Assembly (NCBI GenBank): GCA_023511295.1
Contig: JAIMBT010000026.1
Coordinates: forward strand, 1 to 53,914
Origin: Alicyclobacillus sp.
GTDB lineage: Bacteria > Bacillota > Bacilli > Alicyclobacillales > Alicyclobacillaceae
Direction: 5' to 3'
Length of the DNA: 53,914 nucleotides
A model generated the notes under the pieces. That model was not told where the DNA came from. It did not search any database and saw only the letters and a list, made by a program, of their open reading frames with translations. The position numbers were made by a program, and so were the translations under genes. Shown here piece after piece: positions 1-53,914 of the stretch; within the stretch, counting starts at the first letter, position 1; each line of letters starts with the position of its first letter.

Positions 1-30
1 TCCGCCAGTACAGGCGGGCGAAACGGCAGA

Positions 31-72
31 CAGGCCTCACATCCGACCACGGGTGTGAGGCCTGTTTGTGTT
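31..72 (+). terminator. Rho-independent terminator-like hairpin at left edge
   Basis: A perfect 11-bp inverted repeat (arms 31-41 and 54-64, loop of 12) is followed on the plus strand by a short T-rich stretch (TTTGTGTT). It most likely ends transcription of a gene to the left of the window. It also lies downstream of the leftward TetR gene, but the minus-strand tail is poor in T, so bidirectional use is uncertain. No gene is visible between positions 1 and 191. Confidence 0.55.
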
Positions 73-191
73 GCGGCGCCTCGGAGGACGGCGGCGAGTT
101 GGCACCGCGGCCACCGGCCGTCACCGTCGTTTCCCAGCGCTTTCCCACTGCCGTACATCCGCTGCGGCGACGTCACGAAGCGGACGCTCCC

Positions 192-776
192 TTACGCCTT
201 CGGTTTGCCTTTGAAGAGGCCGTTGAGAAAGATGTGTGAGAACACGCCTGCAATCTCTGCCGCCGACAACGCTCCGGATTCTTTGTACCACCGATACACC
301 CAGTTGCACGCCCCCAGCAGCGCCAGCGCCGCAATCTTCGGATGGGGGCACTCGAATTCGCCGCGGTCGATACCCTCCTGAAGCAGTTGCGTCCAGAGAT
401 CGACGTATTTATCCGTGAGGTCTTGAATCACCTTATGTGTCTGGTCGCCCAGAGAGAATGCCTCCCGCAGGAGCACCGTCGTGGTCTCAAGGTTGGAGAC
501 GGACACCGTAAGGTGGTTCTCAATCGCCTGGATGAGCTTGTCTCGAGAGGTTTCCTCTGTGTGGAGGATGTGTTCGAGGTTCTGATTGAACTCGACGATG
601 GCCTCATAGGCAATCTGCATCAACAGGTCTTCTTTTGAGTGAATATAGTGGTACAGACTGCCTTTCTGAATGCCCACCTCGTCCGCGATGTCCTGAACGG
701 ATGTCGCATGGTATCCTTTCTGCTCAAACAGCTTGATGGCTGCCAAGGCGATCTCCTTTTGACGGTTGGTCGTCAT
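192..776 (-). CDS. TetR/AcrR family transcriptional regulator
   Basis: A 194-residue protein with an N-terminal TetR helix-turn-helix at about residues 8-55 (KLFEQKGYHATSVQDIADEV then GSLYHYIHSKEDLL). An all-alpha ligand and dimer domain fills the rest. Size and layout fit TetR/AcrR repressors; the effector cannot be read from sequence, though fatty-acid or xenobiotic control is common in similar proteins. The reading frame stays open upstream to 965, but the ATG at 776 follows a GGGTGGGAG ribosome site and begins where the family begins, so I chose it. The gene is divergent from ctsR and is not part of the usual Bacillales ctsR neighbourhood. It has its own promoter at 865-893 and a palindrome in its leader. 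Confidence 0.85.
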   Translation of the reverse strand: MTTNRQKEIALAAIKLFEQKGYHATSVQDIADEVGIQKGSLYHYIHSKEDLLMQIAYEAIVEFNQNLEHILHTEETSRDKLIQAIENHLTVSVSNLETTTVLLREAFSLGDQTHKVIQDLTDKYVDLWTQLLQEGIDRGEFECPHPKIAALALLGACNWVYRWYKESGALSAAEIAGVFSHIFLNGLFKGKPKA

Positions 777-823
777 CGCACTCCCACCCTGCAGGATGAT
801 TCGGAATACCCGACTCCGCATAC

Positions 824-836
824 CTTCGGTCCGAAG
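824..836. promoter_or_regulatory. Perfect palindrome, candidate TetR operator
   Basis: The 13-bp perfect inverted repeat CTTCGG-T-CCGAAG lies downstream of the predicted tetR promoter and 48 bp upstream of the tetR start codon. TetR-family proteins commonly bind such palindromes to repress themselves. The assignment is inference from position and symmetry. Confidence 0.4.
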
Positions 837-864
837 ACTGGGGCGAAAATTCCGTTTAGACTTG

Positions 865-893
865 AGTTTACTGGCCAGAAGGGACAAGGTCAA
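865..893 (-). promoter_or_regulatory. SigA-type promoter for the TetR gene
   Basis: On the minus strand, TTGACC (888-893) and TAAACT (865-870) are separated by 17 bp. Transcription would start near 858, giving a leader of about 80 nt that contains the palindrome at 824-836. Confidence 0.55.
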
Positions 894-1043
894 TGTCGCG
901 TTCACCCGGCCCGCCGGGCCTGATCCCGCTGGCTGCATCGTATCAGAGTCGCACGATGTGGCCATGCTGAAGTTAGGTCATCCGCCGCATCACTCCGGCG
1001 GGTGCATCCCGACCTCCCGGCTGTTTGTATCCGCCTAACCTGC

Positions 1044-1107
1044 TGCGAAGAACGCACATTTTCCGTGAATCGTGGTGCGAAGAACGCACACTTTCGGTGA
1101 ATCGTGG
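1044..1107. repeat. Tandem 32-bp direct repeat upstream of the ctsR promoter
   Basis: Two exactly abutting 32-bp copies (1044-1075 and 1076-1107) differ at only two positions. Each begins TGCGAAGAACGCAC, which contains a TGCG/CGCA inverted repeat, and ends CGTGAATCGTGG or CGGTGAATCGTGG. The second copy ends one base before the ctsR -35 box. The segment 777-1253 holds no gene: it contains the tetR control region, this repeat, the ctsR promoter, the CtsR operator and the ctsR leader. Confidence 0.85.
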
Positions 1108-1108
1108 G

Positions 1109-1136
1109 TTGATCTCCAACGGCTCCACGGTATAAT
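1109..1136 (+). promoter_or_regulatory. SigA promoter of the ctsR operon
   Basis: TTGATC (1109-1114) and a consensus TATAAT (1131-1136) are separated by 16 bp. The expected start point near 1143 falls inside the CtsR operator, as in B. subtilis CtsR-repressed promoters. Confidence 0.8.
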
Positions 1137-1138
1137 TA

Positions 1139-1161
1139 AGTCAACAAAAGTCAAAGTCAAA
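1139..1161 (+). promoter_or_regulatory. CtsR operator (heptad direct repeat)
   Basis: Heptads AGTCAAC (1139-1145) and AGTCAAA (1149-1155) are spaced by AAA, matching the known CtsR box (two RGTCAAA heptads with a 3-nt spacer). A third overlapping AGTCAAA runs 1155-1161. The site covers the predicted start point of the ctsR promoter, so CtsR would block its own operon. It is the only CtsR box I see in the window. Confidence 0.9.
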
Positions 1162-1253
1162 TGGGAACCTCGGTGCGGGACCTTACCGGCCGGCGGATGC
1201 GTGGCGCGGGAGGTGAAGCCCGCGCGGGCGAATACATCGGAGGGGGGAGTCCT

Positions 1254-1721
1254 TTGGGGCAAAACGTCTCTGACATCATCGAAGGTTATCTGAAGCAGAT
1301 TTTGCGCCAGAGTAACGGCCTTGTCGAGCTGCAGCGCAGCGAGTTGGCAGATCTGTTTCAGTGCGTCCCATCGCAAATCAACTACGTTATCGCGACGCGT
1401 TTTTCGCTCGAGCACGGCTACCTGGTCGAGTCCAAGCGGGGCGGCGGCGGATACATCCGCATCCGCAAGGTCGAGCTCTCTTCCGAGCAGCCGTTGCTCG
1501 GGGTGGCGAGATCCATCGGATCGAAACTCACGCAGCGAGAAGCGGAAGGCGTCATCGAACGACTGGCGGAGGAACGGCTTCTGACGGCCCGTGAGGCGGC
1601 GATGCTGCGAGCGGTCATTCGGCGCGACGTGCTGCACGCCGAGTTGCCGACGCGCGACGAAATCCGCGCCAGGTTGCTTTCCGCGGCGCTTCTGGCGTTG
1701 GCTGTGACCGAGGAAGAGTAG
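1254..1721 (+). CDS. ctsR: Transcriptional repressor CtsR
   Basis: A 155-residue repressor of class III heat-shock genes (clp and mcs). The DNA-binding N-terminus has the family hallmarks FQCVPSQINYVI and the glycine-rich wing ESKRGGGGYIRI at about residues 39-72. The C-terminal helical domain is the part recognised by McsB. The start is a TTG that follows GGAGGGGGGAG and aligns with the B. subtilis N-terminus (MGHNISDII there, LGQNVSDII here). The frame extends upstream to 1161, but that would add 31 residues with no family counterpart and would begin at the CtsR operator. First gene of ctsR-mcsA-mcsB-clpC, autoregulated through the operator at 1139-1161. Confidence 0.97.
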   Translation: MGQNVSDIIEGYLKQILRQSNGLVELQRSELADLFQCVPSQINYVIATRFSLEHGYLVESKRGGGGYIRIRKVELSSEQPLLGVARSIGSKLTQREAEGVIERLAEERLLTAREAAMLRAVIRRDVLHAELPTRDEIRARLLSAALLALAVTEEE

Positions 1722-1793
1722 GTGCATGGGCGGTGAACAGTTCGTCAGCGAACATCGACTGTCGCGAACCGAACACACGGAGGTGTGGCGGAA

Positions 1794-2318
1794 GTGCTTT
1801 GTCAACAGTGCAAGCAGAGACCGGCCACGGTTCACTTTACGAAGATTGTCTCCGGCGAGAAGAGCGAGTATCACCTGTGTGAGCAGTGTGCGCAAGAGAA
1901 GGGCGATTTTTTCGCGAAAGCTGCACAGGCGTTTAACTTCAACCATCTGTTGAGCGGGTTGTTGAACATGGAATCCTCGCCTGGCGTGCCGGTCCCGGCG
2001 GGTGCACCGGTACGGTGCGAGACGTGTGGGATGTCGTATACCGAGTTCACGCAGATTGGGCGGTTCGGCTGCCCGGATTGCTACGATAGTTTTTCCGCCC
2101 GGCTCGATCCGCTCCTGCGCCGCATCCAATCGAGCGAAACGCACACGGGGAAGGTGCCGCTTCGTGCGGGCGAACAGGTCCACGCACGCAAGCGCCTGCA
2201 ACAACTTCGCCAAGAGCTTCAACGGGCCGTTGCACTCGAACAGTTTGAGCAGGCAGCCAAGCTTCGCGATGAGATTCGCCGATTGGAGAGTCAATTTGGC
2301 GGAGAGGAGGGGCGGTAG
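1794..2318 (+). CDS. mcsA: McsA, zinc-binding activator of McsB
   Basis: A 174-residue activator of the arginine kinase McsB. Four CXXC pairs are visible (residues 3-6, 29-32, 75-78 and 93-96), expected to form two zinc sites. A C-terminal UVR-type coiled coil follows at about 133-168 (LEQFEQAAKLRDEIRRL). I chose GTG 1794 because it lies 10 nt after GGAGG and reproduces the family N-terminus (MLCQQC). The upstream GTG 1785 is only 1 nt from that ribosome site. The stop codon abuts the mcsB ATG, so the two are probably translationally coupled. Confidence 0.93.
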   Translation: MLCQQCKQRPATVHFTKIVSGEKSEYHLCEQCAQEKGDFFAKAAQAFNFNHLLSGLLNMESSPGVPVPAGAPVRCETCGMSYTEFTQIGRFGCPDCYDSFSARLDPLLRRIQSSETHTGKVPLRAGEQVHARKRLQQLRQELQRAVALEQFEQAAKLRDEIRRLESQFGGEEGR

Positions 2319-3395
2319 ATGTCGCTCGGGGAATTCTTACAGCACGGGATGAGCCAGTGGATTCGCGGTGGTGGTCCGGACGACGACATCATCGTCACCA
2401 GCCGCATCCGGATTGCGCGGAATCTGCAAGATATTCCGTTTCCGGTCCTGCAGACCGATAGTCACGCCGACGAGGTGATACACCTCGTGCAACAGGCCTT
2501 GTCGAACAAATCCGTGCAGCAGATTGGGCGGTTCGAGTTCGTCCGGTGCTCGGACCTGTCGGCACTCGACCGCTATATGTTGGTGGAGAAACACCTCATG
2601 AGCCGGGATTTGGCCGAGCAGGTGAAGCACGGCGCGATTGCACTGACGGACGACGAAGTGATGAGTATCATGGTGAATGAGGAAGATCACCTGAGAATAC
2701 AGTGCATCATGCCCGGTTTTCGCCTGGCAGAGGCGTGGCAGCAAGCGAATCGCGTCGACGACGCCCTGGAGTCGCTATTGCCGTACGCCTTCCACGAGCG
2801 CTACGGCTACCTCACAGCCTGTCCGACGAACGTGGGCACGGGGATTCGTGCATCGGTCATGATGCACCTGCCGGGACTCGTGTTGACCGGACAAATTCAT
2901 CGCATGTTGTCGGCGGTCTCTCAAGTCGGGCTGACGGTCCGCGGTATCTACGGAGAGGGCAGCGAATCCGTCGGGAATCTGTTCCAGGTATCAAACCAAA
3001 TCACCCTGGGCGAAACCGAAGAAGAGATCATCGGCAACTTGAGCAGCATCGTCCACCAACTCATTGAGCACGAACGAGCCGCTCGTCGCGCGTTGCTGAG
3101 TCAGAACCGGGGAGATTTAGAAGACCGGGTCTGCCGGTCGTTTGGGATTCTCGCCTACGCCAGGAAGATGGATTCCAAAGAGACGCTGCAGCGGCTCTCG
3201 GACGTTCGTCTCGGGATTGATCTCGGTATCATCCGCGGTGTTTCGGCGTCCATCCTGAAGGAACTGATGGTCGTCACGCAACCCGCGTTCCTCCAAAAGT
3301 ACTTCCGCGAGGAACTGACCCCAGGGGAGCGGGACATCCGCCGCGCCGCGCTGATTCGCGAACGACTCAGGCTTGACGATACGGAGGTGCATTGA
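2319..3395 (+). CDS. mcsB: Protein-arginine kinase McsB
   Basis: A 358-residue phosphagen-kinase-like enzyme that phosphorylates arginines on CtsR and on misfolded proteins, marking them for ClpC-ClpP. The N-terminal catalytic domain shows the nucleotide-binding SRIRIARNL motif near residue 28 and the active-site segment [20 protein letters not shown] near 168-187. YGEGSE and an arginine-rich segment follow. The C-terminal dimerisation and phosphoarginine-binding domain is intact, and the length matches the family. ATG 2319 directly follows the mcsA stop, with GGAGAGGAGGGG upstream. The stop is one base before the clpC ATG. Confidence 0.97.
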
Positions 3396-3396
3396 T

Positions 3397-5829
3397 ATGT
3401 ACACACGGTTCACCGAGCGAGCCCAGAAAGTCCTGGCCTTGGCGCAGGAGGAGGCTGCCCGCCTGAAGCATCCGGGCGTGGGGACGGAGCACATCCTGCT
3501 TGGCTTGGTGCGTGAAGGCGAAGGGATTGCAGCAAAGGCACTGACGTCGCTCGGCGTCAGCGCGGAAAAGATTCAGTCGGAAGTCGAGCGCATCATCGGC
3601 ACCGGCCAGAGTCAGACGGGCGCCATGACGTACACGCCGCGGGCCAAACGCGTCATCGAGCTCTCCATCGACGAGGCCCGGAAGTTGAACCACAGTTACG
3701 TCGGAACGGAACACATCCTGCTCGGCCTCATCCGCGAGGGAGAGGGCGTCGCCGCCCGCGTGCTCGCCAACCTGAACATCAGCCTGTCGAAAGCCCGGCA
3801 GCAGGTTCTGCAGCTCCTGGGGGGAGATCTGGCGGAGGCGAGCAGTGACAAGGAGTCGTCTGCAGGGACGCCGACGCTGGATGCGCTTGCCCGGGACCTG
3901 ACGCAGATGGCGAGAGATGGCAAACTGGACCCGGTGATTGGGCGGAGCAGCGAGATTGAGCGGGTGATTCAGGTGCTCTCCCGCCGCACCAAGAACAACC
4001 CGGTGCTGATTGGCGAACCTGGCGTCGGAAAGACGGCCATCGCCGAGGGGTTGGCGCAGCGGATTGTCGCAGGGGACATCCCGGAGACGCTGCGCAACAA
4101 GCGCGTGATGGTGCTCGACATGGGCACAGTCGTCGCGGGGACCAAGTACCGCGGAGAGTTCGAAGATCGCCTGAAGAAGATCACCGAGGAGATTCGGCAC
4201 GCGGGCAACGTCATCCTGTTCATCGACGAACTGCACACGCTGATTGGAGCAGGTGGGGCTGAAGGCGCCATCGACGCGTCGAACATCCTCAAGCCGGCGC
4301 TTGCTCGCGGGGAGCTGCAGTGCATCGGGGCGACGACGCTCGACGAGTACCGGAAACACATCGAGAAGGACGCTGCCCTGGAGCGCCGCTTTCAGCCGAT
4401 CACGGTGGATCAACCGTCCCCGGAAGAGGCGATTCAAATCCTCGCTGGCCTGCGCGACCGGTACGAGGCGCACCATCGCGTCAAGATTACGGACGAGGCG
4501 CTCGAGGCGGCCGTGCGGTTGTCCGACCGCTACATTACGGATCGATTCCTTCCCGACAAGGCTATCGACTTGATTGATGAAGCCGCGTCGCGGGTCCGGC
4601 TGCAGAGCCACACGGCACCGCCGAACCTCAAGGAATTGGAGGCGCAGCTGGAGCGGATCCGCGGCGAGAAAGACGCGGCGGTACAGAGCCAGGAGTTTGA
4701 GAAGGCGGCCGCGCTGCGCGATCAGGAGCAGAAGCTCAAGCAAGAGCTGGAGTCGCGAAAGAACGAATGGAAGCAGACGCAGGAGAACCATGACATCCGG
4801 GTGGAAGCGGAGGACATCGCGCACATTGTGGCCGCGTGGACCGGGATTCCCGTCAAGCAGTTGCAGCAGGAGGAATCCGAGCGGCTGATGAACATGGAGC
4901 AGATCTTGCACAGCCGCTACGTCGGGCAGGACGAGGCGGTCACCGCGGTTGCGCGCGCCATCCGGCGGGCGCGGGCTGGGCTCAAAGATCCAAAGCGTCC
5001 GATTGGCTCCTTCATCTTCCTCGGCCCGACGGGAGTCGGTAAGACAGAATTGGCCCGTGCCCTCGCGGAAGCGATGTTTGGCGACGAGGATGCGATGATC
5101 CGCGTCGACATGTCGGAGTTCATGGAGCGCCATTCGACCGCTCGCCTGGTCGGCTCCCCTCCCGGCTACGTCGGGTATGAGGAAGGTGGCCAGTTGACCG
5201 AGAAGGTCCGGCGCAAGCCGTATTCCGTGATTGTATTTGACGAGATCGAGAAGGCCCATCCGGAAGTCTTCAACATCCTCTTACAGGTGTTGGACGACGG
5301 TCGGTTGACTGACGGGAAGGGACGCACAGTAGACTTTCGGAACACGGTCATCATCATGACGTCAAACGCCGGGGCGGAGGCCATTCGCAAGGGTGGGTCG
5401 CTCGGATTCAAGCCGGATACCGCGTCGCAGTATGAGGACATGAAGTCGAAGGTCATGGATGAACTGAAGAAGACATTCCGGCCCGAGTTCCTGAACCGGA
5501 TCGACGAGATCATCGTCTTCCACCCGCTGTCCGAAGAGCAGATTGGCCACATCGTCGACTTGATGGTGAAGGAGTTGCAGAAGCGGCTTGCGGAGCAGGA
5601 GATCTCGTTCGCGCTGACGGACGCGGCGAAGGCGTTTCTCGCGAAGGAAGGCTTTGACCCGCAGTACGGTGCGCGGCCACTGAAGCGGGCGGTTCAGCGG
5701 CACATCGAAGATAGGCTGTCGGAGGCCCTCCTGAGCGGTACGGTGAAGCGCGGCGACCACGTCACCATTGACGCGAACGAGACGGGATTGGTCATTCAGC
5801 CGAGCGCGGAACCTGCAGAGGCGCACTGA
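3397..5829 (+). CDS. clpC: ATP-dependent Clp protease ATP-binding subunit ClpC
   Basis: An 810-residue Hsp100/AAA+ unfoldase that feeds ClpP and uses McsB-marked substrates. Two Clp-N repeats at residues 1-150 share the phrase [10 protein letters not shown]. The first AAA+ module has Walker A GEPGVGKT near 206, and a UVR/M-domain coiled coil lies near 411-451. The second AAA+ module has Walker A GPTGVGKT near 543, and a D2 small domain completes the protein. ATG 3397 starts the canonical [13 protein letters not shown]; the in-frame extension to 3373 lies inside mcsB. Last gene of the CtsR operon, followed by a hairpin terminator. Confidence 0.98.
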
Positions 5830-5851
5830 CCTTGCTCCAAAACGATGGCCC

Positions 5852-5891
5852 GGGACCCCCGAGTTTCTCCTCTGGGGGTCCTGACTTTTCC
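5852..5891 (+). terminator. Terminator of the ctsR-clpC operon
   Basis: An 8-bp GC-rich stem GGACCCCC (5853-5860) / GGGGGTCC (5874-5881) is followed by TGACTTTTCC. The T tract is short, so termination may be partial. Position right after clpC supports the call. Confidence 0.65.
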
Positions 5892-5910
5892 TGGCCCCCT
5901 GCGCTATGAT
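5881..5910 (+). promoter_or_regulatory. Probable SigA promoter for radA-disA
   Basis: CTGACT (5881-5886) and TATGAT (5905-5910) are 18 bp apart, 54 bp before the radA start. The -35 is imperfect. The box overlaps the 3' end of the clpC terminator. Confidence 0.5.
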
Positions 5911-5963
5911 GATGAACACGAGGCTTGTCCGGATTGGGACGGGGCGGAGACGGGAGAGGTTCG

Positions 5964-7319
5964 ATGGCCAAACCAACCACGAAGTTTGTCTGTCAGAACT
6001 GTGGATACGAGTCGCCGAAGTGGAATGGGCGCTGCCCTCAGTGCGGGACCTGGAACAGTTTTGTCGAGGAATGGGTCGCGGAGCGCGGTGCATCCGGCCT
6101 GCGGACCTCGACTGGGGCGTCAGCCAAACCCATCACGGAGATCCCGCCGCAACAGGAGCAGCGCATATCGACCGGGATTCAAGAGTACAATCGGGTGTTG
6201 GGAGGCGGCGTGGTTCCCGGGTCGCTGGTGCTGATTGGGGGAGACCCCGGGATTGGCAAATCGACACTCCTGCTGCAGTCCTCGTATGAGCTGGCCCGGC
6301 AGGGCCACCGCGTCCTGTACGTATCCGGAGAGGAATCTGCAGCGCAGTTGAAACTGCGTGCCGAGCGGATTGGCGTCGCGCATGCCGGCATGCTGGTGCT
6401 CGCCGAGACAGACCTGGACCATATCTCGCATGTGGCGGAAGAGACGAAACCCGATTTCCTCATTGTGGATTCTATCCAAACGGTGTACCGTTCGGCCATC
6501 ACATCCGCGCCGGGTTCTGTGTCGCAGGTGCGGGAGTGCACCAGTGTCCTGTTGCGGATCGCGAAGCGAGAGAACATCGGCGTGTTTATCGTCGGCCATG
6601 TCACAAAGGAGGGCAATCTCGCCGGGCCCAGGCTCCTTGAACACATGGTCGACGCGGTACTATACTTTGAGGGAGATCGGCACCATGCGTACCGGATTCT
6701 CCGCGCGGTCAAGAACCGCTTTGGTTCAACCAACGAGATCGCCGTGTTTGAGATGAAACAAAGGGGTTTGGAGGAGGTCGCCAACCCGTCGGAGATGTTC
6801 CTCTCGGAACGCGCGACGGCTGCGGCAGGCTCCGCCGTCGTAGCAGCGGTCGAAGGTTCCCGCCCCCTGCTGCTCGAGGTTCAGGCGCTGGTCGCACCGA
6901 CGAGCTTCGGTACACCCCGCCGTATGACGACGGGTGCGGACAGCAACCGTGTCAGTCTCATTTTGGCGGTGTTGGAAAAACGCCTCGGACTCCGCCTGCA
7001 GATGTGCGACGCCTACGTGAACTTTGCGGGCGGGGTGCACGTCGACGAGCCGGCGGCAGACCTGGGGATTGCCGTGGCGTTGGCCTCCAGCCTTCAGGAC
7101 CAGCCTCTTTCCAACCACGATGTGTTCATCGGCGAGGTGGGACTCACCGGTGAGGTACGGTCGGTCTCGAAGCTAGATCAGCGCGTGCACGAGGCGCACA
7201 AGTTGGGGTTCACTCGCTGCATCGTGCCGAGACACGGACTGCGCGGCTGGAAGCCGCCAGCTGGGATGGATGTGGTCGGCGTATCGACGCTGGCCGAGGC
7301 GATGCAGCAAGTGTTTTGA
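5964..7319 (+). CDS. radA: DNA repair protein RadA (Sms)
   Basis: A 451-residue RecA-like helicase that promotes branch migration during recombination. An N-terminal C4 zinc finger uses Cys 10, 13, 24 and 27. The RecA core has Walker A ([10 protein letters not shown] near 92) and the RadA-specific KNRFG motif near 250. The C-terminal third is the Lon-protease-like P-domain, which lacks protease activity in this family. ATG 5964 follows CGGGAGAGG and gives the standard [16 protein letters not shown] start. It lies next to disA as in most Bacilli, where RadA/Sms and DisA act together on stalled or recombining DNA. Confidence 0.97.
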
Positions 7320-7370
7320 AATGGGCGTATTCGATGTGTGTGTAACGGACCTTTCTCTCGAGGTGGCGCG

Positions 7371-8450
7371 ATGCGGGACGAGAATCTTCGCGAGACGACG
7401 ATTCACAAAATCCTTCGCCTGGTGGCTCCGGGCACGGCCTTGCGGGAAGGGATTGAGAACATCCTGCGGGCCAAGACGGGGGGACTGATTGTCGTCGGTG
7501 CGACAGAGGCAGTCCTTCGCCTCATGGACGGCGGTTTTCCGATTCAGTGTGAACTGACGCCGTCGCACTTGTACGAACTGGCGAAGATGGATGGGGCCAT
7601 CGTCGTAAGCGAAGACCTGAAGCGCGTGCTGCACGCCAACACCAATCTGAGCCCTGACCCGTCCATCCCCAGTTCCGAGACCGGTACTCGGCACCGGACC
7701 GCGGAGCGGGTCGCGAAGCAGACCGGTCAACTGGTGATTTGCATCTCTCAGCGGCGAAACGTCATCACGCTGTACCAAGGCAACTATCGTTACGCCCTGC
7801 GCGATATCAGCGTGATCTTGGCGAAGGCGAATCAAGCCATTCAGACAATTGAAAAATACAAATCGGTGTTGGATCAAGCGCTCACGAACCTGAGCGCCCT
7901 CGAGTTCGAGGAACTTGTCACGCTGCAGGAAGTCACGATGGTGCTGCAGCGCGTCGAGATGGTCTTGCGGATTAAGTCCGAGATTCGCCGGTACATCACA
8001 GAGTTGGGGACAGAAGGCCGACTCATCAGCATGCAGCTGGATGAATTGGTTTCGAAAGTCGACGAAGAGGCGTATCTCTTGGTCAAAGACTACGCCATTC
8101 TGAAGCCGGAGGAGACCCCTCATCAGGTGCTGGCTCGCTTGCACGAACTGCCGGCAGACGCCCTGCTCGATGGGCAGATCTTGGCGGCTGCGCTGGGGTA
8201 CTCGAATGCGGTCAACCTGGCGGAGGAGCCGGTGCTCTCCCGGGGCTACCGCATTCTGAGCCGGATTACCCGCTTGCCGCAACCGGTGATAGAAAATTTG
8301 GTGGATCACTTTCGCGGTTTGTCCAAGGTGCTGTCCGCTTCCATCGATGAATTAGATCAGGTGGAGGGCATTGGAGCGGTCCGCGCTCGGACCATCCGGG
8401 ACGGGTTGAAGCGAATCCAGGAGCAGGTGTTCATCGACCGGCACCTGTAG
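7371..8450 (+). CDS. disA: DNA integrity scanning protein DisA (diadenylate cyclase)
   Basis: A 359-residue octameric enzyme that makes cyclic di-AMP from ATP while scanning DNA for recombination intermediates. The DAC domain (about 1-145) has the catalytic DGA motif (KMDGAIVVS near 71-79) and RHRTAERVA near 107. A helical spine domain follows, and a C-terminal helix-hairpin-helix region ([19 protein letters not shown]) binds branched DNA. ATG 7371 is preceded by GAGGTG at a good distance; the earlier in-frame start at 7338 lacks a ribosome site. Both enzymatic motifs are intact, so activity is expected. Probably co-transcribed with radA. Confidence 0.97.
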
Positions 8451-8552
8451 GAACCAATAGAGAGAACGGACGGTCGGTGATGAGCGCCGGATTCAGTGAA
8501 GACCGTCATCGTCGGGGGCTCGGCCAGGCTCGTCAACCGAGGGGGAGGTCCA

Positions 8553-9275
8553 TTGTTCAAAAAATCCATTCCAAGTCTCTTTACCATTACCAACCTCGTG
8601 CTGGGGATGGCGGCTATGGGACTTTCTGCTCACCGCCACGTGGCGGATGCGGCGCTGCTCGTCGTCATCGGCATGGTTCTCGACGGTTTTGATGGCCGAG
8701 TGGCCCGTTGGTTGCACGCGGAAAGTGCATTCGGCCGTGAGTTGGACTCGTTGTCGGACATTGTGACCTTTGGCGCCGCGCCCGCCTTCATCATGTACCA
8801 AACGATTCTTCAGTACGAGGGATGGCTCGGCATCGCAGTGGGTCTGCTGTTTCCGGTGTGCGGTGCCCTCCGCCTCGCCCGTTTCAACGTGGAGCACCGC
8901 ACCACGCGCTACTTTGTCGGACTGCCCATCACGGCGGCGGGCGGCATCCTGGCCACCATGGCCCTGTACCGGAACCTGCTCGCGTACGACGCCGTCGTTC
9001 TGCCGCTGGCGATGGTGCTTTTGTCGCTCCTCATGGTCAGTACGGTCCGCTATCCGAATTTCAAAAAGATCGGTTTCCCGAAATCCGCCATTGTGATGGT
9101 GCCCTTGCTGGCCATCCTCGTCTATCTGCTGTTTCGCTTTCACCATGCGGTTGTGAACCGGCTCATCTTCATCCCTCTGGCTGTGTACGCACTCTACGGG
9201 GTGTGGCGTATCGTGCGGCGGACGCACCGCGGGAAGGATTCGGAGACCGGGATAGCGGAGAGCCACTCGAAGTAG
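8553..9275 (+). CDS. pssA: CDP-diacylglycerol-serine O-phosphatidyltransferase
   Basis: A 240-residue integral membrane enzyme that makes phosphatidylserine from CDP-diacylglycerol and L-serine, the first step to phosphatidylethanolamine. The CDP-alcohol phosphotransferase signature DG-x2-AR-x8-G-x3-D-x3-D is complete (DGRVAR, FG, RELDSLSD at about 45-70). Several hydrophobic helices follow. The start is a TTG behind GGGGGAGG (MFKKSIPSLFTITNLVLG); upstream in-frame codons to 8496 lack a ribosome site. The gene sits between disA and yacL, a position where B. subtilis has no pssA, so this is a lineage-specific insertion in an otherwise conserved order. Confidence 0.93.
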   Translation: MFKKSIPSLFTITNLVLGMAAMGLSAHRHVADAALLVVIGMVLDGFDGRVARWLHAESAFGRELDSLSDIVTFGAAPAFIMYQTILQYEGWLGIAVGLLFPVCGALRLARFNVEHRTTRYFVGLPITAAGGILATMALYRNLLAYDAVVLPLAMVLLSLLMVSTVRYPNFKKIGFPKSAIVMVPLLAILVYLLFRFHHAVVNRLIFIPLAVYALYGVWRIVRRTHRGKDSETGIAESHSK

Positions 9276-9334
9276 GCGCCGCCCCGCTTCTTCCCTCCGA
9301 CCTTCCACCGCGGGCCATCTCCTTCGTGCGCCTT

Positions 9335-9363
9335 TTGACGGGTTTCCCAACCGATGTTACACT
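9335..9363 (+). promoter_or_regulatory. SigA-type promoter for yacL
   Basis: TTGACG (9335-9340) and TACACT (9358-9363) are spaced 17 bp, about 150 bp upstream of yacL. The 240-bp gap 9276-9515 otherwise shows no gene. Confidence 0.6.
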
Positions 9364-9515
9364 GGGATTGTGGTCAATTATCTGGACTCATAGCTCGGAG
9401 TGTTTCATCTTCCGACCCGCCCAGCCTGCACCGGTGCACGATGCGGTTGCCGAGGCGGGATTGTCAGTTTGCAGGAACAGCCTTTTGACCATACTGACGG
9501 TAGGAGGTGAATGGG

Positions 9516-10610
9516 ATGGTCAAGAGATTGGTGCAACTCTTCTTTACCGTCATTGGCGTTGCGCTCGGATACGCATTTGCGCCGGCATTATTTGTTGACG
9601 TTTTCCACATGGATTTCCCGCCCTTTAAGTGGGCTTGGTTTGGGGCGGTCCTCGGCGGAAGCGTCTTTATCCTCGGCACCGTTTGGTTGGTCAACTACGT
9701 CACGGCGCTCATCAAGTGGCTGGAAGACCGGCTACAGCGGACACCGCTGGCGGATATCCTCGGCGGCACCATCGGCATGGTCATTGGCCTGCTCGTCGCG
9801 TATCTGTTTGCGCCGGAACTGCGCGTCATCCCAGTGGTCGGCATTCCCGTTCAGTTTTTCGTCAGTATCCTGTTGGCGTACCTCGGTTTGCGCATCGGGT
9901 TCACGAAGCGTGAGGACCTGGTGAATTTGTTCTCCGGGAAGATTGGGTCGAAGGATAAGGACCGCGCGAAGGACCGGGACAAGAAAGGTGGCTTCCGCCC
10001 TGGGGAGGCGAAGTTGCTCGACACCAGCGTGATCATCGACGGTCGCATCGCGGATTTGGTGGAGACCGGATTCCTCGACGGCGTGTTGGTCATCCCTTCG
10101 TTCGTGCTGGCGGAGCTTCAACACATCGCGGATTCATCGGATGTGTTGAAGCGGAACCGCGGGCGACGCGGGCTCGACGTGCTGAACCGTATCCAGAAGG
10201 AATCAAAGGTGAAGGTTCAGGTCCTCGAGATTGACTTTGACGACCTGCAGGAGGTGGACAGCAAGCTGGTCCGGCTCGCGAAGCAGAATCAAGGCAAGGT
10301 TGTCACAAATGACTTCAACCTGAACAAGGTGTGCGAGTTACAAGGCGTCCAGGTGCTGAATATCAACGACCTCGCGAACGCCCTCAAACCTGTGGTGTTG
10401 CCGGGTGAGGAACTGACGGTCCAGGTCATTAAGGATGGCAAGGAATACAACCAAGGCGTGGCATATCTGGATGACGGGACGATGATTGTCATCGAGGGAG
10501 GCCGCGAGTACATCGGCGGCAAGCTCGACGTGTCCGTGACGAGCGTGTTGCAGACGTCCGCCGGCCGCATGATTTTCGCGAAGCCGAAGTTGCTGGAGAA
10601 AGCCCTCTGA
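9516..10610 (+). CDS. yacL: PIN/TRAM-domain membrane protein YacL
   Basis: A 364-residue membrane-anchored putative ribonuclease. Four hydrophobic segments fill residues about 5-135, followed by a charged linker ([12 protein letters not shown]). The PIN domain begins [15 protein letters not shown], and further acidic positions ([17 protein letters not shown]) support a metal site. The C-terminal TRAM domain begins [19 protein letters not shown] 9516 follows AGGAGGTG; the GTG at 9507 lies within that ribosome site. Family and position (between disA and ispD) are standard for Bacilli. The physiological RNA substrate is not established to my knowledge. Confidence 0.92.
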
Positions 10611-10678
10611 CCGATGCTTGGGCCGAGGTTGCAGGCGAGCCCGGAGCGGCCGTGGAGGGCAGCCCAGTTTGCGCCCTG

Positions 10679-10706
10679 TTGAAATCCGCGCTTTCCGATG
10701 TACAAT
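10679..10706 (+). promoter_or_regulatory. SigA-type promoter for ispD
   Basis: TTGAAA (10679-10684) and TACAAT (10701-10706) are separated by 16 bp. The start point near 10713 leaves a leader of only about 27 nt before ATG 10740. This excludes the longer ORF start at 10698. Confidence 0.65.
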
Positions 10707-10731
10707 AGATCGAAACGATTTTTCGGGTGGA

Positions 10732-10754
10732 GGACCGGCATGCGTTGCCGGTCC
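10732..10754 (+). promoter_or_regulatory. Perfect hairpin over the ispD translation start
   Basis: GGACCGGCA (10732-10740) and TGCCGGTCC (10746-10754) form a perfect 9-bp stem with a 5-nt loop. The stem covers the last bases of the ribosome site (GGTGGAGG ends at 10733) and the A of the ATG. TTT follows the stem, but too few T for a terminator. Confidence 0.6.
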
Positions 10755-11495
10755 TTTCCGGTAAAGCGGGGGCGAAGCGGATTGATTTGGGGCGTTCTGC
10801 TGGCGGGCGGGAGTGGCTCTCGGTTTGGGGCGAAGAAGCAGTTCCTGCAGCTCGTCGGCGCGCCGGTCTGGCAGCGAGCGCTTCAGGCGCTGATCGATGG
10901 AGGTGTGGGTGGCGTCATCCTCGTGGTTCCGAAGGGGGACGAGGCGGACGTTCGTGCACAGGCCCACGCCGTGTCCCCTCACGTGGTGAAGGTGGTCACC
11001 GGCGGCGATAGCCGTTCGCACTCGGTGCAATGTGGTCTTGCCGCGTTGGTGGACCGCACGCCGGACCCGGCGGACCTAGTGACGATTCACGATGCGGCCC
11101 GGCCTTTCGTCCATCCGAACGACGTCCGGCGCGTGGTGGCTGCGGCGTCCGAAGCGGGAGGCGCCATCCTCGGTCAGGCCTGTGCGGATACGGTTAAACG
11201 GATTGAAGGGACGTATATCGCCGGCACGGTTCCCCGAGACCAGTTGGCCCTGGCTCAGACCCCTCAGGTGTTTCGGTGGTCGTGGCTCGAACGACACTAC
11301 TTGCATGCGCCGTCGGCGCAATTGGCAGCGGCGACCGACGACGCGTCTCTGCTGGAGGCGGCAGGGTTGGCCGTCGCGTGGGTGGCCGCTGCGTATCCGA
11401 ACCCAAAGATCACGGTGCCGGGCGATTGGGACTATGCGCGTTGGTTGGCAGCGCAAAGATGGGGGGATGTGCGTGAAGATCGGGTTTGGGTTTGA
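10740..11495 (+). CDS. ispD: 2-C-methyl-D-erythritol 4-phosphate cytidylyltransferase
   Basis: A 251-residue enzyme that couples MEP to CTP in the non-mevalonate isoprenoid pathway. The glycine-rich nucleotide loop is GVLLAGGSGSRFGAKKQFLQ near residues 17-36. DAARPFV lies mid-protein, and a later segment (IAGTVPRDQLALAQTPQVF) contains the arm conserved in IspD. ATG 10740 follows GGTGGAGG by 6 nt and lies behind a readable promoter. It adds about 15 basic residues ahead of the core; a TTG at the start of the core is a weaker alternative. The end overlaps ispF by 23 nt. Confidence 0.93.
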   Translation: MRCRSFPVKRGRSGLIWGVLLAGGSGSRFGAKKQFLQLVGAPVWQRALQALIDGGVGGVILVVPKGDEADVRAQAHAVSPHVVKVVTGGDSRSHSVQCGLAALVDRTPDPADLVTIHDAARPFVHPNDVRRVVAAASEAGGAILGQACADTVKRIEGTYIAGTVPRDQLALAQTPQVFRWSWLERHYLHAPSAQLAAATDDASLLEAAGLAVAWVAAAYPNPKITVPGDWDYARWLAAQRWGDVREDRVWV

Positions 11496-11955
11496 CGTGC
11501 ATCCGACCGAACGCGGGCGGCGGATGGTCCTCGGCGGCGTGGATATCCCCTGCGAGGTGGGACTGGCGGGGCACTCGGACGCGGACGTCGTCGCGCACGC
11601 GACCATGGACGCGGTGCTCGGAGCGCTGGCGCTGGGGGATATCGGGCATCATTTTCCGGACTCAGACCCGCGCTACCGCGGAGCGGACAGTATCCTGTTG
11701 CTCCGACAGGTTCGGTCGAAGATGGAGGCTGCGGGCTATGAAATCGGCAACCTCGACCTGATGGTATTGGCTGAGGTGCCCCGCTTAGCGCCGTACAAGC
11801 AACAGATGCGAGCGAACTTGGCGCAGGCCCTGGGCTGTACTGTCGAGCAGGTCAGCGTGAAAGCCACGACGATGGAAGGGCTGGGCTTCATCGGGCAGCG
11901 CGAGGGCGTCGCAGCGCAGGCCGTGGTGCTGCTTCAGCCGAAACGGGGCGTATAG
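11473..11955 (+). CDS. ispF: 2-C-methyl-D-erythritol 2,4-cyclodiphosphate synthase
   Basis: A 160-residue trimeric, zinc-dependent enzyme that cyclises CDP-ME2P to MEcPP. Signature segments are all present: GFGFDVH at the N-terminus, GHSDADVVAHATMDA, LGDIGHHFPDSDPRY, and the C-terminal KATTMEGLGFIGQREG. I chose GTG 11473, which starts MKIGFGFDVH, because the run of six G lies 6 nt upstream. ATG 11467 abuts that run. It overlaps ispD, indicating coupled translation of consecutive pathway steps. In B. subtilis gltX and cysE follow ispF; here cysS comes next directly. Confidence 0.95.
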   Translation: MKIGFGFDVHPTERGRRMVLGGVDIPCEVGLAGHSDADVVAHATMDAVLGALALGDIGHHFPDSDPRYRGADSILLLRQVRSKMEAAGYEIGNLDLMVLAEVPRLAPYKQQMRANLAQALGCTVEQVSVKATTMEGLGFIGQREGVAAQAVVLLQPKRGV

Positions 11956-12024
11956 TCGCGGGCCCGCTTATGTGGCGCCGCGACGGCGGTGGCAGTGCCA
12001 TTCGCTGCAGAAAGGGGAATCAGT

Positions 12025-13452
12025 GTGACCATCCGGTTGTACAATACGATGTCTGGACAGAAGGAGATCCTCGAGACGATTGAGCCGAACAAAGTTCGGT
12101 TTTACGCGTGCGGGCCGACCGTGTACAACCTGTTTCACGTCGGCAATGCGCGGATGTTTGTGGTGTTCGACACCATACGGCGTTACCTGGAGTACCGTGG
12201 GTACGAGGTGCGGTTTGTCCAGAACTTCACAGACGTGGATGACCGCATCATCCAACGGGCGAATGAACTGCACGAGAACGTTCGCTGGGTGGCGGACCAC
12301 TATATCGATGAGTATTTCAAAGATGCCGGCGCGCTCAACATTCGACCGGCGACCGTCCATCCGCGTGCGACGGAGTGTGTGGACGACATGATCCGCTTCA
12401 TCGAGGACCTGATTCGCCTCGGCCACGCCTATGAGCGCAATGGGGACGTGTATTTTGACACCTCCTCTTTCCCGGAATACGGGAAACTATCCGGCCAATC
12501 GCTCGATGAGATGCAAGCGGGGTTCCGCGTTCAAGTGTTGGAACACAAAGATGACCCCACGGACTTCGCACTCTGGAAAGCCGCCAAGCCTGGTGAGGAG
12601 TCCTGGGACAGCCCGTGGGGTCCAGGCCGACCGGGCTGGCACATCGAATGCTCCGTGATGAGTGCGAAGTACTTAGGTGAGCAGATCGACATTCACGCGG
12701 GTGGGCGCGACCTCGTGTTTCCGCACCATGAGAACGAGATCGCGCAAAGCGAAGCGCGAAGCGGCAAGCCGTTTGCCCGGTACTGGCTGCACAACGGGAC
12801 GCTCAACATCAACGGGGAAAAGATGTCGAAGTCGCTCGGCAACTTCATTATGACGCGAGATCTTTTGGAGAAGCGGCCGGCACCGGCCATCCGGCTGTTT
12901 CTCCTCAGCGCCCAGTACCGCCACCCGCTGAACTACACGGAGGACGCCATGGATCAGGCAGAAGTGGCGCTGGAGCGGATGGAGCGGTGTGTGCGCAACC
13001 TCGAGGACCGGCGCGAGCGCCTGGCCGAATTGCCAGCGGGCCTGCGTCGAGCGGACGGGGTGAGCAGCGAGACGCAGGCCGCCATCGAAGCTGTGCGCGC
13101 CCAGTTCACGGATGCCATGGACGACGACTTCAACACGGCGGACGGCTTGGCTGCCGTGTTCGAGGCGGTCCGGCGAGCGAATACGTACCTCGCGCAAAAC
13201 CGCGTTCAGGAAGCCGACTTGTCGGCGTGGCGAGGGCTCATTCTCGAACTGCTGAACCCGCTCGGCATCAAACTCCAGCTGGACGCGACGGCTGTACGAG
13301 ACGCAGAGGAGATTGAACAGCTGTTGGCAGAGCGCGATGCGGCGCGCAAGGCCCGGGATTTCCAGCGCGCGGACGAAATCCGGGACCAACTGGCTGCGTC
13401 TGGTATCATCATCGAGGACACCGCGCAGGGCACGCGGTGGTACCGCGGATGA
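12025..13452 (+). CDS. cysS: Cysteinyl-tRNA synthetase
   Basis: A 475-residue class I aminoacyl-tRNA synthetase charging tRNA-Cys. The adenylate motif is HVGN (YACGPTVYNLFHVGNAR near 27-43), and KMSKS occurs near 266. Zinc ligands are expected at Cys 28, Cys 209 (WHIECSVM) and HHEN near 234. The DALR-type anticodon domain and C-terminal helices are present. GTG 12025 lies 7 nt after AAAGGGG and gives MTIRLYNTM. Only about 70 nt separate it from ispF, too little for a T-box leader, so no tRNA-sensing control is visible. The end overlaps mrnC by ATGA. Confidence 0.97.
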   Translation: MTIRLYNTMSGQKEILETIEPNKVRFYACGPTVYNLFHVGNARMFVVFDTIRRYLEYRGYEVRFVQNFTDVDDRIIQRANELHENVRWVADHYIDEYFKDAGALNIRPATVHPRATECVDDMIRFIEDLIRLGHAYERNGDVYFDTSSFPEYGKLSGQSLDEMQAGFRVQVLEHKDDPTDFALWKAAKPGEESWDSPWGPGRPGWHIECSVMSAKYLGEQIDIHAGGRDLVFPHHENEIAQSEARSGKPFARYWLHNGTLNINGEKMSKSLGNFIMTRDLLEKRPAPAIRLFLLSAQYRHPLNYTEDAMDQAEVALERMERCVRNLEDRRERLAELPAGLRRADGVSSETQAAIEAVRAQFTDAMDDDFNTADGLAAVFEAVRRANTYLAQNRVQEADLSAWRGLILELLNPLGIKLQLDATAVRDAEEIEQLLAERDAARKARDFQRADEIRDQLAASGIIIEDTAQGTRWYRG

Positions 13453-13880
13453 ACGGCTGGCAGGTGGCTGAGGTCTCGCCGCTGGCCTTAGCGTACATTG
13501 GGGACGCTGTGTGGGAGGTATACGCCCGAAACCGGGTGCTGCAGCGCGGTATTCGCCGTCCGGCGGAGCTGCACCGCGCTGCGACAGGGTACGTCTCGGC
13601 GCGGGTTCAAGCTCGGCTGGCGGACGCGCTGTGGGACCATCTGCTCGACGAGGAGCGCCAGATTCTCCGGCGCGGCCGCAACGCGAAGTCGGCTCACACC
13701 CGCAAGAGCGCGGACGTCTTGGACTACCGCCACAGCACAGGGTTCGAGGCGCTGCTGGGATACCTGTATGGACAAGCCAACCTCGAGCGGCTCGAAACCA
13801 TCTGTGCGCTGGCCGCAGGGTATGTGGAACACTGGCAAGCGTCGGAGAAGCCGACGCAATCTGCGCGGAAGGGGCATTGA
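13449..13880 (+). CDS. mrnC: Mini-ribonuclease III MrnC
   Basis: A 143-residue RNase III catalytic domain without the double-stranded-RNA-binding domain. It trims the ends of 23S rRNA precursor. The family segments LALAYIGDAVWEVYAR (with the catalytic acidic residue) and DYRHSTGFEALLGYLY are visible. ATG 13449 overlaps the cysS stop in an ATGA arrangement. The upstream in-frame start at 13437 is inside cysS. The gene pairs functionally with rlmB next door, since both act on 23S rRNA. Confidence 0.95.
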   Translation: MNGWQVAEVSPLALAYIGDAVWEVYARNRVLQRGIRRPAELHRAATGYVSARVQARLADALWDHLLDEERQILRRGRNAKSAHTRKSADVLDYRHSTGFEALLGYLYGQANLERLETICALAAGYVEHWQASEKPTQSARKGH

Positions 13881-14800
13881 ACCGATTGGCCACACATCGA
13901 CGGAACGAAAGCCGCCCAGGGAGGTCCCTGGGCAGTCAGAACAGCCGGAGCCGGCGCGGGCCACACGCTGAATCGGACGGGCGGACGCGACGGAACCCCC
14001 GAGTCGGAAGTCGCAACGCATCGGGCGCGTCACAGCCCGGGCCCAGCCGACAGGGGCGGCCCCTGGTGGAAGAGTCGGCCCAAAGTTTGATATCCGGTCG
14101 TCACCCGGTGCTGGAGGCACTGAAAGCCGGGCGGTCTCTGAACAAGCTCCTGGTTGCGGAGGGGGCGGAAGGCGGAAGCCTTGCCGAGATTCTCGGTAAG
14201 GCACGGGCGCTGGGCGTGGTCGTTCAGATGGTTCCGCGTGCGCGACTCGACGAGTTGGCAGGGTCTCATCACCAGGGCGTCGCGGCGTTGGCGGCGCCGA
14301 GGGACTATGTGGACCTCGACGACATCCTTCACCGTAAAACCGGACAGGCGCCGCTGGTCCTGCTCGTCGACGAGGTAGCCGACCCGTACAACCTCGGAGC
14401 CATCCTTCGCACAGCCGATGCCACCGGCGCGCAGGGGATCGTGATTCCGAAACGGCGCGCGGTCCCCTTGACCGAGACGGTGGGTAAGGCCGCTGCAGGC
14501 GCGATGGAGTACGTGCCCGTGGCGCGCGTTGCCAACCTCGTCCAAGCAGTCGAGGCTCTGAAACGCGCCGGTTACTGGATTGTTGGAACAGACGTGGACG
14601 CGAAGCAGACGTATACGGAGGTCGACTACCGCGGGCCCGTCGGGATCGTGATTGGCGCAGAAGGGAAAGGTTTGAGCCGTCTGTTGAAAGAACACTGCGA
14701 CTTTTTGGTGTCGATCCCGATGCTCGGCAACCTACAGAGCCTGAACGCGTCGGTTGCGACAGGGGTCCTGCTGTATGAAGTCGTCCGGCAACGGCGGTAG
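13877..14800 (+). CDS. rlmB: 23S rRNA (guanosine-2'-O)-methyltransferase RlmB
   Basis: A TrmH/SpoU-family (SPOUT) methyltransferase that modifies G2251 (E. coli numbering) in the 23S P-loop. The SpoU substrate-binding domain begins LISGRHPVLEALKAG. The knotted SAM domain carries DPYNLGAILRTADA, VIGAEGKGLSRL and LGNLQSLNASVATGVLLYE. The start is uncertain. TTG 13877 overlaps the mrnC stop (TTGA) and gives 307 residues with a roughly 65-residue Arg/Ser/Gly-rich N-terminal tail. GTG 14066 has a better-spaced AGGGG and gives 244 residues, close to the B. subtilis length. A perfect 8-bp hairpin (13914-13933) lies in the doubtful part. Confidence 0.88.
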   Translation: MNRLATHRRNESRPGRSLGSQNSRSRRGPHAESDGRTRRNPRVGSRNASGASQPGPSRQGRPLVEESAQSLISGRHPVLEALKAGRSLNKLLVAEGAEGGSLAEILGKARALGVVVQMVPRARLDELAGSHHQGVAALAAPRDYVDLDDILHRKTGQAPLVLLVDEVADPYNLGAILRTADATGAQGIVIPKRRAVPLTETVGKAAAGAMEYVPVARVANLVQAVEALKRAGYWIVGTDVDAKQTYTEVDYRGPVGIVIGAEGKGLSRLLKEHCDFLVSIPMLGNLQSLNASVATGVLLYEVVRQRR

Positions 14801-15332
14801 GAAGACGCGCCTGCACAGCAAGTGCCTGGTGGTCGACGGGTACAACGTGCTGGGCCGTGTGGGGGAAGAAGGCCTGGCCGGAGTGGAGGACCTCGAGGCG
14901 CTGCGCAATCAGCTGATGCACGATCTCGCCGAGTACCAGGCGTACACGGGAGAAACCGTCGTGCTGGTCTTTGACGCCCACCACACGGCCGGGCCGGAGC
15001 GAGACGAACAGGTGGCCGGTATCCGAGTGATTTTCACAGGATACCAGGAGACGGCGGATGATCGGATTGAGCGGCTTGTCTACGAGCTGCGCGACACAAC
15101 TCGACACATCACGGTCGCCACTTCGGACTACGCCGAACAGCAGGTGATCTTCGGTGGCGGGGCGCTGCGGATTTCCGCGTCCGGTCTGCTATCCCGGTTG
15201 CGCGAGGCCAAGCGGGCCATCCGCAAGGAGACTTCGGAAACGGTGTCGCAAGCGGGGGCACCGACCAGAATTTCCGACAGGATTGGACAGGATGTTGCAA
15301 AAATTCTTGAAAAGTGGCGCAGACAGCAATAG
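14775..15332 (+). CDS. rae1: NYN-domain endoribonuclease YacP/Rae1
   Basis: A 185-residue NYN/PIN-like nuclease. In B. subtilis the homologue Rae1 cleaves mRNA in the ribosomal A site. The core begins LVVDGYNVLGRVGE, where the Asp is a metal ligand. FDAHHTAG, VIFTGYQETADDRIERL and TVATSDYAEQQVIFGGGA follow, carrying the other conserved acidic positions. A basic C-terminal tail may contact RNA. It starts within the end of rlmB (ATG 14775), as usual for this pair. The ribosome site is weak, so the exact start is tentative. Confidence 0.9.
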   Translation: MKSSGNGGRKTRLHSKCLVVDGYNVLGRVGEEGLAGVEDLEALRNQLMHDLAEYQAYTGETVVLVFDAHHTAGPERDEQVAGIRVIFTGYQETADDRIERLVYELRDTTRHITVATSDYAEQQVIFGGGALRISASGLLSRLREAKRAIRKETSETVSQAGAPTRISDRIGQDVAKILEKWRRQQ

Positions 15333-15338
15333 ATTCCG

Positions 15339-15368
15339 TTGACCTCGATAGATTACATAATGTATAAT
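15339..15368 (+). promoter_or_regulatory. SigA promoter of sigH with overlapping palindrome
   Basis: TTGACC (15339-15344) and TATAAT (15363-15368) are 18 bp apart. A perfect palindrome TACAT-A-ATGTA (15354-15364) fills the end of the spacer and touches the -10 box. In B. subtilis, sigH is SigA-transcribed and AbrB-repressed. Whether this palindrome is a regulator site is unknown. Confidence 0.75.
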
Positions 15369-15406
15369 GGCGGCAATCTGGACAGCCGATTCGGGGTGAT
15401 TTCCGA

Positions 15407-16057
15407 TTGACCACACAGGGTAACACCACTACCGTCCGTACCCTCGACGACTGGGCAGACGAGGAGTTAATCGAGGCCGTCCATCAGGGAAATGATGAAG
15501 CGCTCGAGTTCCTGATTCACAAATACCGGAATTTTGTAAGAGCGAAGGCCCGTTCGTACTTCTTAATCGGCGCGGACCGCGAAGACATCATTCAAGAAGG
15601 CATGATTGGACTCTATAAATCCATTCGCGATTTTCGCGAGGACAAATTGACATCCTTCAAGGCGTTCGCGGAACTGTGCATCACCCGGCAAATCATCACG
15701 GCCATTAAGACCGCCACGCGACAGAAACACATCCCTTTGAACTCCTACGTATCACTGGACAAGCCCATCTACGACGAGGATTCGGACCGCACGCTTCTGG
15801 ACGTCATCTGTGCGGCGCGAGTCAGTGACCCGGAGGAACTCGTCATCCACCAGGAGGAGTTTGACGACATCGAACTGAAAATGGCGGAGCTTCTCAGCGA
15901 CCTCGAGCGTAAAGTGCTGATGCTGTACCTCGATGGCCGCTCGTACCAGGAGATTGCGGTTGATCTTGACCGCCACGTGAAGTCGATTGACAACGCCCTG
16001 CAGCGCGTCAAACGCAAGCTGGAGAAGTACTTAAATCTGCGCAACGTCGTGGTGTGA
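15407..16057 (+). CDS. sigH: RNA polymerase sigma factor SigH
   Basis: A 216-residue sigma-70-family factor directing early-sporulation and transition-phase genes. Region 2 is visible as the segment around FVRAKARSYFLIGADREDII with the following QEGMIGLYKSIRDF (core binding and -10 recognition, about residues 44-77). Region 4 contains LSDLERKVLMLYLDGRSYQE and the helix-turn-helix IAVDLDRHVKSIDNAL. TTG 15407 lies 7 nt after GGGGTGA. Position between rae1 and rpmG-secE-nusG is the conserved Bacillales one. It has its own promoter. Confidence 0.96.
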   Translation: MTTQGNTTTVRTLDDWADEELIEAVHQGNDEALEFLIHKYRNFVRAKARSYFLIGADREDIIQEGMIGLYKSIRDFREDKLTSFKAFAELCITRQIITAIKTATRQKHIPLNSYVSLDKPIYDEDSDRTLLDVICAARVSDPEELVIHQEEFDDIELKMAELLSDLERKVLMLYLDGRSYQEIAVDLDRHVKSIDNALQRVKRKLEKYLNLRNVVV

Positions 16058-16243
16058 CTGGGTTCGGACGCACATTGTTTTGGAACATGCCCCAAAAGTT
16101 GCCGACTACAAGACATCCATCCCTTCGGTGAGATCCGCTTGGTGAAGTATGACGTCCGCGTTTTCCGGCGATACTGCGGAAGACCGTCGTGGACATCCGG
16201 GGCGACGCGTTGCAGGACGCAGGGCCGCGGCAACTCATCTGGG

Positions 16244-16273
16244 TTGACAGCGGAAGTTCGGTTGTGCTACTCT
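16244..16273 (+). promoter_or_regulatory. SigA promoter for rpmG-secE-nusG
   Basis: A consensus TTGACA (16244-16249) is followed after 18 bp by TACTCT (16268-16273). The start codon of rpmG is 70 nt downstream. The gap 16058-16243 holds no recognisable gene. Confidence 0.6.
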
Positions 16274-16342
16274 TTCTTAGTCTATGGGGGCTCAAAGTCC
16301 CTCTTTATTTATGATGTGTGGTTGGATGGGGAGGTGCCCTGG

Positions 16343-16492
16343 ATGCGCGTCGTGATTACGCTTGCTTGCGCAGACTGCAAGCAGCGGAACTACACGAGTG
16401 TGAAGAACAAGAAGAACGACCCGGACCGAATTGAGGTCAGGAAGTTCTGCCGGTTCTGCAAGACACACACGGTGCACCGAGAGACGCGGTGA
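16343..16492 (+). CDS. rpmG: Ribosomal protein L33 (zinc-binding form)
   Basis: A 49-residue large-subunit protein. Two CXXC pairs (CADC at 9-12 and CRFC at 36-39) mark the zinc-ribbon form rather than the zinc-independent paralogue made under zinc limitation. ATG 16343 lies 6 nt after GGGGAGGTG. The open frame upstream to 16139 has no L33 similarity. The stop overlaps the secE GTG, which places L33 in one message with secE and nusG as in other Bacilli. Confidence 0.93.
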
Positions 16493-16752
16493 CCAACGAG
16501 GACCAAAGTGGGGTCGGTGTGATGGCGAAGCCGAAACCGAGCGACAAAGTCGCGCAGCCGGCGCGCAAGACCGGCTTGATCCAGTTTCTCCGGGAGAGCG
16601 TCCGTGAACTCAAGCGCGTGCGTTGGCCGAATCGGCGTGAAGTCACCACCTATACGGCAGCGGCCTTGATTGTGTGCTTTGCCATGGCGCTGTTGGTCTG
16701 GGGGTTTGACCTCGGTGTTTCCAAGGTTTTGTCGCTGATTCACGTGGTCTAA
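16489..16752 (+). CDS. secE: Preprotein translocase subunit SecE
   Basis: An 87-residue single-span subunit of the SecYEG channel. The amphipathic segment [20 protein letters not shown] is the family signature. One transmembrane helix follows (about 55-75) and a short outside tail. GTG 16489 overlaps the rpmG stop (GTGA), suggesting coupling. ATG 16522 is an alternative that gives 76 residues and is nearer the size of the short Firmicute form. Its partner SecY is encoded at 42662. Confidence 0.92.
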
Positions 16753-16791
16753 TGTTTGCGGTGAGGAGGTGCGGGGCAGACCGCCCTCGAC

Positions 16792-17337
16792 ATGGAGCAG
16801 CTTGAAAAGCAGTGGTACGTCATCCACACGTATTCCGGCTACGAGAACAAGGTGAAGACGAACCTCGAGAGCCGGGTGCAGAGCATGGGGATGGAGGACA
16901 AGATCTTCCGCGTGCTCGTACCGACGGAGGATGAGCTGGAGATCAAGAACGGGAAGAAGCGCGTTGTGCAGCGCAAGGTCTTTCCGGGCTATGTCTTGGT
17001 CGAGATGATTATGACCGACGACTCGTGGTACGTCGTGCGGAACACACCGGGGGTCACAGGGTTTGTCGGCTCCGCCGGCGGCGGTTCCAAGCCGGTTCCG
17101 TTGATGCCCTCAGAGGTGCACGCCATCATCCGGCAAATGGGTGGAGAGGAAATGCCCGTGCGCGTCGACTTCTCCGTTGGGGAAGTGGTTCGCGTGGTGG
17201 ATGGCCCGTTCGCCGACATGGTCGGCAACATCGAAGAGATCAGTGCAGACCAGCAGAAACTGAAGATCCTTGTCTCGATGTTTGGTCGTGAAACACCCTT
17301 GGAAATGGACTTCTCGCAGGTCGAGAAGCTCACCTGA
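16792..17337 (+). CDS. nusG: Transcription termination/antitermination factor NusG
   Basis: A 181-residue RNA polymerase-binding factor that modulates pausing and couples transcription to translation. The NGN domain ([15 protein letters not shown] to the FVGSAGG loop) is followed by a C-terminal KOW domain starting near residue 127 ([19 protein letters not shown]). ATG 16792 is the only start that includes the conserved N-terminus. Its purine-rich ribosome site GAGGAGGTG (16763-16771) is about 20 nt upstream, unusually far. A small GGGC/GCCC hairpin (16774-16786) lies between and may shorten the distance. Confidence 0.96.
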
Positions 17338-17507
17338 CCATGCAGACTTCGGGTCTGCGCACGGTGCGTCTAACGCGCATCGGCCGCACGAACCCGTTTT
17401 CTGGGGCGAACAGACATTGGCTTAGGTGCTCTGCGTGCGTCTGCAGTCCGCCGCAGCCGTCTCTTCGCCATACATGTCGCAGTGCGGCCGACGTGTTCGC
17501 CTGCGCA

Positions 17508-17533
17508 GTGGGAGGGCTTTGCCCGTACACCAC
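17508..17533 (+). promoter_or_regulatory. Candidate L1-binding site in the rplK leader
   Basis: GTGG (17508-17511) pairs with CCAC (17530-17533), and GGGC (17514-17517) pairs with GCCC (17521-17524) across a TTT loop. The asymmetric internal loop is GA opposite GTACA. The 5' strand GTGGGAGGGCTTTG closely resembles GUGGGAGGCUUUG in the 23S rRNA L1 stalk, and the 3' ACACCAC resembles AUACCAC there (both recalled from the E. coli sequence). It sits 13 nt before the rplK ribosome site, as expected for L1 autoregulation of rplK-rplA. Confidence 0.65.
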
Positions 17534-17559
17534 ATCATGACGCAAGGGAGGTGGATGTG

Positions 17560-17988
17560 TTGCCGAAGAAGATTGTGAAGGTCGTCAAACTGCAGATTCC
17601 TGCAGGCAAGGCAACCCCGGCGCCCCCGGTTGGACCGGCACTTGGACAGGCGCAAGTCGGTAACATCATGGGATTTTGCAAAGAGTTCAACGCACGCACG
17701 GCGGACCAGGTGGGGCTTGTCATTCCGGTTGTGCTCTACGTGTACGAAGACCGTTCCTATACATTTGACCTGAAGACGCCGCCGGCTGCGGTCTTGCTGA
17801 AGAAGGCTGCGGGCATTGAGAGCGGTTCTGCAGAGCCGAACAAGAAGAAGGTCGCGACCGTAAAGCGCAGCAAGGTCCGCGAAATTGCGGAGCAGAAGAT
17901 GGTCGACCTGAACGCGGCGTCCATTGAGGCTGCGATGCGCATGGTGGAAGGTACGGCCCGCAGCATGGGCATTGTTGTGGAGGACTGA
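17560..17988 (+). CDS. rplK: Ribosomal protein L11
   Basis: A 142-residue protein of the GTPase-associated centre, needed for factor-stimulated GTP hydrolysis and the stringent response. The N-terminal domain has [20 protein letters not shown] with the two prolines that contact thiopeptides, and the C-terminal domain binds 23S rRNA. TTG 17560 lies 6 nt after GGGAGGTG and gives [12 protein letters not shown]. The usual GQAGVNIMGF reads [11 protein letters not shown] here, one residue longer. This accounts for 142 rather than the common 141 residues. Probably co-transcribed with rplA. Confidence 0.96.
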
Positions 17989-18061
17989 CGCAAACCTGTG
18001 TCAGGATCCTGTGGGAGGCTGTCTGTTGGTACAGCCGCAAAACCACACGGAGGTGAAAGGA

Positions 18062-18766
18062 TTGGCGCGTTTGACCAAACGCCAAGCCGAGGCGCTGAAA
18101 GTCGTCGACCGGGCGAAAGTGTACGAGCCGGTCGAGGCTATGCAAACGCTGAAGCAAGTGGCGTCCGCAAAGTTTGATGAGACGGTGGAGGCGGCGATTC
18201 GCCTCGGCGTCGACCCGCGCAAGCAAGATCAGCAGATCCGCGGCGCGGTCGTGTTGCCGCACGGAACGGGTAAGACCGCTCGCGTGCTGGTCTTTGCGAA
18301 GGGTGAGAAGGCCAAGGAAGCGGAGACGGCTGGGGCGGATTTTGTCGGCGACGACGACTACATCCAGAAGGTCTCGCAAGGCTGGCTGGACTTTGACGTC
18401 GTCGTTGCAACGCCAGACATGATGGGGGCAGTAGGGCGCTTGGGCCGCATCCTGGGCCCGCGCGGGTTGATGCCGAACCCGAAGACCGGTACGGTGACGT
18501 TCGATGTCGCCCGCGCTGTGTCCGAGATCAAGTCTGGTAAGATTGAGTACCGGTTGGACCGGGACGGAAACGTTCACGCGCCCATCGGTAAGGTCTCGTT
18601 TACGGCGGAACAGTTGGCGGAGAACCTCGCGACGTTGGTGGACGCGCTTCGCAAAGCGAAGCCGGCTGCGGCGAAGGGGCAGTACTTCCGCAACGCATCT
18701 GTCAGCTCCACGATGGGGCCGGGTCTGCACGTGAACGTGCAGCGGATGGAGGCGTCGGCTGAATGA
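18062..18766 (+). CDS. rplA: Ribosomal protein L1
   Basis: A 234-residue two-domain protein forming the mobile L1 stalk and, in many bacteria, a translational repressor of its own mRNA. Family segments [44 protein letters not shown] and the C-terminal [14 protein letters not shown] are intact. TTG 18062 lies 8 nt after GGAGG and gives [13 protein letters not shown]. The frame extends back into rplK, but that part has no L1 similarity. It lies 74 nt after rplK, downstream of the candidate L1 site. Confidence 0.96.
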
Positions 18767-18784
18767 TTTGCCAGGTCGGGGCGC

Positions 18785-18814
18785 TTGACCAGCGCCTCGG
18801 CTGTGCAGTATGCT
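18785..18814 (+). promoter_or_regulatory. SigA promoter for rplJ-rplL
   Basis: TTGACC (18785-18790) and TATGCT (18809-18814) are separated by 18 bp. Transcription from about 18821 would include the whole L10 leader. Confidence 0.65.
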
Positions 18815-18828
18815 AGATAAGCATTTCA

Positions 18829-18955
18829 GGATGAACCGTAGACAGTAGGTCCTTCGGGATAATGGGTGACCGCCTACCGAGGTTCGCGGACGGATGATTG
18901 TGCGCCGCGTCCCTGTCTCGGGGATGCGGCGTTTTCGTTGCCGCGGGTTCATCCG
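18829..18955 (+). ncRNA. L10 ribosomal protein leader with terminator
   Basis: The conserved core of the Firmicute L10 leader is readable: AACCGTAGACAGTAGGT (from 18834) and CCTACCGAGGTT (to 18884), with AACC/GGTT and TAGG/CCTA pairing. It is followed by an 11-bp hairpin (18903-18913 / 18921-18931) and TTTTCGTT, an intrinsic terminator. The 5' base GGATGAACC (18829-18837) is also fully complementary to GGTTCATCC (18946-18954) just before the rplJ ribosome site. CGGATGA (18891-18897) competes for the same stretch. L10(L12)4 binding is known to control rplJL this way. Confidence 0.88.
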
Positions 18956-18976
18956 CCAAGGAGGTGTGTCATCAGC

Positions 18977-19465
18977 ATGAGCGCGATTGAGGAGAAGCAG
19001 CAACTGGTCGAGGAGATTGCCGAGCGACTGAGCAGCGCCAAGGCCACCATCGTCACGGATTACCGCGGCCTGACGGTTGCGGAGGTGACGGAACTGCGCA
19101 AGCAGCTTCGGGAAGCTGGCGTCGAGTATCACGTGTACAAAAACACGATGACTCGGCGCGCTGCAGAAAAAGCCGCCGTGCAGGGCCTCGACGACCTGTT
19201 GACAGGTCCGAACGCGATTGCGTTCGGGTTGGAAGACCCTGTGACCCCGGCGAAGGTGCTCTTCAACTTTGCCAAGGCGCACAAGGCGCTGGAGCTGAAA
19301 GGCGGCATTGTGGAAGGGCGCGTGGTGTCTGCGGCGGAAGTGGCCAGTCTGGCGACGCTGCCGTCTCGTGAGGGATTGCTGTCGATGCTGCTGAGCGTAC
19401 TGCAAGCGCCGATGCGGAACTTCGCGTACGCTGTCAAGCAGGTTGCGGAGTCGCGGGCGGAGTAA
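18977..19465 (+). CDS. rplJ: Ribosomal protein L10
   Basis: A 162-residue base of the L7/L12 stalk. The N-terminal rRNA-binding domain has [20 protein letters not shown] and [16 protein letters not shown]. The C-terminal helix ([18 protein letters not shown]) carries L12 dimer sites. ATG 18977 follows AAGGAGGTG and gives [14 protein letters not shown]. The open frame to 18866 runs through the leader terminator and is not coding. Expression is expected to be autoregulated through the L10 leader. Confidence 0.96.
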
Positions 19466-19526
19466 CAGCGAGTGGCGTCACCCGGATTGGAAGGGTGCGC
19501 GGTAAATTGGATTGGAGGGATTGAAC

Positions 19527-19901
19527 GTGGCGGATATCGCAGGGATCATCGAATCGATTAAGGGTATGTCTGTTCTGGAACTGAATGACTTGGTGAAGGC
19601 CATCGAAGAGGAGTTTGGTGTGACGGCGGCCGCGCCGGTGGCGGTTGTCGGCGGTGCAGCAGCCGGTGCGGGTGAAGAGGCGGCGGAACAGACGGAGTTC
19701 GACGTCATCCTGACCAACGCGGGCGCGTCGAAGATTGGCGTCATCAAGGTTGTGCGCGAGATCACGGGCCTTGGCCTGAAGGAAGCGAAGGACCTGGTGG
19801 ACAACGCTCCGAAGCCCATCAAGGAAAAGGTCAACAAGGAAGAGGCGGACGCCATCAAGGCGAAGTTGGAAGAGGCCGGAGCGTCTGTGGAAGTCAAGTA
19901 A
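19527..19901 (+). CDS. rplL: Ribosomal protein L7/L12
   Basis: A 124-residue dimeric stalk protein that recruits translation GTPases. The N-terminal dimer helices ([20 protein letters not shown]) are joined by an Ala/Gly/Glu-rich hinge (about 40-58) to the C-terminal domain with [23 protein letters not shown] 19527 lies 8 nt after GGAGGG, giving MADIAGIIE. The TTG at 19512 precedes that ribosome site. A strong terminator follows at 19917-19945, closing rplJL apart from read-through into the methyltransferase gene. Confidence 0.96.
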
Positions 19902-19916
19902 CGCGGTTGACTCGGC

Positions 19917-19946
19917 AAAGGCACGCGAGGGCGCGTGCCTTTTTTC
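19917..19946 (+). terminator. Strong intrinsic terminator after rplL
   Basis: A 10-bp stem (19918-19927 / 19932-19941), GC-rich with an AGGG loop, leads into a run of T through 19945. It separates rplJL from the rsmC-like gene and the rpoB promoter. Confidence 0.9.
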
Positions 19947-20021
19947 CGTCCCCGGGGTGGATGCGTATCTCCGCGCTGGGCGGCGGGCCGCAGGCCGTTG
20001 CCGTGGTGGAGGGGATTGCGA

Positions 20022-20618
20022 TTGTCGGACCACTACTTCGCGAACCAGCCAGACGTTCCAAGCCACCCGCGCGTGGTGCGGTTTGACATCGGCGGCCGAG
20101 CATTTGCACTGATGACGGACGCGGGTGTGTTCTCCAAGTCCGGGCTCGACTTCGGGACGCGTGTGTTGTTGGAGACGGTCCAAGTGGTCCCGCCCGACGG
20201 CCGTTTCGTGGATCTGGGTTGCGGCTATGGACCAGTTGGCGTGGTGTTGGGGACGCTCTACCCGGCGTCCGCGTGGACCATGGTGGATGTGAATGCGCGA
20301 GCCGTCGAACTGGCCAGGGCCAACGTGGAGCGCCACGGGGTGGCGGCGCAGGTGGTGCAGGCGGACGGCGTGAAGGGGCTTGGACTGCGGGAGGTGGACG
20401 GAGTCTTCCTGAATCCGCCCATCCGCGCCGGAAAAACCGTGGTCTATCGACTGTTCGCGGAAAGTGCCGAGGTGCTCCGAGAAGGCGGCGCGTTGTGGGT
20501 GGTCATCCACAAGAAGCACGGCGCCGCCAGCGCGCAACGTGAACTGGAACTCCGGTTTCGATCCGTGGAGCTCGCAGACCGCAAGTCCGGTTACCACGTC
20601 TTTCGCTGTCGCGCGTGA
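20022..20618 (+). CDS. Class I SAM-dependent methyltransferase, RsmC/YbxB-like
   Basis: A 198-residue methyltransferase of the YbxB family, related to the C-terminal half of E. coli RsmC (16S G1207). Visible motifs are the YbxB-type N-terminus SDHYFANQPDVPSHPR, DAGVFSKSGLDFGT, SAM motif I VDLGCGYGPVG and the catalytic NPPIRAGK. The target base in Firmicutes is inferred only from the family. TTG 20022 lies 7 nt after GGAGGGG and gives MSDHYFANQ. It stands between rplL and rpoB as in B. subtilis. No own promoter is clear; it may be reached by read-through from rplL. Confidence 0.92.
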   Translation: MSDHYFANQPDVPSHPRVVRFDIGGRAFALMTDAGVFSKSGLDFGTRVLLETVQVVPPDGRFVDLGCGYGPVGVVLGTLYPASAWTMVDVNARAVELARANVERHGVAAQVVQADGVKGLGLREVDGVFLNPPIRAGKTVVYRLFAESAEVLREGGALWVVIHKKHGAASAQRELELRFRSVELADRKSGYHVFRCRA

Positions 20619-20650
20619 CCGTTCGTCGTGTCTGGACTATCCATTGACAG

Positions 20651-20679
20651 TTGACACGAGTAGACCGTTGTGATAAAGT
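20651..20679 (+). promoter_or_regulatory. SigA promoter for rpoBC with extended -10
   Basis: TTGACA (20651-20656) and TAAAGT (20674-20679) are separated by 17 bp, with a TG-A extended -10 element at 20671-20673. A second TTGACA directly precedes it (20644-20649). The predicted start near 20686 gives a leader of about 155 nt. Confidence 0.7.
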
Positions 20680-20761
20680 AAACAAATGCAAAATCCAACG
20701 TATCGGACGGGGATGAATAAAGTTATTGCGGATTGGGTATAGGTGAATATTACGTTTATGT

Positions 20762-20800
20762 GAAAATGTGGTTCCAAGCAACCTCATTTCTTTTTTGTTT
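20762..20800 (+). terminator. Terminator-like hairpin in the rpoB leader (candidate attenuator)
   Basis: Arms 20762-20773 and 20780-20790 pair with one T-T mismatch and one bulged A. The loop is CCAAGC, and TTTTTTGTTT follows immediately. It lies downstream of the rpoB promoter and 42 nt before the rpoB start, so it would act within the rpoBC leader. The stem is AT-rich at its base and moderate in strength. Confidence 0.55.
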
Positions 20801-20841
20801 GATCACATATCGAAACATCATCAGCGTGAGGGGTGACGCAT

Positions 20842-23800
20842 TTGCAGGGACACATGGTCAAGTACGGGTGGCGTCAGCGCCGCTCCTACTCGCGCATTCA
20901 CGAAGTACTCGACCTGCCGAACCTCATCGAGATCCAGCAGAAGTCTTACGAGTGGTTCTTGCGGGAAGGGCTTCGGGAAATGTTCGCGGACATCTCGCCC
21001 ATTCAGGACTTCACAGGGAACCTCGTGCTGGAGTTTGTCGACTACAGTCTGGGTGACCCGAAGTACGATGTCGAGGAGTCCAAGGAGCGCGATGTCACGT
21101 ACTCTGCGCCGCTGCGTGTCAAGGTGCGCCTGCTGAACAAGGAAACCGGCGAAGTCAAGGAACAGGAAGTGTTCATGGGCGATTTCCCGCTGATGACGTC
21201 GACCGGCACCTTCATCATCAACGGTGCTGAGCGGGTGATTGTCAGCCAGTTGGTCCGTTCCCCGAGCGTGTATTTTAACAGCAAGATCGACAAGAATGGC
21301 AAAAAGACCTTTGCGGCAACCGTCATCCCCAACCGCGGTGCGTGGCTGGAATTTGAGACGGACGCGAAGGATGTCGTGTACGTCCGCATCGACCGCACCC
21401 GCAAGCTGCCCATCACCGTTTTGCTTCGGGCGCTCGGCCTCGGAACGGACGCCGAGATCATCAACCTGCTCGGCGAGGATGAGTATCTTCAAAACACCTT
21501 AGACAAAGATACCACAGATTCGACGGAACGCGCGTTGGTGGAGATTTATGAACGCTTGCGTCCGGGTGAGCCTCCGACCATTGAGAATGCGCGCGCCCTG
21601 CTCGCATCCCGGTTTTTCGACCCGAAGCGGTACGACCTCGCGAACGTGGGCCGCTACAAGATCAACAAAAAGCTGCACATCAAGAACCGATTGCTCAACC
21701 AGCGGTTGGCGGAGACGTTGGTGGATGTCGATACCGGCGAAATCATCGCTGAGGCGGGTCAGATCATCGACCGCCGTCTGCTTGACAAGATCATTCCTGC
21801 GTTGGAAGGGAATGTGGGTCGGTTCAGCGTTCGCGCAACGCCGGAATTGACGGGGGAAGACGACATTCCTCTGCAGATGGTGAAGATCTTCAGTCCGACG
21901 GAGGATGGGCGGGTTCTGAACGTGATCGGCAACGGCGTGGTGCCGCGCAGCATCAAGCACATCCTGCCCTCCGACATCCTGGCATCGGTCAGTTATTTCT
22001 TCAACCTGTTGCACGGCGTGGGGACGACGGACGACATTGACCATCTCGGGAACCGCCGGCTGCGTTCGGTTGGTGAACTGCTTCAGAACCAGTTTCGCAT
22101 CGGGTTGTCCCGGATGGAACGGGTGGTTCGTGAGCGCATGTCCATCCAGGACGCGAGCGCCATCACGCCGCAGGCACTCATCAACATTCGACCGGTGATT
22201 GCCTCCATCAAGGAGTTCTTCGGGTCCAGCCAGTTGTCGCAGTTTATGGACCAGACCAACCCGCTTGCCGAACTCACGCACAAGCGCCGTCTGTCGGCTC
22301 TCGGCCCGGGCGGTTTGACGCGGGAACGCGCCGGGTTTGAAGTCCGCGACGTGCACTACTCGCACTATGGCCGGATGTGTCCGATTGAGACGCCGGAAGG
22401 CCCGAATATCGGGCTTATCAACTCGCTGTCGACCTACGCCCGAATCAACGAGTACGGGTTCATTGAGACGCCGTACCGGCGGGTCGATCCCGATACGGGC
22501 GAGGTCACTTCCCACATCGACTACCTGACGGCGGACGAAGAGGAGAATTACATCGTCGCCCAGGCGAACGCGGAGTTGACGGAGGACAACCGGCTCGCGA
22601 GTGAGGAGGTCGTCGCTCGGTATCGCGGCGACACCCTGATGGTGCCGCGCGAGCGGATCGACTATATGGACGTCTCGCCGAAGCAGGTCGTCTCGGTGGC
22701 GACGGCGATGATCCCCTTCCTCGAAAACGACGACGCGAACCGTGCGCTGATGGGCTCGAACATGCAGCGTCAGGCGGTGCCGCTGTTGGTTCCGCAAGCG
22801 CCGGTCGTGGGTACGGGCATGGAGCATCAGGCAGCGAAGGATTCGGGCGTGTGCGTCGTCGCCAAGCGCGGTGGCGTCGTGGAACGGGTTACGGCGCGGG
22901 AAATTTGGGTGCGCACCTACCACGAGGTCGACGGAAAGCGCGTCAAGGGCGACCTCGACAAATACCGGTTGTTGAAGTTTCTGCGTTCGAACCAGAACAC
23001 CTGCGTGAACCAGCGGCCGATTGTGCACGAAGGTCAAGAGGTGCGAGCGGGCGACATTTTGAGTGACGGTCCGGCGACGGAGATGGGTGAGCTCGCTCTC
23101 GGCCGCAACGTGCTCGTCGCGTTTATGACCTGGGAAGGATACAACTACGAAGACGCCATCCTGCTGTCCGAGAAGGTCGTCAAAGAGGATGTGTACACCT
23201 CCCTGCACATCGAGGAACATGAGCTGGAAGCGCGGGACACCAAGCTCGGGCCGGAAGAGATCACGCGAGACATCCCGAACGTCGGCGAGGACGCCCTGCG
23301 CAACCTGGACGAGCGCGGCATCATCCGGATTGGCGCCGAGATTCAAACGGGCGACATCCTAGTTGGTAAGGTGACGCCGAAGGGTGTTACCGAGCTGACA
23401 GCTGAGGAACGATTGCTGCACGCAATCTTCGGCGAGAAGGCCCGTGAAGTTCGGGATACGTCGCTTCGCGTCCCCCACGGTGGCGCCGGCATCGTCGTCG
23501 ATGTGAAGGTGTTCACGCGGGAGAACGGAGATGAGTTGCCGGCTGGGGTGAATCAGCTTGTGCGCGTGTACATCGCGCAAAAGCGGAAGATCTCCGAAGG
23601 TGACAAGATGGCTGGCCGTCACGGGAACAAGGGCGTCGTCGCGCGCATCCTGCCCGAAGAGGACATGCCCTTTATGGAAGATGGGACACCGGTAGAGATT
23701 GTGCTGAACCCTTTGGGTGTGCCGTCGCGTATGAACATCGGTCAGGTGCTGGAAACCCACCTTGGGATGGCGGCGCGTGCACTCGGCATACACATCGCCA

Positions 23801-24372
23801 CGCCGGTGTTCGACGGGGCGCGAGCAGAGGATGTGTTTTCGACCCTCGAGGAAGCAGGCTATGCGCGGGACGGGAAGCACAAGCTGTTTGACGGGCGTAC
23901 CGGCGAGCCCTTCGACAACCGCGTGACGGTGGGCTACGTCTACATGATGAAGCTGCACCACTTGGTCGACGACAAAATCCACGCTCGTTCCACCGGCCCG
24001 TACTCCCTCGTCACGCAGCAGCCGCTCGGTGGGAAGGCGCAGTTCGGCGGGCAACGGTTCGGTGAGATGGAAGTGTGGGCGCTGGAAGCGTACGGTGCAG
24101 CGTATACGTTGCAGGAGATCTTGACTGTCAAGTCCGACGACGTCGTCGGGCGTGTCAAGACATACGAAGCGATTGTCAAGGGCGAAAACGTTCCGGAACC
24201 AGGTGTGCCGGAGTCGTTCAAGGTGTTGATCAAGGAGCTGCAGAGCCTTGGTATGGACGTCAAGATTCTGAGCGAAGACGAACAGGAGATCGTCATGCGG
24301 GAGAGTGACGATGACGACGATACCGGGGAGAAGCTGAACCTCAACCTCGAAAGCCGCGAAATCGGAGACTGA
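20842..24372 (+). CDS. rpoB: DNA-directed RNA polymerase subunit beta
   Basis: A 1176-residue beta subunit. Colinear family blocks include [40 protein letters not shown], the rifampicin region [20 protein letters not shown] with RLSALGPGG, and the conserved C-terminal clamp region. The residues usually changed in resistant mutants (Q, D, H, R and S in that region) are wild type. TTG 20842 lies 5 nt after GAGGGGTGA and aligns with the B. subtilis start (LQGHMVKYG versus MTGQLVQYG); GTG 20833 lies within the ribosome site. It has its own promoter and an AT-rich leader. Confidence 0.98.
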
Positions 24373-24412
24373 CGCGCCGCGTGACTGCGTGTCCGTAAAG
24401 GGAGGATGCTCC

Positions 24413-27400
24413 TTGTTGGATGTCAACAACTTTGAGTTTATGAAGATCGGGCTGGCATCGCCGGAGAAGATCCGTTCCTGGTCGCATGGTGAGGTAAAGA
24501 AGCCAGAGACCATCAACTACCGAACGCTTCGGCCGGAGAAAGACGGGCTGTTCTGCGAGCGCATCTTCGGACCGCAACGGGACTGGGAGTGCCACTGCGG
24601 CAAGTACAAGCGCGTCCGGTACAAGGGTGTCGTCTGTGATCGGTGCGGCGTCGAGGTCACGCGCTCGAAGGTTCGCCGGGAGCGCATGGGGCACATCGAA
24701 TTGGCGGCCCCGGTCTCTCATATCTGGTACTTCAAGGGCATCCCGAGCCGCATGGGCCTGGTCCTCGACATGTCCCCACGCGCGCTGGAGGAGGTCATCT
24801 ACTTCGCGTCCTACGTGGTGACCGAACCGGGCGACACACCGCTCGAGAAGAAACAACTGTTGAGTGAGAAGGAGTACCGCTCTTACCGAGAGAAGTACGG
24901 TTATGCGTTTGAAGCGGGAATGGGCGCGGAAGCGGTCAAGAAGCTGCTGCTCGACATCAACCTGGACCGCGAAGTGGAAACGCTCAAGGAAGAACTGCGG
25001 ACGGCGCAAGGCCAGCGGCGCAACCGCGTGATTAAGCGTCTGGAGGTGCTGGAAGCATTCCGGGCTTCGGGCAACGAGCCGAGTTGGATGATCTTGGAGG
25101 CCTTGCCGGTCATCCCGCCCGACCTTCGGCCCATGGTGCAGCTGGACGGCGGACGCTTTGCGACGTCTGACCTGAACGACCTGTACCGCCGTGTCATCAA
25201 CCGGAACAACCGCCTGAAGCGGCTGCTTGACTTGGGCGCTCCAGATATCATCGTTCAGAACGAAAAGCGCATGCTCCAGGAGGCTGTGGACGCCCTGATT
25301 GACAACGGTCGGCGCGGCCGCCCGGTCACGGGGCCCGGAAACCGTCCTCTGAAGTCGCTGTCGCACATGTTGAAGGGCAAGCAGGGCCGGTTCCGCCAGA
25401 ACCTGCTTGGGAAACGCGTCGACTACTCGGGACGTTCTGTCATCGTGGTTGGGCCGGAATTGAAGATCTACCAGTGCGGGCTCCCCAAAGAGATGGCGCT
25501 CGAGCTGTTCAAGCCATTCGTCATGAAGGAACTGGTCGCCCGGGGGTTGGCGCACAACATCAAGAGTGCGAAGCGCAAGGTGGAGCGGGTCTCCCCGGAG
25601 GTGTGGGATGTCCTTGAGGACGTGATTAAAGAGCACCCGGTATTGCTCAACCGTGCTCCGACGCTGCACCGCCTGGGGATTCAGGCGTTTGAGCCGATTC
25701 TCGTGGAAGGCCGGGCCATCAAGTTGCACCCGATGGTGTGTACGGCCTACAATGCGGACTTTGACGGAGACCAGATGGCGGTACACGTGCCACTGTCGGC
25801 CGAGGCGCAGGCGGAAGCGCGCCTCCTGATGTTGGCGGCGCACAACATCTTGAACCCGAAGGACGGAAAGCCGGTCGTCACACCGACCCAGGACATGGTG
25901 CTTGGGCCGTACTACCTTACCATCGAACGGGCGGGGGCCAAGGGTGAGGGCCGCGTCTTTGCGGACCCCGATGAGGTCCGGTTGTGTCTCCAGCGGCGCG
26001 AGATTGAGATGCACGCACGCATCGCGTTGCCGGCACGGTCGCTGAACAAGACCTCGTTCACGGAACGGCAGCGTCAGGCGTTCCTCATCACGACGCCAGG
26101 CAAGCTGATCTTCAACGAGATCTTCCCGGAGGATTTCCCGTACCTCCACTCCGGGTCGAAGCAAAACCTGTTTGAAGGGACCCCGGACGAGGCATTCATT
26201 TTTGAGAAGGGCGTGAACTTGCCGGAGCGCATTACCTCGAGCAAGAGCCCGAAGCCGATTATCAAGAAGGACCTCGGGAACATCTTGGCGGAGTGCTTTG
26301 AGCGGTACGGCACGACGAAGACTGCGGAGATCTTGGACCGCGTCAAGGCGCTCGGGTTCCACTATTCGTGCCAGGCAGGTATCACCATCTCGGTGGCGGA
26401 TATCATCGTGCCAGAGGAAAAGGCCACCATCCTCGCGGAGGCGGATAAGAAGGATCATAAGTTGGTGCAGCAGTACCGGCGCGGTTTGATTACGGAGGAA
26501 GAGAAGTACATCTCGTTCAGCCAGATCTGGAGCGAAGCGAAGGAGAAGCTCTCCGATACGCTGATGAAGAGCATGGACGAGTTGAACCCGATTTACATGA
26601 TGGCCACCTCCGGCGCTCGCGGTAGTCAATCGCAGATCACTCAGCTGGCCGGGATGCGCGGCCTGATGGCAAACCCGTCCGGACAGATCATCCAGCTGCC
26701 CATTAAATCGAACTTCCGCGAAGGCTTGACCGTGTTGGAGTACTTCATCTCCACCCACGGTGCGCGCAAGGGCCTTGCCGATACGGCGCTGCGGACGGCG
26801 GACTCTGGTTACCTGACGCGCCGCCTCGTGGACGTGGCTCAAGATACCATCGTCCGCGAAATCGATTGTGGTACCGATAAGGGCCTGCGCGTGTCGCAAA
26901 TCCGCGACGGGCGCGAGGTGATTGAAGACCTGTACGACCGCTTGGAGGGACGCGTTGCGTTCCAGGACGTGTTCCATCCCGAGACAGGCGAGAAGATTGT
27001 CGGCAAGAACGAGCTGATTGATGCCGCCGCTGCGCAGCAGATTGTGTCCGCAGGCATCAAAGAGGTGTACATTCGCTCCGTGCTCACCTGCCGCACACGG
27101 CACGGGGTGTGCGTGCAGTGTTACGGCCGGAACCTGGCGACCGGCAAAATGGTGGAGATTGGCGAGGCCGTGGGTATCATCGCCGCACAGTCCATCGGCG
27201 AACCGGGTACGCAGCTGACGATGCGCACCTTCCACACCGGTGGTGTGGCCGGCGACGATATCACGCAAGGTCTGCCGCGTATCCAGGAACTGTTTGAGGC
27301 CCGCAATCCGAAAGGCCAGGCCGTGATTACGGAATTCGACGGCGAGGTCACGGACATCCGGGAGACCAAGGACAAGCGTGAGATTGAAGTGACGGGCGAG

Positions 27401-28045
27401 AGCGAGACGAAGGTGTACGCCATTCCGTACGGGTCTCGCGTTCGGGTCTCAGTCGGGCAGAAGGTCGAGGCCGGAGACGAACTTACAGAGGGCTCGGTCG
27501 ACCCGAAGGAGATGCTCCGCGTCAAGGGGCTGGGCGGCGTGCAGATCTACCTGCTTCGCGAGGTCCAGCGCGTGTACCGCTTGCAGGGCGTGGATATCAA
27601 CGACAAGCACGTTGAAGTGATGATCCGCCAGATGCTCCGCAAGGTGCGCATCCTCGACGCAGGGGACACGGATCTCCTGCCCGGGACGTACGCCGACTTG
27701 TACGAGTACGAGGAGGCCAACCGCAAGGTGTTGCTTCAGGGCTTGGAACCGGCCGTCGCTCGGCCCGCGTTGCTCGGCATCACCAAGGCGTCCTTGGAGA
27801 CCGACTCCTTCCTGTCCGCCGCGTCCTTTCAGGAGACCACGCGCGTGCTGACAGAGGCGGCCATCAAAGGCAAGGTGGACCAGCTCCTCGGCCTGAAGGA
27901 GAACGTCATCATCGGCAAGCTGATTCCTGCCGGCACGGGCATGTCGCGCTATCGGCACCTTGAGGTTGTGAGCGACGATGATCCGGTCGAGGCGTCCGCT
28001 GCCTTGGACGAATCTCCGGAAGAGACGGTCTCTGTGAGCGAATGA
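24413..28045 (+). CDS. rpoC: DNA-directed RNA polymerase subunit beta-prime
   Basis: A 1210-residue catalytic subunit. The N-terminal zinc ribbon has CHCGKYKR and CDRCGVE, the active-site magnesium loop is [14 protein letters not shown], and the bridge-helix and trigger-loop region contains [20 protein letters not shown] second C4 zinc cluster is [16 protein letters not shown]. The start is TTG 24413, 7 nt after AGGGAGG, giving [13 protein letters not shown] exactly as in B. subtilis; GTG 24389 lies upstream of that ribosome site. It is 40 nt after rpoB and co-transcribed with it. Confidence 0.98.
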
Positions 28046-28063
28046 CATGGCCGAGCGCGGATT

Positions 28064-28088
28064 GCACCGGGGACCTGCACCCCGGTGC
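28064..28088 (+). other. Stable hairpin after rpoC without a T tract
   Basis: A perfect 9-bp stem GCACCGGGG / CCCCGGTGC with a 7-nt loop lies 18 nt after the rpoC stop. GC-rich sequence follows instead of T, so it is not a standard intrinsic terminator. It may mark a processing point, stabilise the rpoBC 3' end or act as a pause. It lies ahead of the rplGB promoter. Confidence 0.5.
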
Positions 28089-28146
28089 GCGCCCGGCGGG
28101 CCGTCCGCCCACATCAGAGGTGGGCATTCGACCGCGCACAGTTTGG

Positions 28147-28176
28147 TTGACAGCCGGAATCGCGCGGTGATAGAAT
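28147..28176 (+). promoter_or_regulatory. SigA promoter for rplGB-rpsL-rpsG-fusA-tuf
   Basis: TTGACA (28147-28152) and TAGAAT (28171-28176) are 18 bp apart, with an extended TG-A element just before the -10. The rplGB start is 55 nt further on. This looks like the main str-operon promoter. Confidence 0.72.
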
Positions 28177-28230
28177 CTCTGAGTGTGCCTTCAGAGCAAG
28201 TTGTTTTTCGGTAGCGGGGAGGCTGCTGCG

Positions 28231-28482
28231 ATGTCGTTAGATCGCATACGCCTAGCCAGGAAACGGACGATTGGGACCAACCAGACCGTGAAGGCCTTAC
28301 AGCAGAACCAAGTGACGTCCGTCTACGTTGCAAGGGACGCAGAAGCCCGTATCGTGGAACCGGTATTGGGTCTGGCTCGGCTCAGAGGGTTGGACGTGAT
28401 TTGGGTGGATACCATGAAGCAATTGGGTAAGGCGTGCGGCATCGAAGTCGGTGCGGCTGCGGCCGCCATCCTGGAGGACTGA
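28231..28482 (+). CDS. rplGB: L7Ae-family kink-turn RNA-binding protein (YbxF, L7Ae-like)
   Basis: An 83-residue L7Ae/L30e-fold protein known in B. subtilis to bind kink-turn RNA and occasionally ribosomes. Visible family features are the basic N-terminus, the segment IGTNQTVKALQQNQVTSVYV, the RDAEARIVEPVLGLAR helix and VIWVDTMKQLGKACGIEVGA. ATG 28231 lies 7 nt after GGGGAGG. The longer frame to 28183 starts at the predicted transcription start region. It heads the str operon, upstream of rpsL as in Bacillus. Confidence 0.92.
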   Translation: MSLDRIRLARKRTIGTNQTVKALQQNQVTSVYVARDAEARIVEPVLGLARLRGLDVIWVDTMKQLGKACGIEVGAAAAAILED

Positions 28483-28598
28483 AACCACCTGCCCGCTCAG
28501 TGAGAGGCATCGTTTTTGACTGTCTGCCCATGAACCACCAGGATGCGTGGACATAGAGGACAGCGGTGTAGCGAGATTTTGAAAGGAGGTGCGGCGGG

Positions 28599-29015
28599 AT
28601 GCCGACCATCAACCAGCTGGTCCGTAAGGGCCGGAAGCCGGTCGTTAAGAAGTCGACAGCACCGGCGCTGCAAAAGGGGTACAACAGCTTCCGGAAGGAG
28701 GAGACCGACCTTCCGGCGCCGCAGAAGCGCGGCGTGTGCACCCGCGTGGGCACGCTGACCCCGAAGAAGCCGAACTCGGCGCTCCGTAAGTACGCGCGTG
28801 TGCGTTTGACAAACCAGATTGAGGTTACAGCCTACATTCCAGGCATTGGGCACAATCTGCAGGAGCACTCCGTCGTGTTGGTTCGCGGCGGCCGCGTGAA
28901 GGACCTTCCGGGCGTGCGGTACCACATTGTGCGCGGCGCACTCGACACCGCCGGCGTGAAAGATCGGCAACAGGGCCGCTCGAAGTACGGCGCAAAGCGG
29001 CCAAAGGCGAAGTAA
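28599..29015 (+). CDS. rpsL: Ribosomal protein S12
   Basis: A 138-residue decoding-centre protein controlling accuracy. Conserved segments [20 protein letters not shown] and [20 protein letters not shown] are present. The lysines and proline where streptomycin-resistance mutations occur (PKKPNS and VKDLPG) are wild type. ATG 28599 follows AAAGGAGGTG. It is followed by an unusually long 218-nt gap before rpsG. Confidence 0.97.
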
Positions 29016-29233
29016 GTTCCCTCGGCGCGTTCGCCCGGATGTTTCCTTGGAGTGGTGGCAATGCGTCGCCGCTTGCTGCGCATGGCCCAAGTCGGTTGCG
29101 TGGACAGGCATCTACAAGGGCGGGTATGGACGCGCGGTGGCCTGTGGTTTCGTATCGCCCTCCGTTTCTGGTGTGTTTTGTGGGAGATGTCCGCCTCTGT
29201 TGCGGACTGGGATTTCGAAAGGAGGCTGTCTGG
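29016..29233 (+). other. Intercistronic region rpsL-rpsG with hairpins
   Basis: This 218-nt stretch has no supported gene. It can form at least two stems: ATGCG (29061-29065) with CGCAT (29079-29083), and GTCCGC (29189-29194) with GCGGAC (29202-29207), the latter 10 nt before the rpsG ribosome site. No promoter or T tract is evident. In E. coli S7 represses its operon by binding the rpsL-rpsG space, so a similar role is possible but not shown. Confidence 0.5.
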
Positions 29234-29704
29234 ATGCCCAGAAAGGGTCCAGTGCCCAAGCGGGACGTTATGCCAGACCCGCTGTATGGGAACAAGATGG
29301 TGACGCGGTTGATTAACAAGGTCATGTTGGACGGGAAGCGGGGCACTGCACAGCGCATCGTGTACAACGCGTTCGAAAACATTCGTGAGCGCACGGGCAA
29401 GGACCCGATGGAAGTGTTCGAGGAAGCGATGCGCAACGTGATGCCGGTGCTCGAAGTGAAGGCTCGTCGCGTCGGCGGATCGAACTACCAAGTGCCGGTT
29501 GAGGTGCGCAGCGAACGGCGCATCACCCTCGGGTTGCGGTGGTTGGTCAACTACGCCCGCCTTCGTGGCGAGAAGACGATGGTCGAGCGGCTGGCGAACG
29601 AGTTGCTCGACGCCTCCAACAACATGGGCGGGGCCGTTAAGAAGAAGGAAGACACGCACCGGATGGCGGAAGCCAACAAGGCGTTCGCGCATTACCGGTG
29701 GTAG
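29234..29704 (+). CDS. rpsG: Ribosomal protein S7
   Basis: A 156-residue primary 16S-binding protein that nucleates the small-subunit head. [39 protein letters not shown], the beta-hairpin region [15 protein letters not shown] and [15 protein letters not shown] are intact. ATG 29234 lies 9 nt after AAAGGAGG. The upstream open frame to 29039 crosses the structured gap and has no S7 similarity. Confidence 0.96.
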
Positions 29705-29750
29705 GACCCGCGGGTGTCGGACAGCTTGGTGACAGGAAGGAGGGCGCTTC

Positions 29751-31826
29751 TTGGCGCGTCAGTTTAGTCTAGAAAACACGCGCAACATCGGGATCATTGC
29801 GCACATCGATGCCGGCAAGACGACGACCACAGAACGGGTGTTGTTCTACACCGGCCGCGTGCACAAGATCGGCGAGGTCCATGACGGCGCGGCGACGATG
29901 GACTGGATGGCCCAGGAACAGGAGCGGGGCATCACCATCACCTCGGCTGCGACCACGGCGCAGTGGAAGGGTCACCGCATCAACATCATTGACACGCCTG
30001 GCCACGTGGATTTCACGGTCGAAGTGGAACGCTCGCTGCGCGTGCTCGATGGTGCGGTTGGCGTGTTCGACGCGAAAGGTGGCGTGGAGCCGCAGTCGGA
30101 GACGGTCTGGCGGCAGGCGGACAAGTACCACGTTCCGCGCATTGCGTACGTCAACAAGATGGATATCATCGGCGCGGATTTCCTGATGTGCGTAGAGCAG
30201 ATGCGGACCCGGCTCGGTGCCAAGGCGGTCCCGATTCAGTTGCCGATTGGCGCTGAGGACACGTTTGTTGGGATGGTGGACCTGGTCGAGAATCGAGCCA
30301 TCATCTACACGGACGACCTCGGAACGACCTCGGAAGCGCGAGAGATTCCGGACGATATGAAGGACCTTGCGGAACAGTACCGCACCCAGCTCATTGAAGC
30401 GGCGGCTGAAGTCGACGAGGACCTGATGATGAAGTATCTCGAGGGTGAAGAGATCACAGTTCCTGAGCTGAAGGCGGCGATTCGGAAGGGGACGTGTACG
30501 GTCCAATTGTTCCCTGTCTTGTGCGGGTCATCGTACCGCAACAAGGGCGTACAGCCGATGCTGGACGCTGTGGTGGACTACCTGCCTTCGCCGGTGGACG
30601 TGCCGCCTATCAAGGGCGTGACCCTCGACGGCGAGCCCACCGAGCGCCGGTCGTCAGACGACGAGCCCTTCTCGGCCCTCGCGTTCAAAATCATGACGGA
30701 CCCGTTCGTCGGGAAGCTGAGCTTCTTCCGTGTCTACTCCGGGACCCTCAGCAGCGGTTCGTATGTGATGAACTCGACGAAAGGCAAACGCGAGCGCATG
30801 GGCCGTATCGTGGAGATGCACGCCAACCACCGCGAAGAGCGCGACATGGTGTACGCCGGCGATATCGCGGCTGGCGTCGGCCTGAAGGATACCACGACGG
30901 GCGATACGCTGTGTGATGAGAAACACCAGGTGATCCTCGAGTCGATGGAGTTCCCAGATCCGGTGATTGACATCTCCGTTGAGCCGAAGACGAAGGCAGA
31001 TCAGGATAAGCTGGGCGTCGCGCTGAGCAAGTTGACGGAAGAAGACCCGACGTTCAAGACGTTCACGGACCCGGAGACGGGCCAAACCATCATCTCCGGG
31101 ATGGGTGAGCTCCACCTCGAGATCATCGTCGACCGGCTGCAGCGCGAGTTCAAGGTGGATATCAACACCGGCAAACCGCAGGTCGCGTACAAAGAGGCCA
31201 TCACCCAAGAGGTCGAACAGGAAGCCAAGTTCGTTCGCCAGTCGGGTGGGCGTGGGCAATACGGCCACGTCAAGGTTATCCTCTCGCCGCTGGAGCGGGG
31301 CGCTGGTTACGTCTTCGAAAACAAGATTGTCGGCGGTGCCATTCCGAAGGAGTACATCCCGGCAGTCGATGAAGGTGTCCGCGAGGCACTGCAAAACGGT
31401 GTGCTGGCCGGCTACCCGATGCTGGATGTCAAGTGCACCTTGATTGACGGCTCCTACCATGACGTCGACTCTTCGGAGATGGCGTTCAAGATTGCCGGAT
31501 CGATGGCGCTGAAACAAGGCGCTGTCAAAGCGGGTCCGGTGTTGCTCGAACCCATCATGAAAGTCGAGGTCACGGTTGCCGAAGAGTATATGGGCGACAT
31601 CATGGGGGATATCAACTCCCGCCGCGGCCGTATCGAAGGTATGGAGCCGCGTGCCAACGCTCAGGTGATTCGGGCGTACGTCCCGCTGTCCGAGATGTTC
31701 GGCTACTCGACGAACCTCCGGTCGCGGACGCAGGGGCGTGGGACCTTCTCGATGGTGTTTCACTCCTACGAGGAAGTCCCGAAGGGCATTGCTCAAGAAA
31801 TCATCGCCAAGAACAAGGGCGAGTAA
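29751..31826 (+). CDS. fusA: Elongation factor G
   Basis: A 691-residue translocase GTPase. G-domain motifs are [12 protein letters not shown] (G1), RGITITSAA (G2), DTPGHVDF (G3) and NKMD (G4). Domains II-V follow, including the domain IV segment [20 protein letters not shown]. It starts with TTG 29751, 6 nt after AAGGAGGG, giving [14 protein letters not shown]. The length matches the family (692 in B. subtilis). It is 46 nt after rpsG and 18 nt before tuf. Confidence 0.98.
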
Positions 31827-31844
31827 GACAAGGAGTGAGTGTAC

Positions 31845-33032
31845 ATGGCAAAAGCGAAATTTGACCGCTCTCTGCCGCACGTCAATGTTGGGACCATTGG
31901 GCACGTCGACCACGGGAAGACGACGCTGACCGCTGCCATCACGGCGGTGCAGGCCAACAAGGGGAAGGCCCAGCTGCAGAAGTACGACGAGATTGACAAG
32001 GCGCCGGAGGAGCGCGAGCGCGGTATTACGATTAATACGGCGCACGTCGAGTACACCACCGAGAACCGCCACTACGCGCACGTGGACTGCCCGGGCCACG
32101 CGGACTATGTCAAGAACATGATCACCGGTGCTGCGCAGATGGACGGCGCTATTCTCGTCGTGTCCGCTGCGGACGGCCCGATGCCGCAGACCCGCGAACA
32201 CATCCTGCTGTCGCGTCAGGTCGGCGTGCCGTACATCGTGGTATTCCTGAACAAGTGCGACATGGTGGACGACGAGGAGCTGCTTGAACTCGTCGAAATG
32301 GAAGTGCGCGAATTGCTGTCCGAGTACGAGTTCCCTGGCGACGAGATTCCGGTCATTCGCGGATCGGCTTTGAAGGCGCTGGAGGGAGATCCGGAGTACG
32401 TGAAGAAGATTGAAGAACTCCTGGAGGCGGTCGACAGCTACATTCCGACCCCGGAGCGCGACACCGACAAGCCATTCCTGATGCCGGTGGAGGATGTCTT
32501 CACCATCACGGGTCGTGGTACCGTCGCCACGGGTCGCGTGGAGCGTGGCACGCTGAAGGTGGGCGACGAAGTGGAAATCGTCGGACTGGTCGAGGAGAGC
32601 CGCAAGACGGTTGCGACCGGTATCGAGATGTTCCGCAAGTTGCTGGACCAGGCGCAGGCTGGCGACAACATCGGCGCACTGCTGCGCGGTGTGGAACGCA
32701 AGGACGTGGAGCGCGGGCAGGTATTGGTGAAGCCGGGCTCCATCAAGCCGCACACCGTGTTTAAGGCTGAGGTGTACGTCCTGACGAAGGAAGAAGGCGG
32801 TCGTCACACGCCGTTCTTCAACGGCTACCGTCCGCAGTTCTACTTCCGGACGACCGACGTGACCGGTGTGGTGAAGCTGCCGGAGGGCACCGAGATGGTG
32901 ATGCCTGGCGACAACATCACGATGGACGTCGAGCTGATTGCCCCCATCGCTCTGGAAGAAGGTACCCGGTTCGCCATTCGCGAGGGTGGCCGCACGGTTG
33001 GCGCCGGCGTGGTCAGCTCCATCGCGAAGTAA
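31845..33032 (+). CDS. tuf: Elongation factor Tu
   Basis: A 395-residue GTPase that delivers aminoacyl-tRNA. [10 protein letters not shown] (G1), [12 protein letters not shown] (G2), [12 protein letters not shown] (G3) and NKCD (G4) are intact. Domains II and III follow with [18 protein letters not shown] and [15 protein letters not shown] 31845 follows AAGGAGTGA; the GTG at 31839 is closer to the ribosome site. It is the last gene of the str operon, closed by a strong terminator. It is the only tuf in the window. Confidence 0.98.
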
Positions 33033-33068
33033 CGCGAGCGACGGATTCGTCCGCGGGAGAGAGTTACG

Positions 33069-33109
33069 GGAAACAGGGAACGGGAACGTTCTCTGTTTCC
33101 TTATTTTTC
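33069..33109 (+). terminator. Strong intrinsic terminator after tuf
   Basis: A 13-bp stem (33069-33081 / 33088-33100, one G-U pair, 6-nt loop) is followed by TTATTTTTCG. It separates the str operon from the S10 operon. Confidence 0.92.
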
Positions 33110-33135
33110 GCCGCTTGAGGAAATGGGATTGTGCC

Positions 33136-33164
33136 TTGTGTTCGTGCGTTCTGTCTAGTATAAT
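33136..33164 (+). promoter_or_regulatory. SigA promoter of the S10-spc-alpha supercluster
   Basis: TTGTGT (33136-33141) and a consensus TATAAT (33159-33164) are separated by 17 bp. The leader to rpsJ is about 150 nt. It contains short inverted repeats (for example CGTCG/CGACG near 33280) but nothing I can assign to a known leader family. Confidence 0.75.
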
Positions 33165-33303
33165 TTCGACTGTTGGTCTCTGACAGCGATGAGGCGGAAG
33201 GTTGCTCACGTGTCCTTGCCATATGGGCACCACTGAGGTAGTTTCCGTGGAGTATGTCCAAGAATTGGGCGATGGCACGTCGCGTACGACGCGGCCGCCC
33301 TGA

Positions 33304-33630
<327 letters not shown>

Positions 33631-33704
33631 GAGCGGCGCATCGGCCCGTCTGTCGGCTGGCGTCGTGTTTTGGTCAACTTGCTCGGTTTTAAGGAGGTGT
33701 GCGT

Positions 33705-34334
33705 ATGAAAGGGATCCTCGGTCGGAAGCTGGGGATGACCCAGGTCTTTGCGGAGGACGGAACGGTTATCCCGGTGACGGTCATTGAAGCCGGTCCGTGC
33801 ATCGTTTTGCAGAAGAAACAGCTGGAGAGCGACGGTTACGAAGCCGTCCAGATTGGGTTTGCGGACAAGAAACCGAAGCGCGCGACGAAGGCGGAACAAG
33901 GCCACGCACAGAAGGCGAATACCGGCGCGAAGAAATATGTGCGCGAGTTGCGTGGTGTGAACCTCGCGGAGTATGAGGTCGGCCAGCAGCTGGGGCCGGA
34001 TGTTTTTGCGGAAGGCGACGTCGTCGACGTGATTGGTACGTCGAAAGGTAAGGGCTATGCGGGTCCGATTAAGCGACACAATCAATCGCGCGGACCGATG
34101 GCACACGGCTCGAAGTATCACCGCGGCGTCGGCTCGCTGGGTGCCATTGCCCCGAACCGCGTGTTCAAGGGGCAGACGATGGCCGGCCGGATGGGCGGCG
34201 AGCGCGTGACCGTGCAGAACTTGCAGGTCGTGCGGGTGGACACCGAGCGAAACCTTCTGTTGATTAAGGGCGCCGTGCCGGGCCCGAAGAACTCGTTTGT
34301 CACAGTGCGTTCGGCTGTGAAGGCGGGTCACTGA
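33705..34334 (+). CDS. rplC: Ribosomal protein L3
   Basis: A 209-residue early-assembly 50S protein near the peptidyl-transferase centre. [47 protein letters not shown] and [16 protein letters not shown] are conserved. The central extension that reaches the catalytic centre is present. ATG 33705 lies 6 nt after AAGGAGGTG; GTG 33699 overlaps that site. Confidence 0.97.
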
Positions 34335-34360
34335 GACTGCGAAGGGAAGGAGGACGAAGC

Positions 34361-34981
34361 ATGCCGAAAGTACCGGTCGTAAACATGAATGGCGAACAGG
34401 TCGGTGAGATTGAGCTCAGTGAGCGCGTGTTCGCTGCGCCGGTTCGCGAGGACCTCATGCATCAGGTCGTGCTGAGCCACCTCGCTGCGCGGCGGAGTGG
34501 CACGCATAAGGTGAAGAACCGGTCGGAAGTGTCTGGTGGTGGACGCAAACCGTGGCGCCAGAAGGGCACTGGACGGGCGCGCCAGGGCAGCACGCGAGCA
34601 CCCCAGTGGAAGGGCGGGGGTGTCGTCTTTGGACCGACGCCGCGCACATACGAACTGAAGGTCAATAAGAAGGTGCGACGCCAAGCCCTGTACAGCGCTT
34701 TGTCGAGCAAACTGGACGAAGGCAAGATTGTGGTGTTGGACAACCTCCAACTTCCGGAAGCGAAGACGAAACACATGGCTGCGTTGTTACAGAAGTTGCA
34801 GGTTGGCCGGGCGCTGTTCGTGGATGCTGAACGTCAGGAGACGGCATGGCGCTCTGCTCGGAACATCGCGGGCTTGACCTACGTTCCCGCGAACGCCATC
34901 AACGTGTATGAGATTCTGCGCCACGACCAACTGGTGCTGACACGCGATGCGGTCGCGAAGGTCGAGGAGGTGTTCGCGTAA
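34361..34981 (+). CDS. rplD: Ribosomal protein L4
   Basis: A 206-residue protein whose basic loop ([20 protein letters not shown] near 65-84) lines the exit tunnel and is where macrolide-resistance changes arise. That loop looks wild type. In enterobacteria L4 also represses the S10 operon; no equivalent leader is recognisable here. ATG 34361 follows AAGGAGGACG. The stop overlaps the rplW start by one base. Confidence 0.96.
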
Positions 34982-35265
34982 TGGATCCGCGGGACCTGAT
35001 TAAGCGGCCGGTCATCACGGAGCGGTCGACGGAACTGATGGAGAACGGCAAGTATGTATTCGAAGTCGACCGTCGCGCTAACAAGACGGAGATTCGCCAG
35101 GCCGTCGAGAAGCTGTTCGGCGTCAAGGTGTTGAAGGTCAACACGATGCGTACGCCGGGCAAGAAGAAGCGCGTTGGGCGGTTCGTCGGCTACACCTCGG
35201 AGCGCAAGAAGGCCATCGTGACGCTGGCACCGGGGTCGAAGGAGATTAAGCTGTTCAACAGCTGA
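34981..35265 (+). CDS. rplW: Ribosomal protein L23
   Basis: A 94-residue tunnel-exit protein that docks trigger factor and [23 protein letters not shown] at the N-terminus and [20 protein letters not shown] in the flexible loop are family features. ATG 34981 shares its A with the rplD stop codon, so translation is coupled. Confidence 0.96.
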
Positions 35266-35300
35266 CGTCGAGTCCATGAACTACAAAGGAGGTTTCCGCG

Positions 35301-36131
35301 TTGGGCATCAAAAAGTATCGCCCGACTTCTCCGGGGCGTCGGTTCATGTCGGTCTCGACGTTTGAGGAGATCACGACCGACACGCCCGAAAAGTCGCTGT
35401 TGGCGCCGCTCTCGAAGCGCGCTGGCCGCAATCACCAGGGCAAGATCACAGTCCGCCACCACGGTGGGGGGCATAAGCGGCAGTACCGGATCATCGATTT
35501 TAAGCGCAACAAGGACGGGGTGCCGGCCAAGGTCGCGACGATTGAGTACGACCCCAACCGTTCGGCTCGAATTGCGCTGTTGCACTACGTCGACGGAGAG
35601 AAGCGGTATATTCTGGCACCGCACGGTCTGAAGGTTGGGGACCGCGTGGTGTCGGGACCGGACGCGGATATCCGGGTTGGCAATGCGTTGCCGCTCGCGA
35701 ACATCCCGGTTGGTACGGTGGTCCACAACATCGAGTTGAAACCTGGCAAGGGCGGCCAGCTGGCGCGCGCTGCAGGCGCATCGGCTCAGTTGATGGCGAA
35801 AGATGGCGAGTACGCAACCCTGCGCCTCGCATCCGGTGAGATGCGGCTCGTGCGCAGTGAGTGCAGGGCCACCATTGGCCAGGTCGGGAACCTTGACCAC
35901 GAGAACGTCAACATCGGCAAAGCTGGACGATCTCGCTGGCTGGGCAAGCGGCCAACGGTTCGCGGCGTGGTCATGAACCCTGTCGACCACCCGCACGGTG
36001 GTGGCGAAGGTAAAGCGCCTGTTGGCCGCAAGTCTCCGATGTCACCTTGGGGGCAGCCGACGCTCGGCAAGAAGACGCGCAAGAAGAACCACCCGACGGA
36101 CAAGTATATCGTTCGCCGTCGCAAGAAGTGA
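35301..36131 (+). CDS. rplB: Ribosomal protein L2
   Basis: A 276-residue protein required for subunit association and peptidyl transferase. [34 protein letters not shown] and the highly conserved [19 protein letters not shown] (including the functionally important His) are present. It starts with TTG 35301, 8 nt after AAAGGAGG, giving [13 protein letters not shown] 135-nt gap with hairpins separates it from rpsS. Confidence 0.97.
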
Positions 36132-36266
36132 CGAGTTGGTCTGGGGTGGGCTCGTCAGAATGAGCCACGGTCGGCGCGTGAAGGTGCACGGATGGCGCGG
36201 CCGGTACGCCGGAACGCGAATGTGCAGCGCGCCGGTCCGGCAGCGTGTTCGAGAGGAGGGTATTGC

Positions 36267-36548
36267 ATGAGTCGGTCTCTGAAGAAGGGCCCGTTTGTGG
36301 ATGGCCACCTGATGAAAAAGGTGGAGGAATTGAACAAGAACGGTGAGAAGCGCGTCATCAAGACGTGGTCGCGCCGGTCGACGATTTTCCCGCAGTTTGT
36401 CGGACACACGTTTGGCGTGCACGACGGCCGCAAGCACGTGCCGGTTTACGTGACGGAGGATATGGTCGGTCACAAGCTCGGCGAGTTTGCGCCGACGCGT
36501 ACGTACAAGGGGCACGCTGGAGACGAAAAGGGCTCCCGCGCCCGGTAA
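36267..36548 (+). CDS. rpsS: Ribosomal protein S19
   Basis: A 93-residue head protein that contacts the A-site finger. [20 protein letters not shown] and [20 protein letters not shown] are conserved, and [14 protein letters not shown] ends the fold. ATG 36267 lies 6 nt after GAGAGGAGGG. The frame is open back to 36192, but that part is a structured gap. Not coding 36132-36266: it holds a hairpin near 36146-36168 and the palindrome GCCGG-T-CCGGC at 36231-36241. Confidence 0.96.
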
Positions 36549-36576
36549 TCGATTCACATAGGAAGGAGGGCTACCG

Positions 36577-36918
36577 ATGGAGGCAACGCAGACGCGGGCT
36601 CGAGCGAAGTACATCCGGATTGCGCCGCGCAAGGTGCGCCTGGTGGTCGACCTGATTCGTGGGAAGAACGTCGGCGAAGCGCTGGCGATTTTGAAACTGA
36701 CGCCGCGCGGAGCTTCTCCGGTGGTGGAGAAGGTGCTGCGGTCGGCCATCGCGAACGCGGAGAACAACCACAATATGGACGTGGAGCGCCTGTTTGTGAA
36801 AGAGATCTCCGTGGATCCGGGTCCGACCCTGAAACGGTTCCACCCTCGGGCACAGGGCCGGGCGTACAGCATCATGAAGCGGACCAGCCACATCACGGTC
36901 GTGGTGGCGGAAAGGTAA
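36577..36918 (+). CDS. rplV: Ribosomal protein L22
   Basis: A 113-residue protein with a long beta-hairpin in the exit tunnel. [20 protein letters not shown] starts the globular domain, and [20 protein letters not shown] is the hairpin tip region tied to macrolide sensitivity, with no deletion seen. ATG 36577 follows GGAAGGAGGG. It is close-packed with rpsC, 16 nt away. Confidence 0.96.
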
Positions 36919-36934
36919 GGAGGGATTACGGGGA

Positions 36935-37600
36935 ATGGGTCAAAAGGTGAACCCTGTTGGTTTGCGTATCGGCATCATTCGCGACTGGGAGTCGAAGTGG
37001 TTTGCGAACAAGAAGGACTACCAGGAGTTGTTGCACGAAGACCTGCGGATTCGCGACTTCGTCTCGAATCGGCTGAAGGACGCTGCGGTCGCCTCCATCG
37101 ACATCGAGCGGGCCGCAAACCGCATCAACGTGGTCATTCACACGGCGAAGCCGGGTATGGTCATCGGCAAAGGTGGTTCTGAGGTCGATGCGCTGCGGAA
37201 CCAATTGAACGCGTTGACCGGCAAGCGAGTGCACATTTCCATCTCCGAGATTAAATCGCCAGATCTCAGTGCGCGCTTGGTCGCGGAGAACATCGCCAGC
37301 CAACTCGCCCGGCGCGTGTCGTTCCGGCGCGCAATGAAACAGGCGATTCAGCGGACGATGCGCAACGGCGCGAAAGGCGTCCGGGTGCAGGTGTCGGGCC
37401 GTCTCGGTGGCGCAGAAATTGCGCGGACGGAAGGCTACTCCGAGGGTACCGTGCCACTGCACACCCTGCGGGCAGACATCGACTACGCGCTGGCGGAGGC
37501 GCACACCACCTATGGTCGAATCGGCGTGAAGGTGTGGATCTACCGCGGCGAGATTTTGCCGCAGCGGGCGCGGAAGGCGACTGAAGAAGGAGGCAACTAA
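36935..37600 (+). CDS. rpsC: Ribosomal protein S3
   Basis: A 221-residue mRNA-entry protein with an N-terminal KH domain ([24 protein letters not shown] loop visible) and a C-terminal S3 domain ([20 protein letters not shown]). ATG 36935 follows AAGGAGGG. The length is close to the B. subtilis 218. The stop is two bases before the rplP ATG. Confidence 0.97.
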
Positions 37601-37602
37601 TC

Positions 37603-38040
37603 ATGTTGATGCCGAAGCGTGTGAAGCACCGCAAGGAGCACCGCGGTCGCATGACCGGTGCCTCGAAGGGCGGCAACGAGGTGGCTTTCGGGCAGTTCGG
37701 CCTGCAGGCGTTGGAAGCCGCCTGGGTCACCAATCGCCAGATTGAGGCGGCACGTATTGCGATGACGCGTTACATGCGTAGAGGCGGCAAGGTTTGGATC
37801 AAGATCTTTCCGAGCAAGCCGGTGACGCAGAAGCCCGCGGAGACGCGCATGGGCAGCGGTAAGGGTTCGCCGGAGAAGTGGGTCGCGGTCGTCAAACCGG
37901 GTCGCATCCTGTTTGAGATTGATGGGGTGAGCGAGGAGGTCGCTCGGGAGGCGATGCGCCTCGCGGCACACAAGCTGCCCATCAAGACCAAGTTTGTAGT
38001 TCGCGATGAAACGGGTGGTGTAGCCGATGAAAGCCAGTGA
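37603..38040 (+). CDS. rplP: Ribosomal protein L16
   Basis: A 145-residue protein at the A-site tRNA elbow. [34 protein letters not shown] and the functional loop [20 protein letters not shown] are conserved. ATG 37603 gives [10 protein letters not shown] and is preceded by GAAGGAGG near the rpsC end. It overlaps rpmC by 14 nt. Confidence 0.97.
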
Positions 38041-38224
38041 GTTGCGTGTTCTCTCGACGGAGGAGATTGAGAGCCGCGTCGACCAGTTGAAGGACGAGTT
38101 GTTCAACCTTCGCTTCCAGCTTGCCACGGGTCAGTTGGAGAACCCGATGCGGATTCGCCAGGTCCGCAAGGACATCGCGCGCGCCAAGACAATTTTGAAG
38201 CAGCGGGAATTGGGTATCGGTTAA
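38027..38224 (+). CDS. rpmC: Ribosomal protein L29
   Basis: A 65-residue two-helix hairpin at the tunnel exit. [18 protein letters not shown] and [20 protein letters not shown] followed by [18 protein letters not shown] are typical. ATG 38027 lies inside the end of rplP, indicating coupled translation. Confidence 0.95.
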
Positions 38225-38246
38225 CTGCAGGAAGGAGGTCGTGTGA

Positions 38247-38507
38247 TTGGAACGGAACTACCGGAAGGTCCGTGTCGGCAAGGTCGTCAGCGACAAGATG
38301 GATAAGACCATCGTTGTAGCAGTCGAGGAGCACGTGAAGCACCGCCTGTACGGTAAGACGATTCGTCGTACCGTGAAGTTCAAGGCGCATGACGAGACGA
38401 ACAGCGCGAAGGTGGGCGACACCGTCCGCATTATGGAGACGAGGCCGCTGTCGAAGGAGAAGCGTTGGCGTTTGGTCGAGATCATCGAGAAGGCGGTCGT
38501 CATTTAA
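38247..38507 (+). CDS. rpsQ: Ribosomal protein S17
   Basis: An 86-residue OB-fold primary binder of 16S r[23 protein letters not shown] and [20 protein letters not shown] are conserved. The start is TTG 38247, about 9 nt after GAAGGAGG; a GTG six bases earlier is followed at once by a stop and cannot be used. Confidence 0.95.
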
Positions 38508-38536
38508 TCGTTCCCGTTTGAGAGGAGGCATTCCGA

Positions 38537-38905
38537 ATGATTCAACCGCAAACGAGGTTGACTGTGGCCGACAACACGGGGGCGAAGGAAATTATGTGCT
38601 TCCGTGTGCTCGGTGGATCGAACCGCAAGACGGCGAACATCGGCGATATCATCGTCGCGTCCGTGAAGAGTGCAACACCCGGTGGCGTTGTCAAGAAAGG
38701 GGACGTCGTCAAGGCGGTGGTGGTGCGAAGCAGGCGGGGGCTTCGTCGCAAGGATGGCTCGTACATCCGGTTTGACGAGAACGCGGCGGTCATCATCCGG
38801 GAAGACAAGAGCCCACGCGGTACGCGTATTTTTGGACCGGTAGCGCGTGAACTGCGCGAGCGCGACTTTATGAAGATCATCTCGCTGGCGCCGGAAGTGC
38901 TGTAA
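38537..38905 (+). CDS. rplN: Ribosomal protein L14
   Basis: A 122-residue protein, highly conserved and the docking point for the silencing factor Rsf[21 protein letters not shown] opens the protein, and [20 protein letters not shown] closes it. ATG 38537 follows GAGAGGAGG. It is standard in position and length. Confidence 0.97.
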
Positions 38906-38932
38906 GCCGGGCCTTTAGAGGGGGTGCACAGG

Positions 38933-39256
38933 TTGGCAAAGTTGTCGGTGAAGAAAGGTGACAAGGTGGTCGTCATCGCGGGCAAGGACAAATCGAAGAC
39001 CGGTGAGGTCCTGCGCGTGTTTCCGAAAGAACAGCGGGTGCTGGTGAGCGGGGTCAACATCGTGAAGCGGCACACGAAGCCGAGTATGCAGAACCAGGAT
39101 GGCGGCATCCTCGAGAAAGAGGCGCCCATCCACGTGTCGAACGTTCTGCTCGCTGACCCGAAAACCGGTGAGCCGACGCGCATCGGATACAAGTTCCTCG
39201 AGGACGGCACGAAGGTGCGATATGCCAAAAAGTCTGGCGAAGTGATTGATAAGTAG
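38933..39256 (+). CDS. rplX: Ribosomal protein L24
   Basis: A 107-residue assembly initiator with a KOW motif ([20 protein letters not shown] near residues 6-25) and [20 protein letters not shown]. The start is TTG 38933, 6 nt after AGAGGGGGTG, giving [10 protein letters not shown]. The GTG at 38924 is part of the ribosome site. Confidence 0.95.
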
Positions 39257-39278
39257 CCAGGTGAAGGGAGAAATCGCT

Positions 39279-39818
39279 GTGGCGCGTTTGTTGGATCTGT
39301 ACCAAACGCAGGTCGTGGGTGAACTCATGAAGCAGTTCAACTACACGACGGTGATGCAAGTGCCGCGGATAGAGAAGGTCGTGGTGAACCTCGGCCTCGG
39401 GGAAGCGGTGCAAAACCCGAAGGCGATTGACAGCGCGGTGGCGGATGTCACAGCCATCACGGGTCAAAAGCCTGTCGTGACGCGGGCGAAGAAGTCCATT
39501 GCGCAGTTCCGCGTCCGTCAGGGGATGCCGATTGGTGTGAAGGTGACGCTGCGCGGCGAGCGCATGTATCACTTCCTTGATAAATTGATGAATGTCGCGC
39601 TGCCGCGCGTGCGGGACTTCCGCGGCGTATCTCCGAAGGCGTTCGACGGGCGCGGGAACTACACACTCGGCCTGCGCGAGCAGCTCATCTTCCCGGAGAT
39701 TGAGTACGACAAGGTGGACAAGGTTCGGGGCATGGAAGTTGTGGTTGTCACGACGGCCAAATCGGACGAAGAGGCGCGTGCCTTGCTTGCGTTGATGGGC
39801 ATGCCGTTCCGGAAATAA
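39279..39818 (+). CDS. rplE: Ribosomal protein L5
   Basis: A 179-residue 5S-binding protein contacting P-site t[43 protein letters not shown] and [20 protein letters not shown] are conserved. GTG 39279 lies 8 nt after GAAGGGAG; the upstream start at 39246 overlaps rplX without a ribosome site. Confidence 0.96.
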
Positions 39819-39894
39819 AGTCGAGCTGGGCCATCGCGCCAGCCGGCCGACCCGGCGAAGAACGCCGGTATCAGAAGATGGGAGGAGCGATCTC

Positions 39895-40080
39895 GTGGCG
39901 AAGAAATCGATGATTGCGAAGGCCGCGCGCAAGCCGAAGTTTGCCGTTCGCGCCTACACGCGTTGCCGCATCTGCGGACGTCCGCACTCGGTGCTGCGCA
40001 AGTTCGGCATTTGCCGCATCTGCTTCCGCAACTTGGCCTACAAGGGGCAGTTGCCCGGCGTGAAAAAGGCGAGCTGGTAA
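39895..40080 (+). CDS. rpsN: Ribosomal protein S14, zinc-binding (type Z)
   Basis: A 61-residue short form of S14 with a complete C4 zinc ribbon (CRIC at 24-27 and CRIC at 40-43). The long zinc-independent S14 made in zinc starvation is not seen here. GTG 39895 follows GGGAGGAGCG. The product [20 protein letters not shown] matches the family. Confidence 0.96.
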
Positions 40081-40109
40081 CAGGCGCACGTGAAGGGAGG
40101 TTTTCCTGA

Positions 40110-40508
40110 ATGGTAATGACAGATCCGATTGCGGACATGCTCACCCGTATCCGCAACGCGAACTTGGTCGGTCACGAGAAGGTCGAAGTTCCTGGGTCGA
40201 ACATCAAGCGAGCGATTGCTGAGATTCTGAAGCGCGAAGGGTTTGTTCGCGACGCGGAGTTCATCGCAGACGACAAGCAGGGCATCATTCGCTTGTTCCT
40301 GAAGTACGGCAAGGGGCAGGAGCGCGTCATCACCGGTTTGAAGCGAATCAGCAAGCCGGGCATGCGCGTGTACGTGCAAAGTGATAACATCCCCCGCGTG
40401 CTCGGCGGCTTGGGGATTGCCATCCTGTCCACGTCGAAAGGCATGATGACGGACAAGGAAGCGCGCCAAGCCGGCGTCGGCGGCGAGGTTCTCTGCTACG
40501 TCTGGTAA
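40110..40508 (+). CDS. rpsH: Ribosomal protein S8
   Basis: A 132-residue primary 16S binder. It represses the spc operon in E. coli; no S8-type mRNA site was recognised here. [31 protein letters not shown] and [20 protein letters not shown] are conserved. ATG 40110 follows GAAGGGAGG. Confidence 0.97.
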
Positions 40509-40538
40509 GACAACGGATGACAGAACGGGGGTGGACAC

Positions 40539-41078
40539 ATGTCTCGTATCGGTAGAAAGCCGATTGTAATTCCGAGTGGCGTAGAGGTGACGGTGGACGG
40601 CGCGAACGTCCGCGTGAAGGGGCCGAAGGGTTCACTCGAGCGGAAGTTCCATCCGGATATGCGAATTGTCGTGGACAATGGCCAGGTGGTCGTGGAGCGT
40701 CCGAGCGACGAGAAGTTGCACCGCAGTCTTCATGGAACGACGCGGAGCGTGCTCGCGAACATGGTGGAAGGCGTGAGCAACGGGTTTGCGAAGAACCTGG
40801 ACCTGGTCGGCGTCGGTTACCGTGCGGCGAAGTCCGGCGACAAGGTGACACTGTCCCTCAGCTTTTCGCACCCGGTGGTGCTGGAGAAGGAAGAGGGCAT
40901 TGAGGTCGAGGTGCCGAGCCCGACGAAACTGATTATCCGCGGCATCGACAAGGAATTGGTCGGAGCGTACGCCGCTCGCGTCCGCTCGATTCGGAAGCCG
41001 GAGCCATACAAGGGCAAGGGCATCAAGTACGAGAATGAGCGGATTCGTCGGAAGGTCGGCAAGACTGGTAAGAAGTAA
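40539..41078 (+). CDS. rplF: Ribosomal protein L6
   Basis: A 179-residue protein with two similar domains near the sarcin-ricin loop. [40 protein letters not shown] and [20 protein letters not shown] are present. ATG 40539 is preceded by a rather weak GGGGGTGG ribosome site. Length and position are standard. Confidence 0.97.
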
Positions 41079-41108
41079 TCCGTTCACGGAGAAAGGGAGT
41101 GCATCGGC

Positions 41109-41477
41109 TTGATTACAAAGGAAGACCGGAATCTGGCCAGGAAACGCCGGCATCTTCGTGTGCGGAGCCGCATCGAAGGCACGGCACAGCGCCCTCGCCT
41201 GAACGTGTTCCGCTCGAACAAGCACATCTACGCGCAGGTGATTGACGATATCACCGGCCGTACGTTGGTGCAGGCTTCCACGCTTGACAAGGAACTGCGC
41301 GAGGGCTTGGGCAATGGTGGAAATGTGGAGGCTGCCCGTAAGGTGGGCGAATTGGTTGCGAAGCGGGCGCTCGAGAAGGGCGTGTCGACCGTCGTTTTCG
41401 ACCGTGGTGGCTACCTCTACCACGGGCGGGTACAGGCGCTGGCGGACGCAGCTCGCGAGGCGGGCTTGCAATTCTAA
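41109..41477 (+). CDS. rplR: Ribosomal protein L18
   Basis: A 122-residue 5S rRNA-binding protein. [37 protein letters not shown] and [20 protein letters not shown] are conserved. It starts with TTG 41109 behind GAAAGGGAGTG, giving [15 protein letters not shown]. Confidence 0.96.
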
Positions 41478-41496
41478 TTGAGAGGAAGGTGTCTCT

Positions 41497-41994
41497 GTGC
41501 GCATAGATCCGAATCAGCTCGAACTGACGGAACGCGTGGTTCATGTGAACCGCGTGGCCAAGGTTGTGAAGGGTGGTCGGCGATTCTCCTTCTCGGCACT
41601 CGTGGTCGTGGGCGACGGCAATGGGTATGTCGGCGCTGGCCTGGGCAAGGCTCAGGAGGTGCCGGATGCGATTCGCAAGGGTATCGAGGATGCCAAGAAG
41701 AATCTGATTCACGTGCCGATGAAACGGACCTCCATCCCGCACGAAGCGCTCGGCCACTTCGGCGCTGGTCAGGTGTTGGTGAAGCCGGCTCCGCAGGGCT
41801 CTGGTGTGATTGCTGGCGGCCCGGTCCGCGCCGTGCTCGAGTTGGCCGGGATTAAGGATATTGCGACGAAGTCCCTCGGTTCGAACAATCCCATCAACAT
41901 GGTGCACGCGACCCTCGATGCACTGCGTCAGCTGAAACGGGCGGATGAGGTTGCGCGCCTGCGCGGTAAGAGCGTCGAAGAGATCTTGGGGTAA
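41497..41994 (+). CDS. rpsE: Ribosomal protein S5
   Basis: A 165-residue accuracy protein with an N-terminal double-stranded-RNA-like domain and a C-terminal S5 fold. [20 protein letters not shown] holds the loop where spectinomycin-resistance changes occur and looks wild type. [20 protein letters not shown] and [18 protein letters not shown] follow. GTG 41497 follows AGAGGAAGGTG. Confidence 0.97.
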
Positions 41995-42006
41995 GGAGGG
42001 GTACCG

Positions 42007-42198
42007 TTGGCGCAGAAGCTTGCGATTACGCTAAAGCATAGCCCAATTGGCCGACCCGAGGCTCAGCGGCGCACCGTCGTTGCGCTCGGCCTGCGCCGTC
42101 TGCAACAGACGGTGGTCCGCGAGGATACACCAGTGATTCGCGGCATGGTCAATCGGGTGAAGCATCTCGTGGAAGTTCAGCCGGTATACGCGGAGTAA
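42007..42198 (+). CDS. rpmD: Ribosomal protein L30
   Basis: A 63-residue short bacterial L30. [40 protein letters not shown] and [12 protein letters not shown] are conserved. TTG 42007 follows AAGGAGGGG. It is tightly packed between rpsE and rplO. Confidence 0.95.
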
Positions 42199-42216
42199 GC
42201 TTGAGGAGGTGACAGC

Positions 42217-42660
42217 ATGCAGATTCACGAGTTGAAGTCGCCCGCCGGAGCCCGGCGCGGTCGCAAACGGGTAGGACGGGGGACGAGTTCCGGACACGGG
42301 AAGACCTCGACCCGCGGTCATAAGGGCCAGTGGGCGCGGTCTGGCGGCGGTGTGCGGCCTGGCTTTGAAGGTGGGCAGACACCGCTGTTCAAGCGGATTC
42401 CGAAGCGGGGCTTTACCAATGCCCGGTTTAAAAAGGTGTACGCGACGGTCAACGTCGGAGATCTGAACGAGTTGCCGGCCGGTACCGAGGTCACGCCGGA
42501 GCTTTTGTTGGAGCAGCGCCTGGTGCGCGAACTGCTGGACGGCGTCAAGATCCTCGGAAACGGGGAACTCACGGTGGCGCTGAAGGTCCAGGCTCACGCG
42601 TTCTCGGGTAGTGCGAAGGAGAAGATTCAGGCAGCAGGCGGGACTGCTGAGGTGATTTGA
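42217..42660 (+). CDS. rplO: Ribosomal protein L15
   Basis: A 147-residue protein with a long Gly/Arg-rich N-terminal extension that threads into 23S rRNA ([40 protein letters not shown]). The C-terminal globular domain follows. ATG 42217 follows GAGGAGGTG. The stop is one base before the secY GTG. Confidence 0.97.
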
Positions 42661-42661
42661 G

Positions 42662-43948
42662 GTGTGGGGCAGCGTTGCAAACCTGTGGCGTCTGAAACAC
42701 CTGCGTAACCGGATCCTGTTCACGCTGATGGTCATTGCCGTGTACCGCATCGGAACGTACTTCCCTGTTCCCGGTGTGGACACGGCCAAGCTGATGGCGA
42801 GCGGGGGCAACAACGCCTTGTGGAACCTGCTGAACATGTTCTCGGGCGGCGCGTTCTACAAGTTCTCGATTTTCGCCATGAGTGTCACGCCCTACATCAC
42901 GGCGTCTATCGTCGTCCAACTCTTGCAGTCGGGCGTGATTCCGCGCCTGGAGGAGTGGCAGAAAGAGGGCGAGTCGGGGCGGCAAAAGCTGACGCAGTTG
43001 ACCCGTTATCTCACCGTCGGCTTAGGCGTGTTGCAGGCCGCGGGCCTGACGTACACGTTTGCGCGCCAGGGTTACCTGTACACCGGCGGGTGGTGGACGT
43101 ACGCCGTGATTGTCATCGCACTCACGGCGGGCGACACGCTGCTCATGTGGTTTGGGGAGATGATCACGGAAAAAGGTGTCGGGAACGGGATTTCCGTTAT
43201 CATCTTCACCAGCATCATCTCGCGGATGGGCCAATTCGGCCAACAGGTCTACCAGAGCTGGTTCTACGCACACCCGGACCAACTGTTCCTGAACATCCTG
43301 AAGACACTCCTGCTGCTCGCTGGTGTGGTCCTCATCTTCGCCTGCATCGTGTTTGTCCAGCAGGCGGAGCGCAAAATCCCGGTTCAGTACGCGAAGCGGG
43401 TCGTCGGTCGGACCGTCTATTCGGGTCAGCAGACGCACATTCCGCTGAAGGTAAACGCAGCAGGCGTGATTCCTGTGATCTTCGCGGTCTCGCTGTTGAT
43501 TCTGCCGTACACGGTGGCGTCGTACTTCCCGACGCGCGCATGGGCGGAAGGCATCATGCGATACCTGTATCCGAACTCGGTGTGGTATGTGGTGCTCGAA
43601 GTCGTGCTCATCATCGCGTTCACGTTCTTCTACACGCACGTGCAGATCAACCCGCAGCAGCTCGCGGAACAGCTGCAGAAGCACGCCGGGTATATCCCGG
43701 GGGTTCGCCCGGGGTACGACACAGAGCAGTACATCATCAAGGTCGTCAACCGGATTACCGTGTTCGGGTCGCTGTTTCTTGGGATTATCTCCGTGCTGCC
43801 GTTCCTGTTGTTGTCAGGCACCAGTCTTAACAACGCGGTGAACCTCACGGGTACGTCGCTGCTCATCATCGTCGGCGTCGCGCTGCAGACGTTGCAGCAG
43901 CTGGAAGGGCAACTGTTGCAACGCAACTACCGAGGCTTCATCCGCTAA
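42662..43948 (+). CDS. secY: Preprotein translocase subunit SecY
   Basis: A 428-residue channel subunit with ten expected membrane helices. [20 protein letters not shown] and [20 protein letters not shown] near the plug and lateral gate are conserved, as are [17 protein letters not shown] in the large cytoplasmic loop and [17 protein letters not shown] at the end. GTG 42662 starts right after the rplO stop, with GAGGTGAT inside the rplO end. It partners with SecE at 16489. Confidence 0.97.
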
Positions 43949-43968
43949 TCGTCAGAGGAGGAACGCGC

Positions 43969-44619
43969 ATGCAGGTCATCATGCTGGGGCTGCCTGGTGC
44001 TGGTAAGGGTACGCAGGCGACGCGCATCGCAGAGGCGTTTCACGTTCCGCACATTTCAACGGGTGACATGTTCCGCGCTGCCATCGGAGCGGGGACGCCC
44101 TTGGGGTTGGAAGTGAAGGGATACCTGGATGCCGGGCGCCTGGTTCCGGACAGCCTGACGATACAAGTGGTGAAGGAGCGGCTCGGTCAGTCGGATGCTC
44201 GGACGGGGTTTGTGCTGGACGGGTTTCCGCGGACGCTACCGCAGGCCGAGGCGTTGGAAGACTTGCTGCGCGAGCTGGACTTGCCGTTGCAGTACGCGCT
44301 GTACATCCACGTCCCGCGCACGGTGCTGATGGCGCGGTTGACCGGTCGGCGACTGTGCAGGAATTGCGGCGCAACATATCATATTGTGTTCCAGCCGCCA
44401 AAGCACGAAGGGCGTTGCGACCGGTGTGGCGGGCCGCTGTACCAACGGAGCGACGACTCGGAGGAAGCTGTCAAGACGAGACTGGAACAGTACGCGCAGA
44501 CCGAGCCGTTGGTGGAGTTCTACCGCAAGCGGGGCATCCTGCGTCAGATTGACGGCGAGCGAGCACCGGAGGCCGTTTACGCAGACATCGAGTCGTTATT
44601 GACGGCTTCGCGCAGTTGA
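43969..44619 (+). CDS. adk: Adenylate kinase
   Basis: A 216-residue enzyme interconverting ATP + AMP and 2 ADP. The P-loop is [10 protein letters not shown] at residues 7-16. The AMP-binding segment is [12 protein letters not shown], followed by [10 protein letters not shown]. The LID carries a zinc site (CRNCGATYH and CDRCGG), as in Gram-positive long forms. ATG 43969 follows GAGGAGGAACG. The methionine aminopeptidase gene that usually follows adk is absent; a KOW-domain gene comes next. Confidence 0.97.
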
Positions 44620-44629
44620 GGTGACGCGC

Positions 44630-44974
44630 GTGGCAAATGTCCCGACGTTACCGGAAATCGGTCGGATTGTCGAGGTGACGCGCGGCCGAGACCAGGGCTT
44701 GGTCGCGGTGGTGGTGGGTCAGGTGGCGGATCGGTTTGTGTATATTGCGGATGGCTTGAAGCGCCCGATAGCCAAGCCGAAGAAGAAAAACGTGCTGCAC
44801 GTTCGCAGCACGCGCCAGCTGGCCGCTGAGGTCGCAGATCAGATTGCGCGAACCGGCGCCCCGACGGATGCTCAGCTTCGCTTTGCGGTGAATCAGTACC
44901 TCGCCAGTCTGGCGTCTGCCGGAACCGACAGTGAGGAAGGAGTGCGGATGGATGGCCAAGGACGATGTGATTGA
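44630..44974 (+). CDS. KOW-domain RNA-binding protein (YbzG/L14E-like)
   Basis: A 114-residue protein with an N-terminal KOW motif ([20 protein letters not shown]), then [20 protein letters not shown] and a helical LRFAVNQYL segment. This matches the small KOW protein between map and infA in B. subtilis. An RNA or ribosome role is inferred from the domain. GTG 44630 lies 5 nt after GAGGTGA; GTG 44621 overlaps it. About 25 extra C-terminal residues, rich in Ser and Gly, run into infA, and the reading frames overlap by 23 nt. Confidence 0.85.
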
Positions 44975-45170
44975 GGTCGAAGGCAGGGTCATTGAGCCGC
45001 TGCCGAACGCGATGTTCCGTGTGGAACTGGAAAACGGCCATAAGATTCTCGCGCACGTGTCCGGCAAGATTCGGATGCACTATATCAAAATCTTGCCGGG
45101 AGACCGGGTGACGGTGGAACTCTCACCCTATGACCTGAGCCGTGGCAGAATTACGTATCGGTACAAGTAA
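44952..45170 (+). CDS. infA: Translation initiation factor IF-1
   Basis: A 72-residue OB-fold factor binding the 30S A site. [40 protein letters not shown] and [20 protein letters not shown] are all conserved. ATG 44952 lies about 10 nt after AAGGAG. The longer frame to 44931 adds a non-family heptapeptide. It overlaps the end of the KOW gene. Confidence 0.97.
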
Positions 45171-45480
<310 letters not shown>

Positions 45481-45506
45481 TGACATTACGGAGGTGGATC
45501 CGCTTC

Positions 45507-45875
45507 ATGGCTCGTATTGCAGGCGTTGACTTGCCTCGCGACAAGCGGGTGGAAATTGGGCTGACTTATATCTTCGGGATTGGCCGTACGACTGCGAACA
45601 AGATCCTTCAGGCGACCGGTATCAACCCGGACACGCGCGTTCGCGACCTGACCGAGGACGAAGTCATCCGACTTCGCGACTATATCGACAAGAACTACAA
45701 GGTCGAGGGTGACTTGCGCCGCGAGATTGCACTGAACATCAAGCGGCTGATGGAGATTGGGTCGTATCGCGGCATTCGCCACCGTCGCGGACTGCCCGTT
45801 CGCGGACAGCGCACGAAGACGAACGCGCGTACGCGGAAGGGCCCCCGCCGCACGGTTGCCGGTAAGAAGAAGTAA
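45507..45875 (+). CDS. rpsM: Ribosomal protein S13
   Basis: A 122-residue head protein bridging to 50S and P-site t[63 protein letters not shown] and the basic tail [17 protein letters not shown] are present. ATG 45507 follows GGAGGTGGATC. The open frame back to 45414 lies in the structured leader and has no S13 similarity. It is first in rpsM-rpsK-rpsD-rpoA-rplQ. Confidence 0.97.
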
Positions 45876-45975
45876 TCGGATGGATGCTCCGCTGGTCCGC
45901 AGGCGCGCCGTGTCTACGGCGGTGTTCTGCGTCGGCTGGGGAGGAACAGATCTGCAATAAGGGAGGAATTCGCGC

Positions 45976-46383
45976 ATGGCGAGAACCCAGCGCAAGGGTG
46001 CAACTGCGACTCGTACGCGCCGTCGTGATCGCAAGAACGTCGAAGCAGGCGTGGCACATATCCGCTCCACGTTTAATAACACCATCGTCACCATCACGGA
46101 CACCGCAGGTAACGTCATCTCGTGGTCGTCCGCGGGCAATGTCGGCTTCAAGGGCTCCCGCAAGAGCACGCCGTTCGCAGCTCAGATGGCTGCGGAGGCC
46201 GCCGCGCGGACCGCACAGGAACACGGCATGAAGACGGTGGAAGTGACCGTGAAGGGACCCGGCGCGGGCCGCGAGGCGGCTATCCGCTCGCTCCAGGCCG
46301 CAGGCCTCGAGGTCAGCGGTATTCAGGACGTCACGCCCATCCCGCACAACGGCTGCCGGCCTCCGAAGCGCCGCCGCGTCTGA
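45976..46383 (+). CDS. rpsK: Ribosomal protein S11
   Basis: A 135-residue platform protein near the mRNA exit. [40 protein letters not shown] and [18 protein letters not shown] are conserved. ATG 45976 follows AAGGGAGG. A 179-nt gap with structured RNA separates it from rpsD. Confidence 0.97.
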
Positions 46384-46417
46384 GTGGTTCGCGCGCGGGG
46401 TGGACAGGCCGCTGCGA

Positions 46418-46500
46418 TACCGTTCATCGCTGGCGCGGCCAACGGGACTGTCCAACCCAGGCGAACGATGAGCCGAGCGGTAGCTTGACGGGAGCGTCAA
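46418..46500 (+). promoter_or_regulatory. Structured leader before rpsD
   Basis: A long imperfect hairpin is formed by TACC(G) 46418-46422 / CGGTA 46478-46482, GTTCATCG 46422-46429 / CGATGAGC 46466-46473, and CTGG 46430-46433 / CCAG 46457-46460. A second hairpin, TTGACG-GGAG-CGTCAA (46485-46500), is perfect. TGTTGA (46513-46518) can also pair with TCAACA (46552-46557) around the ribosome site. S4 autoregulates through structured leaders in both B. subtilis and E. coli; whether this RNA binds S4 is unknown. Confidence 0.5.
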
Positions 46501-46562
46501 CGGCTTTCCGATGTTGAATGGTTTTCACTGGTATAGAATTTATTGGAGGTGTCAACACTAGA

Positions 46563-47189
46563 ATGGCAAGATATACCGATTCAGTATGCCGACTCTGCCG
46601 TCGCGAGGGCATCAAGCTCTACCTGAAGGGTGAGCGCTGCTTCAGCGATAAGTGCGCGGTGGACCGTCGGCCATTCCCGCCTGGCCAGCACGGCCAGGGC
46701 CGTCGTCGCAATTCGGAATACGGCCTGCAGCTGCGCGAGAAGCAGAAGGCGCGGCGTTACTACGGCGTCTTGGAGAAGCAGTTTGAGGCCTACTACGACG
46801 AAGCGGCTCGCCGTCAGGGTGTCACGGGTGACAACCTGCTGCAGCTCCTCGAGTCCCGCTTGGACAACGTCGTCTACCGCCTCGGCTTCGCTGCCTCCCG
46901 TCCGGAGGCGCGCCAGCTGGTTCGCCACGGGCACTTCCTGGTCAACGGCCGCCGGGTGGACATCCCGTCGTACCTGACCAAACCTGGTGACGTCATTGCC
47001 ATCCGCGAGAAGAGCCAGGGGATTGAGCGTATCAAGTACCTCCTGGAGAACGCGGAATCCCGCACCATCCCGGCCTGGCTATCGCTGGACGCGGCGAACA
47101 AGAGCGGCACCATCCTCCGTCAGCCCGCGCGTGACGAGATTGACACGCCGGTGGCAGAGCAGATGATTGTTGAGTATTACTCGCGCTAA
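46563..47189 (+). CDS. rpsD: Ribosomal protein S4 (zinc-binding form)
   Basis: A 208-residue primary 16S assembly protein and likely autogenous repressor. The N-terminus carries a zinc site (Cys 9, 12, 26 and 31: CRLC, CFSDKC). The S4 RNA-binding domain is [20 protein letters not shown] followed by [22 protein letters not shown] 46563 lies about 13 nt after GGAGG, slightly far. In B. subtilis rpsD stands alone elsewhere; here it lies between rpsK and rpoA as in E. coli. Confidence 0.97.
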
Positions 47190-47210
47190 GCGTAGCGAGG
47201 AGGGGTACGG

Positions 47211-48149
47211 ATGATCGAAATAGAGAAGCCGAACATCGAGGTGGCGGAATCCTCGGAGCGGTACGGGAAGTTCGTGGTCGAACCGCTGGAACGCGGATAT
47301 GGCACGACACTGGGAAACTCGCTGCGGAGGATTCTGCTCTCCTCGATTCCCGGCGCGGCTGTGCGTTCGGTGAAGATTGAAGGCGTCTTGCACGAGTTCT
47401 CGACCATCCCCGGCGTTGTGGAAGACACGACGGAGCTGGTGTTGAACCTGAAGCGCCTGGCGCTGAAGATTCACGCCGAGGACGAAAAGACGTTGGTCAT
47501 CGACGCAGAGGGACCGGGAACTGTGACGGCTGCAGATATCCGGGCCGACTCGGACGTGGACATCATGAATCCGGATTTGCACATCGCGACGCTGAGCGAG
47601 GGCGGCCGCCTGTACGTGGAGATGGTCGCCGGCCGCGGGCGGGGCTATGTGTCAGCGGATCGAAACAAAACGGAGAACCAGGAGATTGGGGTCATCCCCA
47701 TCGACTCCTTGTACTCGCCGGTGACGCGGGTCAACTTCCAGGTGGAGAACACGCGTGTCGGGCAGGTGACCGACTACGATAAGCTCACCCTCGAAGTTTG
47801 GACCGACGGCAGTGTCACGCCCGAAGAATCCGTGAGCATCGGGGCCAAGATCTTGACCGAGCACCTGATGCTGTTCGTCGGGTTGAACGAGCAGGGTAAG
47901 GACACCGATATCATGGTGGAGAAAGAGGACGCGACGAACGACCGGTCGCTCGACATGCCCATTGAGGAACTCGACTTGTCGGTTCGCTCCTACAACTGTC
48001 TGAAACGCGCCGGTATCAACACGGTGGGAGAGCTGTGCTCCCGGACAGAAGAGGAAATGATGAAGGTCCGCAACTTGGGCCGCAAGTCGTTGGAAGAGGT
48101 CGTCGAGAAGCTCAGCGCCCTCGGACTGTCCCTTCGGGAAGAGGAGTAA
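47211..48149 (+). CDS. rpoA: DNA-directed RNA polymerase subunit alpha
   Basis: A 312-residue subunit. The N-terminal dimerisation domain has [20 protein letters not shown] and [13 protein letters not shown]. An acidic linker follows, and the C-terminal domain contacting UP elements and activators has [20 protein letters not shown] and [22 protein letters not shown] 47211 follows GCGAGGAGGGG. It is 21 nt after rpsD. Confidence 0.98.
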
Positions 48150-48188
48150 CCCCGGCTTCGCGGGTCATTGTACAGGAGGGGAATGGAA

Positions 48189-48551
48189 GTGTCGTACCGT
48201 AAACTGGGCCGCACATCGAGCGCCCGAAAGGCCGTCTTCCGCAGCCTGGTCACAGATCTGATTCTCTACGAGCGGATTCAGACCACGGAAGCGAAGGCGA
48301 AGGAGTTGCGCAAGATTGCGGATAAGATGATCACCTTGGCGAAGCGCGGCGACCTGCATGCGCGCCGCCAGGTCGCAGCGTTTGTCCGCCGCGAGCAGGT
48401 GAGCGAAGAGGCGAACCAGGACGCGATTCAGAAGCTGTTTTCGGAGCTCGCGCCACGGTTCCAAGATCGCAACGGCGGGTATACGCGGCTCATCAAGATT
48501 GGACCTCGTCGCGGCGATGCAGCGCCGATGGTCCTCATTGAACTGGTCTAA
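48189..48551 (+). CDS. rplQ: Ribosomal protein L17
   Basis: A 120-residue tunnel-exit protein. [40 protein letters not shown] and [20 protein letters not shown] are conserved. GTG 48189 lies 7 nt after AGGAGGGG and gives exactly the family length. ATG 48183 is one base from that site. It ends the alpha operon. The ECF transporter genes that follow it in B. subtilis are missing. Confidence 0.96.
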
Positions 48552-48622
48552 ACACTCGCGCATCCCAGCGCTTCGGCCGGCGCAAGCAGACAACGGGCAG
48601 CTGCCCCGTGTGGTGATGGTGA

Positions 48623-49381
48623 GTGCCGAGAATCAAGCTGGAAATCGCATATGACGGGACCGACTTCCACGGGTTTGCCAAACAACGCGGCCTGCGCACG
48701 GTGCAGGGCGTGTTGGAGGAGACGCTGGCGCGAATTCTCAAGTGCTCCGTGGAAGTCTACGGATCTGGGCGCACGGACGCCGGCGTGCACGCGCGCGCTC
48801 AAGTGGTCCACTTCGACGTCCCGTACGGTCCTCCCGCAGACAAGTACGTGTACATGCTCCGACGCGGCCTGCCGCGCGACGTCGTGGCCGTGCGAGCAGA
48901 GCAGGTTCCGGACAGCTTTCACGCCCGTTTCTCGGTCCGCCGGAAGACGTATCGGTACACCGTTCAGACGGCGCCGGTGCCGGACATCTTCACGCAGCGC
49001 TACAGTTGGCACGAGCCGCTGGCGCTCGACATCGGACGGATGCGAGCAGAAGCCGTTCATCTCGTGGGAGAACACGACTTTACGAGCTTCTGCGCAGCGG
49101 CAACACCGGTCGAGGACAAGCGCCGGACACTCTACCGGGTGGATGTGGTGCAGGACGGCAGCTACGTGCACATCTGGTGCACGGGGAACGGCTTTCTGCA
49201 GTATATGGTTCGCATCATCGCCGGGACCTTGGTGGACGCCGGAGCCGGGCGCCTTCGGATGTCGGTGCGCGACATCCTCGCCGCTTGCGACCGAACGCGG
49301 GCGGGGCGGACCGCACCGCCGTGGGGCCTCGCTCTGTGGGCGGTGGACTACGGGACAGTGGATGACGCAATTCGCCCTTGA
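48623..49381 (+). CDS. truA: tRNA pseudouridine synthase A
   Basis: A 252-residue enzyme making pseudouridine at tRNA positions 38-40. The catalytic Asp lies in GSGRTDAGVHARAQVVHF near residues 48-65. FHARFSVRRKTYRYTV, GEHDFTSFCAAAT and GFLQYMVRIIAGTLVDAGAG complete the pattern. It starts with GTG 48623 behind a weak GGTGA. Its stop codon lies inside the predicted rplM promoter. Confidence 0.95.
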   Translation: MPRIKLEIAYDGTDFHGFAKQRGLRTVQGVLEETLARILKCSVEVYGSGRTDAGVHARAQVVHFDVPYGPPADKYVYMLRRGLPRDVVAVRAEQVPDSFHARFSVRRKTYRYTVQTAPVPDIFTQRYSWHEPLALDIGRMRAEAVHLVGEHDFTSFCAAATPVEDKRRTLYRVDVVQDGSYVHIWCTGNGFLQYMVRIIAGTLVDAGAGRLRMSVRDILAACDRTRAGRTAPPWGLALWAVDYGTVDDAIRP

Positions 49382-49406
49382 TCCGCTCCTTGTGCTGTAA
49401 TATGAT
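49378..49406 (+). promoter_or_regulatory. SigA promoter for rplM-rpsI
   Basis: TTGATC (49378-49383, overlapping the truA stop) and TATGAT (49401-49406) are separated by 17 bp. The start near 49413 gives a leader of about 65 nt. Confidence 0.65.
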
Positions 49407-49412
49407 ATACAT

Positions 49413-49477
49413 TAGTGTTTTTTCACCACAGCCCCGTTACAACTGTGATGAAAACATGTGATTCAGGAGGGACTCCC
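49413..49477 (+). ncRNA. L13 ribosomal protein leader (candidate)
   Basis: The short leader folds into one hairpin: TTTTCA-C-CACAG (49420-49431) pairs with CTGTG-A-TGAAAA (49443-49454), with one internal mismatch and an 11-nt loop CCCCGTTACAA. The ribosome site CAGGAGGG follows. Size, position and single-hairpin form fit the known Firmicute L13 leader upstream of rplM-rpsI, though I cannot score it against the family model. Confidence 0.6.
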
Positions 49478-49918
49478 ATGCGGACGACGTACATGGCGAA
49501 GCCAAACGCCGTGGAACGGAAATGGTACGTGATCGACGTTGCAGGGCAACGCGTGGGACGTGTCGCGACTCTGATTGCTTCCATTCTGCGGGGGAAGCAT
49601 AAACCCGAGTTCACGCCGCACGTAGACACAGGCGACTTCGTTGTCGTAGTGAACGCCGATAAAGTGGTATTCAGCGGAAACAAGCTCCAAAAGAAGATAT
49701 ACCGCCGTCACACCGGCCACCCGGGCGGGCTGAAAGAGGTTCGCGCGGTTGACTTGCTCCAGACGCACCCGGAGCGCATCCTCTATACGGCCGTGAAGGG
49801 CATGCTGCCGCACAACACCTTGGGTCGGCAGCAGCTTACGAAGTTGAAGATCTACGCGGGTGAGAACCATCCGCATCAAGCTCAGCAGCCCATTCCCTGG
49901 GATCTCGCGAGCAACTAA
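49478..49918 (+). CDS. rplM: Ribosomal protein L13
   Basis: A 146-residue early 50S assembly protein. [40 protein letters not shown] and [20 protein letters not shown] are conserved. ATG 49478 lies 6 nt after CAGGAGGG. The longer frame to 49415 runs through the leader hairpin and is not coding. Likely controlled through the L13 leader together with rpsI. Confidence 0.96.
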
Positions 49919-49936
49919 CGGAGGAGGGAATCTGCC

Positions 49937-50329
49937 ATGGCGCAACTTCAGTATCTTGGCACCGGACGCCGGAAGCACTCCGTTGCTCGTGTGCGGTTGC
50001 TCCCGGGCGACGGGAAGATTGTCATCAATCACCGTGACTTGAACGACTACTTCGGCCTTGAAACGCTGCGCTTGATTGTGAAGCAGCCGCTGCTCCTCAC
50101 GGAGACCGCCAACCGCTATGATGTGCACGTAAACGTCTACGGCGGCGGCATCTCCGGACAAGCCGGTGCAATTCGCCACGGCATTGCGCGGGCGCTGCTG
50201 AAGGTTGACCCGGCGCTGCGCTTGCCGCTCAAGAAGGCCGGCTTCCTGACGCGCGATGCTCGCATGAAAGAACGCAAGAAGTACGGTTTGAAGGCCGCCC
50301 GCCGGGCACCGCAGTTCTCCAAGCGGTAA
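49937..50329 (+). CDS. rpsI: Ribosomal protein S9
   Basis: A 130-residue protein whose C-terminal tail ([17 protein letters not shown]) reaches P-site t[23 protein letters not shown] and [20 protein letters not shown] are conserved. ATG 49937 follows GGAGGAGGG. It is followed by a strong terminator; the methyltransferase ybaJ found next in B. subtilis is absent. Confidence 0.97.
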
Positions 50330-50398
50330 CCGTCCGAGAGTGGTTCTCGGGCGTCGCCGGGTACCGCGACCGACGGTCGCCAATCGCATATGGGTGTG

Positions 50399-50430
50399 GG
50401 CCAGTCGCCTCGGGCGGCTGGTCTTTTTTC
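50399..50430 (+). terminator. Strong intrinsic terminator after rpsI
   Basis: An 11-bp GC-rich stem (50399-50409 / 50413-50423, two G-U pairs, TCG loop) is followed by six T. A smaller perfect hairpin GCGACC-GAC-GGTCGC precedes it at 50366-50380. The gap 50330-50512 holds these and the cwlD promoter, with no gene. Confidence 0.9.
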
Positions 50431-50438
50431 GCGTGGAT

Positions 50439-50466
50439 GCATGTTCCCAGCGCCTGGACGCACACT
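50439..50466 (+). promoter_or_regulatory. Candidate SigE promoter for cwlD
   Basis: GCATGTT (50439-50445) and CGCACACT (50459-50466) are separated by 13 bp. This resembles the mother-cell SigE pattern (ATATT-like -35, CATACACT-like -10) with 6 of 8 matches at the -10. B. subtilis cwlD is expressed during sporulation under SigE and SigG, which supports the reading. Confidence 0.45.
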
Positions 50467-50512
50467 GACGATGAATCCACCGGCCTTCGGGATGGAATGG
50501 AGGGAGCGGTAC

Positions 50513-51253
50513 ATGCATACGTTTCAGTGCATACGCAGATGGCTGGCGACAGTGGCGGTGACGGCATCTCTCGGCTGGGCCGGCTGGGTGCCGAACGCGC
50601 GCGCGGTCGAACCCGGGTTGGTGGGACGGTGCATCGTGATTGACGCGGGACACGGCGGCCCAGACTCCGGCGCTCGGGGGGTGGGCGGTCTGCACGAGAA
50701 GGACATCACCCTGCCGGTGGCACTGCGACTGGGCGGGCTGCTCCAACAAGCAGGGGCACGGGTGTACTACACCCGTACCACGGACGACGACCTCGCGTCG
50801 GAAGAGGATCGGCGCTTGCGGCGGCGCCAGCACATGGACCTCACCTTGCGCGCGCGCACCGCGAAGCGCGTTCACGCGGATGCGTTCATCAGCATCCACT
50901 GCAACGCGGACCCAGGCCCGGCGTGGCACGGCGCGCAGACCCTGTACCAGCGTGGAAACCCGCAGGGCGAGGCGCTGGCGAAGCACATCCAACAGCGCTA
51001 CCGGGCACTGCTGCTCCCGACAGGCCGGGAGGCGGATGACACGTCGACCTTGTTCGTGCTGAAACACGTGCCCGGCGCTGCGGTGATTGCGGAGATTGGG
51101 TTTGTGTCCAACCCAGAAGAGGCGTCCGCCCTGAAGCGACCGTCGTACCAAAACCTTGTCGCGACCGCCACGTACCTCGGCGTCCTCGACTACTTCGGCG
51201 AGGTGGGTTCGGTGGCTCCACCTGTGCCCGAAGGCGCAAGGCAACGGCCGTAG
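50513..51253 (+). CDS. cwlD: N-acetylmuramoyl-L-alanine amidase CwlD
   Basis: A 246-residue exported zinc amidase that, with PdaA, makes muramic delta-lactam in spore cortex. A signal peptide occupies about residues 1-31 (basic start, hydrophobic core, ARA before the cut). The amidase_3 domain follows: zinc ligands in DAGHGG, the Glu in GGLHEKDITL, the His in ISIHCNA and the catalytic Glu in IAEIGFVSN. ATG 50513 lies 8 nt after GGAGGG; earlier in-frame codons sit in the terminator and promoter region. The neighbourhood rpsI-cwlD-salA-gerD is conserved. Confidence 0.93.
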   Translation: MHTFQCIRRWLATVAVTASLGWAGWVPNARAVEPGLVGRCIVIDAGHGGPDSGARGVGGLHEKDITLPVALRLGGLLQQAGARVYYTRTTDDDLASEEDRRLRRRQHMDLTLRARTAKRVHADAFISIHCNADPGPAWHGAQTLYQRGNPQGEALAKHIQQRYRALLLPTGREADDTSTLFVLKHVPGAAVIAEIGFVSNPEEASALKRPSYQNLVATATYLGVLDYFGEVGSVAPPVPEGARQRP

Positions 51254-51310
51254 CGCCGGATTCCGCGACGGCACGCGAAGAGGTGGGCGCCGGGAAAGGG
51301 AGGATGGGCC

Positions 51311-51826
51311 GTGAAGCGGCGATTTCGCGCCAGCGGGGCGATGACACCTCGCCAGCGCCGACTCGTGCGCATGGCATGGGGATTGTGGGGGGCCAGCGTC
51401 CTCGTCTTTTTCATCTGGATTGGCGGGCCGGGGCCGACCCCCAAGGCGTCGTTGGCGACCGCTGTCACGCGCAGCGACAACCCTGGACTGCACCTCTGGA
51501 ACAGCGGGGTCGACTGGCACCAGCGCCCCGTGTTCCAGTTGCAGGACAGCGGTCCCGCACTGACCCGAGTCAACCTGTACAGTTGGGCCAACCATCCGTT
51601 GACCGTGTTGTATGTCGGGCCGGTCCCTCCGTCTGACCTCTCCGCCTGTGCGCCGCTCGGCGACCCTCCCTACACCTTGCCAAGCGGCGACAGCCTCTGG
51701 TTTGTCGCTGATGCAGACATTGGAAATCCGATCACGGTCACCTGGCAAGACGGCAGCCAGACTCTCTACACCACGCTGACGCCGACCGAGTCCCCAGCGG
51801 TCTCACCGACCGCGCAAGGCGCCTGA
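51311..51826 (+). CDS. Hypothetical single-span membrane protein
   Basis: A 171-residue protein I do not recognise. It has a basic N-terminus (MKRRFRASGAMTPRQRRLVR), one transmembrane helix at about 22-39 (AWGLWGASVLVFFIWIGG), then an outside domain of about 130 residues rich in Pro, Ser, Thr and Trp, ending in a low-complexity Thr/Pro/Ser tail. No catalytic motif is visible. GTG 51311 lies 6 nt after AAAGGGAGG, so it is likely expressed. It sits between cwlD and salA, where B. subtilis has no gene, possibly co-transcribed with cwlD. A spore-envelope role is only a guess from context. Confidence 0.75.
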   Translation: MKRRFRASGAMTPRQRRLVRMAWGLWGASVLVFFIWIGGPGPTPKASLATAVTRSDNPGLHLWNSGVDWHQRPVFQLQDSGPALTRVNLYSWANHPLTVLYVGPVPPSDLSACAPLGDPPYTLPSGDSLWFVADADIGNPITVTWQDGSQTLYTTLTPTESPAVSPTAQGA

Positions 51827-51869
51827 CGGCACCTTCGCTGCATCCGGCCAGAGGCTGGGTCCACGCCAA

Positions 51870-51899
51870 TTGGCTCCCTCGGCTCCGGGATGGTACACT
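51870..51899 (+). promoter_or_regulatory. SigA-type promoter for salA
   Basis: TTGGCT (51870-51875) and TACACT (51894-51899) are 18 bp apart, 74 bp upstream of the salA start. Confidence 0.55.
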
Positions 51900-51972
51900 G
51901 ATGGAGGTGTGACAGCGGACCCAGTGTCCGCCGTCGGCAGATTGGACCGGACTTTGGGAAGGGGGCACCACC

Positions 51973-53049
51973 GTGGTCACGCGGGAAGACGTCTTGACAG
52001 CACTCCGGGACGTGGAAGATCCGGAGGTTCATCGGAGCATCGTCGAACTGGACATGGTGAAGGACGTATCGGTCGACGGCGGCCAAGTCCGCGTCCTGGT
52101 CGCCTTGACCATCCGCGGCTGCCCGCTGCAGACGACGATTGAACGGGAGATTCAACAGCGTCTCTCCGCCCTGGACGGCGTCGAGACGGTGGAGGTACAG
52201 CTGACCACCATGTCGGACGAGGAGCGAGCGAAGTTCGCGGCAACCGTGCGCGGCCGCCCGTCCCCTCAGGGACAGCCGGCGGTGTTACAGAACACAACGA
52301 CGCAGTTCCTGGCCGTTGCGTCGGGAAAGGGCGGCGTCGGGAAGTCGACCGTCACTGCCAACCTGGCTGTGGCGCTGGCCGAATTGGGCCTGCGGGTGGG
52401 CGTCGTGGACGCCGACATCTACGGTTTCAGCCTGCCGTCCATTTTCGGCGTGCACGACAGCCGGCCGACGGTGATTGACGACCTCATCATTCCGGTCGAC
52501 GTCGCGGGCGTCCGGCTCATTTCGATGCACTTCTTCGTTCCGCAGAACAACCCGGTGGTCTGGCGCGGCCCGATGCTCGGTAAGATGCTCCGCAACTTCT
52601 TTGCGGAAGTTCACTGGGGCGATTTGGACGTCATGTTGCTGGACTTGCCGCCCGGCACCGGCGACATCGCGCTCGACGTACATCAGCTGCTGCCGAAGAG
52701 CAAGGAGTTGATTGTGACCACGCCGCAGGAAAACGCCGCCCAGGTGGCGGTCCGTGCGGGCGTGATGGGCAAGCGGACGCAACACGAGATTGTCGGCGTC
52801 GTGGAGAACATGGCGTACTTCGAATGCCCGGGGTGCGGCGAGCGCACGTACTTGTTCGGGCGGGGCGGCGGTGAGCAGGTTGCAGCGGCACTGGACAGCC
52901 CATTGCTCGCACAAATCCCGATTGGCTCGATGGACGGGTCGACCGGACTGTTCACCTCCGATTCTCCGCAGGGCCGCGCGTATCGCGAACTCGCCCATAC
53001 CGTAGCCAACCGGCTGTCCCTGACTCAGCGGACCGCCGCGACGAAGTAA
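51973..53049 (+). CDS. salA: Mrp/NBP35-family ATPase SalA (ApbC-like)
   Basis: A 358-residue P-loop protein. Family members carry or insert Fe-S clusters; B. subtilis SalA also regulates exoprotease genes. The N-terminal MIP18/DUF59 domain spans about 1-80 (ALRDVEDPEVHRSIVELDMV). The deviant Walker A is SGKGGVGKSTVTANLA near 117, and DADIYGFSLPS and LLDLPPGTGDIALDVHQLL follow. A C-terminal CXXC (FECPGCGERT) is the likely cluster ligand. GTG 51973 follows AAGGGGG. It is located before gerD as in B. subtilis. Confidence 0.93.
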   Translation: MVTREDVLTALRDVEDPEVHRSIVELDMVKDVSVDGGQVRVLVALTIRGCPLQTTIEREIQQRLSALDGVETVEVQLTTMSDEERAKFAATVRGRPSPQGQPAVLQNTTTQFLAVASGKGGVGKSTVTANLAVALAELGLRVGVVDADIYGFSLPSIFGVHDSRPTVIDDLIIPVDVAGVRLISMHFFVPQNNPVVWRGPMLGKMLRNFFAEVHWGDLDVMLLDLPPGTGDIALDVHQLLPKSKELIVTTPQENAAQVAVRAGVMGKRTQHEIVGVVENMAYFECPGCGERTYLFGRGGGEQVAAALDSPLLAQIPIGSMDGSTGLFTSDSPQGRAYRELAHTVANRLSLTQRTAATK

Positions 53050-53072
53050 ACCGCAAGCCCTGTGCAAACAGC

Positions 53073-53107
53073 GAGCAGGCGCCCCGCATGCCGGAGGCGG
53101 CCTGCTC
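53073..53107. terminator. Hairpin between convergent salA and gerD
   Basis: An 8-bp GC-rich stem GAGCAGGC / GCCTGCTC, extended by three pairs past a bulge, lies between the two convergent genes. Neither strand has a clean T run (GTCCTCTGT on plus, GCTGTTTG on minus), so it may be a weak bidirectional terminator. Confidence 0.5.
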
Positions 53108-53141
53108 GTCCTCTGTCCGCAAACACCGCATGGGCCACGCC

Positions 53142-53789
53142 TTAGCTCCCTTCACTTCCTTGTTCGGAGCCGCTCGATCCGCTGCTCCCCCCGCCCTGCT
53201 TCTGTTGACCGGACTGCCCACCGGCGGACTGCATCTGCTCGGCGACGGCCTGTTTCAGGGCGTCTTGGAACTGCATGCGGAAGCTCGGCGTCTTCAGCGC
53301 GTCCGTCATCACCTGCATAATCTGCCCGCGAAAACTCGGCGTCTGCATCAGGTCTTGGAGCTGTTTCGTGAACTCCGGGGACTTCAGCAGTATCAGCATA
53401 TCCTTCTGGTAGGACGGGTCCTTCATCAACTGCTTCTGGTGTTCAATCAGCTGCGGCGCAATCGCCTTCGCGAGGGCGTCCGCAAACTGCGGATCCTGTA
53501 ACTGCTGAGCGAGCAGCGATTTGTCCTTGCCCGACGTCAGGGCCTGTTCCATCGCTTGGCTGACGTCCGTCTGGTTGACCAGAAACTGCGCGCGCAGGCT
53601 CTTGTCCTGCAGGACTTCGGCCAGCGCCTGTTTGCCGTCCGCCGAGTGCAGGATATCAATCACCATCTGCTTGGTCGTGCCGTAATCGGGCTGGCCGGCC
53701 GCTGCAGCGTCGGCCGCCCCGCTTGCGCCGCATCCGACCAACAAGACGGGCATCAACATCGCCCACAGGAACCGAGTCCGTCTGCTCAA
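53142..53789 (-). CDS. gerD: Spore germination lipoprotein GerD
   Basis: A 215-residue lipoprotein that clusters nutrient receptors in the spore inner membrane. The signal peptide ends in a lipobox (LLVGCG, Cys 20). The body is Gln/Lys-rich helical and shows the GerD pattern of repeated PSF/PEF segments (LLKSPEFTKQL, LMQTPSFRGQIMQVMTDALK, TPSFRMQFQDALKQAV). The tail is Gly/Ser/Gln-rich low complexity. It starts with TTG (minus strand, 53789), 6 nt after GGAGGTGAG. It is convergent with salA, as expected for this locus. Confidence 0.92.
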   Translation of the reverse strand: MSRRTRFLWAMLMPVLLVGCGASGAADAAAAGQPDYGTTKQMVIDILHSADGKQALAEVLQDKSLRAQFLVNQTDVSQAMEQALTSGKDKSLLAQQLQDPQFADALAKAIAPQLIEHQKQLMKDPSYQKDMLILLKSPEFTKQLQDLMQTPSFRGQIMQVMTDALKTPSFRMQFQDALKQAVAEQMQSAGGQSGQQKQGGGSSGSSGSEQGSEGS

Positions 53790-53819
53790 GGCATCTCACC
53801 TCCGGCTGCACGTCGAGTT

Positions 53820-53849
53820 TAGGATGAGTCTCGCCACCCGCGCTTATTC
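53820..53849 (-). promoter_or_regulatory. SigG (forespore) promoter of gerD
   Basis: On the minus strand GAATA (53845-53849) and CATCCTA (53820-53826) are separated by exactly 18 bp. This matches the forespore pattern GHATR-N18-CATNHTA. gerD of B. subtilis is SigG-dependent, so both sequence and gene identity agree. Confidence 0.75.
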
Positions 53850-53873
53850 GCCTGGCAAGCTGTCTGAAAACGT

Positions 53874-53902
53874 TTGTACGGGCGTAGACCCTGCGCTATG
53901 AT
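53874..53902 (+). promoter_or_regulatory. SigA-type promoter reading out of the window
   Basis: TTGTAC (53874-53879) and TATGAT (53897-53902) are spaced 17 bp on the plus strand, pointing to a gene beyond the right edge, divergent from gerD. No coding start is visible before the window ends. Confidence 0.55.
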
Positions 53903-53914
53903 GGTGCTACAGGG

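Follow-up and report, generated by a model that had tools for sequence, protein, structure and literature searches.

The rpoB gene in this Alicyclobacillus genome is preceded by a leader that probably acts as an attenuator dedicated to rpoB, keeping a portion of rpoBC transcription in check; we put the likelihood of this reading at roughly 0.6. Between the rpoB promoter and the gene lies an imperfect hairpin followed by an interrupted T-tract, within a leader that is conserved among relatives and whose matches, when the whole element is modeled, are found only upstream of rpoB. From these observations we infer, most strongly, partial termination near position 20796 and, beyond termination itself, a dependence on Nus factors and an autogenous logic in which the leader may sense the status of RNA polymerase or its Nus factors. 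To our knowledge, how the level of RNA polymerase is set in Gram-positive bacteria is poorly understood. An early terminator that is confined to rpoB and conserved across many Bacilli families allows a direct test of whether elongation and termination factors mediate autogenous control.

In the window, by which we mean the whole 53,914-nt stretch of DNA analyzed, the genes run in the order nusG, rplK, rplA, rplJ, rplL, a methyltransferase-like gene, rpoB and rpoC, as named from their translations; the promoter, leader and rpoB features described below are all on the + strand. A GC-rich terminator-like hairpin followed by T6 (19918-19946) lies after rplL and sets rplJL apart from the rpoB unit, which makes it probable that rpoB relies on a promoter of its own. 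That promoter (20651-20679) is near-consensus and sigma-A-type, with a -35 TTGACA, a 17-nt spacer and an extended -10 TGaTAAAGT. Positions 20000-21000 contain one promoter-like site versus 0.3 expected in shuffles, and the same kind of promoter is present in 133 of the 135 rpoB leaders scanned, the window's included. The rpoB gene itself (20842-24372) likely starts at a TTG, with an in-frame GTG at 20833 and a TTG at the equivalent position in the relatives that we inspected by eye; its ribosome-binding site, GAGGGGTGA (20828-20836), is similar in relatives. Elsewhere in the window, an S10-Clostridia ribosomal protein leader (RF03136) is matched at 33181-33272 of the + strand (38.3 bits, with a cut-off of 35.1), here in a genome of the class Bacilli.

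The leader extends for about 155 nt, beginning at approximately 20685 and reaching the likely TTG start (20842), and is, as the initial annotation stated, far richer in A and T than the sequence around it; it is the most AT-rich place in the window. Its GC content is 39.7% versus 60.8% for the window as a whole, a value as low being found in only 5 of 4136 segments of 156 nt in a window-wide scan, and all such segments with a GC content of 45% or less start at 20605-20722, the rpoB leader locus. The compositional shift had also been taken to mark a segment unlike its surroundings: the shift is real, but it is not a mark of foreign DNA. A foreign AT-rich insert is ruled out by the leader's orthology and by the AT-richness of relatives' leaders, the first 125 nt being AT-richer than the end of the upstream gene in 34 of the 35 Alicyclobacillaceae leaders measured.

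Several blocks of the leader are conserved. The putative transcription start (approximately 20685) falls at a conserved box, AAUGCAAA (20685-20692), which carries the motif AATGY at a fixed distance from the -10 element; AATGY is found at this same distance in 127 of the 133 promoter-bearing leaders (135 scanned). An alignment of 17 Alicyclobacillaceae leaders (A2) defines GGACGG together with box B, GAUGAAUAAA (20705-20721), and box C, AUAGGUGAAUA (20739-20749), the likely counterpart of which in the sister family is AAUAGAAGnAUAUU (alignment A3). In alignment A2 the arms and tail of the terminator hardly change, while the spacers vary in both length and sequence. The whole conserved element (20685-20806) scores 116.5 bits against R2, a model of the entire leader. 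In Paenibacillus-type loci among L066-L139, the transcript-start sequence AATGTCAG is nearly repeated as AAATGTCAAG about 40 nt on, with a ACGTATAAT block coming next in most aligned leaders (both by eye); consensus structure prediction on 44 de-duplicated Paenibacillus 5' leaders gave no structure.

The terminator hairpin (20764-20789), AAAUG-U-GGUU / CCAAGC / AACC-U-CAUUU, contains a conserved U.U mismatch and is matched at 54.7 bits by the short terminator model R1 (20762-20801). Directly after it comes the interrupted T-tract CTTTTTTGTTT (20790-20800), composed of C, six T (20791-20796), G and TTT, and the tract joined to the hairpin foot reads TTTCTTT, of the TTNTTT type. The hairpin had originally been placed at 20762-20790, which is correct to within 2 nt, and the six T followed by GTTT noted with it are present at 20791-20800. 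Hairpin and U-tract thus sit between promoter and rpoB start, the position of an attenuator, and the 3' end of the attenuated transcript is predicted near 20796.

As judged from sequence comparison, the case above chance for this terminator is one of conservation, not of hairpin energy. Against shuffled sequences, neither the folding energy of the hairpin (z = -0.94, with 38 of 200 shuffles as good) nor that of the whole leader (z = +0.25) exceeds chance, and a simple terminator scan did not include the leader hairpin among its listed sites. Pairing across relatives is far more regular: in 13 aligned symmetric terminators, 117 of 117 cells are paired, versus 30-64% when the arms are slid, and a single pair has both partners altered, a number matched by 303 of 500 shuffles. 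Across 43 terminators, native arms average -7.84 kcal/mol, and re-dealing the arms gives -6.30 +/- 0.30, with none of 2000 re-dealings as good, a fit that is helped by relatedness, as this set was chosen by 5' arm without de-duplication; chimeric arms made within families are also weaker than native ones (-6.99 versus -7.84 kcal/mol).

Comparison of leaders among relatives, a check that the initial annotation had itself suggested, supports the terminator-like attenuator proposed there. The hairpin is present in 28 of the 38 Alicyclobacillaceae leaders examined, a tally made up of 27 of 36 plus L166, which has it, and L060 (identical to L159), which does not; it leaves out two genomes of genus group g5 (G063 and G064), and one further family genome (G012) gave no rpoB match. 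All ten leaders that lack the hairpin belong to g5 and keep the promoter, and three further g5 leaders carry the hairpin. A hairpin that is not conserved where the promoter is, which had been named as evidence against an attenuator, is therefore what is seen in these ten of 38 leaders, and not in the other 28. Among the hairpin-less ten, L029-L034 have a GC-richer candidate hairpin further on, before a T-rich stretch. In g5 loci including L019, L025 and L029, GCATCGTCCAA lies just upstream of the rpoB ribosome-binding site and is complementary, apart from a single bulge, to TTGGACGGATGC of the 5' leader (both by eye), perhaps pointing to translational control in this genus. Beyond the family, the hairpin is found by motif in 14 of 17 sister-family leaders, of which model R1 (E<=0.05) recovers just 5 of 17, and R1 also matches 12 of the 25 leaders taken from other Bacilli families, a set that includes one stretch (L204) in which rpoB was not seen. 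The remaining leaders of those families have in some cases other hairpins and in some none, for example L215, L220 and L221 (by eye).

The complete leader element occurs only before rpoB. Model R2, built from Alicyclobacillaceae only, gave 31 matches at E<=0.01 in 299 Bacilli genomes, all 31 directly 5' of rpoB, and a single match in the leader's own genome at E up to 10. Full-length R2 matches reach the sister family, Tumebacillus, Hazenella and three further families (17 chosen sources), with weak or partial matches on L055 and L205. The short model R1 gave 48 matches at E<=0.05, of which 29 are tied to rpoB; the other 19 compare with the roughly 15 that this limit would yield by chance. The promoter-plus-AATGY pattern is present in 206 of the 299 genomes, versus 5 for a reversed control pattern, and falls within 700 nt 5' of rpoB in all 78 genomes placed on both coordinate lists. 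These 78 genomes hold 15 extra matches elsewhere than rpoB; five of them, together with one match in another genome (G096), were inspected, and, with the genes named by inspection, four of the six lie before rpsF, one before guaA and one before a tRNA cluster. In family f23 (L225, L226, L227 and L230), a promoter-AATGCGAG pattern precedes a gene reading as rpsF, and the genomes of this family carry Brevibacillus-like rpoB leaders.

The terminator has the features expected of stimulation by NusG. NusG-dependent terminators of Bacillus subtilis share weak terminal A-U or G-U pairs, an interrupted U-tract and a TTNTTT motif (PMC8060035), and the window terminator, which reads AAAUG...CAUUU-C-UUUUUU, matches them in its AAA/UUU foot, interrupted U-tract and TTNTTT. 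The main text of that study names no rpo gene, and the likeness is one of features alone. Of 43 leader terminators, 41 carry TT[ACG]TTT in the tail, versus 3 of 22 gene-end terminators of the leader's own genome at a limit of -8 kcal/mol and 5 of 30 at -4 kcal/mol, a contrast that is fairest for the window and its family because the leader set includes AT-rich genomes. Three weak terminal pairs occur in none of these controls (0/22 at the -8 limit and 0/30 at -4), and a hairpin GC content as low as the leader's occurs in 1 of 22. The controls were drawn from 388 kb of the genome, window included; the -8 limit would shut out the leader's own hairpin, and the -4 limit gives the same direction. 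NusG itself, encoded at 16792-17337, contains WYVVRNT, which places Tyr, Asn and Thr at the spacing of Y77, N81 and T82, residues whose change abolished pausing (PMC8060035). Given the weak A-U foot, the internal defect and the TTNTTT-type interrupted T-tract, NusA and NusG most likely stimulate termination at the leader hairpin.

We propose that RNA polymerase, starting near 20685 from the near-consensus promoter, would reach the imperfect intrinsic terminator after about 105 nt, where a fraction of complexes would stop near 20796, with rpoBC mRNA made only by those that read through. The conserved 5' boxes, seen only before rpoB, would probably set how often termination occurs, and stimulation by NusA and NusG would make rpoBC output track the elongation state of RNA polymerase itself. 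Since the element occurs only before rpoB, we favor control by something specific to RNA polymerase. Two pairings were considered as antiterminators. An alternative S1:S3 stem in the sister family shows no covariation signal, with 490 of 500 shuffles scoring at least as high, and is unsupported in this role. An outer stem around the terminator is lineage-limited (Stouffer -2.79 in 19 family leaders, a value driven by a few of them, and -0.82 in 22 others) and was set aside as a general feature. No conserved antiterminator emerged from these comparisons, and the conditional read-through implied by the initial annotation is a hypothesis.

Deep conservation of the 5' boxes would also fit a leader that binds a metabolite, as a riboswitch, or a protein, with the boxes serving as the receptor through which the terminator is opened or closed. 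Consistent with such a receptor, 95% of cells are paired in the 5' stem of the sister family, versus 44-59% in slid versions of the whole structure, and two of its pairs show changes in both partners, a number that 47 of 500 shuffles also attain. Unlike many riboswitches, however, the leader precedes no gene other than rpoB in its 31 R2 matches, and no alternative pairing is supported; we consider this reading unlikely. A conserved weak terminator that lacks an antiterminator could also be accounted for by a constitutive brake, in which termination at a fixed rate merely sets promoter output and releases a short RNA without any regulator. This account leaves both the conserved boxes A-C and the conserved mismatch unexplained, and appears improbable.

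A near-leaderless uORF of 18 codons (20686-20742) begins with the AUG at +2, raising the idea that a leader peptide governs the terminator. In the window, as in several relatives, this frame closes precisely on the UAG of box C; a strict count that missed some box C sites finds this in 14 of the 52 leaders from the two families (more by eye). A conserved uORF was nonetheless rejected, as frame, start or stop is broken in several lineages (for example L007, L012, L014, L024, L025, L027, L048 and L052); in other Bacilli the same AUG leads into frames of differing and often very short length (by eye), and we saw neither a well-placed Shine-Dalgarno site nor a regulatory codon run, making leader-peptide attenuation very unlikely. 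We likewise see little chance that the hairpin does not terminate and instead stabilizes or processes the 5' end of rpoB mRNA, or that a short RNA acts in trans. The outer stem, which encloses hairpin and T-tract, lends this idea something in individual leaders (p of 0.033 in the window, 0.007 in L002, and below 0.003 in L014 and L016, from shuffles), but it is not general, and processing would not need the TTNTTT-type tail that is kept in 41 of 43 leaders.

A broader history can be sketched tentatively, at well below even odds: an ancient, rpoB-only leader present across the class Bacilli, with a Nus-sensitive terminator through which polymerase would co-transcriptionally meter its own beta and beta' subunits, and with Lacto-rpoB (RF01709, Lactobacillales), the closest RNA in the catalogue, as one branch. 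Lacto-rpoB entered a table in 2010 (PMC2864571); it has since appeared with predicted promoter and terminator signals in a Streptococcus agalactiae census (PMC6064168), as expressed in an Enterococcus faecium map (PMC7724050), and among detected 5'-UTR small RNAs tabulated for Streptococcus pyogenes (PMC6431027). At the gathering threshold no Rfam family matches the window's rpoB leader, and at E up to 5 six leader loci gave just sub-threshold matches to unrelated families and none to RF01709. With its 40-bit cut-off, the Lacto-rpoB model finds nothing in the window or its genome. It has matches in 18 of 299 genomes, none of them Alicyclobacillaceae; those over the cut-off fall in 17 genomes, all of one genus, and one sub-threshold match in another family is intermediate at 34.3 bits. 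The final stretch of all 17 copies (L282-L298) is the 5' arm of a strong terminator, AGCAGTTAAATC..GATTTARCTGCT-CTTTTTGTG, and their tail, CTTTTTGTG, resembles the Bacillales CTTTTTTG/CTTTTTGTC.

Like the window's leader, Lacto-rpoB is an rpoB 5' leader just after the promoter; the stem and terminator sequences of the two are unlike. Shared UGUC/UGAAAU boxes, seen by eye, and the 34.3-bit intermediate suggest homology, but with no RF01709 match the window's leader is best called a Bacillales counterpart of Lacto-rpoB, not a member. On sequence grounds its form appears absent from Rfam, with related rpoB-leader forms in several other Bacilli families. In the literature that we searched we came upon no account of a terminator in the rpoB leader of Bacillales, though one may be given by Boor et al. 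1995, a study of rpoB in B. subtilis; the main text of Naville and Gautheret (PMC2965389) does not name rpoB. With leader-peptide attenuators such as that of Mycobacterium tuberculosis ilvB1 (PMC13236596), the window's leader shares a terminator between promoter and gene, and differs in having no conserved uORF or regulatory codons. On our reading, a plausible role also emerges for Lacto-rpoB, an RNA that is catalogued but has no explanation. In Escherichia coli, an attenuator between rplL and rpoB causes partial termination before rpoB within one operon. Partial termination in front of rpoB is likewise predicted in the window, where, unlike in E. coli, rplL is followed by a GC-rich terminator and separated from rpoB by a methyltransferase-like gene, and a promoter of its own precedes rpoB.
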